A stretch of 64,000 nt of DNA, taken from NCBI RefSeq assembly GCF_003864255.1, contig NZ_QWEZ01000002.1, positions 496,001 to 560,000 on the forward strand, written 5' to 3'. Below are positions 1-64,000 of this stretch, piece by piece. Position 1 is the first letter of the stretch. Every line of letters begins with the position of its first letter. The notes under the pieces are model-generated. The model did no database searches. It was not told the DNA's origin and saw nothing but the letters and a program-made list of their open reading frames with translations. The DNA comes from Aestuariirhabdus litorea (GTDB lineage Bacteria > Pseudomonadota > Gammaproteobacteria > Pseudomonadales > Aestuariirhabdaceae). The translations under genes and the position numbers were made by a program.

Positions 1-1402
1 CGAAATAACCCTGATTGTCAGTGGCACCGGCGTAGGCCAGCTCCTCCATCCGCTCCAGGATCGGCTCCTGTATGGGCGGTAGCACCCGATCTGTGTAATC
101 GTCGAAGCGGGTGGTGAACTTCTGTGGGTTGGTGCCCTGAACTGGCTGGTAGTTTCGGTCAAAGAGGTCGTCCAGGTTGACCAGCCCCTTGTCCATATCG
201 CTCTCGAAGCGGGTGACGATGGCCTGGGCCGCCAACTCTGCTTCGGACCGTACCTGACTGTGCAATGACTGAACCCCCAACTCCATCAGGTTGGCATGAA
301 GCTGCTCGGCGACATCGGATAACTCCAGTGCCCGCCCGGATACCTGGTCGACACTGCCTTCGGTGTGGTGCAGGTGGCTGCGAACCGACTCGATAGCGCT
401 GCCAATGCCATCGACTTCGGTCTTATTGGCGGTGGCACCCTCGGAGATAGAGATGGACTGCTCCTGCATGCGCTCCACCATGGAGTGTATATTATGGAGC
501 TGGTCGGCGACGGCCTGGTTTTTGGTTTCCGATTGGCCGATGGCGCTGCCCAGGTTTCCCATGGTTTCGACCGCTTGGTGAATATCCTGGCTGATGCTGG
601 TGATCATCACACCGATCTCGTTGGTGGCCGCCGACGTTTTCTGGGCCAGGTTGCGTACCTCATCAGCCACCACCGCAAAACCTCGCCCCTGCTCGCCGGC
701 GCGGGCCGCCTCAATGGCAGCGTTGAGAGCAAGCAGGTTAGTCTGCTCAGCAATACCACTGATGACAGTGGTGATCTGCTGGATCTGGTTGGACTTGGTT
801 TCCAGGCTGGAGACAAAACGGGCGGTCTCCTGAGCCTTGGCGCTGGTTTCGCGCATCTGTTGCATCGCCTGGTCAATCGCCTCCTGCCCCGCTGCACTGG
901 AGCCAAGGGTTTCATGGCCAAGTTGTGCCGCCTCGTCAGCGGAAAGCTTGACCTGGTTGGCGTTGTCCTGAATGCGGCTGGCCGCCTCGGCGATCCCCTC
1001 AATATCCCCCACTTCAGCATGGATCTTGGTAGTGATGGTGTCGGACTGGTGGGAGACCTCGGCGGCGGCGATGGCGATCTGGCTGCTGCGGGACTCCAGA
1101 CTTTGAAGACGACTCTTGAGTGTTTCAAGAGCAACCAGAATGGGCGAGCTATCGTCGTTGGCAGGAGCGGGCGGAGATTTTCCTTGCAACGTGGCGAGCG
1201 TATAGTCGAGCACGATTTTGGATGATTGTGATGTCACTCGACTGAGTATGGTGAGGGTAATCACGGCAGCGCCAGCGACGGCCACCAATAATGAGGCGGT
1301 ATCGGGTAGAACGGTATTACTGGCCAATCCAAGTAGTAATCCGCTCGTGGTGCCGATGACTACTGAAGCCAGTTTGGGCAAATAAACAGGTGGGGTCGTC
1401 AC
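1..1402 (-). CDS. Methyl-accepting chemotaxis protein, cut by the window edge
   Basis: The reading frame runs from a GTG at 1402, with AAGG about nine bases upstream, to base 1, so the C-terminus is missing. The first ~60 residues hold two hydrophobic segments with almost no periplasmic loop between them, so there is no extracellular sensor domain. A long helical MCP signalling domain follows, with the conserved hairpin tip ([19 protein letters not shown], about residues 215-235) that contacts CheA and CheW. After the signalling domain the protein continues for over 100 residues ([14 protein letters not shown], then [11 protein letters not shown] at the edge). In known MCPs such tails can hold a C-terminal cytoplasmic sensor, which would fit the lack of a periplasmic one. 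The ligand is unknown. No che genes are in view. Confidence 0.88.
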
Positions 1403-1583
1403 AGAATTTACCTTTTATCAATGTAGGGTGGTTGAGCTGTTTGGCTGCCAGAATAGATTTGTCGGCTTGGTTTAAATAATATTTAGAATTAAGCAATATA
1501 TAATTGATGTGTCAACTTAAGGGTGGGTGAGCCCCTTGCACAACGCCCTGTCACCAGTGTTTAATAGCGGCGAGCTTCAGTAC
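1403..1583. other. Intergenic region between the receptor gene and tRNA-Gly
   Basis: About 180 bases that are markedly AT-rich around 1460-1515 compared with the flanking genes. This is where a minus-strand promoter for the chemotaxis receptor and a plus-strand promoter for the tRNA would have to lie. I could not pick convincing -35/-10 pairs. Confidence 0.4.
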
Positions 1584-1657
1584 GCGGGTGTAGTTCAATG
1601 GTAGAACGGCAGCTTCCCAAGCTGCATACGAGGGTTCGATTCCCTTCACCCGCTCCA
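1584..1657 (+). tRNA. tRNA-Gly (anticodon CCC)
   Basis: A cloverleaf can be drawn by eye. The acceptor stem GCGGGTG pairs with CACCCGC, there is a D-arm (TAGTTCAATGGTAGAAC), the anticodon stem-loop is CAGCTTCCCAAGCTG with loop TTCCCAA giving anticodon CCC, and the T-arm is AGGGTTCGATTCCCT. The 3' discriminator T and an encoded CCA follow. Length is 74 nt with CCA. The sequence closely resembles the known bacterial glycine tRNA that reads GGG. Confidence 0.95.
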
Positions 1658-1777
1658 TTTTCCCTGCCTTGATCCCGATACCATCCAGCACCATAGCCGG
1701 AATGCGCAACTTTCGGGTGGCTAGAGGGTGCAGGAGGCTTCACACTGCCCTCTGTGCCTCTCAACCGGATCACTCCG

Positions 1778-1986
1778 ATGACTCCCGCCAGCCTTCTCAC
1801 CTTGTTCTGCTTGCCGCCATCTGGGGAGGCTCCTTCCTGTTTATGCGCATGGCCGCCCCGGTGGTGGTGGCCGTATGGCTGATCGAGTCACGGGAGGGGT
1901 TGGCGGCGCTTTTTGTATTGCAGGTGGCCTTGTTGAGCCGCCACCGGTTGCAGTGGCGGTGCCACTGGCGTCATTACCTGAAGTGA
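1778..1986 (+). pseudogene. Truncated, frameshifted remnant of an EamA/DMT-family transporter
   Basis: An ATG at 1778 opens a frame reading MTPASLLTLF. A single-base shift near 1800-1812 moves the transporter-like reading to another frame (LVLLAAIWGGSFLFMRMAAPV), typical of the first transmembrane segment of EamA drug/metabolite exporters. That frame continues (LIESREGLAALF, LLSRHRLQ) and stops at 1986 after about 65 codons, whereas family members have about 290. The frameshift plus the loss of at least three quarters of the gene mark it as a pseudogene. It sits between tRNA-Gly and the ada-like gene. The family assignment comes from the N-terminal pattern only. Confidence 0.7.
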
Positions 1987-2017
1987 GGATAACTTTTTCC
2001 GCGGTGGAGCCGGGACT

Positions 2018-2875
2018 ATGAATAAGGTCGATGAGGTAGGCAGCCGACAGCATTACCGAGTGGTGGCACGAGCGATCGATTATCTTCAGGCCCACGCCGA
2101 CCAGCCGCCTTCGCTGGAGGCCCTGGCGCAGGCGGTGCACATGAGTCCCCACCACCTGCAACGGGTCTTTACCCGCTGGGCGGGAATCTCCCCAAAACGA
2201 TTTATGCAGTATCTCAGCAAGGAGCGCGCCATCCGGGCGTTACGAGAGACCGATGATCTGCTCAGCGCCAGCGAGGCGGCAGGGCTCTCGAGCCCGGGCC
2301 GCCTGCACGACCTGATGGTCAGCTGCGAGGCGATGACCCCCGCCGAAGTTCGCGCGGCGGGCGCCGGGGTGGAGTTGAGTTACGGGCTGGCCCCTACCCC
2401 CTTTGGCGAGGCGCTGCTGGGGTGGACAGCGAGGGGGGTCTGCTACCTGGCCTTTGTGGATGAGGATCGCTCCAGTCGCCTGCAGGAGCTGGCCACACTC
2501 TGGAGGGGTGCGCAGCGGAGCGAGGACGGAGCCGGTGCCCTCGAACTGGTAGGGCGTATCTTCCCCACGCAAGGGCAGCCGGAACCTTTGCGCCTGCTTC
2601 TGCGTGGTACCAATTTCCAGATCAAGGTATGGGAGGCGCTACTGCGTTGCGACAGCTCGCATCCGATCAGCTATGGCCAGCTGGCCACACGTATCGGTTC
2701 CCCGCGCGCGCAGCGCGCCGTAGGTAGCGCGCTGGCGGCCAACACCATAGGCTACCTGATCCCCTGCCATCGTGTGATCCGTGAATCCGGCGAGCTGGGG
2801 AGCTACCGCTGGGGGGTGACCCGAAAACGGGCAATGCTGATGCGCGAAGCGCTGGAGCGGGACTTCAGCGGCTAG
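2018..2875 (+). CDS. ada: AraC-type regulator fused to O6-methylguanine-DNA methyltransferase (Ada-like, lacking the zinc domain)
   Basis: A 285-residue protein. Residues ~10-100 form an AraC-type helix-turn-helix pair (SLEALAQAVHMSPHHLQRVFTRWAG, ISPKRFMQYL). The C-terminal half is an Ogt-type methyltransferase with the acceptor-cysteine motif IPCHRVI near residue 250 and the SYRWG/KRAML segment behind it. The protein takes the methyl group from O6-methylguanine onto its own cysteine. Full-length Ada (~350 residues) starts with a zinc-binding domain that senses methylphosphotriesters. That domain is absent here, so induction by phosphotriester repair cannot work in the classical way. The gene is convergent with the downstream PAS-GGDEF-EAL gene, and the 3' ends overlap by four bases. 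Confidence 0.9.
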   Translation: MNKVDEVGSRQHYRVVARAIDYLQAHADQPPSLEALAQAVHMSPHHLQRVFTRWAGISPKRFMQYLSKERAIRALRETDDLLSASEAAGLSSPGRLHDLMVSCEAMTPAEVRAAGAGVELSYGLAPTPFGEALLGWTARGVCYLAFVDEDRSSRLQELATLWRGAQRSEDGAGALELVGRIFPTQGQPEPLRLLLRGTNFQIKVWEALLRCDSSHPISYGQLATRIGSPRAQRAVGSALAANTIGYLIPCHRVIRESGELGSYRWGVTRKRAMLMREALERDFSG

Positions 2876-5145
2876 GAGAGGCTGCATAAAGAGTCTGCAC
2901 ATAGCCTTTCGAAGCTGGCTTTATCAACGGCTTTGGCGAAGAGGTACCCCTGGCCGTATTGGCAACCGGCCTTGCTCAGGTAGCTGAGTTGCTCCTCATT
3001 CTCAATCCCTTCAGCCACCACCTTAAGGTCAAGGGTGTGGGCCAGGAGCAGAATAACCTCGACGATGGAGCCGTCCTCCTCGCTCTGGTGCATATGCCGG
3101 ATAAATTCGCGGTCTATTTTGAGAGTATCGACCGGTAAGCGCTTTAGGTAGCTGAGGGAGGAGTAACCGGTGCCGAAGTCATCCATGGCCAACTGGCACC
3201 CCAGCGCTTTGAGTGCATTGAGGTTGGCCACAGAGCCCTCCAGGTCGCCAATCACTGCGCTTTCGGTAATCTCTAGTTGCAGCTTGCGTGGGTCGATGGG
3301 GTGCTGTAACAGCAGTGCCTTGATGTGATCCACCAGGCTGGCATCGTGGAGTTGGCGACCGGAGAGGTTAATCGACAGCTCCAGATCCGGGTGGGTCGTG
3401 CTCCACTGCTCCAGGGTAATCACGGCCTGCTCCACAACCCAGCGATCGATCTGCTGAATCAGGTTGGACTCTTCGGCCAGGGGAATAAACTCGTCGGGTG
3501 GGATCAGGGTACCATCCCCGGCAAACCAGCGGATCAGCCCTTCGGCGCCATAAATGCGTAGGCTCTCCAGGTCCACCTTGGGCTGAAAGTAGAGCTGGAA
3601 CTCATGGTTACGAACGGCGAGTTGAATGCGCGTTTTCATCAGTTGCCGCTGCTGCAGTTGGTGGTCCAGTTCCCGGGAGTAGAAGGAATAGCAGCGGCGC
3701 CCCAATGACTTGGCCTGGTACATCGCGGTATCCGCGTGCTTGACGAGCTCCGAGACGCTTTCTCCGTCATCAGGGTAGCGTGCGATGCCGATGCTGGCCC
3801 CCACTTCGAACTCCTGGTTACTGAGGATCACGGGTTGCTGGGCCAGCTCAATCAGCTCCACGGCCAGCTGGGCGAGACCCTCATCACTGGCGCCGCAGGC
3901 AATGACCGTAAACTCATCTCCGCCAAGGCGGGCGAGGGTGTCGGTGTCGCGGATACGGCTGGAAAAACGCTGCGCAACCTCCTTGAGCAGTTGATCACCG
4001 GCCGCGTGACCCAGCGTGTCATTGACGACCTTGAACTCATCCAGATCGATAAACAGCAGACCGAATGAGCGCATTTCCCGGCGCGCCGATTTGAGCTCGA
4101 ACTCGATTCGATCCTCAAAAAAACGTCGGTTACTCAGACCTGTGAGGGTATCGAAATGGGCCAGCTTTTGCAGTTGGCGCTCGGCTTGTTTTTTGCTGGA
4201 GATGTCCTGGAAAACGTACACAATGCATTCGTTGCCAGGCTCCAATCCGCTCACCGAGGTAATCGTCAACCAGGCTGGGAAGTCGGCCTTCTGGCGGTGG
4301 CGGATGTAGACCTCTCCGCTCCAGCTGTTGCCTTCGGCGGTAAGGCGTTTGATCTCGCTGATCGAAAGGGCAAAGATGCCGCCTGAAATAAGGGCATGGT
4401 AGGGGGTCCCGATCACCTCTTGCCGACTTAAACCGGTGATTTCGGTGAAGGCGGGGTTGATGTCAAAAATAATACCCTCGCCATCAACGTGGGTGATCGC
4501 CTCATCCATGCTTTCGAAGGTACGCCGGGCAATCTCCAGTGACGCCAGGGGCCTGAGCAGTGCCCTGCCGAGGATGAAGTAAAGGAGCAGGATGAAGAGG
4601 AGCGAGATAGCGGCCATCTGAGCAATCTCAACCAGCAGGACCTCCTGCAACTGCTGACGGTGAAGCCGGGTGTCGAAAAACAGCTCCACTTTACCAATGG
4701 TCATACTGCCGTTGCGGATAGGCGCGGTGAGTTTACGGTCAGCTGCGAGCTGGAGAGAGCGGCGCTGATCGCTTTGATAGGCCAGGATCCCCTGCTCGGG
4801 GAGGTTGGTTTTACCCATGTAAATATGACCAAACCGCCCGTAGACGATGATGCCGATCAGGTAGGGGTCGGTCAGTTCAGAATCCAGCACAGAGGCTGCG
4901 TACTCCTCGGAATAGGCGCGCTCGCTGGAGCGACGGTAGATCTCCCATACCGATGGGTTTACCGCGGAGGCGATACGCTGGGAAATACGGGTAAAGCGTC
5001 CCATCAGGTCGCGCTCGAAGGACTGGTGGGCATAGTACAGTCGAGCGGCGCCAAACAGCGACATGACCAGCACCGTGATGATCACCAGAATCAGGGCTAA
5101 CCGCCCCGACAGGCGGCCGCTGGCGTTATGGGGCGGTTTTATCAT
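2872..5145 (-). CDS. Membrane PAS-GGDEF-EAL c-di-GMP signalling protein
   Basis: About 757 residues from ATG 5145, chosen over an earlier in-frame start because it gives an N-terminus of MIKPPHN followed by a membrane segment. The order is TM helix (~13-33), ~140-residue periplasmic region, second TM helix (~175-195), PAS domain (~205-330), GGDEF domain with intact RLGGDEF (~ residue 420), and EAL domain. The EAL signature reads EGL, but the other phosphodiesterase motifs are present (LEITES, MDDFGTGYSSL, KIDREF, VVAEGIEN, QGYLFA). It could therefore both make and degrade c-di-GMP, or use GGDEF as a GTP-sensing module. Its start overlaps the 3' end of the upstream TRAP-type binding lipoprotein by 20 bases, so the two are very likely co-translated and act together. 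Confidence 0.9.
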   Translation of the reverse strand: MIKPPHNASGRLSGRLALILVIITVLVMSLFGAARLYYAHQSFERDLMGRFTRISQRIASAVNPSVWEIYRRSSERAYSEEYAASVLDSELTDPYLIGIIVYGRFGHIYMGKTNLPEQGILAYQSDQRRSLQLAADRKLTAPIRNGSMTIGKVELFFDTRLHRQQLQEVLLVEIAQMAAISLLFILLLYFILGRALLRPLASLEIARRTFESMDEAITHVDGEGIIFDINPAFTEITGLSRQEVIGTPYHALISGGIFALSISEIKRLTAEGNSWSGEVYIRHRQKADFPAWLTITSVSGLEPGNECIVYVFQDISSKKQAERQLQKLAHFDTLTGLSNRRFFEDRIEFELKSARREMRSFGLLFIDLDEFKVVNDTLGHAAGDQLLKEVAQRFSSRIRDTDTLARLGGDEFTVIACGASDEGLAQLAVELIELAQQPVILSNQEFEVGASIGIARYPDDGESVSELVKHADTAMYQAKSLGRRCYSFYSRELDHQLQQRQLMKTRIQLAVRNHEFQLYFQPKVDLESLRIYGAEGLIRWFAGDGTLIPPDEFIPLAEESNLIQQIDRWVVEQAVITLEQWSTTHPDLELSINLSGRQLHDASLVDHIKALLLQHPIDPRKLQLEITESAVIGDLEGSVANLNALKALGCQLAMDDFGTGYSSLSYLKRLPVDTLKIDREFIRHMHQSEEDGSIVEVILLLAHTLDLKVVAEGIENEEQLSYLSKAGCQYGQGYLFAKAVDKASFERLCADSLCSLS

Positions 5146-6211
5146 AGGGCCCAAACACCTGGTAGTAATCGTCGTAGGTCGCCTTGAACGCACGCTTACT
5201 GTCAATCAGGCGGGCGCTGAACTCATCGCGATTCCGGTATCGCTCAAGCACGGTGTTGGAGGCGGTACGCCAGCGCTCGATATCTTCGGGGCTCCATTGG
5301 GTGAGGCGGGTGCCGTTGTTGCGAAATAGGCCCAGGGCTTCGATGTCCTTCACTTTTGAATGCAGGGTGGTGGTCAGGGTGTAGGCCTGGATTGCCGTTT
5401 CAAGAATGGTCTGTAGATCAGGCGGGAGCTGGTTATAAGCCTGCTGGTTAATCAAAAAATCCGATAGCACCGATGGTTGCCAGATAGCGGGCACAATCGC
5501 GAAGGGGCTGAGGTGGCCCAGTTGCAGATCCCAGGCGCCTCCGGTCGTGGTCCATTCAACGGCATCCAGCTCACCTTTGCTGAGTGCCGGGCGGATCTCT
5601 TCCGGTACCAGGGGGATAGCAAAGCTGCCGGAGGCTTCGGCCAATACCTCACTGGGTAACCCGGGGCCGATTCTCACCCGCTTACCTTTCATATCAGCGA
5701 GCCCGCGTATGGGCTCTCGAGACAGCAAACCAAACTCCATCCCCGGCCACCAGGCGGGCCTCCACAGGATGCCCTTGCTGTTGGACAGCTCGTTGGCCAG
5801 CTTGGTCCCCTCGCCGGAAAAGAAGAACATCATGGAGGCGTCGATGTTCATAAAGTCGAAGGGGCCTGCATTCATGACAGCCCAGGCGGGGTGCTGGGCC
5901 GACCACCAGTTGGGCCACCCGTTGCCCATTTCAATATCGCCTTCTGCCACCGCAGTGAAGATGTCGGGCCCACTGGCAAGGGCACCGGGTCCGCCGGGGT
6001 GGGGGGTGATCTGCAGGCGCCCATTGCTCATTTTGGCCACCCGCTCGGTGAACAGCAGCAACTCCTGGTAATCGAGGGTGGTTTCGAGGGCGTGGGACTG
6101 CAGCCGCCACTGGTATTGATCCGGCTGCCGCTGCTGATCACAACCAATGATGGCAAACAAAAAAAACATCAACACAAGCCGTCGAAGCATTTTCGAGGGG
6201 GTCCACTCCAT
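5126..6211 (-). CDS. TRAP-type (DctP-like) solute-binding lipoprotein
   Basis: 361 residues from ATG 6211, chosen because AAGGAG lies six bases upstream. An earlier ATG at 6232 has no such site. The N-terminus is basic then hydrophobic and ends in a lipobox (FAIIGC), predicting an outer- or inner-membrane-anchored periplasmic lipoprotein. The body matches DctP-type binding proteins (FTERVAKMSNGRLQITPHPGG, GDIEMGNGWPNWW, LKGKRVR-like segment KGKRVRIGPG, GELDAVEW). Most DctP proteins feed a DctQM permease, but no dctQ or dctM is nearby. The gene overlaps a membrane PAS-GGDEF-EAL gene, so a sensory role, presenting a ligand to that protein, is the more likely one (inference). A structured leader and an inverted repeat precede it. 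Confidence 0.88.
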   Translation of the reverse strand: MEWTPSKMLRRLVLMFFLFAIIGCDQQRQPDQYQWRLQSHALETTLDYQELLLFTERVAKMSNGRLQITPHPGGPGALASGPDIFTAVAEGDIEMGNGWPNWWSAQHPAWAVMNAGPFDFMNIDASMMFFFSGEGTKLANELSNSKGILWRPAWWPGMEFGLLSREPIRGLADMKGKRVRIGPGLPSEVLAEASGSFAIPLVPEEIRPALSKGELDAVEWTTTGGAWDLQLGHLSPFAIVPAIWQPSVLSDFLINQQAYNQLPPDLQTILETAIQAYTLTTTLHSKVKDIEALGLFRNNGTRLTQWSPEDIERWRTASNTVLERYRNRDEFSARLIDSKRAFKATYDDYYQVFGPYDKTAP

Positions 6212-6345
6212 AACAAACTCCTTATACTCCACCCGAGTATAGGGGGTGATCGACAGAGGAGGCTACATCCTGGCAGACGGCTGCTAAAAGGTGGTCCTTT
6301 GCCACCTGGAGTTCAAGCCCACCTCGATCTGTCGAGCAGATGAGC
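6212..6345 (-). promoter_or_regulatory. Leader of the TRAP-lipoprotein/GGDEF-EAL operon with competing stems
   Basis: Read on the minus strand, AGGTGG occurs twice (6324-6319 and 6307-6302), and a single ACCACCT segment (6295-6289) follows. The nearer pair gives a six-base stem followed by TTT and looks like a weak intrinsic terminator. The farther copy could pair instead and prevent it. Just upstream, ATCTG-CAGAT and CTCGA-TCGAG stems share bases and exclude each other. Next to the ribosome site lies a perfect seven-base inverted repeat, TATACTC-CACCC-GAGTATA (6223-6241), which touches AAGGAG. These features suggest attenuation or translational control. No known riboswitch class was recognised. 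Confidence 0.4.
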
Positions 6346-6428
6346 TAAGGGGCTGCAGGAAGTCAAGAGTCCGGACAAGCACGGGCTCAATGCTTGGGGT
6401 AGTAACAAGGGGTGGAACAGTGAGGGGG

Positions 6429-7094
6429 TCAGTCATCGGGTGTTCGGCTTCTTAATTGCGACAGCCCTGCCGCGATAAGGAGTACGGCCAGCAGGATAAG
6501 GCTGATAGCAAACTGGTGTTCCATGGCTGCTTCGCCAAAATGCGCCAGCAGAAAGCTGGCTGGGAGGATGCCGATGGCGGTGGCGAGCAGAAAACGAGGG
6601 TAGCTCAGCGCGGTGATTCCAGCTGCGTAACTGACCAGATCGAAGGAGACAAAAGGGACCAACCGGGAGGCCATAACCAGCCACATCAGACGGCGCTGGT
6701 CCCCTAGTTTCCACTGGGGGAAACGCTGCTCAATCCATTGCTGAGCGGCCTGATAGCCCAAAACCCGAGCGATAGTAAAGGCTATCGATGCGCCCACAAG
6801 GGAGCCGATAAAAATATAGAGGGTGCCCGCTAAATGGCCATAGAGCGCCCCGGACACCATCGCGATGGGGGCACTGGGGAGTGGGCTGAAGACAATAGCA
6901 ATAGCCATTGTGGCGACGATGATGAGGGGGCCGGTGGGTCCGGCATCGCGTACCAGCTGAAGTATTCTGCCGCTGTGGTACCAACTGCTAGCGCTGCCAA
7001 AGTGATCGAGCCATCCCCAGATGGCAAAGGCCAGAATCACCAACAGCAGCATTGTGAGGCGCAGTGGTCTGGACCAGCCGTTGGTTACTGCCAT
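6429..7094 (-). CDS. TVP38/TMEM64 (DedA-like) integral membrane protein
   Basis: 221 residues from ATG 7094, which has CAGGAGA seven bases upstream and is preferred over a start at 7148 that lacks a site. It is mostly hydrophobic with about five to six membrane segments and carries the family core (FSPLPSAPIAMVSGALYG, GASIAFTIARVLG, SRLVPFVSFDLVSYAAGIT). Family members are SNARE-associated/DedA-superfamily inner-membrane proteins, some implicated in lipid or metal transport. TVP38-type genes often accompany mercury or copper functions. It is the last gene of the probable copper operon, 63 bases after the third cytochrome gene, so a role in metal handling or envelope repair is inferred from position only. 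Confidence 0.85.
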   Translation of the reverse strand: MAVTNGWSRPLRLTMLLLVILAFAIWGWLDHFGSASSWYHSGRILQLVRDAGPTGPLIIVATMAIAIVFSPLPSAPIAMVSGALYGHLAGTLYIFIGSLVGASIAFTIARVLGYQAAQQWIEQRFPQWKLGDQRRLMWLVMASRLVPFVSFDLVSYAAGITALSYPRFLLATAIGILPASFLLAHFGEAAMEHQFAISLILLAVLLIAAGLSQLRSRTPDD

Positions 7095-7157
7095 GATTGT
7101 CTCCTGGGGAGTAGGGCGCTGGACGGTTGAGGGGGGAGGCCAGGACATCGCACCGCC

Positions 7158-7616
7158 TTAGCGGTTATGGGTGCGTTGCCAGGCCTGGTAGCCCTCGTCG
7201 GGCCATAGGCTCTGAAACCAGGCGATAATTGATTCCACCTGCTCCTCGTCTAGGGTTTGACGCCAGGCGGGCATACGACCGTTGGTGCCGTTAAGGATCA
7301 TCTCCTTGAGTATCGGCAGTGGGTGGTGCCAGGCGTGGGCACTGCCATTGAGTGGGGGGGGAGGATAGAAGCCCTGGGCGTCGGGGCGGGTCCAGGCGGG
7401 GGTGGCTTCGGCCCGCACTCCGTGACAGCTGGCGCAGTGGCGGGCATAAAGTACAGCCCCTTCGTCCACCTGCTGTTGGCTGTACCAGCGACCGGTACGG
7501 CTGTCCTCATGCAGTGGGTCAAACTCGAGAACAGTGGCGAGGATCAGGCTGCCCGCCATTAACCCCAGCAGCACCAGCCAGAGGCGATTGGTACGGAAGC
7601 CGGGTTGGGCGGACAT
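7158..7616 (-). CDS. Membrane-anchored monohaem c-type cytochrome
   Basis: 152 residues. One N-terminal membrane helix (~11-28), not followed by a clear cleavage site, anchors a periplasmic domain with a single haem motif CASCH near residue 61. The likely distal methionine is in the segment NGRMPAWRQ (~ residue 118). The fold matches small class I cytochromes (helix DEEQVESIIAWFQSLW at the end). The ATG directly abuts the TAG of the preceding cytochrome gene (7617-7619), which indicates translational coupling. It probably passes electrons in the periplasm; donor and acceptor are unknown. It forms a set with two other cytochrome genes and the Cus pump. Confidence 0.88.
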   Translation of the reverse strand: MSAQPGFRTNRLWLVLLGLMAGSLILATVLEFDPLHEDSRTGRWYSQQQVDEGAVLYARHCASCHGVRAEATPAWTRPDAQGFYPPPPLNGSAHAWHHPLPILKEMILNGTNGRMPAWRQTLDEEQVESIIAWFQSLWPDEGYQAWQRTHNR

Positions 7617-8006
7617 CTACTGAATACCCGCGCGGTGCTGGTGTTTGCGTACGTAGGCAACGATGTGCGCCGCGTCTTTTGGCGTGACCTCTGGCACGGG
7701 CTCCATGTCGCCAAACTGCCAGTGGTGAGCCTGGGTGCCAAATTTAATCGCGCGGTAGAACGCAAGATCGCTGTGGTGTCCCGGTTTGTAGTAGTCATGC
7801 AGCAAGGGGGGGCCTTTGAGGTCGACACCCTGCAACTGCCTGCCGTGGCACTGAGAGCAGTATTGCTGGTAGAGCCCGCGGCCACTGTCAGCTGAGGCGA
7901 CAAAATCGGTGGGTGGAAGTCCCTGCCCTGCCAGTCGCTCCTCTTCGTTGGGAAAGCTGCAGCCCCCCAGAATCAGGACGGTGATGAGTAGCCATACGGG
8001 CTTCAT
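7617..8006 (-). CDS. Lipoprotein monohaem c-type cytochrome
   Basis: 129 residues from ATG 8006, chosen because CAGGAG stands seven to eight bases upstream and the signal sequence then starts correctly. The leader MKPVWLLITVLILGGC ends in a lipobox, so the mature protein is lipid-anchored. The haem motif is CSQCH. The likely axial methionine lies in FGDMEPVPEV, and a C-terminal helix (DAAHIVAYVRKHQ) is typical of cytochrome c. It is the second of three consecutive cytochrome genes downstream of cusCBA and is joined end-to-start to the third. Confidence 0.88.
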   Translation of the reverse strand: MKPVWLLITVLILGGCSFPNEEERLAGQGLPPTDFVASADSGRGLYQQYCSQCHGRQLQGVDLKGPPLLHDYYKPGHHSDLAFYRAIKFGTQAHHWQFGDMEPVPEVTPKDAAHIVAYVRKHQHRAGIQ

Positions 8007-8080
8007 TGAAAAACTCCTGTATCTGGAATCGCTCATGGCGAGGTTATTTTAGATGCCACAACAAGCCGGTCGATGCGCCA

Positions 8081-8728
8081 TCAGTGGTGACCATCATGGG
8101 CATCACCCTGCATGGTATGTGGGGCGGAGAAACTGCCATGAAACGCTTGATGAATATAGGTCAGAACGCTCCATCGCTCCGCTTCGCTGAGCACTTCTTT
8201 GAAGGAGGGCATGGCTGAGTCAGCGGATGCAAAGGGCTCCACCAGGCCGCCTTCGGAGACGCGCCAGAACAGGTACTGGTCACCCTCACCGGGTGCGGTA
8301 TGAAAATGGTTGGTGAGGTCGGCAGGCGGATGTTTAAGGCTTTTTGCGAGGGGGCCGTTCCCCTTGCCGTCGAAGCCGTGGCACGACAGGCAATTATCGC
8401 GGTAGAGCACCATGCCCTGTTTCGCGATCGCAAAGCTACTCCACTGGCTGAACACTTTGTCACTGTATGCTGTCGGAGGCTCGACCCAGAAATCATGCAT
8501 ATGACCGCCCGCACCATGATCCATAGCTTCCATCGACATGGAGGATGAATCGACGTTGTCCAGCTTCATGCCATCCATGCTCATATCGTCCATGCTCAAG
8601 CCCTCCATCGAGAGTTCAGAAGAGACTTTATCGTCACCGTGACCACCGTGGTGATTACCGCTGGCTAAAGAGCCTGTGGAGGCCAGCAACAGAGTTGCCG
8701 CCAGCATTGTTAGAGAGTTAGAAATCAT
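8081..8728 (-). CDS. Periplasmic c-type cytochrome with methionine-rich metal-binding-like segment
   Basis: 215 residues, preceded by AGGAGG. The signal peptide (~1-23, ending LASG) is followed by a His/Met/Asp-rich stretch. After HHGGHGDDK comes a methionine-rich module of MS[MT]D/E-type units (LSMEG LSMDD MSMDG), then a cytochrome c domain with CLSCH near residue 115, likely axial Met in DSAMPSF, and a His-rich C-terminus (DAHDGHH). Met- and His-rich segments of this sort bind Cu(I)/Ag(I) and Cu(II) in known proteins. The same module appears in the CusB adaptor of this operon, and the two agree at both protein and DNA level (8567-8618 against 12658-12709). This ties the cytochrome to copper handling rather than general respiration. 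Confidence 0.87.
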   Translation of the reverse strand: MISNSLTMLAATLLLASTGSLASGNHHGGHGDDKVSSELSMEGLSMDDMSMDGMKLDNVDSSSMSMEAMDHGAGGHMHDFWVEPPTAYSDKVFSQWSSFAIAKQGMVLYRDNCLSCHGFDGKGNGPLAKSLKHPPADLTNHFHTAPGEGDQYLFWRVSEGGLVEPFASADSAMPSFKEVLSEAERWSVLTYIHQAFHGSFSAPHTMQGDAHDGHH

Positions 8729-8787
8729 TTTTCCTCCTGCTAGGAGGCCACGGATTGTGGTCCGTGGCCGGTTGATGGGTCGGTGGG

Positions 8788-9228
8788 TTACTGGTAGTTG
8801 ACGCCGCCGAAGTGCTTTTTGCCGTCGGCAGTCATAAACAGCACCATCAACTGGTGCTTACTACCGGGCTTGAGGTCATAGCCGGTGACGTACCAGTCAC
8901 CCACTTTCTGTAGGGGTTTGCTCTGGTCCTTGCCATCCGGGAACACCACCTTGGAGTTGGCGCGAATGTTTCCCAGCGATTTACCCTGGGATTCGACCTT
9001 GATCATCAGGTTGTGGCTGCCGCCATACTGCATTCCCTGGTTAGCGGCCATCACGTGGAAGCTGACGCTGTAGCCATCGATATCTCGTTTCTCCAGGAAC
9101 ATCTTGCTGGCACTGCTGCCATGGCCCATAGCGGCGTGGCCGTTGTCCTGCGCGGCATTTGCATAAATTGGGCTGGTCAGTGCCAGGGTAGTCAGGCTGG
9201 TAGCCAGGAACAGTTGGGTGAGTTTCAT
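8788..9228 (-). CDS. Small secreted protein of the copper operon, function unknown
   Basis: 146 residues from ATG 9228, which has AAGGAG seven bases upstream; the frame extends further to 9297 without support. A clear signal peptide (~1-24, ending YANA) is followed by NGHAAMGHG and a beta-rich domain (SVSFHVMAANQGMQYGGSH, HNLMIKVESQGKSLG, LKPGSKHQLMVLFMTADG). The build resembles YtkA/FixH-like periplasmic domains found beside metal efflux systems, but I am not certain of the family. His and Met residues in the mature N-terminus would suit a copper ligand. It lies between cusA and the first cytochrome gene with short gaps on both sides. Confidence 0.75.
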   Translation of the reverse strand: MKLTQLFLATSLTTLALTSPIYANAAQDNGHAAMGHGSSASKMFLEKRDIDGYSVSFHVMAANQGMQYGGSHNLMIKVESQGKSLGNIRANSKVVFPDGKDQSKPLQKVGDWYVTGYDLKPGSKHQLMVLFMTADGKKHFGGVNYQ

Positions 9229-9293
9229 TTTGATCTCCTTGGGAGTAAGAGGGAGTAAGCCTCCCGTCTGTTTAGCGAGTTGGAAAGTACGTT

Positions 9294-12200
9294 TCATGGC
9301 GTTGTGTCGGTGTGGCCTTCAGCCGCCTCCTGAATGGGGTCGTGGGCCTTACGGCGGCGCTCTTTCAGTTGCAGCACCAGTCCATAGATCACCGGTAGTA
9401 CGACCAGGCAGAGCAGGGTGACGCTGATCATGCCGCCGATCATGGGGGCAGCGATGCGCTGCATCACGCCTGAGCCTGAGCCTGAGCTCCACATAATGGG
9501 CAGCAAGCCGGCGATTACGGTGACGGAGGTCATGGCGATGGGGCGTACCCGCTCCGACGTGCCCTCCAGCACAGCACGGCGCAGCTCGCCGCTGGTAAGG
9601 CGGGCACCTGTAGCGCCCTTGCTACGACGCTTCGCTGCCACAGCCTGGTCAATAAAGGTGAGTACCAGCACGCCAATTTCCGCGGCTACCCCTGCCAGGG
9701 CAATAAAGCCGACTGCGACAGCGACCGACAGGTTGAAACCGAGCCAGTGCACCAGCCAGATTCCCCCCACCAGGCCGAAGGGGATCGACAGCATTACCAC
9801 CAGAGGTGCACTGATATTGCGGAAGTTGAGGTAGAGCAGCAGGAAGATAATCATCAGGGTGGCCGGGATGACGATCTTGAGACGCTCGGCGGCTCGCTCC
9901 ATATATTCATACTGGCCCGACCAGCTGATGGTATAACCGGGCGGCACGGTCACCTGCTCGGATACCGCTTTTTTGGCCTCACGTACATAGCCGCCAATGT
10001 CAGAGACGTAGATATCCACATAGATCCAAGAGGAGAGACGAGCATCCTCGCTCTTGATGCCAGGCGGCCCCCGGCGTAGCTCCAGCTCGGCCAGCTGCGT
10101 CAATGGAATCTGGGCACCACCTGGGGTGGGGACCAGCACCCGTTTGAGCGAGTCAATATCGTCACGTAACTCACGCGGGTAGCGGATATTAACCGGATAG
10201 CGCTCGAGCCCTTCCACCGTACGCGTCACATTCATGCCACCGATGGCGGTCTGAATCACCTCCTGTACCTCCCCGGTGGTGAGTCCATAACGCGCCGCTT
10301 CTGTACGGTTTATGGTGAAGTCCAGGTAATAGCCACCCACGGCACGGTCGCCAAAGGCGGTCAGGGTGCCAGATACCCCACGAACCACCTGTTCGATCTC
10401 CAGTACCATCTCCTCCAGTTTGGCGAGGCTGGGGCCGCTGACCTTGATCCCCACTGGGGTTTTGATACCGGTCGAGAGCATATCGATACGGGTTTTGATG
10501 GGCATGGTCCAGGCGTTGGCAAGCCCCGGGAACTTGATGGCCTGGTCCATCTCGTTCATCAGCTCCTGGGTCGTCTTGTCGGGGTCAGGCCACAGCTCCT
10601 TGGGTTTGAGCTTGATGGTGGTTTCCAGCATGCTCAGTGGCGCGGGGTCCGTGGCGGTATCGGCTCTACCCGCTTTGCCGAAGACCCGTTCCACCTCAGG
10701 GAAGCTGGCGAGGATCTTGTCGGTTTGTTGGAGCAGCTCCTTGACCTTGGTGATGGAGACCCCGGGGTAGGTGGTGGGCATATACAAGATATCCCCCTCA
10801 TCCAGTGGAGGCATAAATTCGGTACCCAGTTTGCTGATGGGATAAGCGGTAACCACAACCACCAGGCTCGCCAACACGATCGTGATCCAGCGCCAGCGGA
10901 TGGCGGCACCCAGCAGGGGAGCATGCAGCCAGTGCAAAACACGGTTTACCGGATTGCGGGATTCGGGCAGGATTTTTCCGCGGATCAGGTATCCCATCAA
11001 AACAGGAATCAGGGTGACCGATAGAATAGCAGCCGCGGCCATGGCGTAGGTTTTGGTGAATGCCAGCGGGCCGAACATCCGGCCCTCCTGTGCCTGCAGG
11101 GTAAACACCGGCAGGAAGGAGACGGTAATGATCAGCAATGAGAAGAACAGGGCGGGCCCTACCTCCCGGGCCGAATCGGCAATGGTCATCCAGCGCTCGT
11201 TGTCGGTGAGCTCTCGCTGCAAGCGATCATGGGCCTGTTCGAGGTGCTTGTGGGCATTCTCGATCATGACGATGGCCCCATCGACCATGGCCCCTATGGC
11301 GATCGCGATTCCCCCTAACGACATGATGTTGGCGTTGATCCCCTGCCACTGCATCACCATAAACGCCATCAGGATACCGATGGGCAAGGTGATGATAGCC
11401 ACCAGTGCCGAACGCACATGCAGCAGGAAGAGGATGCAGACGATGGAGACCACGATGGACTCTTCAATCAACTTGAAGCTGAGGTTATCGACGGCGCGCT
11501 GGATCAGGTCACCGCGATCGTAGACCGGAATGATCTCGACCCCTTCGGGGAGACCGGGCTTGAGTTGCTCGAGTTTCTCCTTGACCGCTTTGATGGTGGC
11601 CTGTGCATTTTCGCCGTAGCGCATGACGATGATGCCGCCAACGGTTTCTCCCTCGCCATCCAGTTCAGCAACGCCTCGCCGTAGCTCGGGTCCCAGTTGC
11701 ACATGGGCAATATCTTTCAGCCGCAGGGGTGTTCCCTCCGGCGTACTGCCAAGCGGAATCTCTTCCAAGTCGGAGAGGGTACGAATATAGCCCAGGCCAC
11801 GCACCATGTACTCGGTTTCGGCCATCTCCACCAGGCGCCCACCGACGTCGTTGTTGGAGCGCTTGATGGCGGCTTTTACCCGCGATAGCGGGACTTTATA
11901 ACGCGCCATCAGGTGCGGGTCGACCTCCACCTGATACTGCTTTATGTGGCCTCCAATGCTGGCCACCTCCGATACACCGGGCACGGTTTGCAACTGGTAA
12001 CGCAGGTACCAGTCCTGAATCGAGCGCAGCTCAGACAGGTCGTGACGGCCACTGCGATCGACCAGCGCGTACTCGTAGACCCAGCCGACGCCAGTGGCGT
12101 CCGGTCCGAGCACGGGCTGGACGGTGTCGGGCAGGCGGCTGGCAGCGTAGTTGAGCTGCTCAAGCACCCGCGAGCGGGCCCAGTACATGTCGGTACCGTC

Positions 12201-12494
12201 TTCGAAGATGATGTACACAAAGGAGTAACCAAAAAAGGAGTAACCCCGTACCACTTTGGCATAGGGAACCCCTAGCATGGCTGTGGTAAGGGGGTAGGTG
12301 ACCTGGTCCTCCACCACCTGTGGTGCCTGCCCCGGGAACTCAGTAAATACGATAACCTGCACATCCGAAAGATCTGGGATGGCGTCGAGGGGGGTCTTCT
12401 TGACCGCCCAGATCCCGGCGGCGATCAGCAGCGCAGTGGCGATCAACACCAGAAAGCGGTTGCGCAGTGAGCCGTTGATAACACCATTAATCAT
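9294..12494 (-). CDS. cusA: Heavy-metal efflux RND pump, inner-membrane subunit (CusA/CzcA family)
   Basis: 1066 residues, the usual length for the family. It has the twelve-helix RND plan with two large periplasmic loops. Recognisable parts are the N-terminus (ALLIAAGIWAVKKTPLDAIPDL), the motif DGAIVMIENAHKHLE in the fourth-helix region that is conserved in metal RND pumps, the central MPPLDEGDILYMPTTYPG segment, and the C-terminal MTSVTVIAGLLPIMWSSG. Methionines lie in the periplasmic cleft region, as in Cu(I)/Ag(I) exporters, and the neighbours support copper/silver over zinc/cobalt. The pump uses the proton gradient to export metal through CusB and CusC. Its ATG overlaps the cusB stop by eight bases. 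Confidence 0.95.
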   Translation of the reverse strand: MINGVINGSLRNRFLVLIATALLIAAGIWAVKKTPLDAIPDLSDVQVIVFTEFPGQAPQVVEDQVTYPLTTAMLGVPYAKVVRGYSFFGYSFVYIIFEDGTDMYWARSRVLEQLNYAASRLPDTVQPVLGPDATGVGWVYEYALVDRSGRHDLSELRSIQDWYLRYQLQTVPGVSEVASIGGHIKQYQVEVDPHLMARYKVPLSRVKAAIKRSNNDVGGRLVEMAETEYMVRGLGYIRTLSDLEEIPLGSTPEGTPLRLKDIAHVQLGPELRRGVAELDGEGETVGGIIVMRYGENAQATIKAVKEKLEQLKPGLPEGVEIIPVYDRGDLIQRAVDNLSFKLIEESIVVSIVCILFLLHVRSALVAIITLPIGILMAFMVMQWQGINANIMSLGGIAIAIGAMVDGAIVMIENAHKHLEQAHDRLQRELTDNERWMTIADSAREVGPALFFSLLIITVSFLPVFTLQAQEGRMFGPLAFTKTYAMAAAAILSVTLIPVLMGYLIRGKILPESRNPVNRVLHWLHAPLLGAAIRWRWITIVLASLVVVVTAYPISKLGTEFMPPLDEGDILYMPTTYPGVSITKVKELLQQTDKILASFPEVERVFGKAGRADTATDPAPLSMLETTIKLKPKELWPDPDKTTQELMNEMDQAIKFPGLANAWTMPIKTRIDMLSTGIKTPVGIKVSGPSLAKLEEMVLEIEQVVRGVSGTLTAFGDRAVGGYYLDFTINRTEAARYGLTTGEVQEVIQTAIGGMNVTRTVEGLERYPVNIRYPRELRDDIDSLKRVLVPTPGGAQIPLTQLAELELRRGPPGIKSEDARLSSWIYVDIYVSDIGGYVREAKKAVSEQVTVPPGYTISWSGQYEYMERAAERLKIVIPATLMIIFLLLYLNFRNISAPLVVMLSIPFGLVGGIWLVHWLGFNLSVAVAVGFIALAGVAAEIGVLVLTFIDQAVAAKRRSKGATGARLTSGELRRAVLEGTSERVRPIAMTSVTVIAGLLPIMWSSGSGSGVMQRIAAPMIGGMISVTLLCLVVLPVIYGLVLQLKERRRKAHDPIQEAAEGHTDTTP

Positions 12495-14145
12495 GTTGCA
12501 TCACTCCGGCATCTTTCGTTGCATCAGGCTCCATGCTCATGCCTTCCATGCTCATGTCGTCGGTACTCATGCCTTCCATGCTCATGTCGTCGGTACTCAT
12601 GCCTTCCGTGCTCATACCGTCCATGCTCATGTCGTCGGTACTCATGCCTTCCATGCTCATACCGTCCATGCTCATGTCGTCCATCGACAGCCCACCCATG
12701 GAGAGTTCATCCGAGGAGGTGGCCTCCTCCGGAGTCGATGCACCCACATTTTTCGAAGCCTCCATCATCTTGGCCGTTGCTTCGCGCAGTTTGGACTCGG
12801 AATCGATCAGGAACAGCGCGGAGCTGACCACGGTCTCACCGGCTTTAAGCCCGGAGGTGATCTCAACCCAGCCATCGCTGCTGTAGCCCAGCTCAACCTG
12901 ACGGGGTTCGAACTTGCCTTCGCCGCGCACTACAAATACCTGCTCCCGGGAGCCGGAGCGGACAATGGCATTACTCGGCACGACCAGGGCTTGCTTACGG
13001 GTGCTGGCGCCAATCGTGACACTGGCAAACATATCGGGCTTGAGCAGCCCCTGGGGGTTATCGAACTCCAGCCGTACCTTTACGGTTCGAGTCGATGCTT
13101 CAGCGTAGGGGTAGATATAGGCGACGGTACCGGTGAAGCTATGATTGCCCAAGCCGGTGATCTCCATGGATCCTGAATCCCCGACCGAAATCCAGGGCAG
13201 TTCATACTCGTACACATCGGCCAGTAGCCACACCTTGCTCAGGTCGGCGAGCATATACATTTCTGTGCTGGGTTTGATGTACTGGCCTTCCCGGGCACCG
13301 ATGTCCAGAACCACTCCATCGAACGGAGATTCGATCGCTACTGCACGCTGTACCTGACGGCTCTGGCGCAGTTTGGCAATCTCATGGGGTGGCATATCCA
13401 GCAAGCGAAGGCGCTGTTCGGAGCTCGAGACCATCTCTTCGGCACCGCGGCGGATATCCTCAAAGGGGCTGTCCGCCAGAGCGTTCAGGTTATCCAGTGC
13501 CAGCAGGTACTCCTGTTGGCTAGTGACCAACTGGGGAGAGTATAGGCTAAGTAGGTCATCACCTTTGCGAACGGCGTTTCCGATGCGGGAGACCCACTGT
13601 TTCTCGACCCAGCCTTCGGTGCGTGGGTGCAGCCGCGACATGCGACTCTCATCGACGGTGATGCGACCACTGGCGCGGACGCTGCGCACCAGATCTCTCT
13701 GCTCTACTTTAACGGTGCGAACGCCGATATTCTGTACCATGACCGGGTCGATCTTGACGGTGCCGGTGGGCTCATCGTTACCCCCCTCTTCATCGGCAAA
13801 AACCGGGATGTAATCCATGCCCATCTCATCCTGCGCCGGAACCGGTGAGGTAATGGCCGGGTTCATTGGATTACGATAAAAAAGCGGTTTTCTGTCGGCG
13901 GCGGGCTTTTCCGGATACACCGGGATGTAGTCCATGCCCATCTCATCCTTGGCGGGAACCGGGGAGGTAATGGCCGGATTCATTGGGTTGCGATAGAACA
14001 GCGGGCGCGGGCTATTGTCCGCGCTATCGTGCCCAGCCGTACCGGTCGCCGGTGGCACCAGCAGGTGCTGAAACTGGGCAGCCCCAATGCCGATACCCAC
14101 GCCAATCGCGAGCGCTATGCTTGCACCAAAAAGAGCCTTATTCAT
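12487..14145 (-). CDS. cusB: CusB-type periplasmic adaptor with duplicated metal-binding domain and Met-rich tail
   Basis: 552 residues, longer than E. coli CusB (~407). After an N-terminal membrane/signal segment come two copies of a small heavy-metal-binding domain (FYRNPMNP ... DEMGMDYIPV), 39 codons apart. The membrane-fusion core follows, with a barrel-sandwich hybrid (SPFDGVVLDIGAREGQYI), helical hairpin and beta-barrel (GSREQVFVVRG). The C-terminus (from ~ residue 480) is twelve five-residue units of the form MS[MT][DE][DG], ending MQHD. Methionine clusters of this kind bind Cu(I)/Ag(I). The protein links CusA to CusC and in E. coli also takes metal from the chaperone CusF. No cusF gene is seen here, and the extra Met-rich parts may substitute for it (inference). 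Confidence 0.95.
   Translation of the reverse strand: MNKALFGASIALAIGVGIGIGAAQFQHLLVPPATGTAGHDSADNSPRPLFYRNPMNPAITSPVPAKDEMGMDYIPVYPEKPAADRKPLFYRNPMNPAITSPVPAQDEMGMDYIPVFADEEGGNDEPTGTVKIDPVMVQNIGVRTVKVEQRDLVRSVRASGRITVDESRMSRLHPRTEGWVEKQWVSRIGNAVRKGDDLLSLYSPQLVTSQQEYLLALDNLNALADSPFEDIRRGAEEMVSSSEQRLRLLDMPPHEIAKLRQSRQVQRAVAIESPFDGVVLDIGAREGQYIKPSTEMYMLADLSKVWLLADVYEYELPWISVGDSGSMEITGLGNHSFTGTVAYIYPYAEASTRTVKVRLEFDNPQGLLKPDMFASVTIGASTRKQALVVPSNAIVRSGSREQVFVVRGEGKFEPRQVELGYSSDGWVEITSGLKAGETVVSSALFLIDSESKLREATAKMMEASKNVGASTPEEATSSDELSMGGLSMDDMSMDGMSMEGMSTDDMSMDGMSTEGMSTDDMSMEGMSTDDMSMEGMSMEPDATKDAGVMQHD
12526..12705 (-). repeat. Twelve tandem 15-bp units encoding the Met-rich tail of CusB
   Basis: The unit encodes M-S-[M/T]-[D/E]-[D/G], starting LSMGG, LSMDD, MSMDG, MSMEG and ending MSMEG, MSMEP. 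Neighbouring units differ at only a few bases, so the array can change length by slippage or recombination without shifting the frame. A shorter degenerate version lies in the cytochrome gene around 8545-8618. Confidence 0.9.
13804..14004 (-). repeat. Tandem duplication of an 84-bp metal-binding-domain segment in cusB
   Basis: Bases 13804-13887 and 13921-14004 align without gaps and differ at roughly a dozen positions by eye. Each copy encodes a segment running from FYRNPMNP to MGMDYIPV. The offset is 117 bases, or 39 codons. Both copies keep the methionines and the aspartate/glutamate pair, so both are probably functional. Confidence 0.85.
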
Positions 14146-15439
14146 GGGGGCGTTCTCCGTTTTCGGGGATTAGTTGAGAGGCTCCGCCGGTGGCGGCATA
14201 GAGAGTTGCCAGCGCCTGCTGGCCTTCGCTAAGGGTTTTCCAATACTGCACCTGCACACGGTTTGCCATCAGTTGGGCCTGAATCAGGGCAGAGAAATCC
14301 ACCTTGTTCACCTGATATCCGGAGAGCATCGAGGCCACCGTTTGCTGGGACTGGGGGATGATCCCTCTGAGCAGCAGTAGCTGCTGCTCCTGCGCCCGCT
14401 GGTAGTCGGACGCGGCTTGAACTACCTCGGAACGGGTGTTGAGCTGGGTGACATAGAGCGCTTCCTGCCGGCTGATCAGCTCCTGGCCTCGCTGGCTGAT
14501 CGCCTTGTGCTGTTTGGAGCCGGCGTAGATCGGTAGCTTGATACCGATGTTAAAGGATAAAAAATCGGCCCGGTCAGCCCCGTTGGGGGCGTCCTGTCGA
14601 TAACCGTAGGCACCCCCCAGGCTGATATCGGGTCTTAAAGCGACTTCGGCTTGGGCCCGACGATCAGCAGCGGCCTCAACCAGCTTTTGCTGTTGGCGAA
14701 TGGCCGGACGTTGCTCAAGAGCCGTCTCAATGAGCTGAGAGAGGGGAGGGAGGGCGACCGTGACCGGCTGTTGGTCAAGATCCACGCCAATGGTGGCTTC
14801 CGCAGCCTGGGCAAGCAGGGCATTCAGTTGAGCCGAGAGGATTCGTCGCTGGTTTTGCAGTGACAGTTGCAGGGAGAGCTGGTTGGAGAGCTCCAGTTGC
14901 GCTTGCAAGGTGTCCTGTTGCAGCCCCTGCCCAACCCGGTAACGGCTCTGGGCAATACGGTTGAACTCGCGCAACCGCAGCAAGTTTTCATCGGTGACCG
15001 CGAGTGAGCGCTCAACAAAATAAAGTCCCCACCAGGTGCGGCTAACGTCGCGCCGCAGCATGTTTCGAGCCTCGTCGAGCTCTGCAGCCGTTGCTCTCGC
15101 TTGGTGCTGGGCTGCGGACGAAGCGAGCTCACGGGCTTTCAGCCAGGGGAGCGCCTGGCTAAAAGAGACCTGCATCTGCGTCATGGGCTCCTGGTCGAGG
15201 TCAAAGGTATCGGTCGGGACATTCAGCATACCCAGCGTGAGGGTGGGGTCTGGCAGTGCGCCAACCTGGTCGGGCACCTCAAGCGCGGCCCGATAGCGGG
15301 CCTCTATCTCGCTCAGTCTGGGGCTCATTTCCAGTGCGCGTTGTAGCGCCTGATCGAGGGTCAAGTCCTGGGCGTAGGCTGGGGAGAGGGAGGATCCCAA
15401 AAGCCCTAGCGCCAGCACCAGGCGGGGTAATACTCGCAT
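14138..15439 (-). CDS. cusC: TolC-family outer-membrane channel of the Cus system
   Basis: 433 residues with a signal peptide (~1-23, ending AYAQ). Two repeats of the outer-membrane efflux protein family are visible, the first with MSPRLSEIEARYRAALE and AARATAAELDEARN-type coiled-coil helices, the second with ALEQRPAIRQQQKLVEAAADRRAQAE and LSGYQVNKVDFSALIQAQ. It would form the trimeric outer-membrane duct for metal export. The stop codon overlaps the cusB start by eight bases, and cusC-cusB-cusA is the usual order of such operons. Confidence 0.92.
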   Translation of the reverse strand: MRVLPRLVLALGLLGSSLSPAYAQDLTLDQALQRALEMSPRLSEIEARYRAALEVPDQVGALPDPTLTLGMLNVPTDTFDLDQEPMTQMQVSFSQALPWLKARELASSAAQHQARATAAELDEARNMLRRDVSRTWWGLYFVERSLAVTDENLLRLREFNRIAQSRYRVGQGLQQDTLQAQLELSNQLSLQLSLQNQRRILSAQLNALLAQAAEATIGVDLDQQPVTVALPPLSQLIETALEQRPAIRQQQKLVEAAADRRAQAEVALRPDISLGGAYGYRQDAPNGADRADFLSFNIGIKLPIYAGSKQHKAISQRGQELISRQEALYVTQLNTRSEVVQAASDYQRAQEQQLLLLRGIIPQSQQTVASMLSGYQVNKVDFSALIQAQLMANRVQVQYWKTLSEGQQALATLYAATGGASQLIPENGERPHE

Positions 15440-15569
15440 TGATACACTCCGTTATGGGCAGAGAGATTCTTAGCTGGGGTGTAGGCGCAGCATCGCATCT
15501 GCCGGGGTCAACATTCAGTTGTTGAGAAAGGCCAGGGTTACCAGCGAAACAGCTGGTGGCACTGGGAAC

Positions 15570-16022
15570 CTATAAGCGCAGGACGCAGAGGGTGTAGAAC
15601 AGGGGGGGAGGAGAAAAATCGGCGCTGGCGGGGAGCGGCTGGTTAATGCAGCTGGAGGACCCTATTTTTGCAGCCGGGTTGATAGCGGCCACATAAAGAG
15701 GGGAGTCGCCGTCATCGAACTTGGTGAGTTTATTAAGCTTTGTGTTGCTGGCGGAGAGGCTGTTGGGGCAGTGGTTGTCCCAGCACTGCTCTTCAATTCC
15801 TGAATCCGGGCTAGCTTCCTTTAACTGCAGGCAATGCCCCTGGTGGGACTCATCCGGCAGAGCCACGGTGGTGGTTATCGCTATCTGGCTTTCGCTATTC
15901 TGGGCATGGGGCAGCGCCATGGCTGCCGAGCAGTTGCCAACAAACACAAGCAACGCCAACATCAGGCCGAGCAGGCGGCGGCCTTGAGCTGATGTTTTCA
16001 TCACTGTGTGCAGATAAAACAT
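15570..16022 (-). CDS. Small secreted Cys/His-containing protein at the head of the copper operon
   Basis: 150 residues; the true start may be the ATG at 16001, giving a signal peptide MKTSAQGRRLLGLMLALL. The mature part has spaced His and Cys residues (SHQGHCLQLKEA, EEQCWDNHCPNS, SSSCINQPL) and little other recognisable pattern. Similar small proteins of unknown function are common at the start of copper-resistance operons, and metal binding by the HxxHC and CxxxxC groups is plausible but unproven. It is separated from cusC by 130 bases and preceded by a good sigma-70-like promoter. Confidence 0.65.
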   Translation of the reverse strand: MFYLHTVMKTSAQGRRLLGLMLALLVFVGNCSAAMALPHAQNSESQIAITTTVALPDESHQGHCLQLKEASPDSGIEEQCWDNHCPNSLSASNTKLNKLTKFDDGDSPLYVAAINPAAKIGSSSCINQPLPASADFSPPPLFYTLCVLRL

Positions 16023-16052
16023 AAAATGTAATCATTCCTTGAGTACGGCGAT

Positions 16053-16080
16053 TCTATACGCAGTCTGACGCGGCTATCAA
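16053..16080 (-). promoter_or_regulatory. Probable sigma-70 promoter of the copper operon
   Basis: On the minus strand, TTGATA (16080-16075), a 16-base spacer and TATAGA (16058-16053) stand about 30 bases before the first ATG. Farther upstream, 16120-16140 holds an imperfect dyad (ACCCT...AGGGT around the palindrome CGGTACCG), which could bind a regulator. No copper regulator gene (cueR or cusRS) is in the window. Confidence 0.5.
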
Positions 16081-16218
16081 CAACCTAATGAGTCAGCATG
16101 AAAGTATATTGGTGGTTGGACCCTTCCGGTACCGCAGGGTTCAGTTTCTCAAGCGCAGTATTTTGGGCGCCATAATGGTAGTCTGAGATCTTATTGTTCC
16201 TCAGACAGCTAGCCGCTT

Positions 16219-16695
16219 ATGACCCACTCCCCCCTTGACCACTACCGCAAAGCCTGGGTGTTCCGCCACCGCGAGATGCCTGTGCAGGAAGCGGAGCTGC
16301 AGCAGATAACCCCCTTGGGGGAGGCCCGCAGCCTGCAGCTGTGGCAACAGCATGTGAGCCGCCAGAGCCAGCACCCGGAGCAGTTTGGTGGCGACGACTG
16401 GGCCGCTGCTGCCCAGACCTGGCAAGAGGAGGGGCAGTGGCAGGAGCGTTGGGAAAGCGATCAGGCTGATTTGCCAGAGGAGCTGCTGGAGGCCCTCGAC
16501 TGGGCAGACAATACGGTGGTCTATTTCTGCTACCACAGCCGTGATGTGATCGAGACCAACTGGGGGGTCTTCAGGCGCCACTGGAAAAACTTCCTCTTCT
16601 TCGACGAGGGACCGCTGCTGCTGGGCAAGCGCCGAGCGCAGGTAGTGCAGTTTCACGAGGATGGCCGTTACAGCCTGGGAGTGCGGCCGCAGTAG
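16219..16695 (+). CDS. DUF2947 family protein
   Basis: 158 residues, cytoplasmic, with no signal or membrane segment. The pattern (YRKAWVFRHREMPV, LDWADNTVVYFCYHSRDVIE, NWGVFRRHWKNFLFFDEGP, QVVQFHEDGRY) matches from memory a gammaproteobacterial family of unknown function, DUF2947. It is rich in Trp and Glu/Gln. It stands alone between the divergent copper operon and an acyl-CoA synthetase gene that starts 58 bases later. Those two may share a promoter, but a link in function is not evident. Confidence 0.8.
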   Translation: MTHSPLDHYRKAWVFRHREMPVQEAELQQITPLGEARSLQLWQQHVSRQSQHPEQFGGDDWAAAAQTWQEEGQWQERWESDQADLPEELLEALDWADNTVVYFCYHSRDVIETNWGVFRRHWKNFLFFDEGPLLLGKRRAQVVQFHEDGRYSLGVRPQ

Positions 16696-16753
16696 CCTTT
16701 GCCTGCCCATCTGGGGCACCATGGGTTGATCGATATGCTGACGAGGGAACCCT

Positions 16754-18370
16754 GTGCTAAGCCATCAACCGCAAGCGGATTATGAACAGCTGTGGAGAGA
16801 CTTTCGCTGGCCCTCATCGACCGCCTACAACATCGGCGTGGATGTGTGCGATCGCTGGGCCAACAGCGATCCCGAACGCATTGCCCTGATCCATAAACTC
16901 CCCGGCGGAGGGTTGGAGGAGGTCAGCTTTGGGCAATTGAAGGAGCGCTCAAATCGACTCGCCAACCTGCTGACCCGGCTTGGGATCGGGGAGGGGGACC
17001 GGGTGGCGGTACTGCTGGGGCAGTGTCCGGAAACCGCCTTTAGCCACATCGCGATCTATAAGATGGCGGCTATCGCCGTCCCTCTGTTTTCGCTGTTTGA
17101 ACGGGATGCCCTGCTCTATCGCCTTAACGACTCAGGCTGCCGTGCGGTGGTGACCGACCGCATCGGGGCCGCCAAGCTGGCTGCGATCCGCGAACAGTTG
17201 CCGGCCCTGGAGCAGGTACTGGTGGTTGATGAAGTAGTAACCGATGAGCTTGACCTGCGTCAGGCGATGGCCCTGGAGTCCGATCAGTTCGAGCCGGTGG
17301 TCACCGGCGGGGAGACCCCGGCATTGATCATCTACACCTCGGGTACCACCGGTCAGCCTAAAGGGGCGCTGCATGGACATCAGGTGTTGCTGGGCCACCT
17401 GCCCGGGGTGGAATTGTCCCACAACTTTTTCCCGCAGCCGGGTGATCGGATCTGGACCCCTGCCGACTGGGCCTGGATCGGGGGTCTCTACGATGTCCTG
17501 CTGCCTGCCCTGCACCACGGGGTCACCGTGGTCGCGCACCGTATGCCGAAGTTTGACCCCGAGGGTGCGCTGCAGCTGATCGCCGACTTCGAGATACGCA
17601 ATCTCTTTATGCCGCCCACGGCCCTCAAGCTGCTGCGCACTCTGGGAGAGATCAGGGGGCGCTGGGCGCTGTCGCTGCGCACCATCGCCAGCGGCGGTGA
17701 ACCGCTGGGAGAGGAGCTGTTGCAGTGGGCCGAACAGCAGCTGGGGGTGAGAATCAACGAGTTTTACGGGCAGACCGAGTGCAACATGATCGTCTCCAAC
17801 TGTGAGGCGCTGATGCCGATCCGGGCCGGCTCGATGGGACGCCCCGCGCCGGGGCACCGGCTGGCGGTGGTGGATCCCGAGGGCCAGCCGCTGGGGGTGG
17901 GTGAGGTGGGGGTCGTGGCCGTCAAGCGACCGGACCCGGTGATGTTCCTCGGCTACTGGAACAACGAGCCGGCGACCCGGGCCAGGTTTGTCGGTGATTG
18001 GATGTTGACCGGGGACCTGGCTTACCAGGATGCCCAGGGCTACCTCTATTTCCAGGCCCGCGACGATGACCTGATCACCAGCGCGGGCTATCGCTTTGGG
18101 CCGGGTGAAATTGAAAACTGCCTGTTGTCCCACCCGGCGGTGCGCATGGTGGCGGTGGTGGGTAAGGCGGACCCCCTGCGAACCCAGATCGTAAAGGCGT
18201 TTGTGGTGCTGAATCGGGGGTATAGCGGCGATACCGAGCTGGTATCGGCACTGCAGGCCCATGTAAAAACGCGACTGGCGCCCCACGAATACCCCCGTGA
18301 AGTGGCCTTTGTGGAGAGCCTGCCGATGACGGTGACCGGCAAGATCATCCGTCGAGCACTGCGGGAGTGA
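16754..18370 (+). CDS. AMP-dependent acyl-CoA synthetase (acetyl/medium-chain type)
   Basis: 538 residues from a GTG with GAGGGAA upstream. It contains the full adenylate-forming set: the P-loop-like IIYTSGTTGQPKGALHGH (~ residue 193), the FYGQTECN motif that closes the active site (~335), TGDLAYQD (~420), and the C-terminal catalytic lysine in PMTVTGKIIRRALRE. The start (SSTAYNIGVDVCDRWA) fits acetyl-CoA-synthetase-like enzymes acting on short or medium acids rather than long-chain FadD. It activates a carboxylic acid to its CoA thioester at the cost of ATP. The neighbours do not show which acid. Confidence 0.9.
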   Translation: MLSHQPQADYEQLWRDFRWPSSTAYNIGVDVCDRWANSDPERIALIHKLPGGGLEEVSFGQLKERSNRLANLLTRLGIGEGDRVAVLLGQCPETAFSHIAIYKMAAIAVPLFSLFERDALLYRLNDSGCRAVVTDRIGAAKLAAIREQLPALEQVLVVDEVVTDELDLRQAMALESDQFEPVVTGGETPALIIYTSGTTGQPKGALHGHQVLLGHLPGVELSHNFFPQPGDRIWTPADWAWIGGLYDVLLPALHHGVTVVAHRMPKFDPEGALQLIADFEIRNLFMPPTALKLLRTLGEIRGRWALSLRTIASGGEPLGEELLQWAEQQLGVRINEFYGQTECNMIVSNCEALMPIRAGSMGRPAPGHRLAVVDPEGQPLGVGEVGVVAVKRPDPVMFLGYWNNEPATRARFVGDWMLTGDLAYQDAQGYLYFQARDDDLITSAGYRFGPGEIENCLLSHPAVRMVAVVGKADPLRTQIVKAFVVLNRGYSGDTELVSALQAHVKTRLAPHEYPREVAFVESLPMTVTGKIIRRALRE

Positions 18371-18393
18371 CCCCTGAAATCAAGAGCCGAGTG

Positions 18394-19071
18394 CTAGTGA
18401 GCACTTACCCAGGGATTTGAATCCCCCTGCCGGGCGGCGACCCGCTGGTTGCGGGTGCGCTCCCAGTCGCTCACCGGGTAGCGACGATGCCACTCCTCCA
18501 GCAGTCGGCGCTGGGCGGGGCTCATGCTGAGTCCATACTTCTGGTGCATATAGAGGCTGATGCGGGCGATCTCACCCCGCACCGCCTCCGGAGGCTCTAC
18601 CTTGCGCGCCTTGAAATCCACCTTGAAATCGCAGCGCCCATAACGCTGCGGGGAGGGTCCCAGCAGGGAAAAGCGGAAGTTGGAGCGGTCGCCGTTGATC
18701 TCGCCGATCGCCGGCACCAGGTTGTGCAGGTCGGCCTCCATGCGATTGAACACCGGATCCTGGCGACAGCCTTTGCGCCCCCCCTCCTGCCAGCACTGGC
18801 GTTGGTGGCCCAGTGTCCAGGCGGGCACCACATGTTCCCACTCGATCCGTTCGGCACGCCGGGGCTGTTTGCGCACCTGGTAGCCGCAAGAGGCGAGGTC
18901 CGGAACCAGCTTCTTACCCTGGGTCTGGTAGCGGCAGTTGCAGTAGAAGCTGCTGGGATTGTCGGCATAGATTTCGCGGGCCTCGCGCTTGGCGGCGCTG
19001 AAGGTGTCCGCGGCGAGCAGCAGGCTGGGGGAGAACAGGAACAGACACAACAGGGTGCGCAAAGGGGGCAT
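18394..19071 (-). CDS. endA: Endonuclease I (periplasmic/secreted DNase)
   Basis: 225 residues from ATG 19071, chosen because it gives a signal peptide ([21 protein letters not shown]) and the usual family length; the open frame runs further upstream without support. The endonuclease I signature is present: the Cys-rich start FYCNCRYQ, the beta-beta-alpha metal motif [11 protein letters not shown] with catalytic His, [23 protein letters not shown], and [14 protein letters not shown]. Several cysteines suggest disulfides, so it acts outside the cytoplasm. Known homologues degrade double-stranded DNA in the periplasm or medium. It is convergent with the acyl-CoA synthetase gene. Confidence 0.93.
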
Positions 19072-19446
19072 CGGCAGACTCAACACAGCACAGGGGAAAG
19101 AACGCACGGAGCGACGCAGTGGGGTGATTATCCGCTGTGCCAGCGGCGCTGTAAATTGGCTCGGGGCCGTTGAGTGAAAACCAGACTGGGAAGGGGAGCG
19201 TGACGTAGTCGTTGTCGTCGCCGGGCACCGTGGAGTAGGCCAGGGATAAAAAGAGAGTGAACAGTGGAAAAGCCGCAATGGCGGATTCCATCCCAGGATC
19301 GGGTCGGCTTTTTAGGGTGAAAATACTGGCGTGGTTACGCGCCTCTGTTATTCGGGCACCGCATAGGGCGGGCGCGCTTACACCCACCCTGAATGCCAAC
19401 CGGGACAGAGGACGGTATGATGGACTCCCCGAGCAGGAGAGAGCAG
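19072..19446. other. 375-base region between divergent endA and the metallochaperone-like gene
   Basis: No convincing gene. A minus-strand frame at about 19090-19290 reads a hydrophobic stretch ([17 protein letters not shown]) after an ATG at 19288 but then runs on into endA in a different frame, so it is probably chance. The region should hold promoters for both flanking genes. Confidence 0.45.
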
Positions 19447-19878
19447 ATGACCCAGTGTTGCAAAAAACCAGCGCCGCAACGCGCATCAATACGCTGCAGT
19501 GCTTGCGGTGGTGCGTTACAGGCGGTGGAGGCAAGGACCCTGCTGCATCTGTTGCGGGCCCCCTTCAACCAGGCGCTGGTTGAACAGGGCTACTATTTTT
19601 GTGCCAACGCCGACTGCGACCGGGTATACCAGGGGGAGGATGGTTGCGGCTATTCGCGAGAGCAGCTGCGGCTTGAGGTGGGGCAAAAGTCGAGAGACCC
19701 CAAGCGTATGCTTTGCTACTGCTTTGATATTAATCTGGAGCGAGTGATGGCCGAGCGCGCGCAGTGCGGGGAAAGCGCCAGCCGGGCTTTTGTGGTGGAG
19801 CAGACCGGACAGGGGCGCTGCGCCTGCGAGATTCGTAACCCCTCCGGGCGTTGCTGCCTCAAGGAGTTTCCGCGATAA
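19447..19878 (+). CDS. CopZ-type zinc-ribbon / [2Fe-2S] metallochaperone-like protein
   Basis: 143 residues from ATG 19447, which has AGGAGAG six bases upstream. Two cysteine groups are visible. The N-terminal half has CSACGGAL, then YYFCANADCDRVYQ, a zinc-ribbon-like arrangement. The C-terminal half has MLCYCFDINLERV and then RCACEIRNPSGRCCL, matching the [2Fe-2S]-binding part of the Archaeoglobus CopZ family. Such proteins in bacteria are annotated as putative iron-sulfur metallochaperones. They usually lack or carry separately the heavy-metal-associated domain; no GMTCxxC is seen here. Copper or mercury handling is suggested by the family but not shown. It is not in the copper operon, 3.4 kb away. 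Confidence 0.8.
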   Translation: MTQCCKKPAPQRASIRCSACGGALQAVEARTLLHLLRAPFNQALVEQGYYFCANADCDRVYQGEDGCGYSREQLRLEVGQKSRDPKRMLCYCFDINLERVMAERAQCGESASRAFVVEQTGQGRCACEIRNPSGRCCLKEFPR

Positions 19879-19883
19879 GGGGC

Positions 19884-20168
19884 TTAGGGCAGGGCGGTAT
19901 GGTGACCGGCGACCCGGTAGGCTTTGCCGGAGCGCTCAAGCCGCAGGGTCAGGCAGCGCTCCTCGTTACTGGGGTCCTCCGCATCCTGATACAGCAGGGT
20001 CAGTTTGCCCGCCGATTCGTCCCAGAAGGCTCGCTCGAATGTCCAGCGGATGCCACTGCTTTGTTGGTGGGAGCTGGCCAATTCGGCACACTGTCCGGGC
20101 TTGAGTCCCGCCTGGGTAAGCTCCTTCTCGTTTTGCAGCAGCACCAGCTGCCGGGAAAGTCGAATCAC
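19884..20168 (-). CDS. Small hypothetical protein
   Basis: 94 residues from a GTG with CAGGAG seven bases upstream, which supports it as a true gene. It has no signal or membrane segment. It reads like a small alpha/beta protein (WTFERAFWDESAGKLTLLYQD, CLTLRLERSGKAYRVAG). I do not recognise the family. It is convergent with the metallochaperone-like gene, five bases apart, and divergent from purC. Confidence 0.55.
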   Translation of the reverse strand: MIRLSRQLVLLQNEKELTQAGLKPGQCAELASSHQQSSGIRWTFERAFWDESAGKLTLLYQDAEDPSNEERCLTLRLERSGKAYRVAGHHTALP

Positions 20169-20375
20169 GCTGCGCTCCTGGGTTGGGTGGGTCAGTGTAA
20201 AAAAAAATCACGGCGAAAGATACGCAGCAGGGCGGCGCGGGGAAGCATCGCGCTCGGGCGCGCATGGTCGCCAGCCAGAGTCAGGTTTTCGCCGCGTAGC
20301 ATGGACTCGGGGCGTGGCGAAGGGTAGTATTTCGCCGGAATTTTGAGCAATAACCCCTTGTTACAGGACCGCGCC
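20169..20375 (+). promoter_or_regulatory. purC upstream region with alternative inverted repeats
   Basis: CGGCGAAA at 20211-20218 can pair with TTTTCGCCG at 20286-20294 or with GTATTTCGCCG at 20327-20337, and the last pairing extends through GATAC/GTAT. The two pairings exclude each other, and the second ends close to the purC start. No match to the known PurR operator was found. Confidence 0.35.
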
Positions 20376-21479
20376 ATGAGCCTCGCCAACAAAGTACTGG
20401 CAGTGAATAATGATCTGCCCATCCGCACCAACAGCCCTGTCCACAGCGGCAAAGTACGCTCCGTCTACTGGCTGACCGATGCCGATAGCCAACGCCTGAT
20501 CCGCGAGCGTGGATACGATGTCGCCAGTGACGCACCGCTGGCGATCATGGTGATCAGCGATCGTATCTCCGCCTTTGACTGCATCTGGCACGGTGAGGGC
20601 GGGATGAACGGTGTACCGGGCAAGGGGGCCGCGCTTAACGCGATCTCCAACCACTGGTTCAAACTGTTCCGCGAACAGGGCTTGGCCGACAGCCATATCC
20701 TGGAGATTCCCCACCCCTTCGTATGGATTGTACAGAAGGCGCGTCCGGTGATGATTGAGGCGATCTGTCGCCAGTACATTACCGGCTCCATGTGGCGTGC
20801 TTACTCCAAGGGCGAGCGCGAGTTCTGCGGCATCCGTATTGCCGAGGGGCTGGATAAGGACCAGCGCCTGCCGGAATTGCTGATTACCCCCTCCACCAAG
20901 GGCATTCTCAAGGGTATCCCCGGGGTGCCCGAGGCGGACGACGTCAACATCACCCGCCAGAATATCGAGGATAACTTCGAGGCGTTCAATTTCAGCCGCA
21001 AGGAGGATATCGATTACTACGAGCGACTGCTGAAGGAGGGCTTCGATGTGATCAGTGCCGAGCTGGAGAAGCTTGACCAGATCTTCGTTGATACCAAGTT
21101 CGAGTTCGGTTACGTCACCGATGCCAGTGGTCAGGAGAAACTGATCTACATGGACGAGGTGGGAACCCCTGACTCCTCCCGCATCTGGGACGGCGCCAGC
21201 TACCGCGAAGGCAAGGTGGTGGAGAACTCCAAGGAGGGCTTCCGTCAGCTGCTGCTGAACCATTTCCCCGATCCGGACATCCTGCTTAACAAGGATCGCA
21301 TGGCCGAGCGCCAGGCGTTGGCACAGGACAACGCGCTTCCGGAGTCGGTGTTGATGGCGGTCTCCAAGACCTACGTGGATATTGCGGAGAAGATTACCGG
21401 CCAGACGTTGGTGATGTCGGACAACCCCAAGGCGGAGATTATCGAGATTCTTCGGGACCAGTTTGGTCTTATTGACTAG
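20376..21479 (+). CDS. purC: Phosphoribosylaminoimidazole-succinocarboxamide synthase
   Basis: 367 residues from ATG 20376. SAICAR synthase joins CAIR and aspartate with ATP in purine synthesis. Signature segments are [11 protein letters not shown] at the nucleotide-binding start, [30 protein letters not shown], and the acidic [15 protein letters not shown]...[12 protein letters not shown] metal/substrate region. This is the longer form found in Vibrio, Shewanella and relatives, not the ~237-residue E. coli form. An in-frame start at 20343 would add eleven unlikely residues. A GC-rich hairpin follows the stop. Confidence 0.96.
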
Positions 21480-21501
21480 ATAGCGACCGCCTTGCGGTCA
21501 T

Positions 21502-21523
21502 CGCGGGGGAGCTCTCCCCCGCG
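21502..21523. terminator. Palindromic hairpin between convergent purC and glutamine-synthetase-like gene
   Basis: A perfect 22-base palindrome (CGCGGGGGAG followed by its complement) gives a ten-base GC-rich stem with a minimal loop. TTCTT follows on the plus strand, so it probably ends purC transcription and may act both ways. Confidence 0.7.
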
Positions 21524-21544
21524 TTCTTGCTGACCGGGCTGCAC

Positions 21545-22915
21545 CTAAACGGTGCGCAGATACCATTTGTACTCCAGGTCGGAGATCGACTTTTCGAACT
21601 CCACCATTTCGTGCTCCTTACAGATGCAGTAGGTGTCCAGGAAGTGCTTGCCGAGATAGCTGATCAGCGGCTCCGACTCCTCCAGCAAGCGTAGTGCGTC
21701 ACGCAGGTTGTCCGCCAGGCTCGGCTCGAGCTGCTTGTAGGCGTTGCCGCGCAGCACCGGGGGGCACTCCATGCGGTTGACCACCCCATGGTGGATGCCG
21801 GCCAGGATCGAGGCCATCACCAGGTAGGGGTTGGCGTCGGCGCCGGAGACCCTGTGCTCAATGCGAGTGGCGGCGCGGTCGCCGGCCGGAATCCGCAGCG
21901 CGGTGGTCCGGTTATCCACTCCCCAGCTGGGGGTGTTGGGGGTGTAGAAGTCGGGCGAAAAGCGGCGGTAGCTGTTGACGTTGGGGCAGAACAGCGCCAT
22001 CGAGGCTGGCATCAGCTCCAGCAGTCCCGCCAGGGCATGCATCATCAACGGCGTAAAGCTACCGTCGGCGTTGGCAAAGGCGTTCTCACCCAGGGCATCG
22101 AGTACGCTGACATGGATGTGCATACCGTTACCGGCAAGGTCTGGATAGGGCTTGGCCATAAAGGTGGCTTCGAAACCGTGCTTGGTAGCGATGCTCTTGA
22201 TCACCCGCTTGAGCAGGATACCGTGGTCGCAGGCGGCCATGGGGTCGTCCACGTGGTGCAGGTTGACCTCGAATTGCCCCGGGGCGTATTCGGCAATGAT
22301 GGTGTCGGCAGGAATGCCCTGTTGTTGCGCGCTGTGGATCACATCTTCGAGGAAGTCTGCATAGTCATCCAGGTCATCCATCGAGTAGACTTGGGTGTTG
22401 TTCTCTCGCTTTCCCGACACCGGGGAGAGCGGTGGTTGCGGGGTGAGCTCGGGTGAGAATTCCTTGTCCAGCAGATAGAACTCCATCTCGACGGCGACCA
22501 CCGGCTTGACCCCCAGCTCCTTGAAGCGCTCTACCACTCCGGCCAGTACCTGGCGGGGGTTGATCAAAATAGGGGTGCGGTCTGCTTCGTGCATGGTCAT
22601 CAGCACTTGGGCGGTCGGGCGTCGCTGCCAGGGCACCAACGCCAACGTCCCGGGAACGGGGTAGCAATACTTGTCGGCGTCACCGGTGTCCAGGCCAACA
22701 CCGGTTTCCTCAACGGTGTTACCGCGGATATCGAGGGAGAAGAGCGACTCTGGAAGGCAGATCCCTTTGCTATAGGCCTTGGCCAGCACGGAGGGGTCGA
22801 CGCGCTTACCGCGGATGACGCCGTTCATGTCAGGGATCAACAGATCAATGGTGGTGAGTTCGGGGTGCTGTGCTAAAAAATCCGCCCCCTCTTCCTTATA
22901 GTCCGCAGAGTGCAT
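21545..22915 (-). CDS. spuI: Glutamine-synthetase-like gamma-glutamylpolyamine synthetase
   Basis: 456 residues from ATG 22915, with AGGT about nine bases upstream. It has the GS fold: N-terminal beta-grasp (IDLLIPDMNGVIRGKRV), catalytic-domain metal ligands in VAVEMEFYLL and EYAPGQFEVNL, ATP site (AKPYPDLAGNGMHIHVS), and SWGVDNRTTALRIP with DANPYL. It belongs to the PuuA/Spu branch, which links glutamate to putrescine or other amines instead of ammonia. It is transcribed away from the puuD/spuA gene across a 282-base region with direct repeats. Pseudomonas keeps a comparable extra synthetase (spuI) next to spuAB. Substrate choice between the two synthetases here cannot be read from sequence. 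Confidence 0.9.
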   Translation of the reverse strand: MHSADYKEEGADFLAQHPELTTIDLLIPDMNGVIRGKRVDPSVLAKAYSKGICLPESLFSLDIRGNTVEETGVGLDTGDADKYCYPVPGTLALVPWQRRPTAQVLMTMHEADRTPILINPRQVLAGVVERFKELGVKPVVAVEMEFYLLDKEFSPELTPQPPLSPVSGKRENNTQVYSMDDLDDYADFLEDVIHSAQQQGIPADTIIAEYAPGQFEVNLHHVDDPMAACDHGILLKRVIKSIATKHGFEATFMAKPYPDLAGNGMHIHVSVLDALGENAFANADGSFTPLMMHALAGLLELMPASMALFCPNVNSYRRFSPDFYTPNTPSWGVDNRTTALRIPAGDRAATRIEHRVSGADANPYLVMASILAGIHHGVVNRMECPPVLRGNAYKQLEPSLADNLRDALRLLEESEPLISYLGKHFLDTYCICKEHEMVEFEKSISDLEYKWYLRTV

Positions 22916-23027
22916 TCGGGTTACCTGTTTGTAAAATATATTTATCAATGTATGTTTGAAATTCAGTGAATCCTAAGGCGCTATCAAAGTCAAGCGAGGG
23001 GCGCTTAGGTCAAGGGCTGGATCGCTA

Positions 23028-23076
23028 TTTTATGCACCAAACTGGCAACCATAAACCCTTTTTATGCACAAAATGG
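23028..23076. promoter_or_regulatory. Direct repeats TTTTATGCAC in the polyamine divergent promoter
   Basis: TTTTATGCACCAAACTGG (23028-23045) and TTTTATGCACAAAATGG (23060-23076) are near-identical and spaced 32 bases apart, about three helical turns. They lie in the 282-base gap between the divergent spuI- and spuA-like genes. This looks like a pair of operator half-sites for a polyamine-responsive regulator; no such gene is in the window. Confidence 0.55.
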
Positions 23077-23197
23077 AAGCGCGGGTCGATTTTTTCAAGA
23101 GGCTCGACCTTGGCGCAGAAAGAATCTTTGTGTTGCATTTTTTTTAATGATATCGTGTGAAAAATCGAACAATAACTATGCAAGCCAGGGTAGATGT

Positions 23198-23980
23198 ATG
23201 TCCAGCAACAACGCAGTAAGCCACGGTAAACCTATGGTGGGTATCTCTGCCTGCACTCGCCAGCTGGGCATTCACCCTTTTCATGTGGCGGGCCACAAGT
23301 ACATTGCGGGCGTGGTGCAGGGTTCCGACGTTCTGCCGGTGATCATCCCGTCGCTGGGAGAGGGGCTGGATGTCAAAGCTACTCTGGCAAGGCTCGACGG
23401 TCTGCTGCTGACGGGATCTTACTCCATGGTTCAGCCCCATCTTTACGGTGCGAACAGCAGTGTTGACCCCTCCGAATACGACCTTGGACGGGATGCCACC
23501 ACCTTGCCCCTGATTCGCGAAGCGATCGCCAGCGGCGTACCGATCCTGGCGATCTGTCGTGGCTTTCAGGAGATGAATGTTGCCTTTGGTGGCACTTTGC
23601 ATCAACGCTTGCACGAGGTAGGCGGCTACCAGGAGCACCGCGAAGATAAAGAGCAGACCATCGACCAGCAGTATGCGGTTGCGCATCCGGTGGCCATTCA
23701 ACCGGGTGGCGTGCTCGCCTCTCTGGTGGACGGAGAGTCGGCGATGGTGAACTCATTGCATACACAGGGGGTGGACCGTCTTGGCGACGGTCTGCGGGTA
23801 GAGGCGTGCGCAGAAGATGGATTGGTGGAAGCCTTTTCTGTCGAAGGTGCTCCTGCATTCAGCTTGGCTGTGCAGTGGCACCCGGAATGGAAAGTGGCCG
23901 AGCATCCCTTTTATCACGCCATATTTACTGCCTTTGGTGACGCCTGTCGCCGGAGGGCCCAAGAGAACAATCGAGGTTAA
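23198..23980 (+). CDS. spuA: Gamma-glutamyl-GABA (or glutamylated amine) hydrolase, class I amidotransferase
   Basis: 260 residues from ATG 23198; a start at 23147 is possible but lacks a site. Peptidase C26 / class I glutamine amidotransferase fold. The nucleophile is in LAICRGFQEMN (~ residue 125), with oxyanion residues in GLLLTGS, and the catalytic His-x-Glu in AVQWHPEW near residue 230. In the Puu pathway this enzyme frees GABA from gamma-glutamyl-GABA. It is the first gene of a plus-strand series; the next gene starts two bases after its stop. The equivalent in E. coli is puuD. Confidence 0.92.
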   Translation: MSSNNAVSHGKPMVGISACTRQLGIHPFHVAGHKYIAGVVQGSDVLPVIIPSLGEGLDVKATLARLDGLLLTGSYSMVQPHLYGANSSVDPSEYDLGRDATTLPLIREAIASGVPILAICRGFQEMNVAFGGTLHQRLHEVGGYQEHREDKEQTIDQQYAVAHPVAIQPGGVLASLVDGESAMVNSLHTQGVDRLGDGLRVEACAEDGLVEAFSVEGAPAFSLAVQWHPEWKVAEHPFYHAIFTAFGDACRRRAQENNRG

Positions 23981-23982
23981 TC

Positions 23983-25329
23983 ATGGAAGCCATAGAGAAC
24001 TGGCTTAAAGAAAACGGCATCACGGAAGTGGAGTGCCTGGTTGCAGACTTTACCGGTATTGCCCGCGGAAAGATCATGCCAGCCAACAAGTTTATGCGCG
24101 AGCGCGGCATTCGCCTGCCGGAGTCGGTCGCCCTGCAGAGTGTCACCGGTGACTATGTTGCCGATGATCTCTATTACAAGCTGATCGATCCTGCCGAGAT
24201 CGATATGCGCCTGCACCCCGACGAGAACGCGATGTTCCTGGTGCCCTGGGCGCTGGAACCGACCGCTCAGATCATTCACGACACCTACGACAAGCAGGGC
24301 AACCCGATTGAGTTGTGCCCGCGCAATGTCTTGAAAAAGGTGATGGCTCTATACGAAGCCAAGGGCTGGAGCCCGGTGGTGGCGCCGGAGTTGGAGTTTT
24401 ACCTGACCAAGCCCTGCAACGACCCTGACCTGCCGTTGGAACCACCTGTTGGGCGCTCGGGGCGCCAGGAGAGTGGTCGCCAGTCCTTCAGCATCGATGC
24501 GGCCAACGAATACGATCCCCTGTTTGAGGATGTGTACGACTACGCCGAGGCGATGGGACTGGATGTGGATACCCTGATCCATGAAGAGGGAACCGCGCAG
24601 ATGGAGATCAACTTCCTGCACGGAGACCCGGTTAACCTGGCGGATCAGGTGTTCCTGTTTAAGCGTGTGGTGCGTGAAGCCGCACTGAAGCATGATGTGC
24701 GGGCCACCTTTATGGCGAAACCGGTGGAGGACGAGCCGGGCAGTTCCATGCACGTGCACCAGAGCCTGATGGACACCAAGACCGGCAAAAACCTGTTCAG
24801 CAATGCCGACGGTACCCGCTCTGAACTCTTTATGAACTACATTGCCGGCCTGCAGAAATATATTCCATTCACCATGCCGCTGTTTGCCCCCAACGTGAAC
24901 TCTTACCGCCGCCTGCTGCCGGATACCTCGGCGCCGGTGAACGTGGAGTGGGGAGAGGATAACCGTACTGTCGCCCTGCGCGTACCGGACTCTGGCCCCG
25001 AGGCGCTGCGGATCGAAAACCGCATTGCCGGTGCCGACGCTAACCCCTATTTGGCGCTGGCCGCCACGCTGCTCTGCGGATACATGGGCATTATGGAGGG
25101 GTTGCAGCCGAGCAAGCCTGCCTCCGGTAGTGCCTACAAGATCCGCGACCGAAACATGCCGGTTCACCTTGAGCATGCGTTGGAGAAAATGGAAAGCAGC
25201 GAGGAGATTAAAGCCATGCTGGGTGAAAAGTTCATCCGGGCTTATGTCGCTGTAAAGCGCGCGGAGTATGAAAACTTCAAACGGGTCATCAGCTCCTGGG
25301 AGCGAGAATACCTGCTGTTGACCGTATAA
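23983..25329 (+). CDS. spuB: Gamma-glutamylputrescine synthetase (glutamine synthetase family)
   Basis: 448 residues with GAGGT six bases before the ATG. GS-family signatures are VAPELEFYLTKP, GTAQMEINFLHGD, TFMAKPVEDEPGSSMHVHQS, EWGEDNRTVALRVP and GADANPYLALAATLL. It would activate the glutamate gamma-carboxyl with ATP and attach it to putrescine or a related amine, the first step of the glutamylated route. It is clearly related to, but well diverged from, the synthetase encoded on the other side of the promoter, so the locus holds two such enzymes, as in Pseudomonas. Confidence 0.92.
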   Translation: MEAIENWLKENGITEVECLVADFTGIARGKIMPANKFMRERGIRLPESVALQSVTGDYVADDLYYKLIDPAEIDMRLHPDENAMFLVPWALEPTAQIIHDTYDKQGNPIELCPRNVLKKVMALYEAKGWSPVVAPELEFYLTKPCNDPDLPLEPPVGRSGRQESGRQSFSIDAANEYDPLFEDVYDYAEAMGLDVDTLIHEEGTAQMEINFLHGDPVNLADQVFLFKRVVREAALKHDVRATFMAKPVEDEPGSSMHVHQSLMDTKTGKNLFSNADGTRSELFMNYIAGLQKYIPFTMPLFAPNVNSYRRLLPDTSAPVNVEWGEDNRTVALRVPDSGPEALRIENRIAGADANPYLALAATLLCGYMGIMEGLQPSKPASGSAYKIRDRNMPVHLEHALEKMESSEEIKAMLGEKFIRAYVAVKRAEYENFKRVISSWEREYLLLTV

Positions 25330-25373
25330 CGAGACGGCGTGATGAAGCGCCCAATGAACACTTTAGGTGAACT

Positions 25374-26753
25374 ATGACAATTGATATGAAAGCATTGGAT
25401 ACCGCACAACTGCAGGCCCTGGATCGCGAGCATCACTTGCATCCTTTTACCGACTTCAAACAGTTGGGTGAAGAGGGGACACGCGTGATTGAGCGTGCAG
25501 AGGGAATCTACCTGTGGGATAGCAACGGCAACAAGATGCTGGATGCCATGGCTGGCCTTTGGTGCGTCAATATCGGTTATGGGCGCAAGGAGCTGGCAGA
25601 GGTTGCCTATGAGCAGATGCAACAGCTGCCATTTTACAATGCCTTTTTCAAAACCACCCATCCGCCCGCTATCGACCTGGCCAAACTGATCTCAGAAGTG
25701 ACACCGGCTCATATGAATCATGTGTTCTTCTGTGGCTCGGGTTCTGAGGCGAACGATACCGTGTTCCGCATGGTGCGCCGCTACTGGGACCTCAAAGGTA
25801 AACCCAACAAGAAAACCTTTATCAGCCGCATCAATGCGTACCACGGCTCAACTGTGGCGGGTGCCAGTCTGGGCGGCATGGGTTATATGCATGAGCAGGG
25901 TGACCTGCCGATTCCCGGCATTGTCCATATTGCCCAGCCTTACTGGTTCAAGGAGGGGGGAGACCTCTCTCCCGAAGAGTTTGGTATCAAGGCGGCGCAG
26001 GCGCTGGAGGAGAAGATTCTCGAGCTGGGTGAAGATTCGGTCGCGGCCTTTATCGCCGAGCCGATCCAGGGTGCTGGTGGCGTGATCGTTCCACCGGAAA
26101 CCTACTGGCCCGAGATCAAGCGCATTCTCGACAAGTACGATATCCTGCTGGTGGTCGACGAGGTCATCTGCGGCTTCGGACGTACCGGGCATTGGTTCGG
26201 TAGTGACTACTACGGACTCAAGCCCGACCTGATGCCGATCGCCAAGGGGCTCTCTTCCGGCTACCTGCCGATTGGCGGCGTGGTGGTTGGAGAGCGGGTT
26301 GCCGAAACCCTGATCGAAGAGGGCGGTGACTTCAACCATGGCTACACCTATTCCGGCCACCCGGTGTCTGCAGCGGTAGCCGCGGCCAACATTCGCATCC
26401 TGCGGGATGAGGGTATCGTCGACCGCGTTCGTGAGGAGACCGGCCCCTACCTGCAGAAGCGCTGGCGCGAGCTGGCGGACCACCCGCTGGTGGGCGAAGT
26501 GCGTGGTGTAGGCCTGGTGGGCGCCCTTGAGCTGACCAACGACAAGGCGGCGCGCACCCGTTTTGATGACAAGGGTTCAACCGGTACCCTGTGCCGGGAC
26601 TTCTGCTTTAACAACGGTCTGGTGATGCGGGCAACCGGCGATACCATGATCATCTCTCCTCCGCTGGTGATTACCAAGGAGGAGATCGATGAGCTGGTAG
26701 AGAAAGCGAGATACTGTCTCGATCTGACTGCCAAAGAGCTGGGTGTCATCTGA
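25374..26753 (+). CDS. spuC: Polyamine aminotransferase (class III, putrescine-pyruvate type)
   Basis: 459 residues, ATG preceded by AGGTGAACT. Class III PLP fold: MLDAMAGLWCVNIGYGR, HVFFCGSGSEANDT, NAYHGSTVAGASLGG, FIAEPIQGAGGVIVPP, LVVDEVICGFGRTG, and the PLP lysine in PIAKGLSSGYLPIGG (~ residue 290). The set matches SpuC of Pseudomonas, which moves the amino group of putrescine (or cadaverine) to pyruvate. It follows spuB by 44 bases. With both synthetase and transaminase genes present, the cell seems able to use either the glutamylated or the direct route. Confidence 0.92.
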   Translation: MTIDMKALDTAQLQALDREHHLHPFTDFKQLGEEGTRVIERAEGIYLWDSNGNKMLDAMAGLWCVNIGYGRKELAEVAYEQMQQLPFYNAFFKTTHPPAIDLAKLISEVTPAHMNHVFFCGSGSEANDTVFRMVRRYWDLKGKPNKKTFISRINAYHGSTVAGASLGGMGYMHEQGDLPIPGIVHIAQPYWFKEGGDLSPEEFGIKAAQALEEKILELGEDSVAAFIAEPIQGAGGVIVPPETYWPEIKRILDKYDILLVVDEVICGFGRTGHWFGSDYYGLKPDLMPIAKGLSSGYLPIGGVVVGERVAETLIEEGGDFNHGYTYSGHPVSAAVAAANIRILRDEGIVDRVREETGPYLQKRWRELADHPLVGEVRGVGLVGALELTNDKAARTRFDDKGSTGTLCRDFCFNNGLVMRATGDTMIISPPLVITKEEIDELVEKARYCLDLTAKELGVI

Positions 26754-26783
26754 TCCGTTATGGGTCGGATCGTCGATCAAAAA

Positions 26784-26803
26784 GGGGGTAGCCTGCTACC
26801 CCC
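26784..26803 (-). terminator. Hairpin after spuC
   Basis: Perfect nine-base stem GGGGGTAGC / GCTACCCCC with a two-base spacer. The T-run (complement of AAAAA at 26779-26783) is on the minus-strand side, so it is a proper terminator shape only for minus-strand transcription. On the plus strand it may merely protect the spuABC transcript from 3' decay. Confidence 0.45.
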
Positions 26804-26945
26804 ATCCATGAAAACGGGGGAGGTATTTTTAACCATACAACCGACTGAACCGATGAATAATAAAGACTGGATTGAGCTATTGACTGAGTTGAGTAGTGTT
26901 AGCAATAGTTAGCCTTCGCATAAATATAACCAGCAACAGGAATAG

Positions 26946-28055
<1,110 letters not shown>

Positions 28056-28063
28056 CCGGACCG

Positions 28064-28096
28064 GCCACAGCGAGCGAATCCTCGCTGTGGCTTTTT
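28064..28096 (+). terminator. Intrinsic terminator-like hairpin between the binding protein and ATPase genes
   Basis: GCCACAGCGAG pairs perfectly with CTCGCTGTGGC (11 bp, six-base loop) and is followed by TTTTT. Such intra-operon stems usually let the binding protein be made in excess over the membrane parts by partial termination and mRNA protection. Confidence 0.75.
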
Positions 28097-28134
28097 AATC
28101 TTTAATTGTTATCTAATGTCGGAGATCCCGAATC

Positions 28135-29304
28135 ATGGCAGTTTCATCGGAGTTAAACTCTTCCGGACAATCTTCTGAAGCGAGTAATAGCATTCAGGAC
28201 ACACAACAAAAAGAAAAACCAACGCTGTTATCGATTGAGAAGATCACCAAGCAGTTTGACGAGACGAAAGCCGTTGATGATGTCTCTTTGACGATCAAAG
28301 AAGGTGAAATTTTTGCACTTTTGGGGGGCTCTGGCTCAGGCAAATCAACGCTGTTGAGAATGCTGGCTGGTTTTGAAAAGCCTACCGCGGGTCGAGTTTT
28401 CTTGGACGGGGAGGATATTACCGACCTTCCGCCTTACGAGCGCCCGATCAACATGATGTTTCAGTCCTACGCCCTGTTTCCCCACATGAGTGTGGCCGAC
28501 AACATTGCCTTTGGCCTCAAGCAGGATCGAATTCCTAAAGCTCAGATCAAGCAGCGGGTTGATGAGCTACTGGCCCTGGTTCATATGTCCGAGTACGCGC
28601 GTCGCAAGCCTCACCAGTTATCCGGTGGTCAGCGTCAGCGAGTGGCACTGGCCCGCAGCCTGGCGAAGCGACCCAAGCTCCTGCTGCTGGATGAACCCAT
28701 GGGTGCCCTGGACAAAAAACTCAGAACCCGGATGCAGCTGGAGGTAGTCGAGATCCTGGAAGAGGTGGGTGTGACCTGTGTGATGGTAACCCACGACCAG
28801 GAAGAGGCCATGACCATGGCCGACCGCATCGGGATCATGGACCTGGGGGAGATCGTACAGGTGGGATCACCGGTCGATATTTATGAAACCCCCAACTCAC
28901 GCATGACCGCCGAATTTATCGGATCGGTCAATATTTTCGATGGCAATATCCTCGAGGATGAGGCGGGATACGTCACCGTCCAGCCCGACGATATGCCACA
29001 ACAGATCTACATTAACCACGGTATCACCACCCCTGAAGATAACCTCCGAGTCTATGTGGCCATTCGCCCGGAAAAGATCGAGATCACCCGCGAGCAGCCC
29101 GAGCATGAGACCAACTGGAGCGAGGGCGTGGTCAATGATATCGCCTACCTGGGTGGCCACTCGGTTTATTACATCAAGCTGGCCTCTGGAAAAGTTGTGC
29201 AGTCCACCTTCTCCAACGTAGAGCGCAAGATGGGACGGCCAACCTGGAACGACAAGGTGTTTATCAGCTGGGGACCTGAAAGCTGCGTGGTGCTGACCTC
29301 ATGA
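28135..29304 (+). CDS. spuF: Polyamine ABC transporter ATPase
   Basis: 389 residues. It has Walker A GGSGSGKST (~ residue 64), Q-loop MMFQSYALFPHM, signature LSGGQRQRVALARSL, Walker B LLLLDEPMGALDK, H-loop VMVTHDQEEAM, and a C-terminal TOBE regulatory domain. An N-terminal extension of ~35 polar residues precedes the domain. It drives uptake with the two permeases whose genes follow. PotG of E. coli is the counterpart. The stop codon overlaps the next start (ATGA). Confidence 0.93.
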   Translation: MAVSSELNSSGQSSEASNSIQDTQQKEKPTLLSIEKITKQFDETKAVDDVSLTIKEGEIFALLGGSGSGKSTLLRMLAGFEKPTAGRVFLDGEDITDLPPYERPINMMFQSYALFPHMSVADNIAFGLKQDRIPKAQIKQRVDELLALVHMSEYARRKPHQLSGGQRQRVALARSLAKRPKLLLLDEPMGALDKKLRTRMQLEVVEILEEVGVTCVMVTHDQEEAMTMADRIGIMDLGEIVQVGSPVDIYETPNSRMTAEFIGSVNIFDGNILEDEAGYVTVQPDDMPQQIYINHGITTPEDNLRVYVAIRPEKIEITREQPEHETNWSEGVVNDIAYLGGHSVYYIKLASGKVVQSTFSNVERKMGRPTWNDKVFISWGPESCVVLTS

Positions 29305-30200
29305 GAATCAAGAAATACATACCCGGCGGGCGCACGCTGGTTATTGGCATACCCTATACCTGGCTGGCGCTGTTTTTCATGGTGCCCTTTGCACTGGTTG
29401 CCAAGATCAGCTTCTCGGAAGCGCAGATCGCCATTCCGCCCTATAGCGATGTTTTCCGCTATGTGGATGAAACCCTGACCGTTGTCCTTAATCTGGGCAA
29501 TTACCTGTTCCTGACCGGCGATGATCTCTATATCGCCGCTTACTGGGGCTCGGTGCAGATCGCCTTCATCTCCACCCTGTTATGCCTGCTGCTGGGGTAC
29601 CCCATGGCCTACGCCATGGCCCGTGCGGACGACAAGTTGAAGACCGTACTGCTGTTGCTGGTGTTGCTCCCCTCCTGGACCAGCTTCCTGATCCGTATCT
29701 ACGCCTGGATCGGTATCCTCAAAAATAACGGCCTGATCAACAACCTGCTGATGGGGTTGGGAGTCATTGATGATCCGATCATCATGCTCAATACCAACTT
29801 TGCGGTTTACGTGGGTATTGTGTACGCCTACCTGCCCTTTATGGTGCTGCCGCTGTACGCCAACCTGGTGAAACTGGATGGCAGCCTGCTCGAGGCCTCC
29901 TCCGATCTGGGTGCGCGCCCCTGGAAGACCTTCCTGACCATCACCCTGCCCCTCTCCAAGGCGGGTATTATCGCCGGCTCCATGCTGGTGTTTATCCCGG
30001 TGGTGGGTGAGTTTGTTATCCCTGAGTTGTTGGGCGGCCCGGAAACCCTGATGATCGGAAAGGTGCTCTGGCAGGAGTTCTTCAACAACCGCGACTGGCC
30101 GATTGCCGCTGCCCTGGCGATTGTGATGCTGGCGCTGCTGAGTGTGCCGATCGCCTGGTTCCATCACTACCAGTCTAAAGAGATGGAGGGTGCCGCATGA
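29301..30200 (+). CDS. spuG: Polyamine ABC transporter permease (PotH type)
   Basis: 299 residues with about six membrane helices. The permease-ATPase coupling (EAA) loop is visible as LLEASSDLGARPWKTFLTITLPLSKAG. The segment VGEFVIPELLGGPETLMIG is typical of PotH/PotB. Four-base ATGA overlaps at both ends indicate a tightly coupled cassette. Confidence 0.93.
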   Translation: MRIKKYIPGGRTLVIGIPYTWLALFFMVPFALVAKISFSEAQIAIPPYSDVFRYVDETLTVVLNLGNYLFLTGDDLYIAAYWGSVQIAFISTLLCLLLGYPMAYAMARADDKLKTVLLLLVLLPSWTSFLIRIYAWIGILKNNGLINNLLMGLGVIDDPIIMLNTNFAVYVGIVYAYLPFMVLPLYANLVKLDGSLLEASSDLGARPWKTFLTITLPLSKAGIIAGSMLVFIPVVGEFVIPELLGGPETLMIGKVLWQEFFNNRDWPIAAALAIVMLALLSVPIAWFHHYQSKEMEGAA

Positions 30201-31024
30201 GAAAGTTATCCTTCTCCAGTGTGATGCTCTGGTGTGGGCTGGTCTTCCTTTACCTGCCGATGCTGATCCTGGTGATCTACTCCTTTAATGAGTCGCGCCT
30301 GGTGACGGTATGGGCCGGTTTCAGCACCAAGTGGTATGGCGAGCTGTTCGAGGATCCGCAGCTGATGTCGGCGGTCTGGATGAGCTTGCGTATCGCCTTT
30401 GGCTCCGCCTGCATGGCGGTGATACTGGGTACCATCGCCGCCTTTGTGATGGTGCGCTTTCGCCGCTTCCCGGGTAAAACCGCCTTCTCCAGCATGATGA
30501 CCGCGCCGCTGGTTATGCCCGATGTCATTACCGGTCTCTCCCTGTTGCTGCTGTTTGTGGCCATGGCGCAGATGATCGGGTGGCCGGCAGACCGGGGGTT
30601 CCTCACCATCTGGATTGCCCACACCACCTTCTGCATGGCCTATGTGGCGGTGGTGGTCTCCTCCCGATTGCGGGAGATGGATATTTCGGTGGAGGAGGCG
30701 GCCATGGATCTGGGGGCCACCCCGCTGAAAACCTTTTTCCTGATCACTATCCCCATCATCGCGCCGGCTCTTGTGGCAGGTTGGCTGCTGGCCTTTACCC
30801 TATCACTGGATGACCTGGTGATCGCCAGCTTTGTCTCCGGTCCGGGCTCGACCACCTTGCCGATGGTGGTGTTCTCCTCGGTGCGGCTAGGGGTAACGCC
30901 CAAGATCAACGCGTTGGCCACCTTGATTATCCTGACGGTATCCATCGTTGCCTTTATCGCCTGGTATATGGCTCACCGCAGCGAGAAACGCCAGCGGACC
31001 ATGGCCAGCAACGCCGGGGAATAG
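30197..31024 (+). CDS. spuH: Polyamine ABC transporter permease (PotI type)
   Basis: 275 residues with six predicted helices and an EAA loop (VEEAAMDLGATPLKTFFLITIPI). LDDLVIASFVSGPGSTTLP is the PotI/PotC hallmark. It is the last gene of the polyamine import cassette, overlaps the previous gene by four bases and is followed by a strong terminator. Confidence 0.93.
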   Translation: MRKLSFSSVMLWCGLVFLYLPMLILVIYSFNESRLVTVWAGFSTKWYGELFEDPQLMSAVWMSLRIAFGSACMAVILGTIAAFVMVRFRRFPGKTAFSSMMTAPLVMPDVITGLSLLLLFVAMAQMIGWPADRGFLTIWIAHTTFCMAYVAVVVSSRLREMDISVEEAAMDLGATPLKTFFLITIPIIAPALVAGWLLAFTLSLDDLVIASFVSGPGSTTLPMVVFSSVRLGVTPKINALATLIILTVSIVAFIAWYMAHRSEKRQRTMASNAGE

Positions 31025-31040
31025 CCGGCAGGCCCCTAAA

Positions 31041-31072
31041 AAAACACCGGCCATGAGCCGGTGTTTTTTTTT
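31041..31072 (+). terminator. Rho-independent terminator after the polyamine cassette
   Basis: AACACCGGC pairs with GCCGGTGTT across a five-base loop (CATGA), followed by a run of eight or more T and preceded by a run of A. The A-run also makes it work for the convergent FAD-oxidase gene on the other strand. Confidence 0.92.
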
Positions 31073-31086
31073 ATCCCTGAGGGGTG

Positions 31087-32466
31087 CTAGATCACCTTGC
31101 CAGGGTTAAGCAGGTTTTTGGGGTCCAGGGCCTGCTTGAGGGTTTTCATCAGCGCTATCTCCACATCGCTGCGGGAGCAGGGTAGGAATTGGCGTTTTTC
31201 GAGGCCTATGCCATGCTCCGCCGATACGGAGCCGGCGAGGGGCACCAGCTTTTCGTAGACCAGGGTTTCCACCGCGTGGCGGTTGGCGTCGGTGTCGGCA
31301 CCGGTGGTGATGATCAGGTGCAGGTTTCCATCGCCCATGTGCCCGAACACCAGCAGGCGCGCCTCGGGCCAGCGTGAGAGAAGTGTGGTCTCAACCTCTT
31401 GCACGTACTGCTCCATGGCTTTGATGGGCAGGCTGACATCGAAGGCGATCAAGGGGCTCATCGCCTGAACAAGGGTTTCGATGTCATCGCGCATGGCCCA
31501 GAGATTATCGGCCTGGGTTTCGGACTGGGCGATAACGGCGTCAAGTAGGGTGCCTGACTCCAGCGCCTCACCAAGGATCTGTTCGAAGCGCTGTGCGTCT
31601 TCATCGGCACTGTTACCTGTGGCTTCGATCAATACGTAGTAGGGGAGGTCGGTAGGCATGATCACCGGGTGCTTACCGGTCTGCTCGGTCATCAGGCGGT
31701 AGAAGTTACCCCACATCACCTCGAAGGAGCTGAGCTGGCCACTGAGGCTGGCACTGAGCTCGCGCAGCAGGATCGAGAGCTGGGCAAAGCTTTCGACGCC
31801 TACAAAGGCCGTGTTGCGCGAGCGGGGAAGGGGGTGCAGCCTTAACACGGCACGGGTGACGATGCCCAGGGTTCCCTCGGTACCAATGAACAGATGTTTG
31901 AGGTCATAGCCGGCGTTATTTTTCAGCATTTGGTTCATGGAGGAGAGCAGGGTACCGTCCGCCAGTACCGCCTCCAGGCCAAGCACCTGTTGGCGCATCA
32001 TGCCGTAGCGAAGCACGCTGTTGCCCCCGGCATTGGTGGCGATATTGCCGCCAATGGTGGCGGTGCCGCGGGCACCCAGATCCAGGGCAAAGAGCCACCC
32101 CTTGTCGGCCGCGGCCTCCTGCACTTTTTGCATGGGGGCGCCGGCCTGAACAACGAGGATACCGGCCTGCTCGTCGAACTCCTCAATAGCGGTCATGCGC
32201 TCGAGGGAGATGGCAATCTCGTGGGGTTGGGCCGTGGCACCGTTGACCAGGCCGGTGAGGCCTCCCCAGGGCACGACGGGCTGGTCGTTGCGGTGGCACA
32301 GCGCCATCACCTGCGACAACTCTTCGGGGGTGGCGGGACGGACAATCGCCCGGGCTTCGCAGCTTCCCTTACCCAGGGACATGGCAGGTCGTTGGGCAAC
32401 GTCTGCACCGAGCAGTAAGCCCGCGTCGCCGACGATGGCATGAAGATCCTGAAGAATGGTTTCCAT
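31087..32466 (-). CDS. FAD-linked D-2-hydroxyacid dehydrogenase (GlcD / D-lactate / D-2-hydroxyglutarate type)
   Basis: 459 residues. The FAD-binding PCMH domain is at the N-terminus (RPATPEELSQVMALC, VVPWGGLTGLVNGA, DLGARGTATIGGNIATNAGG, FIGTEGTLGIVTRAVLRL). The C-terminal oxidase domain has the metal/substrate motif FGHMGDGNLHL and SAEHGIGLEKRQFL. It oxidises a D-2-hydroxyacid (glycolate, D-lactate or 2-hydroxyglutarate) and passes electrons to an acceptor. No GlcE/GlcF partners are nearby, favouring a single-subunit enzyme. Exact substrate is not evident. Confidence 0.9.
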   Translation of the reverse strand: METILQDLHAIVGDAGLLLGADVAQRPAMSLGKGSCEARAIVRPATPEELSQVMALCHRNDQPVVPWGGLTGLVNGATAQPHEIAISLERMTAIEEFDEQAGILVVQAGAPMQKVQEAAADKGWLFALDLGARGTATIGGNIATNAGGNSVLRYGMMRQQVLGLEAVLADGTLLSSMNQMLKNNAGYDLKHLFIGTEGTLGIVTRAVLRLHPLPRSRNTAFVGVESFAQLSILLRELSASLSGQLSSFEVMWGNFYRLMTEQTGKHPVIMPTDLPYYVLIEATGNSADEDAQRFEQILGEALESGTLLDAVIAQSETQADNLWAMRDDIETLVQAMSPLIAFDVSLPIKAMEQYVQEVETTLLSRWPEARLLVFGHMGDGNLHLIITTGADTDANRHAVETLVYEKLVPLAGSVSAEHGIGLEKRQFLPCSRSDVEIALMKTLKQALDPKNLLNPGKVI

Positions 32467-32612
32467 AGGCGCCCTTTTTGTTATTGATCGGTGGAAGGAT
32501 CTCAGCTCCGGCTCAAAACTGAGCGATAACTGTAGCCTACAGGGTAGGGGGTTAGCGCCGGAAAGTCTGCCATGTAGATGACAGTGTGGCGCAGGCCAAC
32601 GGCTTTGGTGAG

Positions 32613-33296
32613 TTACTCCGGTTCATCCTGTTGGGCGAGCATATGCAACTGGTGCGGATCAATGATGCGGATATGTCCGTAGTGATAGTCGAGCACGCCG
32701 TCGTCTGACCACTCCTTAAGCAGTTTGTTGACCGCCTGGCGGGTGGCGCAGACCGAGGAGGCCAGCATCTCCTGGGTCAGGTCGAGTTCAATGTAGCCCT
32801 CCTTTGAGGGACGCCCCGCGAAGGATTGCAGGAAAAGGATCTGGTGCGCCAGCCGGCGCCGAAGGCGGAAGAAGGCACCGGATTCATACAGGCTGATCAT
32901 CTCCCGGGTGCGTTGACACAGATGCTCACAGAGTACGCGATCGATCAGGGGATAGAGGGTACGTAGCGCCTCGAAGTCGGCGTAATCAAGCCGGTGGAGC
33001 TCGACGGTGCCAACGGCAATGGCGTCATGGGGGCGAGGCCCCCTATCGAGTACGGAGAGAAAGCCAAAGCAGTCCTCGGGTCCATAGATGACGTAGGTGG
33101 CCTCTTTGCCGCGCTCAGAGACGGCCCGCAGGCGTACCGAGCCGCTGATGATCTGGTACTGGTTATCCCCCACCTCACCGCGTCGGTAAATGTAGTCGCC
33201 GTCATTGAAGGTTTTGCGGCTCATGCGCTCGTGGATGACGTGGCGAAGGGAGGGAGGGAGGCGCTGGATCCAGTTGGCTGAGAATGGAGTGGTCAT
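32613..33296 (-). CDS. Crp/Fnr-family transcriptional regulator
   Basis: 227 residues. N-terminal cyclic-nucleotide-binding fold (DGDYIYRRGEVGDNQYQIISGSVRL, GPEDCFGFLSVL) and C-terminal winged helix (LTQEMLASSVCATRQAVNKLLKEWSDDGVL). There is no Fnr-type N-terminal cysteine cluster. The cAMP-contact residues of true CRP are not clearly present, so the effector is unknown. It lies alone, 146 bases upstream of the FAD-oxidase gene on the same strand, which might be a target. Confidence 0.88.
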   Translation of the reverse strand: MTTPFSANWIQRLPPSLRHVIHERMSRKTFNDGDYIYRRGEVGDNQYQIISGSVRLRAVSERGKEATYVIYGPEDCFGFLSVLDRGPRPHDAIAVGTVELHRLDYADFEALRTLYPLIDRVLCEHLCQRTREMISLYESGAFFRLRRRLAHQILFLQSFAGRPSKEGYIELDLTQEMLASSVCATRQAVNKLLKEWSDDGVLDYHYGHIRIIDPHQLHMLAQQDEPE

Positions 33297-33473
33297 GGCA
33301 GGATTAGGGGCAGTGGTTCAGAGGCCGGGGAACCGGTGGCTGTACGCACCGATAAGGAACGCAAAAGCAGCCGCGGGTGACCATCCATGCTAGCGTGGGT
33401 GGCAAGGGGCTAGCAAGGCCACGGCCCATGAGGAGAGGTTCCTGGGCGCCGGATTGGCGCCCTTTGGCTCTGG

Positions 33474-35252
33474 TTAGCGCGGTTTTTTGGCTTTAGGCTT
33501 GGCGGCTTTGGCCGGCCGCTTTGCAGGGGCCGCTGAGCTAGTCTCGGTGCTGGCTCCCAGGCGACGGATGTTGAGCTTCTGCTGGCAGACCCAAGTACGG
33601 CGCAGCGCCTCAAAGGTCTCTTTAGGCATACCCTCCGGCAGGTCGACCGTGCTGAAGTCGTCGAAGATCTCGATATGGCCAATAAACTGACTGTCGATCT
33701 CGGCCTCGTTGGCGATGGCACCCACCAGGTTGCCGGGCTTTACGCCATGCTCGTAGCCCACATCCACCTTGAAACGCTCCATCACTACCTCGGGGTGGTC
33801 CTTGAGGGGCAGCGGCCGGTCAGAGGTGGACTTGGGTTTCTTGCGCTCGTCGTTCCGTTTGGCCCGTTCCGGGCGCTTTGCAGGGGCGGCATCAACCACT
33901 CTCACCGACTCTTTGCGGGGTTTTGGCTCGTTCTCATTAAGCAGGAAGGGCTTGCCCTTCTGGGTGAGGCTGGCGAGGGCTGCAGCGATCGCCAGGGGGT
34001 CGATCTCCTGGTCCTCGCTGAGTTCTGCCACCATGCGGTGATAGAGATCGATGTTTTGGTTCTCGAGGGTATCGAGTATCTGCTGCTTAAAGCGGCTGAT
34101 GCGGTGCTGGTTGATATCAACCGCCGAGGGGATCTCCATCGGGGCGATGGGCTGGCGGGTGACCCGCTCAATGGTTTTCAGCATACGGCGTTCGCGGGGG
34201 GCAACAAACAGCAGCGCCTCACCCTTGCGACCGGCGCGACCGGTTCGACCGATGCGGTGCACATAGGACTCGACATCGTAGGGGATGTCGAAGTTCACCA
34301 CGTGACTGATGCGCTCGACATCGAGCCCGCGTGCCACTACATCGGTGGCGATAAGGATATCGAGTGCCCCCTTTTTGAGGCGGTCAACGGTACGCTCACG
34401 CTGGTTTTGCGGGATGTCGCCGTTGAGCGCCTCGCAAGCATAGCCGCGAGCCGAGAGCTTTTCGGCCAGATCAACGGTGGAGGTTTTGGTGCGCACAAAA
34501 ACCAGCACCGCCTCAAAGGGCTCCACCTCCAGGATACGGGTGAGGGCATCCAGCTTGTGCAGCCCGCTCACCTGCCAGTAGCGCTGGCGGATGGTTTTTG
34601 CGGTAGTGGTGGCCTCCTGGATACTAACTTCCTTGGGGTCGCGCAGGTGACGCTGGGCGACCCGCTTAATCTGGGCCGGCATGGTGGCGGAGAAAAGCGC
34701 GGTTTGCCGGCTGGAGGGGGTGTGCTCAAGAATCCACTCGATATCATCGATAAAGCCCATGCGCAGCATCTCGTCGGCTTCATCCAGTACCAGCGACGTG
34801 AGACCGTCGAGTTTCAGGGTGCCGCGGCGGATATGGTCCATGACACGACCGGGGGTACCCACCACCACCTGTACACCGCGCTTGAGGTGCTTAAGCTGTT
34901 GGTCGTAGGCCTGGCCGCCATAGATGGGCAGGACATGGAAGTTAGGCAGAAAGCGGGCATAGGTCTGGAAGGCCTCGGCCACCTGAATCGCCAGTTCGCG
35001 GGTAGGCGCCAGAACCAACAACTGAGGGCTCTGCAGGTTCACATCAATGCGTGAAAGAAGCGGTAGGGCAAAGGCTGCGGTTTTACCGGTACCGGTCTGG
35101 GCCTGGCCCAGCAGGTCGTGACCCTCGAGCAGAAAGGGGATGCTTTGGGCCTGAATGGGGGAGGGCGTTTCATAGCCTACCTTTTGCACGGCTTGCAAGA
35201 CGGCGGGGGCAAGCCCGAAAGAGGCAAAATCGGTGGCGTGGTCAGCAGACAT
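33474..35252 (-). CDS. deaD: DEAD-box RNA helicase with DbpA-type RNA-binding domain (CsdA/DeaD-like)
   Basis: 592 residues. The helicase motifs occur in order: Q motif (GYETPSPIQAQSIPFLL), motif I AQTGTGKT, PTRELAIQ, TPGRVMDH, II DEADEML, III SAT, then VFVRTKTS, ATDVVARGLDVERI and VI HRIGRTGRAG. The C-terminal third has a basic linker, a DbpA RNA-binding fold (VMERFKVDVGYEHGVKPGNLVGAIANE) and a Lys-rich end. CsdA/DeaD acts in ribosome assembly and mRNA decay, especially in the cold. The long leader expected for a cold-shock gene is not obvious in the 104 bases upstream. Confidence 0.93.
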   Translation of the reverse strand: MSADHATDFASFGLAPAVLQAVQKVGYETPSPIQAQSIPFLLEGHDLLGQAQTGTGKTAAFALPLLSRIDVNLQSPQLLVLAPTRELAIQVAEAFQTYARFLPNFHVLPIYGGQAYDQQLKHLKRGVQVVVGTPGRVMDHIRRGTLKLDGLTSLVLDEADEMLRMGFIDDIEWILEHTPSSRQTALFSATMPAQIKRVAQRHLRDPKEVSIQEATTTAKTIRQRYWQVSGLHKLDALTRILEVEPFEAVLVFVRTKTSTVDLAEKLSARGYACEALNGDIPQNQRERTVDRLKKGALDILIATDVVARGLDVERISHVVNFDIPYDVESYVHRIGRTGRAGRKGEALLFVAPRERRMLKTIERVTRQPIAPMEIPSAVDINQHRISRFKQQILDTLENQNIDLYHRMVAELSEDQEIDPLAIAAALASLTQKGKPFLLNENEPKPRKESVRVVDAAPAKRPERAKRNDERKKPKSTSDRPLPLKDHPEVVMERFKVDVGYEHGVKPGNLVGAIANEAEIDSQFIGHIEIFDDFSTVDLPEGMPKETFEALRRTWVCQQKLNIRRLGASTETSSAAPAKRPAKAAKPKAKKPR

Positions 35253-35356
35253 AGATGGGGAACTCGCGTGGTGGCAGAGCGGTACAGGAGGCGGGCCGCT
35301 TGGCCTGAGTGAAAAAGGGGCGCAATTATAGCAAGATAAGTGCCAGAAATCTTCTG

Positions 35357-35590
35357 CTAACTGATGGCGCGATCAAACCCAGTATAGACGCAGAGCCGGT
35401 TTGCCCGGCAGATTTTAATGGGAGGAAGAGCGGGGGAGGGGGGGCTGATGGAGGTGCAGGCCTGCTCGATCATACGTTGGGTGATCGGAAGCTCGTTTCC
35501 CTGATCGCCGATCAGCGCCATGTAAGTGACATTCTGGGGAAGGGACAGAGGCGTGATGGCAAACGCAGGGGTCGGTTTAGCCTGTGTCAT
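35357..35590 (-). CDS. Small hypothetical protein
   Basis: 77 residues with an excellent ribosome site (CAGGAG, seven bases before ATG). The N-terminal half (PLSLPQNVTYMALIGDQGNELPITQRMIEQAC) looks like a conserved small domain, while the rest is Pro/Ser- and Cys-containing without pattern. Family not recognised. It lies between the helicase gene and the divergent Kazal-like lipoprotein gene. Confidence 0.5.
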   Translation of the reverse strand: MTQAKPTPAFAITPLSLPQNVTYMALIGDQGNELPITQRMIEQACTSISPPSPALPPIKICRANRLCVYTGFDRAIS

Positions 35591-35732
35591 AGCGAGCTCC
35601 TGGTGGGTTTGAAATCCATCTTAGGTGAGAGAGATGAAGGTTTTGTTAAGCGCGCCGGATTTCTGAGAGGCTGTTAATGGCGGTCGAAATAAGTGCCCGC
35701 TATGATGGGGTGAGACAAACAGAAAGGTGAGT

Positions 35733-35978
35733 ATGATGCGTTCTTTAGGGGTAGTAATGGTCACGATAATGCCTGTATTGGCAGGTTGCATGGGGCCCAC
35801 GGTGACAGAGGATATGCTGACATGCCCCGAGGACCGGTCCGTATTCCAGATCTGCACCATGGACTACAACCCGGTCTGCGGGCTGCGCAAGGATGGTACC
35901 GAAAAGAGCTACAGCAACTCCTGTGGGGCGTGCAGCGACACCCAGGTGCTGGCTTACCAACTGGGGGAGTGCCAATAG
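35733..35978 (+). CDS. Kazal-like small lipoprotein
   Basis: 81 residues from ATG 35733 (AAAGGTG just upstream; 35736 is also possible). Signal peptide ends in a lipobox (PVLAGC), so it is lipid-anchored. The mature domain has six cysteines in a Kazal-like order (TCP, ICT, YNPVCG, SYSNSCGACSD, GEC), with the Tyr-Ser-Asn-x-Cys core of Kazal serine-protease inhibitors. Bacterial Kazal-type lipoproteins may shield the envelope from host or own proteases (inference). The gene stands alone. Confidence 0.75.
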   Translation: MMRSLGVVMVTIMPVLAGCMGPTVTEDMLTCPEDRSVFQICTMDYNPVCGLRKDGTEKSYSNSCGACSDTQVLAYQLGECQ

Positions 35979-36105
35979 GTTCATAGCGGAAGGAGGGGCT
36001 CCTATAGGCTTTGTGAATGAGGGGTTATTTTCCTAACCCCATGCCCCCGCCCGTAGACAGCCGGTACAATTTGCTCATCACTGATGACCTGTGCCGGAGG
36101 GCGAT

Positions 36106-37359
36106 ATGTATTTCAAATTTAACGAGCAGACCGAGCAGTTAAAAGCCCGCTTGCAGAACTTTATGGATGACCACGTTGTGCCCCGGATTGGCCAGTGGCA
36201 CGAAGAGGTTGAGCAGCAGGGTATCTATCCGCCCAGTTTTATGGAGGATCTCAAGGCGCTGGCTCGTAGCGAGGGGTTGTGGAATCTGTTTCTGCCCGGG
36301 CTGCGGGAGGATGAGCCAGGGACTCGGTTGAGCAACCTGGAGTACGCCCCCCTGGCTGAGATTATGGGGCGTGTCCCCTGGTCTTCCGAAGTGTTCAACT
36401 GTAATGCTCCCGACACCGGCAACATGGAGCTGCTCCATATGTTTGCCAATGAGGAGCAGCGGGAGTCCTGGTTGAAGCCCCTGATGGAGGGGAGTATCCG
36501 TTCCGCGTTTGCCATGACCGAGCCGGATGTAGCCTCCTCGGACGCGACCAATATCCAGACCCTGATCCAGCGCGATGGCGACCATTATGTGATTAACGGT
36601 CGCAAGTGGTTTATCACCGGTGCGGCACACCCCAACTGCAAACTGCTGATCGTCATGGGGCAGACTAACCCCGAGGCAGAGGTGCACCAGCGCCAGAGCA
36701 TGGTGCTGGTGCCGATCGATACCGACGGCGTCGAGATTGAACGTAACATCACGGTGATGAATCACCACTCGCCTGAGGGGCATTGTGAAATCCTGTTCCG
36801 CAATGTGCGGGTGCCGGTAAGCAACTTGCTGGGTAGTGAGGGGAGCGGTTTTGCCCTTGCCCAGGCTCGCCTCGGCCCTGGCCGCATTCATCACTGCATG
36901 CGCACCATCGGCATGGCAGAGTTGGCCCTGGAGCTGATGAGCGATCGGGTGCAAGAGCGCAAGGCCTTTGGTCGCTACCTGCACGAGCACGGAACGGTGG
37001 CCGAGTGGATTGCGCTCTCGCGTATGGAGATCGACCAGACTCGCCTGCTTGTGTTGCGTGCTGCCTGGATGATGGATGAGGTGGGGGCCAAGGCGGCTCG
37101 CAAGGAGATCGGTATGATCAAGGTGGCGGCGGGGCGCATGCTGACACAGGTCGCCAATCGGGCGATACAGGCCTTCGGGGCTATGGGGTTGAGCCCGGAC
37201 ACGCCTCTGGCCAATATCTGGTCGGGCGGTCGTATGTTGCAGTTTGCGGATGGTCCCGATGAGGTTCACCTGCGCAGCCTGGCGCGCATGGAGCTGAAGG
37301 ATCGGGCGGCCCGTCGGGGTGACTCAGCACGCTACATGACGCTGCCTGAGCGGCGCTAA
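36106..37359 (+). CDS. Acyl-CoA dehydrogenase (ACAD10/11-like)
   Basis: 417 residues from ATG 36106, with GGAGG six bases upstream. Acyl-CoA dehydrogenase fold: [18 protein letters not shown] and [10 protein letters not shown] in the FAD/acyl region, [17 protein letters not shown], and the C-terminal [18 protein letters not shown] plus [16 protein letters not shown], whose GPDEVH pattern resembles ACAD10/11-type enzymes. It would oxidise a fatty or branched acyl-CoA, passing electrons to ETF. A nearby mutM gene is unrelated in function, so no operon partner is seen. Confidence 0.9.
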
Positions 37360-37418
37360 GCGCTGGTGACTCCGGCCCTGGATTTGGTACGCTGGGGCCA
37401 TTACACAGGAGTCGCCGG

Positions 37419-38234
37419 ATGCCCGAATTACCCGAAGTTGAAACCACCCGTCGCGGCATTGCCCCCTATCTGGAGGGGGCAGAGGTGGAGGCGTTCGAGG
37501 TGCGTGAGCCACGCCTTCGCTGGCCGGTAGAGGCGGCCATTGCTGGTCGCATCCAGGGGCAAAGGGTAGAGCGGGTGGAGCGTCGGGGCAAATACCTGCT
37601 GGTCCAGTTTGCCGAGGGGACCCTGCTGATCCACCTGGGGATGTCGGGTAGCCTGCGGGTATTGATGCGGGATACACCCCCCGGTAAGCACGACCACGTG
37701 GATATCTGCCTGAAAGACGGCCACCGCATCCGTTTTTGTGACCCTCGCCGTTTCGGCGCCATGGTGTGGACTGAGTCGCCAGCCAGTCAACACCGGTTAC
37801 TGGCCTCCCTTGGGCCGGAGCCCCTGGGGTCGGAGTTCGATGGGGACTACCTCTACAGACGCAGCCGCGGTCGGCGCAGCCCCATAAAAAGCTGGCTGAT
37901 GGATAGCCACGTGGTGGTCGGCGTAGGCAATATTTACGCTAACGAGGCGCTGTTTCAGGCGGGTATCGACCCCCGACGAGCAGCCGGCCGGGTCTCCCGC
38001 CAGCGCATGCGGTTACTGGCTACCGCGGTAAGGGAGGTGTTGGCGTCGGCGATCGAGCAGGGGGGTACCACCCTCAGGGATTTCGTTGGCGGGGATGGCA
38101 AGCCAGGCTATTTCAGCCAGCAACTCCATGTTTACGGGCGCGGGGGGCAACCCTGTACCCGCTGTGGTGAGGCGCTGGTGGGTGTTCAGCTGGCCCAGCG
38201 CAGCACCGTATACTGTCGGTACTGCCAACGTTAG
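37419..38234 (+). CDS. mutM: Formamidopyrimidine-DNA glycosylase
   Basis: 271 residues, the family length. It begins [13 protein letters not shown], with the catalytic Pro2 and Glu3. Lys57-type segment [24 protein letters not shown], and [15 protein letters not shown] follow. At the end sits a complete zinc finger, CTRCG...[12 protein letters not shown]. It removes 8-oxoguanine and other oxidised purines and nicks the strand. Confidence 0.96.
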
Positions 38235-38310
38235 TGCGGCAGCACCCCTAACAACAATAAACCCTAATAAAGGGGGCCCAGGAGCCCCGTGACGATTCAG
38301 GTAACAGTCG

Positions 38311-38937
38311 ATGAGCAGTAACTATTACCCCCGCAGCCCCTTCGCCGAGTGGGCTGGCAATACCGTCCTTAAAACCCTCGGTTGGCGAATTGACGGCGAA
38401 CTTCCAACCCTGCCCAAATACGTGGCGGTGGTGGGCTACCACACCTCCAACTGGGACTTTGTGATTCTGATCGCTGCCAAGCTGGTAATGCGCCTGCGGG
38501 CTCGCTGGTTTGGCAAGCACAGCCTGTTTAAATGGCCTTTGATGGGTCGCCTGTTCAGGGCCTGGGGAGGGATTGCCATCAAACGCCATCGATCCCACGG
38601 GGTGGTAGAGCAGGCGGTGGAGGCGTTCGATCGGCATTCCCACTTTGTGCTGGGACTATCCCCGGAAGGGACGCGCTCCTTGACTCGGGGGTGGAAGGCG
38701 GGTTTTTACCACATTGCCCGTGGGGCCCAGGTTCCTATTCTGCCAGTAGCGCTGGATTTTGAGCGCAAACGCATTGTGGTGGGCGAGGCGAGGATGCCGG
38801 CACAGACCTATAGGCAGGAGCTGGAGCGGCAGCTGCGTTTTTATAACCAGTTTCCCCCACGCTACCCGGAGCGGGCCTGGCGGGGGGAGGAGGAAGCACC
38901 CACCAGCTCACAAAAGCGAACGCTGACCGGGTGTTAA
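38311..38937 (+). CDS. 1-acyl-glycerol-3-phosphate acyltransferase-like protein (PlsC family)
   Basis: 208 residues. The acyltransferase motif HxxxxD is seen as HTSNWD near residue 47, the second block as FGKHSLFKWP, and the phosphate-binding block as SPEGTRSLTRGWKAGFYHIA (~ residue 118-135). Family members transfer an acyl chain to lysophospholipids. At ~208 residues it is shorter than PlsC and matches a widespread small branch of unknown exact substrate. No convincing transmembrane helix is seen. Confidence 0.85.
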   Translation: MSSNYYPRSPFAEWAGNTVLKTLGWRIDGELPTLPKYVAVVGYHTSNWDFVILIAAKLVMRLRARWFGKHSLFKWPLMGRLFRAWGGIAIKRHRSHGVVEQAVEAFDRHSHFVLGLSPEGTRSLTRGWKAGFYHIARGAQVPILPVALDFERKRIVVGEARMPAQTYRQELERQLRFYNQFPPRYPERAWRGEEEAPTSSQKRTLTGC

Positions 38938-39017
38938 CGAGCATTGTTGTAGAACTTTGTTATAGTTAGTACTCGACCGGGCAACCCCGGTAAGACGGAC
39001 AGCTGGAGGGAACGGAG

Positions 39018-39335
39018 ATGCGAGGTTTAAGATCAAAGGCAGTGGCGTGGATGACCGTCCTGCTGACCACCACCGTACTGGCAATGCCTGCCAGGGCTGC
39101 GGTTGATGACCGGGCCGCGAATGAAAAAGACTTGAAAGCCTATCGAATGGCCGCTGAAGTGGTGGTACGTCCGGTGTCGTTTGGCCTGCTGGTGCTGGGC
39201 TCAGCCGCCTTTGTGCTGACCCTGCCGTTCTCGGCGCTCGGAGGCAATGTGGGTGAAGCGGCCGACAGTCTGGTGGTGGGCCCCTTCGATGCCACTTTCA
39301 GGCGCTGCCTGGGATGCACCGAACGGGAGTTTTGA
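39018..39335 (+). CDS. Small secreted/membrane protein, function unknown
   Basis: 105 residues preceded by GGAGGGAACGGAG. Signal peptide (~1-28, ending ARAA), one further hydrophobic segment (VSFGLLVLGSAAFVLTLPFSAL), and a C-terminal RRCLGCTEREF. Similar short proteins are scattered in pseudomonads and relatives, sometimes vaguely named as multidrug transporters. I do not recognise a function. Confidence 0.65.
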   Translation: MRGLRSKAVAWMTVLLTTTVLAMPARAAVDDRAANEKDLKAYRMAAEVVVRPVSFGLLVLGSAAFVLTLPFSALGGNVGEAADSLVVGPFDATFRRCLGCTEREF

Positions 39336-39386
39336 GGGTCCTGTGCGATGGGGTGAAGTGATGGCTTCACCTCCACCGCAACCCGC

Positions 39387-40198
<812 letters not shown>

Positions 40199-40284
40199 TT
40201 AGCCCGAATAGGGTTCAAAGGATGGGGATGGTAGCCCAAACACCGCTCCGGTACAAACTCCATACCCCTTGAACTCGCCGGGGC

Positions 40285-41889
40285 TCAGCCCGGCGGGCGG
40301 TCGCCCAGCTGTTTGGCCAGGGCGGTGGCCTGTTTGCAAGCCAGCCCGTAGATGGAGAGCTGAGGGTTGGCACCGATGCTGGTGGGGAAGGCAGAGCCAT
40401 CAAAAACACTGAGGTTTTCCAGTTGGTGGTGACGCCCCAGTGAGTCGATAACGGAGTTATTGGGATCCCGCCCCATCATGCAGCCCCCCATCACATGGGC
40501 ACTACCCACCATCATGCGATAGGCCTGCATGGGCAGGCGGTCAATCTGCTCGCGTACCTTGCTGAGTGAGTCGAAGTACTGGCTGTCCTGATGACTGGGG
40601 CGCACCCGCTGGGCGCCGGCGGCAAACTGGATCTCCGCCATGCTGTGGAGTGAGCGCCTGAGGCCGTCCCACAGGTAGTCGGTGAGGGGGTAGTCGAGCA
40701 CCGGTGTGCCATCGTTGCGCAACTGCACGTTACCCCCCTGGCTGAGAGGGTGAAAGCCGTCCCGCATCAGTGCCAGCATTACATGGGTATTGGGCAGGGC
40801 CTCCATCACCTGGTGCAGCGAGTCGCCGGTGGTTTTGAACAGGGCCGCGGTTAGTGCCGGTTGCAGGGGAGGCACTTCGAGCTTGTAGGAGAGGGGGCCG
40901 GTGACGCCTTGATCCCACTGGAAGTGGTCCGAATAGACCGATTGGGGAGCGCCGTAATAGCCCTCCACCGGGTCGGGCATCTGCGCATAGCTGAAGGAGA
41001 CCGGGTGCAGGAAGGTGCGCCTGCCGAGCAGGCTACTGGGATTGGGAACATTGGAGCGGATCAGTAACGCGGGGCTGCCGATGGCGCCGGCGGCGAGCAG
41101 GAAGTGGCGGGCCCGAATGCGCAGGGTGACGCCAGTGGGCTTGGCGCAGCGACTGTCCATCGCCGAGCAGACCAGCTCGGTGACCCGCTCTCCCTCCCAG
41201 CGCAGGTATTGTGCCCGTGCCAGGTAAAGCAGTTCCGCTCCCTGCTCAAGGGCCGCGGGTATGGTGGTTACCAGCATCGACTGCTTGGCGTTGGTGGGAC
41301 AGCCGGTACCACAATAGCCGAGATTCCAGCAGCCACGCACATTACGCGGGATGATCGCGCTGCTGTAATTCAGTGCTTCGCAGCCTCGGCGCAGCAGGTC
41401 GTTGTTCTCATTGGGCGGCATCGCCCACTGCTCGATACCCAGCCGCTGCTCCATGCGCTCGAACCAGGGGGCCATGGCCTCCGGCTCGAAGCCGTCGATA
41501 CCGTAGTGGTCGCGCCAGTGCTCCAGGGTCGGGGCTGGAGTACGAAAACTGGAGGTCCAGTTGACGACGGTGGTGCCGCCCACCGCTCGCCCCTGCAGGA
41601 TGGTGATGCCGCCATCCTTGGTGGTTCTTGCACTGCCTTCCTGGTACAGGTCGGCGTAGGCGGTCTGCTCATCCATGTTGAAATCGTTGGAGGAGCGCAG
41701 CAGCCCCTCCTCCACGATCAGCACCCGCAGCCCGGCCCTGGCCAGAATCTCGGCGCTGGTCCCGCCTCCGGCTCCGCTGCCGATGATCACCACATCGGTT
41801 TCAAAGCTGTGGTCCTGCTCAAAAAGGGCACCCTTGTGCACCTTCCAGCCCGACTCGATACCGCGGCGGATAGGGTCATCAATCGCCAT
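40285..41889 (-). CDS. GMC-family FAD-dependent alcohol dehydrogenase/oxidoreductase
   Basis: 534 residues. The FAD Rossmann motif VVIIGSGAGGGTSAEILARAG is near residue 33 with a following acidic end (VLIVEEG). Further GMC features are GRAVGGTTVVNW, PTNAKQSMLVTT, LLAAGAIGSPALLIRS and the C-terminal SAHVMGGCMMG and SVFDGSAFPTSIGANPQLSIYGLA, which hold the catalytic His/Asn area. It oxidises an alcohol to an aldehyde using bound FAD. It is followed upstream by a Tat-exported small partner and an aldehyde dehydrogenase, so the substrate is probably a long-chain or aromatic alcohol (inference). Confidence 0.9.
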   Translation of the reverse strand: MAIDDPIRRGIESGWKVHKGALFEQDHSFETDVVIIGSGAGGGTSAEILARAGLRVLIVEEGLLRSSNDFNMDEQTAYADLYQEGSARTTKDGGITILQGRAVGGTTVVNWTSSFRTPAPTLEHWRDHYGIDGFEPEAMAPWFERMEQRLGIEQWAMPPNENNDLLRRGCEALNYSSAIIPRNVRGCWNLGYCGTGCPTNAKQSMLVTTIPAALEQGAELLYLARAQYLRWEGERVTELVCSAMDSRCAKPTGVTLRIRARHFLLAAGAIGSPALLIRSNVPNPSSLLGRRTFLHPVSFSYAQMPDPVEGYYGAPQSVYSDHFQWDQGVTGPLSYKLEVPPLQPALTAALFKTTGDSLHQVMEALPNTHVMLALMRDGFHPLSQGGNVQLRNDGTPVLDYPLTDYLWDGLRRSLHSMAEIQFAAGAQRVRPSHQDSQYFDSLSKVREQIDRLPMQAYRMMVGSAHVMGGCMMGRDPNNSVIDSLGRHHQLENLSVFDGSAFPTSIGANPQLSIYGLACKQATALAKQLGDRPPG

Positions 41890-41932
41890 GGTCGATCTCC
41901 CGTAAATAGTGGTTGTGCGTATGGTAGTTCGG

Positions 41933-42523
41933 TTAGTAGTGGTTCGGTGAGGTGATCAGCTGGTCCTGGTAGGGTGGGCCGGGGTAGCCCACGGCGGGCC
42001 AACTGTCGGGCACCAGATACCAGGCCATCACCATCAGCTGCATCAACTGGCTGTAGCCCATGCGCAAGGTGGCCAGTGAGCTGTCCCGCCAGCGCAGCAG
42101 GAAGGCGTTAAGCTGTTCATCACTGGCCGACGACCAGCCCCCCCAGACGCCGGTCAGCAGGCCCCGAGTGGCACTGCTGTGCAGAAGGTCCAGCAGTTGC
42201 GTCAGCTGTTCCTGCAGCGCCGGTGAAATATGGGCAATAAAGCGGTCCAGCGAGGTGATTGCCTCCGCCAGCTGGCGGTCGCGCCGGGCGGATTCCGGGG
42301 CGAGGCTGCTGCCCAGCACCACTGGGTAGAGTGCCGCAAAAAAAGCCTGGTCCTCGGCCCTCAATCGTTGCAACCCTGTGGCGGCCGGAGGTTGTCGGGA
42401 GCAGCCCCCGAGACTGGCCAGGGTGCCCGATCCGGCCAGCAGCAGGGTACCGAGCAGACCGCTGCGCAAAAGCCGGCGGCGACTCGGGTCGGTGGCTTGC
42501 CCATCGCGCATAAAGGGGGTCAT
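41933..42523 (-). CDS. Tat-signal protein resembling gluconate 2-dehydrogenase subunit 3
   Basis: 196 residues with GGAGGG six bases before ATG. The leader DPSRRRLLRSGLLGTLLLAG carries the twin-arginine motif. The mature part is helical (FFAALYPVVLGSSLAPES, LDRFIAHISPALQEQLTQLLDLL) and ends with a Pro/Tyr-rich tail (GYPGPPYQDQ). Subunit 3 proteins accompany GMC dehydrogenases and ferry them through the Tat system, which would place the neighbouring GMC enzyme in the periplasm. The GMC protein itself lacks a leader. Confidence 0.75.
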   Translation of the reverse strand: MTPFMRDGQATDPSRRRLLRSGLLGTLLLAGSGTLASLGGCSRQPPAATGLQRLRAEDQAFFAALYPVVLGSSLAPESARRDRQLAEAITSLDRFIAHISPALQEQLTQLLDLLHSSATRGLLTGVWGGWSSASDEQLNAFLLRWRDSSLATLRMGYSQLMQLMVMAWYLVPDSWPAVGYPGPPYQDQLITSPNHY

Positions 42524-42535
42524 GGAGTACCCTCC

Positions 42536-43972
42536 CTATCGAATAAAGAGCTTATAAAGCAGTCGGTTAATCGGCTTGTTGTAGGGGGGGAAGATCATGC
42601 GCGCGGCGTTGAACTTCTGCTTGATAAACACCCCCTTGGCCTTGGAAAGGGTCTGGAAACCCTCTTTGCCATGGTAGTGACCCATGCCGGAGGGGCCGAT
42701 ACCGCCGAAAGGCATATCATCCACCGCCACATGGAACAGGGTCTCATTGATGCAGGCACCGCCGGAGTGGGTGTTTTCCATCACAAACTGTTGGCTCTGC
42801 TTGTCATAGCTGAAGTAATAGAGGGCCAGGGGGCGGGGGCGATCCTTCACATAATCCAGCGCCTGCTCAAGGGTGTCGTAAGGGACAATGGGCAGAATGG
42901 GGCCGAAGATCTCATCCTGCATCAGGGTCATTTCGTCGGTGGCTGCCTGCACAATCTGCAGTGGCATGCAGCGGCTGGCTTCATCGCCGTCGTCTCCCAG
43001 GGAGGTGACCCGCGCCCCCTTCTCGACCGCATCCTGCAGCCAGGCGTTAAGACGGGAGTGCTGGCGCTGGTTGATCACATGGGTGTAGTCGGGATTGCCC
43101 TTGAGACTGGGGAACATGCGAGTGAAGGCGGTACGATAGGCTTCAACGAAGGCCTCCTCCTTCTCCTTCGGCACCAGTACATAGTCAGGGGCGACGCAGG
43201 TCTGGCCTGCGTTGAAGGATTTGCCGAAGCAGATGCGCTCGGCAGCATCGGCCAGAGGGACATCCGGACCCACGATAGCGGGGGATTTACCGCCCAGCTC
43301 GAGGGTCACGGGAGTGAGGTTGTCGGCGGCGGCGCGCATGACGTGGCGGCCGACGCTGGTGGAGCCGGTAAACAGCAGATGGTCGAAGGGCAGCTCGCTG
43401 AAGCGGGCTCCTACCTCGGCTTCGCCATTGATCACTGCCACCTCCTCTTCGCTGAAGGCCGCCTCCACCAGCCGGGCGAACAGCTGCGCGGTGGCAGGGG
43501 TGTACTCGGACATTTTAACCATGGCGCGATTACCCGCTGCCAGGGCCGTGGTCAGGGGGCCGACCGCCAGGAACAGGGGGTAGTTCCAGGGCACTACAAT
43601 GCCCACCACCCCCAGAGGCTGGTAGACCACCTGGGCCTTGGCCGGCGCCAGGTGGGCACCGACGTGGCGCTTACTGGGTTTCATCCAGCGCTTGAGGTGT
43701 TTGATGGCGTAATTGACGCCCTGAATGCTGGGCATGATCTCCGCCAGCAGGGATTCGTCGCTGGAGCGGCCGCCAAAATCCTCGTTGATGGCTTCAATCA
43801 GCGTCTGCTGGTGGTCGAGGATCATCTGCTTCAGCTTTTTCAGGTCCGCGATGCGCTTATCCGCGGAGGGCATGGGAGCCTCACGGAACGCCTGCTGCTG
43901 ACGTTTGAACAGCGCTTGCATGCGCTCCATCTGTTGCTGTTGTTCGCCGATCTGTTTTAATTCGGTGGCCAT
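42536..43972 (-). CDS. Aldehyde dehydrogenase, coniferyl aldehyde dehydrogenase-like
   Basis: 478 residues. ALDH motifs: PWNYPLFLAVGPLTTALAAGN, FTGSTSVGRHVMRAAA, the catalytic Glu in VTLELGGKSPAIVG and the catalytic Cys in FNAGQTCVAPDYVLVP. A helical N-terminus (EQQQQMERMQALFKRQQQAF) and C-terminus (GMGHYHGKEGFQTLSKAKGVFI) match the coniferyl-aldehyde / membrane-associated ALDH branch. It would oxidise the aldehyde made by the GMC enzyme to an acid with NAD(P). It is divergent from a TetR regulator gene. Confidence 0.9.
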   Translation of the reverse strand: MATELKQIGEQQQQMERMQALFKRQQQAFREAPMPSADKRIADLKKLKQMILDHQQTLIEAINEDFGGRSSDESLLAEIMPSIQGVNYAIKHLKRWMKPSKRHVGAHLAPAKAQVVYQPLGVVGIVVPWNYPLFLAVGPLTTALAAGNRAMVKMSEYTPATAQLFARLVEAAFSEEEVAVINGEAEVGARFSELPFDHLLFTGSTSVGRHVMRAAADNLTPVTLELGGKSPAIVGPDVPLADAAERICFGKSFNAGQTCVAPDYVLVPKEKEEAFVEAYRTAFTRMFPSLKGNPDYTHVINQRQHSRLNAWLQDAVEKGARVTSLGDDGDEASRCMPLQIVQAATDEMTLMQDEIFGPILPIVPYDTLEQALDYVKDRPRPLALYYFSYDKQSQQFVMENTHSGGACINETLFHVAVDDMPFGGIGPSGMGHYHGKEGFQTLSKAKGVFIKQKFNAARMIFPPYNKPINRLLYKLFIR

Positions 43973-44058
43973 GGGGTGTCTCCGCGATCTGGGTCAGGTT
44001 GGAAGCGGTGTGACCGCTCCTCGGTGTTATGGTTGGTCAGATATTAGTCTGGTCAATC

Positions 44059-44074
44059 TAGAGTAATTGCTCTA
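44059..44074. promoter_or_regulatory. Palindrome in the ALDH/TetR divergent promoter
   Basis: TAGAGTAATTGCTCTA is a 16-base inverted repeat with five-base arms TAGAG / CTCTA. On the minus strand it lies directly before TTGACC, a likely -35 element of the aldehyde dehydrogenase gene. A TetR dimer bound here could block both promoters. Confidence 0.5.
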
Positions 44075-44108
44075 AAGTGTCAAACAGAACCTAACAGGTG
44101 AACTGCCG

Positions 44109-44771
44109 GTGGCCAAGCTAAAAACCCGTGATCGTATCCTCCATGCCAGCCTGGAACTCTTTAACGAGGTAGGGGAGCGTAACGTAACCACCAACCATAT
44201 CGCGGCGGACCTGGGCATCTCGCCGGGTAACCTCTATTACCATTTTCGTAACAAGCAGCAGATCATCTACGAGCTGTACCTCGGTTACGAGGCTGAGATC
44301 AAGCAGATCCTGAAGTTACCCGAGGGCCGTCCCCTGACCCTGGAGGATAAGCGGGGCTACCTGGAAAACATCTTTGAGGGGATCTGGCGCTTCCGCTTTT
44401 TCCACCGCGACCTCGAACACCTTCTCGATTGCGATCCGCAGCTACGTGCAGGCTACCGGGCGCTGGCCCAGCACTGCCTGGTGCAGGGCAGGGCGATCTA
44501 TCAGGGGCTGGTGGAGGCCGGATATCTCAAGGCCTCCCCCGAGGAGGTGGAGGCGCTGGCCTACAACAGCTGGATTATCATGACCTCCTGGGTGGGCTTT
44601 TTGCGAACCGTGGTACAGGAGGAGGGGGATCCGACCCTCACCTCCGACATGATCCGGCGGGGCATCTACCAGATCATGGCGCTGGAGAGGGTGTTTTTGA
44701 CGGAGTTTGCCCGTGAGCAGTTTCGCCCTATGGAGGAGGAGTTTTTCGCCCCGATAGGGGGGGAGCTCTAG
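44109..44771 (+). CDS. TetR/AcrR-family transcriptional regulator
   Basis: 220 residues from a GTG with AGGTGAAC upstream. The N-terminal HTH is clear (RILHASLELFNEVGERNVTTNHIAADLGISPGNLYYHFRNKQ, residues ~9-50). The rest is a helical ligand-binding domain. Divergent from the alcohol/aldehyde oxidation genes, it is likely their repressor, responding to an alcohol, aldehyde or acyl compound (inference from context). Its 3' end overlaps that of rsmD by four bases. Confidence 0.9.
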   Translation: MAKLKTRDRILHASLELFNEVGERNVTTNHIAADLGISPGNLYYHFRNKQQIIYELYLGYEAEIKQILKLPEGRPLTLEDKRGYLENIFEGIWRFRFFHRDLEHLLDCDPQLRAGYRALAQHCLVQGRAIYQGLVEAGYLKASPEEVEALAYNSWIIMTSWVGFLRTVVQEEGDPTLTSDMIRRGIYQIMALERVFLTEFAREQFRPMEEEFFAPIGGEL

Positions 44772-45370
44772 GGCTGTCGCTGGAACAGGCGGTAGCTCAC
44801 CTGGCCGGCACTCTTTTCACGGTAGAGGGTCCAGTTGGAGGGCAGGGACTCCAGGCTCAGCTCTTTTTCGCACTCTACATAGATGCGGGCCTCCTCCGCC
44901 AGCCATCCGTTGGCTTCCAGCAGCTCGCAGCAGCGGGCCAGCATCTGGCGTCGAAAGGGGGGGTCGAGGAAAACCAGGTCGAACCGCTCGGGGGCCGGCT
45001 GCGCCAGCTGCAGCAAGGCATCTCCCTGGATCACCCGGCCACGCTGGTCATTGAGGGTGGCCAGGTTGCAGCGCAACTGCTGGGCGACCCCCTGGTCGAA
45101 CTCCAGCAGGCAGGCCTGCGCTGCCCCCCGCGATAGCGCCTCCAGGGCCAGGGCCCCGGTGCCGCTAAAACAGTCGAGGCAGCGACTGCCTGGCACCCAG
45201 GGCGCCAGCCAGTTAAAGAGGGTTTCCCGCACCCGGTCAGGGGTGGGGCGCAGCCCCTCGCGATCGGCCACCGGCAGTTTTCGGCCCCGCCAGAGCCCGG
45301 CGATGAGGCGCACCTGGGAGGGGCGCCCTGGGGGTGCGGCCTTGCGCGGTGAGGGTTTCGGCTTTGCCAT
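44768..45370 (-). CDS. rsmD: 16S rRNA (guanine(966)-N2)-methyltransferase
   Basis: 200 residues. It starts with a basic region, then RLIAGLWRGRKLPVADREGLRPTPDRVRETLFNWL, the typical RsmD beginning, SAM motif LDCFSGTGALALEALSRGA and catalytic LVFLDPPF (NPPY-type). It methylates the 2-amino group of G966 in 16S rRNA. The ATG touches the stop codon of the upstream M16 peptidase gene. Confidence 0.95.
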   Translation of the reverse strand: MAKPKPSPRKAAPPGRPSQVRLIAGLWRGRKLPVADREGLRPTPDRVRETLFNWLAPWVPGSRCLDCFSGTGALALEALSRGAAQACLLEFDQGVAQQLRCNLATLNDQRGRVIQGDALLQLAQPAPERFDLVFLDPPFRRQMLARCCELLEANGWLAEEARIYVECEKELSLESLPSNWTLYREKSAGQVSYRLFQRQP

Positions 45371-46857
45371 TAGTCTGCCTGTTCAGGCGCGGCCTGACCC
45401 ACGGTGAGGGTGATCAGCTTTTGCGGGTCGAGGTGGCGCGCAAACGCCGCTCGAATCTGCTCAAGTGATACCGACTCGATCTCGCTCAGGAACTGCTCTA
45501 GCTGGTCCAAAGGCAAGTCGTAAAAGCCGATGGAGCCGAGCTGGCCAACGATGCTGCTGTTGCTGGCGGTGGTCTGGGGGAAGCTGCCAAGGATATTCTG
45601 CTTGGCGGTCTTCAGCTCCTGCTCCGTGGGCCCCTCGGCCAGGAAGCCGGAGAGGGTCTCGTTAACCACCTGCAACGCCAGCTCCGTCTGGTCAGCACGG
45701 GTTTTGAGGCTGACCAGGAAGGGGCCGCGTTCACGCATGGGGGCAAAGTGGCTGTATACGCCGTAGGTGAGCCCCCGTTTCTCGCGCACCTCTTCCATCA
45801 GCCGGGAGCCGAATCCGCCGCCGCCGAGGATCTCGTTGCCCACGTAGAGGGCCGCATAGTCCGGGTCGCCTTTGGCGACGCCAAGTCCACCAATAAGGAT
45901 CTGGGTCTGCTGGCTGTTGTGGTCAATATGGGTCTGGATAGGGCCTTCGAGGGACGGAGGCTCCGGCAGTGCGGGAGCGGGTTCACCGCTGGCCAGGCTC
46001 AAGCTCACCTGCTCGACGATCGCCTCAGCCGCGCGGCGATCGAGGTCGCCGACCAGCGAGATCACCAGGTTGCGGGCCACGTAATAGCGCTGGAAAAACC
46101 CCTGTAAGTCAGCTTGTGTCATCGCCTCCAGGCTCTCTTGGGTTCCCCGGCTGGGGGTGGCGTAGGGGTGGTCCCCGTAGAGGTCACTGAAAAAACGCAG
46201 GTTGGCCAGTTCCCCGGCACGCTGTTGTTGGTACTCCAGGGAGGCGATCGCCTGGTTTTTGGTGCGCGCAAGCGCGTCTTCGGGGAAGTTGGGCTCGCTC
46301 ACCACCTGGGTAAACAGTGCCAGAGCCGGTTGCAGTTGGGCGCTGGCGCTCAGGCTGCGCAGGGAGACGATGCCCATATCGCGGTAGGCGCTGGCACCGA
46401 ACTCAGCCCCCAGCCCTTCAAAGCCTTCGGAGATCTGACCGGCATCGAGCTGGCGGGTGCCTTCGCCGATCAGGCCGCTGGTCATCATGGCCAGCCCCGC
46501 CTGGTCGCCATCCCGGGCCGAGCCGGCATCGAATACCAGGCGCAGGTCCACCATCGGTAATTCGGGAGCGGCGACAAAGTAGACCCGGGCGCCATTGGAG
46601 GTATTCCAGTGCTGGATCTCCAGTGGCCGGCGTTTAACCGTGGGGTTGGCCTCGATCGCAGCCAGGGACTCGAACCGTTCAACAGCTGGCGCAAGCAAGA
46701 CGGGGGTCGGGCTCGGCTCGGCGGCAGGGGTCGGCTGCACGTCACTTACGGCGGAGCGGTTCAGCAGGACAATGGCCAGCGGCAGGGTGGCCACCAGCGT
46801 CCACAGGAAGAGACGATTAATGCGGGGTTTTTGCGCTTTCATGGGTGCGGTGCTCAT
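45370..46857 (-). CDS. M16-family peptidase-like protein without the zinc motif
   Basis: 495 residues. It has an N-terminal membrane/signal segment (~14-34), then an M16 fold. In the place of the zinc-binding HxxEH the sequence reads GDQAGLAMMTSGLI, so zinc ligands are missing and the protein is probably inactive on its own. C-terminal half: FGSRLMEEVREKRGLTYGVYSHF, which retains the R/Y motif of the substrate-binding half. M16 enzymes of this type work as heterodimers of an active and an inactive partner. The active partner gene lies immediately upstream with one base between stop and start. Confidence 0.9.
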   Translation of the reverse strand: MSTAPMKAQKPRINRLFLWTLVATLPLAIVLLNRSAVSDVQPTPAAEPSPTPVLLAPAVERFESLAAIEANPTVKRRPLEIQHWNTSNGARVYFVAAPELPMVDLRLVFDAGSARDGDQAGLAMMTSGLIGEGTRQLDAGQISEGFEGLGAEFGASAYRDMGIVSLRSLSASAQLQPALALFTQVVSEPNFPEDALARTKNQAIASLEYQQQRAGELANLRFFSDLYGDHPYATPSRGTQESLEAMTQADLQGFFQRYYVARNLVISLVGDLDRRAAEAIVEQVSLSLASGEPAPALPEPPSLEGPIQTHIDHNSQQTQILIGGLGVAKGDPDYAALYVGNEILGGGGFGSRLMEEVREKRGLTYGVYSHFAPMRERGPFLVSLKTRADQTELALQVVNETLSGFLAEGPTEQELKTAKQNILGSFPQTTASNSSIVGQLGSIGFYDLPLDQLEQFLSEIESVSLEQIRAAFARHLDPQKLITLTVGQAAPEQAD

Positions 46858-48216
46858 CTACTGGCTGGCGGTGGCTTTAGGGCTGAGGGTGGCAACGGTG
46901 ACCCGTTCCCGGGTCAGGTATTTCTGCGCCACCTGCTGGATCTGTTCGGGTGTGATGGCGTTGAGGCGGTCAAGCTCCTGGTCGGCTACCCGCCAGCTCT
47001 GGCCAATACTCTCTAGAATGCCGATCTGCTGGGCCTGGCTGGAGATGGAGTCCTGCTCGTAGACCAGTGAGGAGATCACCTGTGCCTTGATGCGGTCCAG
47101 CTCCTGCTGGGACGGCGGGGTCTGCTTCAGCTGCTCGATCTGTTCCCAAAAGGCGCTCTCCAACTCCTCCAGATCGTGGCCTTTCTGGGTGTTGGGCACG
47201 CCACTGAAGGTGAACAGGCTGTCGCCCCGGCTGAAGGCACTGTAGCCAACCCCGGCGCTGGAGGCGACTTCGCTGCCCCGTACCAGTCGGGTTTCGATGC
47301 GAGCGCTGTAGCCGCCATCGAGCACCCCCGACAGCATGCGCAGGGCGTAGGTTTCCCACTCCTGCTCCGCGGTGTTGAGCACCGGCACATTAAAGCCCAT
47401 GTACAGCGACGGGAGGCGGGCCGTCTCCAGCTCCATCTCGATGCGGCGGGCTCCGGGGGTATTGATCTCCACCAGGGGTTTGACCTGCGGATGGGGGCGC
47501 GCCGGTATAGGGCCGAAGTAGCGGGTCGCCAGCTGCAGTACCTCTTCGGGGTCTACATCGCCAACCACCACAACGATGGCGTTATTGGGGCTGTACCAGT
47601 TTTGGTACCAGCGGCGCAGGTCGTCGGCTTGCATCGACTCGAGATCCTGCTGCCAACCGATCACCGGGTTGCCATAGGGGCTGGCCTGGTGAGCGGTGGC
47701 CTGGAAACGTTCGTAAGTGATCCCCTCGGGGCGATCTTCCACTCGTTGCCGCCGCTCCTCCAGCACCACCTGCCGCTCGCGGGTGAACTCCTCATCGGAG
47801 ATCACCAGGTTCTGCATTCGCTCCGCTTCCAGTTCAAAGCTCAGGGGCAGGCGGTTGGCCGCCAGGACTTGGTAATAGGCCGTGGCATCGCGGCTGGTAA
47901 AGGCATTTTCACTGGCGCCGACACGGGCCATGATGCGTGAAAACTCACCGGTTTCGAGGCGCTTGCTGTCCTTGAACATCATGTGCTCAAGCAGGTGGGA
48001 GAGGCCGGTATGACCGACCGACTCGTAACTGGAGCCGATACGGTACCACACCTGGGAGACCACCACTGGCGCCCGGTGGTCCTCGCGAACGATCAGTTTA
48101 AGGCCATTGGGTAAAACGTATTCGTGGGTACTGCTGGCGGCGGCGAAGCCCTGGCTGCTGATAAAGAGCAGCCCAAGCAGGGAGGCGAGACGCCCCGAAA
48201 GCCAGAAAAAGCGCAT
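46858..48216 (-). CDS. M16-family zinc metallopeptidase, catalytic partner
   Basis: 452 residues with a signal peptide ending in AAASS. The inverted zinc motif is intact, HLLEHMMF (~ residue 77), with the third ligand expected in the downstream VVLEERRQRVEDRP helix. It is followed by the second M16 half. Periplasmic location is inferred. With the next gene it forms the active/inactive pair seen between rsmD and ftsY in pseudomonads. The physiological substrate is not known. Confidence 0.92.
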   Translation of the reverse strand: MRFFWLSGRLASLLGLLFISSQGFAAASSTHEYVLPNGLKLIVREDHRAPVVVSQVWYRIGSSYESVGHTGLSHLLEHMMFKDSKRLETGEFSRIMARVGASENAFTSRDATAYYQVLAANRLPLSFELEAERMQNLVISDEEFTRERQVVLEERRQRVEDRPEGITYERFQATAHQASPYGNPVIGWQQDLESMQADDLRRWYQNWYSPNNAIVVVVGDVDPEEVLQLATRYFGPIPARPHPQVKPLVEINTPGARRIEMELETARLPSLYMGFNVPVLNTAEQEWETYALRMLSGVLDGGYSARIETRLVRGSEVASSAGVGYSAFSRGDSLFTFSGVPNTQKGHDLEELESAFWEQIEQLKQTPPSQQELDRIKAQVISSLVYEQDSISSQAQQIGILESIGQSWRVADQELDRLNAITPEQIQQVAQKYLTRERVTVATLSPKATASQ

Positions 48217-48395
48217 GGTGGGATCGGTCCTGTATGAACGTTTACGAATGTCGAAGCGGGCTGACTAGTGATAGGATACCCATTATTCTGAGCACCGGCT
48301 ATCGAACTGCCAGGGTTCCCGTTGCCACTGATTTTTGTAGATAGCCCGTTACACGATTGGTTCCATAGTTTGGGCGCATAGCCCGGGATAGGTTC

Positions 48396-49499
48396 ATGTC
48401 CGAGAAAAAACGCTGGTTCTGGCAGCGCGGCGATAGCGCCACCCCTGAAAATGAAAACAGCACTGCCGATCACCCTGAGGTTGAGCAGCCTGAGGCTAGC
48501 GCCGCCGAGCCCGTGGCAGAGGTGGCCAGCGTCACCACCCGCCAGGAGCCCCAACCGCAAGAGAGTTCCCAGGAGGGTCTCTTTGGCCGCATGAAGCGGG
48601 GCCTCGCCAAGACCCGGTCGGGGCTGGTTGCCGGGGTGACCACCCTCTTCATTGGTAAAAAGGAGATCGATGATGACCTGCTGGAGGAGCTGGAAACCCA
48701 GCTGCTGGTGGCGGATGTGGGGATGGCCGCCACGCGGGAGATCATCGATGGCCTGATCCAGCGGGTCAAGTACAAGGAGCTTGATGATGCCGACGCCCTG
48801 TTGGGGGCCCTCAAGTCCGAGCTGCGGACTCTGCTGGAGCCTGCCAACCGGCAGCTGGCTATCGATGACAGTAAAACCCCCTTTGTCATTCTGGTGGTAG
48901 GGGTCAACGGGGTGGGTAAAACCACCACCATTGGCAAACTGGCCAAGCGGCTTCAGGTCGAGGGCAAGCGGGTGATGCTGGCGGCCGGTGATACCTTCCG
49001 GGCGGCTGCGGTTGAGCAGCTGCAGGTGTGGGGAGAGCGTAACGAGATCCCGGTGATCGCCCAGCATACCGGGGCGGATAGCGCCTCGGTGATCTTTGAT
49101 GCCGTGGAGGCGGCGAGGGCACGCAATATCGATGTGCTGATCGCCGATACCGCCGGTCGCCTGCACAACAAGGATAACCTCATGGAGGAGCTGAAAAAGG
49201 TCAAGCGGGTGATGGGCAAGCTCGATGACAGTGCCCCCCACGAAGTGCTGTTGGTGGTCGATGCCAGCACCGGCCAGAACGCCCTTAACCAGGCCCGCGA
49301 GTTCAATAAGGCGGTCTCCCTCAGCGGTATGGCGCTGACCAAGCTCGATGGTACCGCCAAGGGGGGCATCGTGTTCGCCATGGCCCAGGAGATGAAGTTG
49401 CCGATCCGCTTCCTTGGGGTTGGTGAACAGATCGATGACCTGCGCCCCTTCGTGGCCGACGAGTTTGTTGATGCCCTCTTTGATATGGACCGCCTCTAG
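48396..49499 (+). CDS. ftsY: Signal recognition particle receptor FtsY
   Basis: 367 residues. Acidic N-terminal A domain (~1-60, Glu- and Gln-rich), helical N domain, then GTPase G domain with G1 GVNGVGKTTTIGKLA, DTFRAAAVEQLQVW, G3 DTAGRLHNKDNLMEEL, and G4 TKLDGTAKGG. It docks SRP-ribosome complexes at the membrane. Divergent from the M16 pair and first of the ftsYEX-rpoH string. Confidence 0.97.
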   Translation: MSEKKRWFWQRGDSATPENENSTADHPEVEQPEASAAEPVAEVASVTTRQEPQPQESSQEGLFGRMKRGLAKTRSGLVAGVTTLFIGKKEIDDDLLEELETQLLVADVGMAATREIIDGLIQRVKYKELDDADALLGALKSELRTLLEPANRQLAIDDSKTPFVILVVGVNGVGKTTTIGKLAKRLQVEGKRVMLAAGDTFRAAAVEQLQVWGERNEIPVIAQHTGADSASVIFDAVEAARARNIDVLIADTAGRLHNKDNLMEELKKVKRVMGKLDDSAPHEVLLVVDASTGQNALNQAREFNKAVSLSGMALTKLDGTAKGGIVFAMAQEMKLPIRFLGVGEQIDDLRPFVADEFVDALFDMDRL

Positions 49500-49519
49500 G
49501 GCTTGGGAGCGGTTGTCCA

Positions 49520-50179
49520 GTGATCCAGTTTGATCAGGTGAGTAAGCGCTACCCTACCGGCCAGGTAGGGCTGGAAGGGGTTAGCTTTCACATTAACGCG
49601 GGGGAGATGGCCTTTCTGACCGGCCACTCCGGGGCCGGCAAAAGCACCCTGCTGAAGTTGGTGATGCTGATGGAGCGGGCCACCCACGGCCAGGTTCGCA
49701 TCGCCGGTCGAAACCTGCGCTCCATGGGGCGGGGCGAGATCCCGGCGCACCGGCGGGAGATCGGCGTGGTGTTCCAGAATCACCAGCTGCTGTTCGACCG
49801 TTCGGTTTTTGAAAATGTCGCCTTGCCCCTGCAGATCTCCGGCTATTCCCGGGTGGATATCGGCAAGCGGGTGCGGGCCGCGCTGGATCAGGTGGGCCTG
49901 CTGGATAAGGAAAAGCTGCCCCCTATTAGCCTGTCGGGTGGCGAGCAGCAGCGGGTGGGTATTGCCCGCGCGGTGGTCCACAAGCCCAAGCTGCTGCTGG
50001 CCGATGAGCCCACCGGCAACCTGGACCCCGGGCTGTCGGCCGAGATCATGACCCTGTTCGAACGCTTCAACCAGGTGGGGGTGACGGTACTGATCGCCTC
50101 CCACGACATGGCGCTGATCGAGCGCATGCGCCACCGTGTACTGACCCTGAACCAGGGGAGGCTGGTGGCCGATGGCTGA
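49520..50179 (+). CDS. ftsE: Cell-division ABC ATPase FtsE
   Basis: 219 residues from a GTG start. Walker A GHSGAGKST (~ residue 37), Q-loop VVFQNHQLL, signature LSGGEQQRVGIARAV, Walker B LLLADEPTGNLD, H-loop ASHDM. With FtsX it controls peptidoglycan hydrolases at the septum. It overlaps ftsX by eight bases. Confidence 0.96.
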   Translation: MIQFDQVSKRYPTGQVGLEGVSFHINAGEMAFLTGHSGAGKSTLLKLVMLMERATHGQVRIAGRNLRSMGRGEIPAHRREIGVVFQNHQLLFDRSVFENVALPLQISGYSRVDIGKRVRAALDQVGLLDKEKLPPISLSGGEQQRVGIARAVVHKPKLLLADEPTGNLDPGLSAEIMTLFERFNQVGVTVLIASHDMALIERMRHRVLTLNQGRLVADG

Positions 50180-51233
50180 TTATCCACGGGGCGCCAGCCG
50201 CAGTGGGCGGGGGGCAACCCCTGCCGCCCGACCGAAGGCTGCAGATCCGAAGCGCAGTGCCGAGTCCGGCGCACGACGCAAACGGCCCGCCGTGCAGCGT
50301 AAGGCGCGTCCCCACAGCGGTGACCGACTGGGGGGCGCCTTGCACCACCACCGGCAGATGGGGGTGCAGAGTCTGCAAAAACTCCTGCAGGCGCCAGCGG
50401 CGACGCTGATGACCTGTCTGGTGATGGCGGTGGCACTGGTCCTGCCGAGCGTGATGCTGGTGGCGGTGGCTAACCTCAAGCAGCTCAGTGCGGGCTGGGA
50501 CGGTTCCCCCCAGCTGACCCTCTACCTGCGCGAAGGGGCCCAACACAGCCCCCTGATGCAGAAGCTGGGGGCCGACCCCCGCATCGAGTCCCTGGTGTAC
50601 CTCTCTGCCGAGCAGGCCCTGGCGGAGTTTGAGCAGTATTCCGGGCTGGCCGATGTGACGGCCCAGCTGGAGGACAACCCCTTACCGGCGGTGTTGATTC
50701 TGCGTCCGCAGTTGGAGGCCCTGCAGGGCGAGCTGGGGCGCCAGCTGGTGGATGAGATGCAGCAGCTGGCGGATGTTGAGCTGGCCAGTCTCGATCTTCA
50801 GTGGGTGGAGCGGTTGCGGCAGATCCTGCAGCTGGGTGAGCGCAGTAGCCTGCTGCTGGCGATGCTGCTGGCGGTGGCCGTGCTGCTGGTGATCGGTAAC
50901 ACCATCCGCCTGGCGATCGAAAACCGGCGCAACGAGATTCTGGTGGTCAAGCTGGTAGGGGGTAGTGACGCCTACGTGCGACGCCCCTTCCTCTACACCG
51001 GCGCCTGGTACGGCGTTGGGGCGGGCCTTCTGGCGGCGGTGCTGGTGCAACTGTTGGTGTTACTGGTCGAGGGGCCGGCGGCGCGCCTGGCGGCTCTCTA
51101 CCAGAGCCAGTTTCAACTGCAGGGGCTGGGATTCAGCGCTTCCCTGGCGCTGGTGCTGTTGGGGGCCGCGCTTGGCTGGTGCGGTGCCTGGCTGGCGGCG
51201 GTACGCCACCTGCGGGAGATAGAGCCCCGCTGA
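50172..51233 (+). CDS. ftsX: Cell-division permease-like protein FtsX
   Basis: 353 residues. The first ~60 residues are basic and Pro/Ala/Arg-rich and cytoplasmic. Four membrane helices follow (about 75-100, 228-250, 275-300, 325-345) with a periplasmic loop between the first two and an FtsX domain (NTIRLAIENRRNEILVVKLVGGSDAYVRRPF). It carries the signal from FtsE to periplasmic amidase activators. Confidence 0.96.
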   Translation: MADYPRGASRSGRGATPAARPKAADPKRSAESGARRKRPAVQRKARPHSGDRLGGALHHHRQMGVQSLQKLLQAPAATLMTCLVMAVALVLPSVMLVAVANLKQLSAGWDGSPQLTLYLREGAQHSPLMQKLGADPRIESLVYLSAEQALAEFEQYSGLADVTAQLEDNPLPAVLILRPQLEALQGELGRQLVDEMQQLADVELASLDLQWVERLRQILQLGERSSLLLAMLLAVAVLLVIGNTIRLAIENRRNEILVVKLVGGSDAYVRRPFLYTGAWYGVGAGLLAAVLVQLLVLLVEGPAARLAALYQSQFQLQGLGFSASLALVLLGAALGWCGAWLAAVRHLREIEPR

Positions 51234-51307
51234 CAGGAGAGGTCCAGGGGCGGGCCGTTCAGGTGTCGCTAAGGGGTTGATATTCTTATGCATAATTTGT
51301 CTAAGTT

Positions 51308-51335
51308 GGAACTTTCAACCCTATTCGCACTCTTA
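51308..51335 (+). promoter_or_regulatory. Probable sigma-E promoter of rpoH
   Basis: GGAACTT (51308-51314), a 16-base spacer and TCTTA (51331-51335) match the sigma-E consensus GGAACTT-N16-TCTGA with one mismatch in the -10. It lies 53 bases before the rpoH ATG. In E. coli one rpoH promoter is sigma-E-dependent, so this layout is expected. A sigma-70 promoter may also be present but was not clear. Confidence 0.65.
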
Positions 51336-51387
51336 CAGGCAGGATGCTAGAATTCACGGTCCATCAACCTATGGAGCTTTTTAATTA

Positions 51388-52242
51388 ATGGGCAAAGAAC
51401 TGCAACGAGTCGAGATGCTGGTACCGGGGCGTGACCTCGATGCTTACATTCGTGCGGCAAGTAGTGTGGCCATTCTCTCCGCCGAGCAGGAGCGGGAGCT
51501 GGCTGAGCGCCTGTTTTTTGAGAACGACCTGGAAGCCGCCCGGCAGATGGTTTTGGCGCACCTGCGCTTTGTGGTGCATATCGCCCGCAGCTACTCAGGC
51601 TATGGCCTGTCGCAAGCTGACCTGATTCAGGAGGGTAATGTGGGCCTGATGAAGGCGGTACGTCGCTTTAACCCCGAAAAGGGGGTTCGACTGGTCTCCT
51701 TTGCGGTGCACTGGATTCGCGCCGAGATTCACGAATTTATCCTGCGAAACTGGCGTATTGTGAAGATCGCCACCACCAAATCGCAGCGCAAGCTGTTCTT
51801 CAATCTGCGCAGCAACAAGAAGCGCCTGGCCTGGTTTACCAACGAAGAGGTCAGCAGCCTTGCCCGGGATCTCGGGGTCGATGAGAAAACAGTGCGTGAG
51901 ATGGAGGGCCGCATGGCCAGCCAGGATACCTCTTTCGACAGCCCGCTGGGCGACGATGAGGACGCCGCCTACCTGGCACCGGCCTACTACCTTGAGGACA
52001 AACGCTTTGATCCGGCGACCCAGCTGGAGGAGGCGGACTGGAACCAGCAGTCGATCGACAGCCTGGAGAACGCCATGTCCCAGCTGGATGAGCGTAGCCG
52101 CGATATTTTACAGCAGCGCTGGTTAGCGGAGGAGAAATCCACCCTGCACGAGCTGGCCGCCCAGTACGGGGTATCGGCCGAGCGTATTCGCCAGCTGGAA
52201 AAGAATGCGATGAAAAAGCTCAAGGGCTCCATGCTGGCCTGA
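51388..52242 (+). CDS. rpoH: RNA polymerase heat-shock sigma factor (sigma-32)
   Basis: 284 residues, usual length. Region 2 ([35 protein letters not shown]...[22 protein letters not shown]), the RpoH box [12 protein letters not shown] between regions 2 and 3, and region 4 HTH ([27 protein letters not shown]). TATGGAGC is the ribosome site. The gene follows ftsX as in most gammaproteobacteria, and a strong terminator follows. Confidence 0.97.
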
Positions 52243-52264
52243 GGCTAGCGCACATTGCACGTCA

Positions 52265-52289
52265 AAAGGCTCCCGCGGGAGCCTTTTTT
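52265..52289 (+). terminator. Rho-independent terminator of rpoH
   Basis: AAGGCTCCCG pairs with CGGGAGCCTT with virtually no loop, followed by six T, and preceded by AAA so that it may also serve the convergent chemotaxis gene. Confidence 0.9.
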
Positions 52290-52309
52290 AATGGGGTCAA
52301 TATGCCCGC

Positions 52310-53989
52310 TTAAGCCAGCTTGAACTGGCCGACCAACCCCTTCAGGTTTTCCGAGAGCTGTGCCAACTCCTCGGTGGCAACCGCTACCTGCTGGGCTCCG
52401 GATGAGGCCTCATGCTGGCTTTCATTGATCATGCTGACGGAACGGTTGACCTGCTCGGCGACCGCGCTCTGCTGCTCAGCGGCACTGGCTATCTGGGTGT
52501 TCATCTGGGCAATCCGGTCCACCGACTGGTTGATTTCAACCAGGGCTGAGGCCGCCTGCTCGGACAGCTCAACGGCCTGGTTGGCCTTCGCGTAGCCGCT
52601 GTTCATTGCCTCGACGGATTGTTTGGCCTCGCTCTTGAGGCTGCCGATCATGGTCTGGATGGTACTGATCGAATCCTGGGTACGTGAAGCCAGGGTTCGC
52701 ACCTCATCGGCAACCACCGCGAACCCCCGCCCCTGTTCGCCGGCACGGGCCGCCTCGATGGCGGCGTTGAGCGCCAGCAGGTTGGTCTGCTCGGCGATGG
52801 AGGTGATCACCTCGAGAATCGAATCGACGTTTTCCGTTTCGTTGCTGAGGCGGGTGATGGCCTCGCTGGTGTGCTCTATATCAAGTGCCAGTTCATGGAT
52901 CGAGTGGTTAACCTGCTCGACGGTCTGCTCCCCCTTGCGCGCCTCGGCCTCTGCGGTGGCGGTTGAGTCCGCTGCGTCGGAGGCATTGTGGGCGACATCG
53001 CGCACCGTGGCGGACATTTCGTTCATGGCAACCGAGGTCTGGCTCAGTTGCTCGGTTTGTAGCTCGATGTTCTTGGCGGTGCGGGTGGTGATGGTGGCCA
53101 CCTCATTGGTGGCACCACTGAGCTGCTCGGTGGCTGCCGCAATCTGGGAGACCATATCCTGCAGTTTCAGGCTCATCCGCTGCATGGCGCTGAGCAGCTG
53201 GCCGGTTTCATCGGTGGAACGGGCCTCAATCTGCACCGTCAGGTCGCCGTTAGCCAGCCGCTGGGTGGCATCGACCGCTTGCGCCAGAGGGCGGGTGATC
53301 GCCCGCGTAATAAGGGTTCCCAGCAGCATGCCTAACAACACTGACAGCACAGTAAGAACGGACATGCCGGTAAACGCGGAGGCCTCATCGGCGTGAACGG
53401 TCTCAAGGGCATGCTCGGTCATCGTTTCGATGCCCTTGAGAATGGTCGCAAGGTGCTCGTTGATGGCGGCCTGGGAACTCTCCAGTGCCAGCACGGAGGC
53501 TTCCGTCACGGTCTGACCCTGATCCAGTTGTGCCAACAGCTGTTCAACCTGTGCTTCAAAGGCCTGGTGTTCATGCTCTGTCTCTTTCAGGGCGCGGCTC
53601 AGGGTCTCCAGTTCGGCGGCTAATTGAGGGCTGAGAGCATGGCTCTGGGCCTGGACCAGTATGGTCTCCCCCTGTTTGATCTCTGCATTGATCTCGGCGG
53701 ACAGCGCAGTGACCTCTTCGTGCAGGAGGGCGATCGTTTGGTTGCTGCTGGTCATACCCGCCAGGCGCATGGCGCGCTCGATACGGATGGCGGTTTCCAG
53801 CTGTTTGATGGTGATATCGGAGACCACTTCGATCAGCGGCATATCCTCGGACTGTACCGTTTGCAGTTCGTTGCCGATGGCGTTCATTTTGAACAGGCCG
53901 AAGGCGGATGTGATGACGAGCAATGTCGTCAGGAGGAGGATGATAAAGCCGATCTTTTTGCCGATACTAAGGTCGTGAAAAAGTTGCAT
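52310..53989 (-). CDS. Methyl-accepting chemotaxis protein
   Basis: 559 residues. N-terminal TM helix (~12-30), a helical periplasmic region (~32-200) of the four-helix-bundle type, second TM helix (~205-230), HAMP ([25 protein letters not shown]), and signalling domain with hairpin tip [19 protein letters not shown]. No C-terminal CheR-tethering pentapeptide is seen. Ligand unknown. It stands alone, convergent with rpoH. Confidence 0.93.
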
Positions 53990-54182
53990 GGGAACGCCTC
54001 ACTCAATAGGTGCAGCACCCAAAGTCAGCGCTCCAGTGGCCAGCAACCCCTGCCAGGACGAGCTATGAACCTGAGCGATGGGTGCGCAGTATGATTTGCA
54101 TACAGACCAAGTCTAGAAGCATATTCCGGCGACGGTTGATAAATGTCAACAACCGGGGTGACGACCAGCGCTATGAAGGGCT

Positions 54183-56933
54183 CTAGTCGAGCGAGTTGGG
54201 CGGCGGAGTTGGCGCGAGCCTGACGGCACAGTACTTGAATTCCGGAATCTTGCCAAAGGGGTCCAGTTTGGGGTTGGTGAGCAGGTTGGCTGCCCCCTCG
54301 GCGAAGCAGAAGGGGATAAAGAGCGAGCCGGGTGGCACGGCTTCGTCGGCTCGCAATAAGGCCTTCATGGCGCCGCGGCGGCTCTCAACACGAACCGCTT
54401 CCCCGGCTTGCAGCTTCCACTCCCGCAGGGTCAGTGGGTGGGCACAGACTATGGCCCCTGGCTCCAGCGTATCCAGTACCCTGCTGCGTCGGGTCATGGC
54501 GCCGGTGTGCCAGTGCTCCAGCAGGCGGCCGGTGGAGAGAATCAGCGGATACTGGCTATCGCAGGTCTCGTCCGGGGGCAGCAGGGTGGCGGCAACCAGC
54601 CGCGCCTTGCCACTGGCGGTCGGGAAGCGATCAGCAAACAGCACATCGGTCCCCTCCCCGTCCGGGGTAGGGCAAGGGTAGGTGACCGAGTTCTCTCGCT
54701 CCAGGCGCTCCCGGTCGATATGGGTGAGCGAGGGCATCGCTTGTTGCATCTCCCGGTAGATCGCCTCGGGTCCTGGGTAGGCCCAGTCGAGCCCCATCCC
54801 CTGTGCAATGGCCTGGATAATCCACCAGTCCTGGCGGCATTGACCGGGCAGGGAGACGGCGGGGCGCCCGAGTTGAACCTGGCGGTTGGTGTTGGTCACG
54901 GTACCCGACTTTTCCGGCCAGGCGGAGGCGGGCAGAATGACATCGGCGTAGGCCGCGGTTTCGGTGATAAAGAGATCCTGGACCACCAGGTGTTCGAGGC
55001 GAGCGAGGGCCTGCCGGCTGTGGTTAAGGTCGGGATCCGACATAGCCGGGTTTTCCCCCATGATGTACATGCCGCGAATCTGGTCGTGGTGGATGGCGTC
55101 GATCATCTCCACCACGGTAAGCCCGGGCTGGGCCGCCAGCGGGGACTGCCACAGTTGCTCGAAACGGGCGCGGGCCTCGGCATTATCCACCCGCTGGTAG
55201 TCTGGCAGCATCATCGGGATCAGGCCCGCGTCGGAAGCACCCTGCACATTGTTCTGTCCCCGCAGCGGGTGCAGGCCGGTCCCGGGTCGCCCGACCTGCC
55301 CACACAACAGGGCCAGGGCGATCAGGCAGCGGACGTTATCGGTGCCGTGGGTGTGCTGGCTGATGCCCATGCCCCAGAAGATCATGGCCCGCTCCGCACG
55401 GGCAAAGAGGCGAGCCACCTCGCGAATGCGTTCAGCGTCGATGCCGCACAGCGGCGCCATCGCCTCGGGAGAGTAGTCGTCCAGGTGCGCCTGCAGGGCA
55501 TCGAATCCCTCCAGTCGCTCGGCCACGAAACGGTGATCGTAAAGGGATTCGCGGATAATCACATGCAGCATGGCGTTGAGCAGGGCCACGTCGGAGCCGG
55601 GAGTGAGCTGCAGCAGATGGCTGGCGTGTTCGCGCAGGCTGTGCCCGCGGCTGTCGATCACCACCAGCTGTGTGCCGTTGCGGGCCGCCTGTTTGAAGAG
55701 GTTGGCCGCCACCGGGTGGTTGGACTCCGGGTTGCACCCGATCACGATGGCCACTTCGGCATTGACCACCTGCATAAAGGAGGCGGTCACGGCGCCACTG
55801 CCAATCCCCTCCAGCAGGGCCGCTACGGAGGAGGCGTGACAGAGACGGGTACAGTGGTCGACGTTATTGCTGCCGAAGCCGGTGCGCACCAGTTTCTGGA
55901 ACAGGTAGGCCTCTTCGTTGCTGCCTTTGGCGGATCCCAGCCCGGCCAGAGCACTGGCGCCATGCTGGTGCTTGAGCCGAACCAGCCCTTCGCAGGCTCG
56001 CTCCAGCGCCTCCTCCCAGCTGGCCTCGCGGAAATAGCGGTCGCGCTCGGCCGGGTCGAAGGGGGCGCCTTTGGGGGGCGCATCCTCGCGGCGGACCAGG
56101 GGCACCCTGAGTCGGTCAGCGTGGTTGATGTAGTCGAAGCCAAAGCGGCCTTTGACGCACAGGCGTCCCTCGTTGGAGGGGCCGCTACGCCCGTCAACCG
56201 CAATGATGCGGTCGTTGCTGACCTGGTATTCGAGCTGGCAGCCAACGCCACAGTAGGGGCAGATGCTGTGCACCCGCTGCTCTACCGGTTGCCGGCTCAG
56301 GGGGGCCGCGGGGAGCAGGGCGCCGGTGGGACAGGCCTGGACACACTCGCCGCAGGCAACGCAGGTGGAATCACCTAGAGGGTCATCCAGGTCAAAGCCG
56401 ATGCGAGCCTCAGTCCCCCGGCCGCTGAGGCCAATGACACGGTTAACCTGAAGATCCTGGCAGGCCTGGCGACAGAGCTGGCAGTTGATGCAGGCACTGT
56501 GGTTAACCCGAATGGCGCTGTGACTCAGGTCATCAAACTGGGCATCGCCGCCCGGGAAGCGGCTGTGGCTTACCCCCAGGGCACCCGCCCAGTGGTGCAG
56601 TTGCTGGTGCTCCTCGCTGGAGCGGCCATTGGGCAGGTCGCTGACCAGAAGCTCCAGCAATCGAGCCCGGTTGCGCTGTACCCGCTCGGAGCCGGCGCTA
56701 TTGACACGCATCCCTTCGCTGACCTCGCGGCGACAGCTGGGGGCCAATGCCCGCTCTCCCTCGATCTCGACCACGCAGGCGCGGCAGTTGCCATCGGATT
56801 TGAAACCGGGGCGATCGGAACAGCAGAGGTGGGGGATCGCCTGGTGGGGTTGGGCGGCCTGCAGGATGGTTTGTCCCGGCTGCGCGCTGCAGGGCTCGCC
56901 ATCGAGGAAAAAGGTGATGCGGTTGTCGCTCAT
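54183..56933 (-). CDS. fdsA: NAD-dependent formate dehydrogenase, molybdenum-containing alpha subunit
   Basis: 916 residues. Order: N-terminal [2Fe-2S] ferredoxin (CCSDRPGFKSDGNCRACVV), NuoG-like His/Cys segment, two [4Fe-4S] sites (CINCQLCRQACQ, CVACGECVQACP), then the molybdopterin catalytic part beginning with CPYCGVGC. The active-site residue is Cys in DHCTRLCHASS (~ residue 360), so it is a Cys, not Sec, enzyme. His follows directly, as expected for formate oxidation. C-terminal guanine-dinucleotide binding domain (LILSTGRLLEHWHTGAMTRRS). Overlaps the beta-subunit gene by four bases. Accessory genes such as fdhD are not nearby. Confidence 0.93.
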   Translation of the reverse strand: MSDNRITFFLDGEPCSAQPGQTILQAAQPHQAIPHLCCSDRPGFKSDGNCRACVVEIEGERALAPSCRREVSEGMRVNSAGSERVQRNRARLLELLVSDLPNGRSSEEHQQLHHWAGALGVSHSRFPGGDAQFDDLSHSAIRVNHSACINCQLCRQACQDLQVNRVIGLSGRGTEARIGFDLDDPLGDSTCVACGECVQACPTGALLPAAPLSRQPVEQRVHSICPYCGVGCQLEYQVSNDRIIAVDGRSGPSNEGRLCVKGRFGFDYINHADRLRVPLVRREDAPPKGAPFDPAERDRYFREASWEEALERACEGLVRLKHQHGASALAGLGSAKGSNEEAYLFQKLVRTGFGSNNVDHCTRLCHASSVAALLEGIGSGAVTASFMQVVNAEVAIVIGCNPESNHPVAANLFKQAARNGTQLVVIDSRGHSLREHASHLLQLTPGSDVALLNAMLHVIIRESLYDHRFVAERLEGFDALQAHLDDYSPEAMAPLCGIDAERIREVARLFARAERAMIFWGMGISQHTHGTDNVRCLIALALLCGQVGRPGTGLHPLRGQNNVQGASDAGLIPMMLPDYQRVDNAEARARFEQLWQSPLAAQPGLTVVEMIDAIHHDQIRGMYIMGENPAMSDPDLNHSRQALARLEHLVVQDLFITETAAYADVILPASAWPEKSGTVTNTNRQVQLGRPAVSLPGQCRQDWWIIQAIAQGMGLDWAYPGPEAIYREMQQAMPSLTHIDRERLERENSVTYPCPTPDGEGTDVLFADRFPTASGKARLVAATLLPPDETCDSQYPLILSTGRLLEHWHTGAMTRRSRVLDTLEPGAIVCAHPLTLREWKLQAGEAVRVESRRGAMKALLRADEAVPPGSLFIPFCFAEGAANLLTNPKLDPFGKIPEFKYCAVRLAPTPPPNSLD

Positions 56934-58630
56934 TGGGCGCCCCCCTGGGTGGCAAGCAGCTCGGGGAAATAACGGATGAGGCTTAGAGCGGGGTTGCAGG
57001 CCGCCTGGCCCAGACCGCAGATGGAGCTGTCGAGCATCAGCTCACCGAGTTCCTCGATCAGGGCGCTGTCCCAGCGCGACTGCGCCACTAATCGCAGCAG
57101 GCGGTCGGTGCCGAGACGGCAGGGGGAGCACTGGCCGCAGCTCTCCTCGCGGAAAAAGTGGGCGAGATTGCACACCAGCGCCCGCAGGTCATCCTGGTCT
57201 GAGAGCACCAGCACAGCCGCGGAGCCGATAAAGCATCCGTGGGCCTGCAGGGTGCCGAAGCCCAGCGGGAGGTCCGCCAGCCGTGCCGGCAGGATGCCTC
57301 CGGAGGCGCCCCCCGGCAGGTAAGCCAGCAGCCGGTGACCAGGAAGCATGCCGCCGCAATGCTCCTCGACCAGTTCATTGAGGGTGATGCCGGCCGGCGC
57401 CTGTTTGACGCCGGGGCTCTGCACCCGACCGCTGACGCTGAAGCTGAGCAGTCCCTGCTGGCCGCGGCGGCCGAGGTCGCTGAACCACTGGCCGCCGTGT
57501 TCAAGAATCTCGCGCACCCGATAGAGGGTTTCCACGTTGTTGACCAGGGTAGGCCGGTTAAAGAGGCCTCGTTCGGCGACGAAGGGGGGACGCTGGCGGG
57601 GAAACCCACGCTTACCCTCCAACGACTCGATCAGGGCCGACTCCTCTCCACAGATGTAGGCGCCAGCGCCCCGGCGTAGTTCGATATAGCCGGGGGCGAT
57701 CAGCTCGGCCTGCTCAAGGGCAGAGATCTCCTGCTGGAGCAGCAGGCGGATCGCCGGATACTCATCACGCAGGTAAAGGTAGCAGCGCTCGGCGTCGATC
57801 ACCCAGGCAGCGATCAGCGCCCCCTCCAGCATGCGGTGAGGATCGCTCTCCAGGTAATGGCGATCCTTACAAGTGCCCGGTTCTCCCTCGTCGGCATTGA
57901 TCACCAGATAGCGGGGCGAGGGCTGCTGGCGCACCGTCTGCCACTTGCGGGCGGCGGGAAACCCCGCCCCCCCCAGCCCCCGCAGGCCCGCACGTTCGAG
58001 CTCATCCATCACCTGCTGGGCACTCATCTCCCGATTCCGGCAACGCTCGAGCAGGCGATAGCCGCCACTGGCCCGGTACCCTTCGAGGTACAGTGCGGGA
58101 GGGAGGCGGGCGTGGTCATCCCGGGCGTCGATGGCGGCCTGAACGGAGTCGACTCGTGCTGAGGGCAGGCTATGGTGTCCCACCTGCACCGCCGGGGCCG
58201 TGGTACAGAGCCCCATGCAGGGGCTGCGCTCAAACTGCACACCGGGCTGGGGCCGGTCGCCCAGGGCTTTCCACAGGGACTCAGCGCCGGCCAGGGCGCA
58301 GCTGGGGTTGGTGCAGACGCGGACCTTGAGAGGCTTCTGCTCAGGGAGGTGACGATCCTCCACCAGATCGAAATGGGCGTAGAAGCTGGCCACGTCCCAC
58401 ACTTCGGCCTGGCTGATGCCGAGGCGCGAAGCGAGGGTGTAAAGCTGGGACTTGCTGATCGCCCCGAATCGGTCCTGGATGGCATGCAGGTATTCCAGCA
58501 GCCGGTCCCGTTGCAGGGGGGCTTCCCCCAACAGTAGGTTCAGGGTGGCCTGTGCCTGGGGGTCGCTGTGACGGCCTCGGGGCCGATGGCGGGGGACCGG
58601 GCGGGCAGGCTTATGATCTGAGACGGACAT
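56930..58630 (-). CDS. fdsB: Formate dehydrogenase beta subunit: NuoE-NuoF fusion
   Basis: 566 residues. Residues ~25-165 form a NuoE-like part: helical start (LEYLHAIQDRFGAISKSQLY) then thioredoxin-fold [2Fe-2S] ligands (CTNPSCALAG ... CMGLC). From ~200 a NuoF-like part follows with the FMN/NAD site GLRGLGGAGFPAARKW, NADEGEPGTCKDR, YICGEESALIESLEG, and the [4Fe-4S] motif ESCGQCSPCRLG. It takes electrons from fdsA to NAD. In Ralstonia the E-like subunit is the separate FdsG. Here it is fused, so two genes make the whole enzyme. Divergent from the DUF423 gene. Confidence 0.92.
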   Translation of the reverse strand: MSVSDHKPARPVPRHRPRGRHSDPQAQATLNLLLGEAPLQRDRLLEYLHAIQDRFGAISKSQLYTLASRLGISQAEVWDVASFYAHFDLVEDRHLPEQKPLKVRVCTNPSCALAGAESLWKALGDRPQPGVQFERSPCMGLCTTAPAVQVGHHSLPSARVDSVQAAIDARDDHARLPPALYLEGYRASGGYRLLERCRNREMSAQQVMDELERAGLRGLGGAGFPAARKWQTVRQQPSPRYLVINADEGEPGTCKDRHYLESDPHRMLEGALIAAWVIDAERCYLYLRDEYPAIRLLLQQEISALEQAELIAPGYIELRRGAGAYICGEESALIESLEGKRGFPRQRPPFVAERGLFNRPTLVNNVETLYRVREILEHGGQWFSDLGRRGQQGLLSFSVSGRVQSPGVKQAPAGITLNELVEEHCGGMLPGHRLLAYLPGGASGGILPARLADLPLGFGTLQAHGCFIGSAAVLVLSDQDDLRALVCNLAHFFREESCGQCSPCRLGTDRLLRLVAQSRWDSALIEELGELMLDSSICGLGQAACNPALSLIRYFPELLATQGGAQ

Positions 58631-58745
58631 GATACTTTCCCTGAGACGAGTGCCTTAATCATAGAAGTCGGAGTTGTTGCTGTGCAACGGCTGGGGTGGC
58701 TGGGTAATCTCCGATATAATGCGCCCCCAATAGTAAGTCGGCGCG

Positions 58746-59168
58746 ATGGAGTTCAAAAGCGAAATGCGCTTGATTAAGTGGATGATGGGCCTCGGTGCCC
58801 TGGGGGGTGGCTCGGCGGTGGCTCTGGGGGCCTACGGCGCCCATGGGCTGGAGGGGATGCCTGCGCCCTTGCAGCTGGCCTACCAGAGTGCGGTCCAGTA
58901 CCAGTTTTACCACAGCCTGGCCCTGTTGCTGGTGGCGCTGTTCCTGCGCTTTGGGTTCAGTCGCTGGCTGCGGGTGGCGGGACTGGCTTTTGTGGCCGGC
59001 TTGCTACTGTTCAGTGGCTCGATCTACCTGCGCCTGCTGCTGGGCGTCGAGCTACCGCGGCTGTTGACCCCCGCCGGTGGAGTGGCGTTTATGGTGGGGT
59101 GGGCCGCCGTGGCCCTTGCCGCCTGGTGCCAAAGTGCGACTAAGGAGACAGAATGCAGATCCAGTTAA
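58746..59168 (+). CDS. DUF423 (YgdD-type) membrane protein
   Basis: 140 residues with four hydrophobic segments. The family core GALGGGSAVALGAYGAHGLEG is at the start, with YQFYHSLALLLVA and YLRLLLGVELPRLLTPAGG. Function is unknown. The 3' end overlaps thiS by 16 bases. Confidence 0.9.
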   Translation: MEFKSEMRLIKWMMGLGALGGGSAVALGAYGAHGLEGMPAPLQLAYQSAVQYQFYHSLALLLVALFLRFGFSRWLRVAGLAFVAGLLLFSGSIYLRLLLGVELPRLLTPAGGVAFMVGWAAVALAAWCQSATKETECRSS

Positions 59169-59350
59169 ACGGAGAAGCGTATCAGCTGGAAGAGGGTAGC
59201 ACCCTGGCGACCCTGATCACTGGTTTGGAGATGACAGGACGTATTGCGGTCGAGCTCAATCTTGAGATCGTGCCGCGCAGCGAACACGCAGAAAAAGTGT
59301 TACAGCCCGGTGATCGGGTCGAAATTGTGCGCGCCATTGGCGGCGGCTGA
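59153..59350 (+). CDS. thiS: Thiamine-biosynthesis sulfur carrier ThiS
   Basis: 65 residues of ubiquitin-like fold (MQIQLNGEAYQLEEGSTLATL) ending in the conserved Gly-Gly that is adenylated and turned into a thiocarboxylate. AAGGAGA lies before the ATG. It gives sulfur to ThiG for the thiazole ring. Confidence 0.95.
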   Translation: MQIQLNGEAYQLEEGSTLATLITGLEMTGRIAVELNLEIVPRSEHAEKVLQPGDRVEIVRAIGGG

Positions 59351-59395
59351 TGACGGTGCGCTACAGAGCCCTTATTACAGAGGACAGGACAATCA

Positions 59396-60181
59396 ATGCA
59401 ACAGGATAAACCTTTTGAGATAGCCGGGGTCCAGTACGGCTCCCGCCTGCTGGTAGGAACCGGTAAGTACCGGGACCTGGATGAAACCGCAGCGGCCATC
59501 GAGGCGAGCGGCGCTGAGATCGTCACCGTAGCGATTCGTCGTACCAACATCGGCCAGAACGCCGACGAGCCCAACCTGCTGGACCGTATCTCCCCCGAGC
59601 GCTACACCATTTTGCCCAACACCGCCGGCTGTTACACCGCCGAGGATGCGGTCCGCACCTGTCGCCTGGCGCGGGAGCTGCTGGATGGTCATGACCTGGT
59701 CAAGCTGGAGGTGCTGGCGGACCAGAAAACCCTTTTTCCCCACGTCACCGAAACCCTGAAAGCAGCCGAACAGCTGGTGGCCGACGGCTTCAAGGTGATG
59801 GTCTACACCAGTGACGATCCGGTGGTGGCCCGTGAGCTGCAGGAGATCGGTTGTGTAGCGGTGATGCCGCTGGCGGGCCTGATCGGCACCGGTCTGGGCA
59901 TCTGCAACCCCTACAACCTGCGCATCATCCTCGAAGAGGCTCGTGTGCCGGTGCTGGTGGACGCCGGGGTAGGTACTGCCTCCGACGCCACCATTGCCAT
60001 GGAGCTGGGGTGCGACGCGGTACTGATGAACACCGCCATTGCCCACGCCGGGAACCCGGTGCTGATGGCCTCCGCCATGCGCAAGGCGATCGAAGCGGGT
60101 CGCGAAGCCTATCTGGCGGGTCGCATGCCCAAGCGCCAGTATGCATCCGCCTCCTCCCCCCTGGATGGTACCTTTTTCTGA
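59396..60181 (+). CDS. thiG: Thiazole synthase
   Basis: 261 residues, TIM-barrel fold. Signatures: [52 protein letters not shown] with the substrate Lys, [12 protein letters not shown] and [14 protein letters not shown]. It forms the thiazole moiety with ThiS sulfur. Its stop TGA shares an A with the trmB ATG. Confidence 0.96.
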
Positions 60182-60897
60182 TGAGCGACAGTCCCGATAA
60201 CCCAAGCCCTGACAACGTAGAACACCCCCGCCGTATTCGCAGTTTCGTGCTGCGGGCCGGGCGTATGACGACCGCCCAGCAGCGGGGGTGGGATGAGGGA
60301 CGGCCCCGCTTCGGCCTCACTCTGGAGCAGGGGGCCCTCGACCCGCAGCAGGTATTCGGTCGCGATGCGCCGAGGGTGCTGGAGATCGGCTTCGGCATGG
60401 GGACCTCGTTGCTGGAGATGGCGAAAAATGATCCCGCGCGGGATTTTATCGGCATAGAGGTGCACCGCCCCGGAGTGGGTAGCCTGCTCAACGAGGCGAT
60501 GAAAGCCGGTATCGAGAACCTCAGGGTCTACTGCGACGATGCCGTGGAGGTGCTCAACCGCTGCATCCCCGACGGCTCCCTGGCTCGGGTGCAGCTCTAT
60601 TTCCCGGACCCCTGGCACAAGAAACGTCACCACAAACGGCGTCTGGTGCAGCCCGGATTTGTGCAGCAGATTCGGCACAAGCTGGCGGTCGGGGGGGAAT
60701 TCCACATGGCCACCGACTGGGAGAACTACGCTGAGCAGATGCTCGAGGTGATGGAGGCGGCCGAGGGCTACCGCAACAGCGCGGGCAGCGGCCAGTTTAC
60801 CCCGCGCCCCGACTACCGGCCGCTTACCAAGTTCGAAAAGCGCGGTGAGCGCCTTGGCCACGGGGTCTGGGACCTGGTGTTCGAGCGCATCGACTAA
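60181..60897 (+). CDS. trmB: tRNA (guanine(46)-N7)-methyltransferase
   Basis: 238 residues from ATG 60181, one base into the thiG stop. SAM site [48 protein letters not shown], and the C-terminal [17 protein letters not shown]. These are hallmark TrmB motifs. thiG-trmB is a common gammaproteobacterial neighbour pair. Confidence 0.96.
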
Positions 60898-61016
60898 GGG
60901 TCGCCGCAAGCCTGTTTCGCGCCCGTTCGGGAAGGGGCTGGCGGGGAGCCATCGATCCTTGGTTGCGACACTCTGAAGGCGCTGAATGGATGGAGGTGGT
61001 CAGATTATTACCTAAA

Positions 61017-61039
61017 CCCCGAGGCGTTTGCGCTCGGGG
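61017..61039. terminator. Possible terminator hairpin after trmB
   Basis: CCCCGAG pairs with CTCGGGG, extended by CG/CG with a bulged G and TTTG loop. No T-run follows on the plus strand and only TTT on the minus strand, so it may be a partial terminator or stabilising stem only. Confidence 0.35.
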
Positions 61040-61140
61040 CTTAGCTCGAGGGGATATGCCTATCCTTGAACGCGCTTTATGGTAAGGTTTGAGCCCTATG
61101 GCGGGAGCCTTTGGGGCCGGAGCAGGGAGCAGAAGGGGCA

Positions 61141-61929
61141 GTGACCAGAACGTTAAGAGCGGAGGACGTGTACAGCCGCCTGTTGCGGGGCCTGGCGATG
61201 GTCGCGCTGCTGCTGTGCCTGCCCGTGCGGGCGGAACCGGTGCTGGTGGCGGCGGCTTCCAGCCTCAAGTTTGCCCTTGAGGAGGTGCTGCAAGGTTACC
61301 AGGCCGAGGGCAAGGGAGAGATACAGCTGGTGTTTGGCTCCTCCGGTAACTTCTATCGCCAGATCCGCCAGTCGGCGCCCTACCAGCTCTATCTGTCGGC
61401 TGATGAGTCCTATGTGCAGCAGCTGCAGCGGGCGGGCTTGACCGAAGGGGAAGGGGTGGTTTACTGCGTGGGTCGGTTGGCCTATTTCGCACCCACGGGC
61501 TCTCGGTTGCAGCCGGAGCAGGGCGTGGAAGATCTGCGTCGGGCGCTTGAAGAAAAGCGGCTGACCCGGTTTGCGATCGCCAATCCTGCCCACGCCCCCT
61601 ATGGGCGCGCCGCCCGGGAGGTGTTGCAGCGGCTGCAGTTGATGGAGTCGATCGGCCCCTACCTGGTGATGGGAGAAAACGTTTCCCAGGCCACCCAGTT
61701 TGCGACCAGCGGCGCCACCGACGGTGGGCTGATCGCATACTCCCTCGCAGTATCACCGCCGATAGCCGCCCGCGGGCGCTATTCGCTGGTGCCCGATCAT
61801 CTCTATCAACCCCTCCTGCATCGGGCGGTACTGATCAAGGGGGCCGGAGCCGGGGCGCGAAGCTTGTACACTTACCTACAGTCGGAAGCGGCGAAACGGG
61901 TATTCGCGCGCCACGGATTTGGCCTTTGA
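61141..61929 (+). CDS. modA: Molybdate-binding periplasmic protein
   Basis: 262 residues from GTG 61141 (AGAAGGGG upstream); an earlier TTG at 61111 is less likely. Signal peptide ends PVRAEP. Mature part: VLVAAASSLKFALEEVL, LVFGSSGNFYRQIRQSAPYQLYLSADE, NPAHAPYGRAAREVL and VSQATQFATSGATDGGLIAYS, all typical of ModA. The Ser residues of the first two motifs bind the oxyanion. Tungstate is possible as well. Confidence 0.94.
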   Translation: MTRTLRAEDVYSRLLRGLAMVALLLCLPVRAEPVLVAAASSLKFALEEVLQGYQAEGKGEIQLVFGSSGNFYRQIRQSAPYQLYLSADESYVQQLQRAGLTEGEGVVYCVGRLAYFAPTGSRLQPEQGVEDLRRALEEKRLTRFAIANPAHAPYGRAAREVLQRLQLMESIGPYLVMGENVSQATQFATSGATDGGLIAYSLAVSPPIAARGRYSLVPDHLYQPLLHRAVLIKGAGAGARSLYTYLQSEAAKRVFARHGFGL

Positions 61930-61941
61930 GGAGTCTCTAGC

Positions 61942-62613
61942 ATGGATTGGAGCGCCTTTTCTCTCTCCCTCAAGCTGGCGCTGTGGACACTGCTGCTGTT
62001 GATGCCGATCGGCTTGCTGGTGGGGCGCTACCTGGCCACTACCAAAATGCGCGGCAAGCATTGGCTGGAGGCGGCCCTGACTTTGCCGTTGGTACTGCCG
62101 CCGACGGTCTTGGGTTACTACCTGCTGGTCTCCATGGGGGGGCAATCCTGGTTGGGCGGGGCCTGGCAGTGGCTGTTTTCGCGCCCACTGGCCTTCAGCT
62201 TCGAAGCCATATTGCTGGCCTCCCTACTGGTCAACCTTCCCTTTGCGATCCAGCCGGTGCAGCGCGCTTTCGAGCGTCTCGATCCTGCGTTGCTGGATGC
62301 CGCGGCCTGCTGCGGCCTGAGTCGCTGGCGCATGTTCTGGCGTATCGAGTTACCGCTGGTATGGCCCGGACTGGTCACTGCCGCGGTAATGACCTTCGCC
62401 CACACCCTGGGCGAATTTGGGGTAGTTCTGATGGTGGGCGGTAGTATTCCGGGCCAGACCCAGACCTTGTCGATAGCGATCTACGACCGTATGCAAACCT
62501 TTGACGCCGAGGGGGCGGGGGTAATGTCAGCGACCCTGGTGGGGGTTGCCCTGGTCGCCGTGACCATCAGCCTGTTCAGTATGCACCGACGACGAGGTGG
62601 CCATGGACGATAG
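61942..62613 (+). CDS. modB: Molybdate ABC transporter permease
   Basis: 223 residues with five to six hydrophobic segments. The permease loop LDAAACCGLSRWRMFWRIELPLVWPG (EAA-type) and FAHTLGEFGVVLMVGGSIPGQTQT identify ModB. It starts 12 bases after modA and overlaps modC. Confidence 0.95.
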   Translation: MDWSAFSLSLKLALWTLLLLMPIGLLVGRYLATTKMRGKHWLEAALTLPLVLPPTVLGYYLLVSMGGQSWLGGAWQWLFSRPLAFSFEAILLASLLVNLPFAIQPVQRAFERLDPALLDAAACCGLSRWRMFWRIELPLVWPGLVTAAVMTFAHTLGEFGVVLMVGGSIPGQTQTLSIAIYDRMQTFDAEGAGVMSATLVGVALVAVTISLFSMHRRRGGHGR

Positions 62614-63763
62614 GGCATTAAGGCTCTCGATCCAGCAGCAACGGCCGGTGTTGCTGGAGGCCGATCTGAGTTGTGAGGCTGGCGAGATGCTGGCCATCGT
62701 GGGACCCTCGGGTAGCGGCAAGTCGACCCTGCTGCGAGCGATTGCGGGACTGGGAGCGCCGGTGCGGGGGGTGATTCGCTGCGGCGGTCAGCTGTGGCGC
62801 GATTCCTCTGCGGGGGTTCGCCTGCCCACGCGTGAGCGGGGGGTGGGCATGGTGTTCCAGCAGTACGCCCTTTTTCCTCACCTCAGTGCATTGGAAAACG
62901 TGATGGAGGCGGTAACCAGCCTGCCGAGGGCCGAGCGAGCCGAGCAGGCCCAGCGCTGGCTGGCGCGGGTGAATATGTCCGGCCTTGAGCAACGCCGGCC
63001 GGAACAGCTGTCCGGCGGACAGCAGCAGCGGGTGGCCCTGGCCCGAGCGCTGGCGGGCAACCCCCGGCTGTTGCTGCTGGATGAGCCCTTCGCCGCAGTG
63101 GATCGGGTGACCCGGGAGAAGCTCTACCGTGAGTTGGCAACTTTGCGCCGTAGTCTGTCGGTACCGGCGTTGCTGGTGACCCACGATGTGGAGGAGGCGC
63201 TGATGCTGGCTGACCGCCTCTGTATCTTCGCCCAGGGGCGGGTGCTGCAAAGTGCGAGTGCGGCGGAGCTGATTGCACGGCCGGCGGACGGGCAGGTGGC
63301 TAGGTTGGTGGGACATCGCAATATATTCCGGGCCGATGTGATTCGACATGACCACTCCAGTCAGCAAACGGTGATCGAGTGGCGCGGGATCCGCCTGGTG
63401 GCAGGGTTGCAGGAGCGATTCCCGGTTGGCAGCCGGGTGAGCTGGGTGATCCCCCGTTCCCGGGTGCTGCTCTATACCCCGCGCGATGGGCTGGAGCAGC
63501 GTGAAAATACAGTGGTTGGCCAGGTTCATGAGTTAGTGCCCCTGGGCGATATGGTGGCGGTCACCGCTGCGGTGGCTGAGGGGGGGCGACCGCCGATTCA
63601 CCTGATGTTGCCCGCACATGTGGTTAGCCGCCGCCGTATTGAGGTTGGCAAGGCGCTGCACATGACGCTGGAGGCGGAGGGGATCTGGCTGATGCCAGGG
63701 GATCGCTATCACATTGAGGACGATGCGCAGCCGGTAACCTCTCAGGTCGGTGCGCCACGGTAA
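62603..63763 (+). CDS. modC: Molybdate ABC transporter ATPase
   Basis: 386 residues from ATG 62603 (GAGG five to six bases upstream; the GTG at 62597 is possible). Walker A GPSGSGKST, Q-loop MVFQQYALFPHLS, signature LSGGQQQRVALARAL, Walker B LLLLDEPFAAVD, VTHDVEEAL, and a C-terminal TOBE/MOP-like domain (VVGQVHELVPLGDMVAVTA) that may sense molybdate. The 3' end overlaps the convergent glycosylase gene by 22 bases. No ModE site was found upstream of the operon. Confidence 0.94.
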   Translation: MDDRALRLSIQQQRPVLLEADLSCEAGEMLAIVGPSGSGKSTLLRAIAGLGAPVRGVIRCGGQLWRDSSAGVRLPTRERGVGMVFQQYALFPHLSALENVMEAVTSLPRAERAEQAQRWLARVNMSGLEQRRPEQLSGGQQQRVALARALAGNPRLLLLDEPFAAVDRVTREKLYRELATLRRSLSVPALLVTHDVEEALMLADRLCIFAQGRVLQSASAAELIARPADGQVARLVGHRNIFRADVIRHDHSSQQTVIEWRGIRLVAGLQERFPVGSRVSWVIPRSRVLLYTPRDGLEQRENTVVGQVHELVPLGDMVAVTAAVAEGGRPPIHLMLPAHVVSRRRIEVGKALHMTLEAEGIWLMPGDRYHIEDDAQPVTSQVGAPR

Positions 63764-64000
63764 TAGTGCCAGAGGAAAAGAGAAGCGGTGCTGCGCCAGG
63801 GGCTCCAGGCAGCGGTCATCTCCCGCGCCTGCCTGGGGGTGGGTTTTTGCGGCAGCCCCTTGAGTCGACCCAGGGCCACCAGCAGGGCGAGGTCATCGGC
63901 GGGAAAGATATCGGGGCGCTGGAGGGAAAACATCAGGTAGATCTCCGCGCTCCAGCGACCAAAACCGCGCAGGGATGAGATCACCTCAATTGCCGCCTGG
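63742..64000 (-). CDS. DNA-3-methyladenine glycosylase (AlkA/HhH-GPD type), C-terminal part
   Basis: Only the last 86 or so codons are in the window; the rest lies beyond 64000. The helix-hairpin-helix SLRGFGRWSAEIYLMFS and the catalytic Asp in FPADDLALLVALG are plain. The end (WRSTASLFLWHYYRG) matches AlkA-like glycosylases of ~200 residues. It removes alkylated bases such as 3-methyladenine, a function that complements the AraC-Ogt protein at the other end of the window. Confidence 0.88.
   Translation of the reverse strand, partial: QAAIEVISSLRGFGRWSAEIYLMFSLQRPDIFPADDLALLVALGRLKGLPQKPTPRQAREMTAAWSPWRSTASLFLWHYYRGAPT

Follow-up and report, generated by a model that had tools for sequence, protein, structure and literature searches.

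Methionine-rich segments with a shared grammar in two proteins from a copper-efflux gene cluster, a CusB-like adaptor and a c-type cytochrome

The cus-cytochrome gene cluster

The window analyzed here, a 64,000-nucleotide stretch of the Aestuariirhabdus litorea genome (contig NZ_QWEZ01000002.1, positions 496,001 to 560,000), carries on its minus strand, at window positions 7158-15439, a gene cluster in the order cusC, cusB, cusA, a CrdA-like gene, and the genes for three cytochromes of 215, 139, and 152 aa; all features described below lie on this strand and are given in window coordinates. The cusC-cusB-cusA run opens with a CusC/TolC-like outer-membrane factor (14138..15439; Pfam OEP, 9.9e-42), followed by a CusB-like periplasmic adaptor of 552 aa (12487..14145; HlyD_D23, 1.8e-77) and a CusA heavy-metal RND permease (9294..12494) that scores 1274 bits with the CusA/CzcA model TIGR00914, against a cut-off of 701. 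In an alignment to PDB CusA, the methionines in the permease motifs GDILYMP, APLSMLE, and TRIDML fall on M573, M623, and M672, the methionine triad of E. coli CusA. Among the genes scanned, no cusF was recognized.

Compared with the E. coli CusCBA/CusCFBA system (CusB and CusA; PDB 3ne5, 3k07), CusA aligns end to end with the triad residues kept, and in the window cluster, cusA is followed by additional genes, for the CrdA-like protein and a c-type cytochrome. The adaptor has a barrel-sandwich domain and aligns with E. coli CusB (3h94/3ne5; E 1.1e-49, residues 80-463), which places it among the CusB-type HME-RND adaptors; it scores 211 bits with the NCBIfam CusB subfamily model PRK09783, below the cut-off of 390, so that "CusB" here denotes a CusB-like protein outside the E. 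coli CusB subfamily model. The alignment spans residues 35-401 of the E. coli protein and takes in the metal-site segment near its N-terminus; the window protein differs by a duplication of this segment and by an additional Met-pentad tail of about 87 residues. The duplicated segment consists of two copies of NPMNPAITSPVPA(K/Q)DEMGMDYIPV (13793-13887 and 13910-14004; 85% over 95 nt, spacing 117), single in E. coli CusB; a part known to bind metal has here been duplicated in tandem.

The C-terminal tail (about residues 466-552; 12490..12750) starts at the point where the E. coli protein terminates (query residue 463 aligns with residue 401 in a PDB chain of 407 residues) and contains five overlapping MxMxxM motifs. 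Within it, TRF delineates a tandem array of 15-bp units with a 45-bp period and 88% matches (12530..12684), at the N-terminal edge of which lie residues 480-496, ELSMGGLSMDDMSMDGM (12658..12708, from the codon table).

Between cusA and the first cytochrome gene, a CrdA-like/YtkA-like predicted beta-sandwich protein of 169 aa is encoded (8788..9297). Its AlphaFold model has a pLDDT mostly above 90 over residues 67-169 and low confidence over the His/Met-bearing N-terminus. The best PDB matches obtained with Foldseek are the Helicobacter pylori CrdA structures 9ll2 and 9ll4 (E 4e-4 and 8e-4), and the match to 9ll2_A (TM 0.73 by target and 0.48 by query, 12% identity) is to be read as a likeness of fold only. 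A PDB profile search with the CrdA-like family gave no match, and the protein itself has no Pfam match, with weak matches to Pfam YtkA in 10 of 30 family members. H. pylori CrdA is encoded together with the CrdB-CzcB-CzcA efflux proteins (PMC9182242). More than 30 loci have a homologue of the window protein downstream of cusB(A), and the N-termini of these homologues are rich in His and Met, which makes flexible Met/His-rich ends a general habit of the periplasmic proteins of this cluster, a pattern that fits parallel acquisition.

The 215-aa protein (8081..8728) is a small mono-haem c-type cytochrome, with Pfam matches to Cytochrome_CBB3 (1.9e-10) and Cytochrom_C (3.3e-9), both over residues 102-194, and a CXXCH haem-binding motif (CLSCH) at residues 113-117. 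A signal-peptide-like start is followed by a His/Met-rich segment (about residues 24-80) and then by the haem domain. This segment contains the Met-rich module, residues 38-54, ELSMEGLSMDDMSMDGM (8567..8617, from the codon table), with one MxMxxM (MSMDGM), and a second such motif, MSMEAM, at residues 64-69 (8522..8539). Judging from its composition, the module is probably disordered; the AlphaFold model of the cytochrome, built from a three-row alignment, has a pLDDT of 41. The two further small c-type cytochromes, of 139 and 152 aa, are encoded at 7158-8036. One or both of these have homologues close to the 215-aa cytochrome in genomes that are unrelated (L163-L168, L170, L194, L195), which suggests that the three-cytochrome set is co-inherited.

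A close protein match between the two segments

Both segments are present in the expected reading frames and can be aligned ungapped, as stated in a preliminary description of this DNA, although the nine mismatches in 52 bases reported there become 11 when counted. The Met run common to the two proteins is confirmed, with 16 of 17 residues identical between cytochrome residues 38-54 and CusB residues 480-496; the SS lead-in that the description also took to be shared is offset by one residue (SSELS versus SSDELS) and lies partly outside the ungapped match. A BLASTP comparison of the two proteins recovers the matched stretch (E 5e-9) and continues at lower identity through the repeats. The close ungapped match ends sharply on both sides at 17 residues, with dissimilar flanks, and a search of the genome for other copies of the module matched only the cytochrome and CusB segments.

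Shuffles with the Met positions fixed gave a mean of 8.2 of 17 identical residues and never exceeded 14 in 20,000 trials, and even when residues were shuffled only within each pentad phase (mean 12.5 of 17), 16 identities were reached in just 0.4% of cases (P 0.004). Shared grammar alone does not fully explain the closeness of this pair at the protein level. The pair is a single case from a single genome, chosen as striking, and its closeness is a hint, short of proof, of either old conversion or convergence.

No DNA-level trace of copying

Methionine has a single codon, and Met-rich peptides that agree must therefore share much of their DNA. Codon identity was accordingly assessed at the identical non-Met residues only, with the expectation drawn from local codon use. 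The same codon is used at 4 of these 11 residues, against 4.08 expected, and the base identity of 40/51 is that of peptides back-translated independently (39.6 +/- 2.5; P 0.52). The repeats of the CusB tail served as a positive control: at a distance of 15 residues, 13 of 17 codons are the same, against 6.3 expected. The best DNA register is shifted by five residues, where 43/51 bases and only 11/17 amino acids agree; over all registers, this corresponds to P = 0.125. Synonymous identity thus does not rise above the codon-usage expectation, as it would in recently copied DNA, and the similarity "at DNA level" amounts to what the likeness of the two peptides by itself would produce.

Were at least 80% of codons retained since a copying event, four or fewer shared codons out of 11 would have P of at most 0.002. 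Recent gene conversion or duplication between cusB and the cytochrome gene was considered as a candidate and is ruled out by the codon and back-translation tests; recent copying is excluded. For older events, the resolution of the test is lower: cusA synonymous sites are near saturation between the window genome and its nearest relatives (39-52% same codons versus 37% expected), and at this orthologue-level retention, four or fewer matches out of 11 have P of 0.28-0.42.

The cytochrome module arose once, in a small cus-linked clade

At the search thresholds used, and counting the window genome, the cytochrome turned up in 2 of the 391 genomes searched within the order and in 17 of 369 within the class. 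The module is carried by five cytochromes from four genomes, namely, that of the window, two of Motiliproteus (L060 and L063), and a Neptunomonas MAG (L193 and L194), in the form of MDMGSMSMDNMDMSQMK and close variants; the class and order searches yielded no further module-bearing cytochromes. Across the orthologues, the module aligns in register, with M41, S45, M46, D47, M49, M51, M54, and K55 invariant. The five module-bearing cytochromes form one clade (support 97/95), and at all five loci the cytochrome gene directly follows cusA and the CrdA-like gene. Being in register, confined to one clade, and always located behind cusA, the module is an old feature of cus-linked cytochromes with a single origin. 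With one origin, its association with the cus cluster draws on a single evolutionary event.

The module is missing from the 12 other cytochrome relatives that were read, including the second cytochrome (a paralogue) of the L063 genome; these relatives have other linkers, mostly short and His-rich. Plasmid-borne relatives match in the haem domain only, at less than 60% identity, none covering more than 80% of the query. The Neptunomonas MAG (G423) encodes two cusA - CrdA-like - cytochrome clusters, with the Met module in both cytochromes. A literature search on Motiliproteus and copper found nothing relevant. Two genomes from the genus of the window genome (G001 and G002) both lack the cytochrome, and their best CusB matches are distant, so that the cluster may be a lineage-specific acquisition.

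Pentad-periodic tails are widespread among CusB-like adaptors

We surveyed 80 CusB tails from related loci, in hosts that include Gammaproteobacteria, Zetaproteobacteria, Gallionella, and others. MxMxxM occurs in 56 of these tails, with 136 motifs in total versus 19.8 +/- 4.3 in shuffled sequences; Met-Met spacings of 5, 10, and 15 residues are enriched 3.0-, 2.1-, and 1.8-fold, respectively, and adjacent methionines are almost absent. Tail lengths and sequences vary widely among species, and most organisms with an MxMxxM-containing tail lack the 215-aa-type cytochrome. The CusB tail is more widespread than the cytochrome module and keeps changing through tandem duplication. In one locus (L032, genome G054), the tail contains many perfect EGMNH pentads, a His/Met form of the pentad array. 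In the literature searched, mostly non-subscription journals, no description of a pentad-periodic MxMxxM adaptor tail was found.

The recent tandem duplication within the CusB array and the wide variation of tail length and sequence are what would be expected if both segments were neutral, functionless repeat expansions that resemble each other by low-complexity chance. Nevertheless, the Met spacing is strongly non-random over 80 diverged tails, and the peptide grammar has been kept while synonymous sites were randomized, which makes this explanation scarcely credible.

The same survey bears on the proposal that the segment was copied between the two genes. A module present in one of the proteins and absent from the other, the situation named in the preliminary description as counting against copying, is found in most genomes. 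With codons randomized, CusB tails widespread on their own, and a cytochrome module that is older and orthologous, the proposal is unsupported as far as recent copying is concerned.

An older event deserves separate consideration, in which an ancestral cytochrome module (like MDMGSMSMDNMDMSQM) was overwritten by ectopic conversion, with the 5' portion of the cusB tail as donor, the synonymous sites having since been randomized while selection kept both peptides. The window cytochrome module shares 16 of 17 residues with its own CusB tail and only 7, 7, 7, and 5 of 17 with the orthologous cytochromes, which agree among themselves at 9-14 of 17; in the other 394 cytochrome-tail comparisons, the value is at most 13/17. 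The L063 CusB tail, at 13/17, is the next best match of the window module, and GLSMD.MSMDGM is found in CusB tails and not in other cytochromes, both of which would make cusB the donor. The within-phase shuffle result points the same way, and given the near-saturation of synonymous sites, an old copy would look just like what is observed. Set against this are the lack of any DNA-level trace, the end of the ungapped likeness at 17 residues without flanks, and the prior presence of the module in the cytochrome, in register, for which copying is unneeded. Furthermore, the closeness to the adaptor of the same genome is absent in the four other cytochromes, for which the own CusB tail ranks 7th, 13th, 35th, and 36th of 79, being first only in the window genome. 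On balance, we consider such old copying unlikely, albeit a scenario to be taken seriously.

Separately maintained segments with a common grammar

The explanation that we favor, with a probability of roughly two in three, is that the two segments are separately maintained, flexible, Met-only Cu(I)-holding stretches in periplasmic proteins of one operon, kept alike by selection for a common grammar rather than by recent copying. Both proteins have an acidic Met-rich segment, presumably flexible, that follows the same five-residue rule, M-x-M-x-x, which generates overlapping MxMxxM sites. MxMxxM is a Met-only motif selective for Cu(I)/Ag(I), known from the Ctr1 N-terminus (PMC9117721), and in model sites, single Met sites bind weakly, such that Met-rich domains act as a weak, statistical, dynamic "Cu sponge" (PMC11840665). 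By analogy with these cases, the shared metal role proposed earlier for the two segments is likely, the same Met-only kind of motif being present in two proteins of one copper-efflux cluster, and both would hold Cu(I) weakly and dynamically. The tail extends the C-terminus beyond the membrane-proximal end of the adaptor; it is thus probably located near CusA, and there it could gather Cu(I) and raise its local concentration for the pump. The cytochrome module, placed after the signal peptide and ahead of the haem domain, may buffer Cu(I) or shield the haem and its electron partners from it, given that this haem protein would have to work in the same copper-stressed periplasm as the pump. It would have originated once, in the ancestor of the clade in which the cytochrome gene lies behind cusA and the CrdA-like gene.

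Several known systems resemble parts of this arrangement. The Ctr1 N-terminus (PMC9117721) and the CueO Met-rich domain (PMC11840665) share the MxMxxM spacing and the Asp/Ser/Gly spacers between methionines, but in the window proteins the motif is concatenated, with a five-residue periodicity, and occurs in an adaptor of the RND type and in a c-type cytochrome. SilB of Cupriavidus metallidurans has a CusF-like C-terminal domain (Bersch et al. 2011, reviewed in PMC4446572), a metal-handling extension on the same end of the adaptor; that extension is a folded beta-barrel, whereas the window CusB has a repeat-built, low-complexity Met tail of pentad composition with no CusF match and no Pfam or PDB sequence match, and is thus not of the SilB type. 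The disordered His/Met-rich N-terminus of PcoB is needed for copper resistance and also stabilizes PcoA from the same operon (PMC12509749). It is likewise a flexible, poorly conserved copper-handling segment in an efflux-cluster protein, but differs in being mainly His-rich, belonging to an outer-membrane protein, and having been demonstrated by experiment (PMC12509749).

CusB and CusF exchange Cu(I) (PMC4446572), a precedent for hand-off between Met sites that, together with the location of both genes in one cluster, the gene order conserved in four genomes, and the near-identity of the peptides in the window genome, could speak for direct contact between the CusB tail and the cytochrome, with Cu(I)/Ag(I) passing between them and perhaps tying copper redox state to efflux. 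Such coupling appears improbable to us: in most genomes that have a tail of this kind, a cytochrome of this kind is missing, so the tail can do without it; two copies of one peptide would not be expected to bind each other; and in the other genomes, the sequences of tail and module show no co-variation. We place similarly little credence in a more elaborate scenario, in which an old conversion from cusB refitted the cytochrome with the Cu(I)-holding module of the adaptor, so that the two proteins would draw on a shared Cu(I) pool and the cytochrome would link periplasmic copper load to electron flow.

Near-identical low-complexity peptides in neighboring genes, then, need not imply copying, and the codon test parts shared grammar from shared DNA. 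The analysis also draws attention to the pentad-periodic MxMxxM tails of copper RND adaptors, which have received little notice and are present in most of the 80 related CusB proteins surveyed; in one small clade, the c-type cytochrome encoded behind cusA has a module that matches them. If the CusB tail holds Cu(I), it would be an unstructured counterpart of the CusF-like C-terminal domain of SilB.
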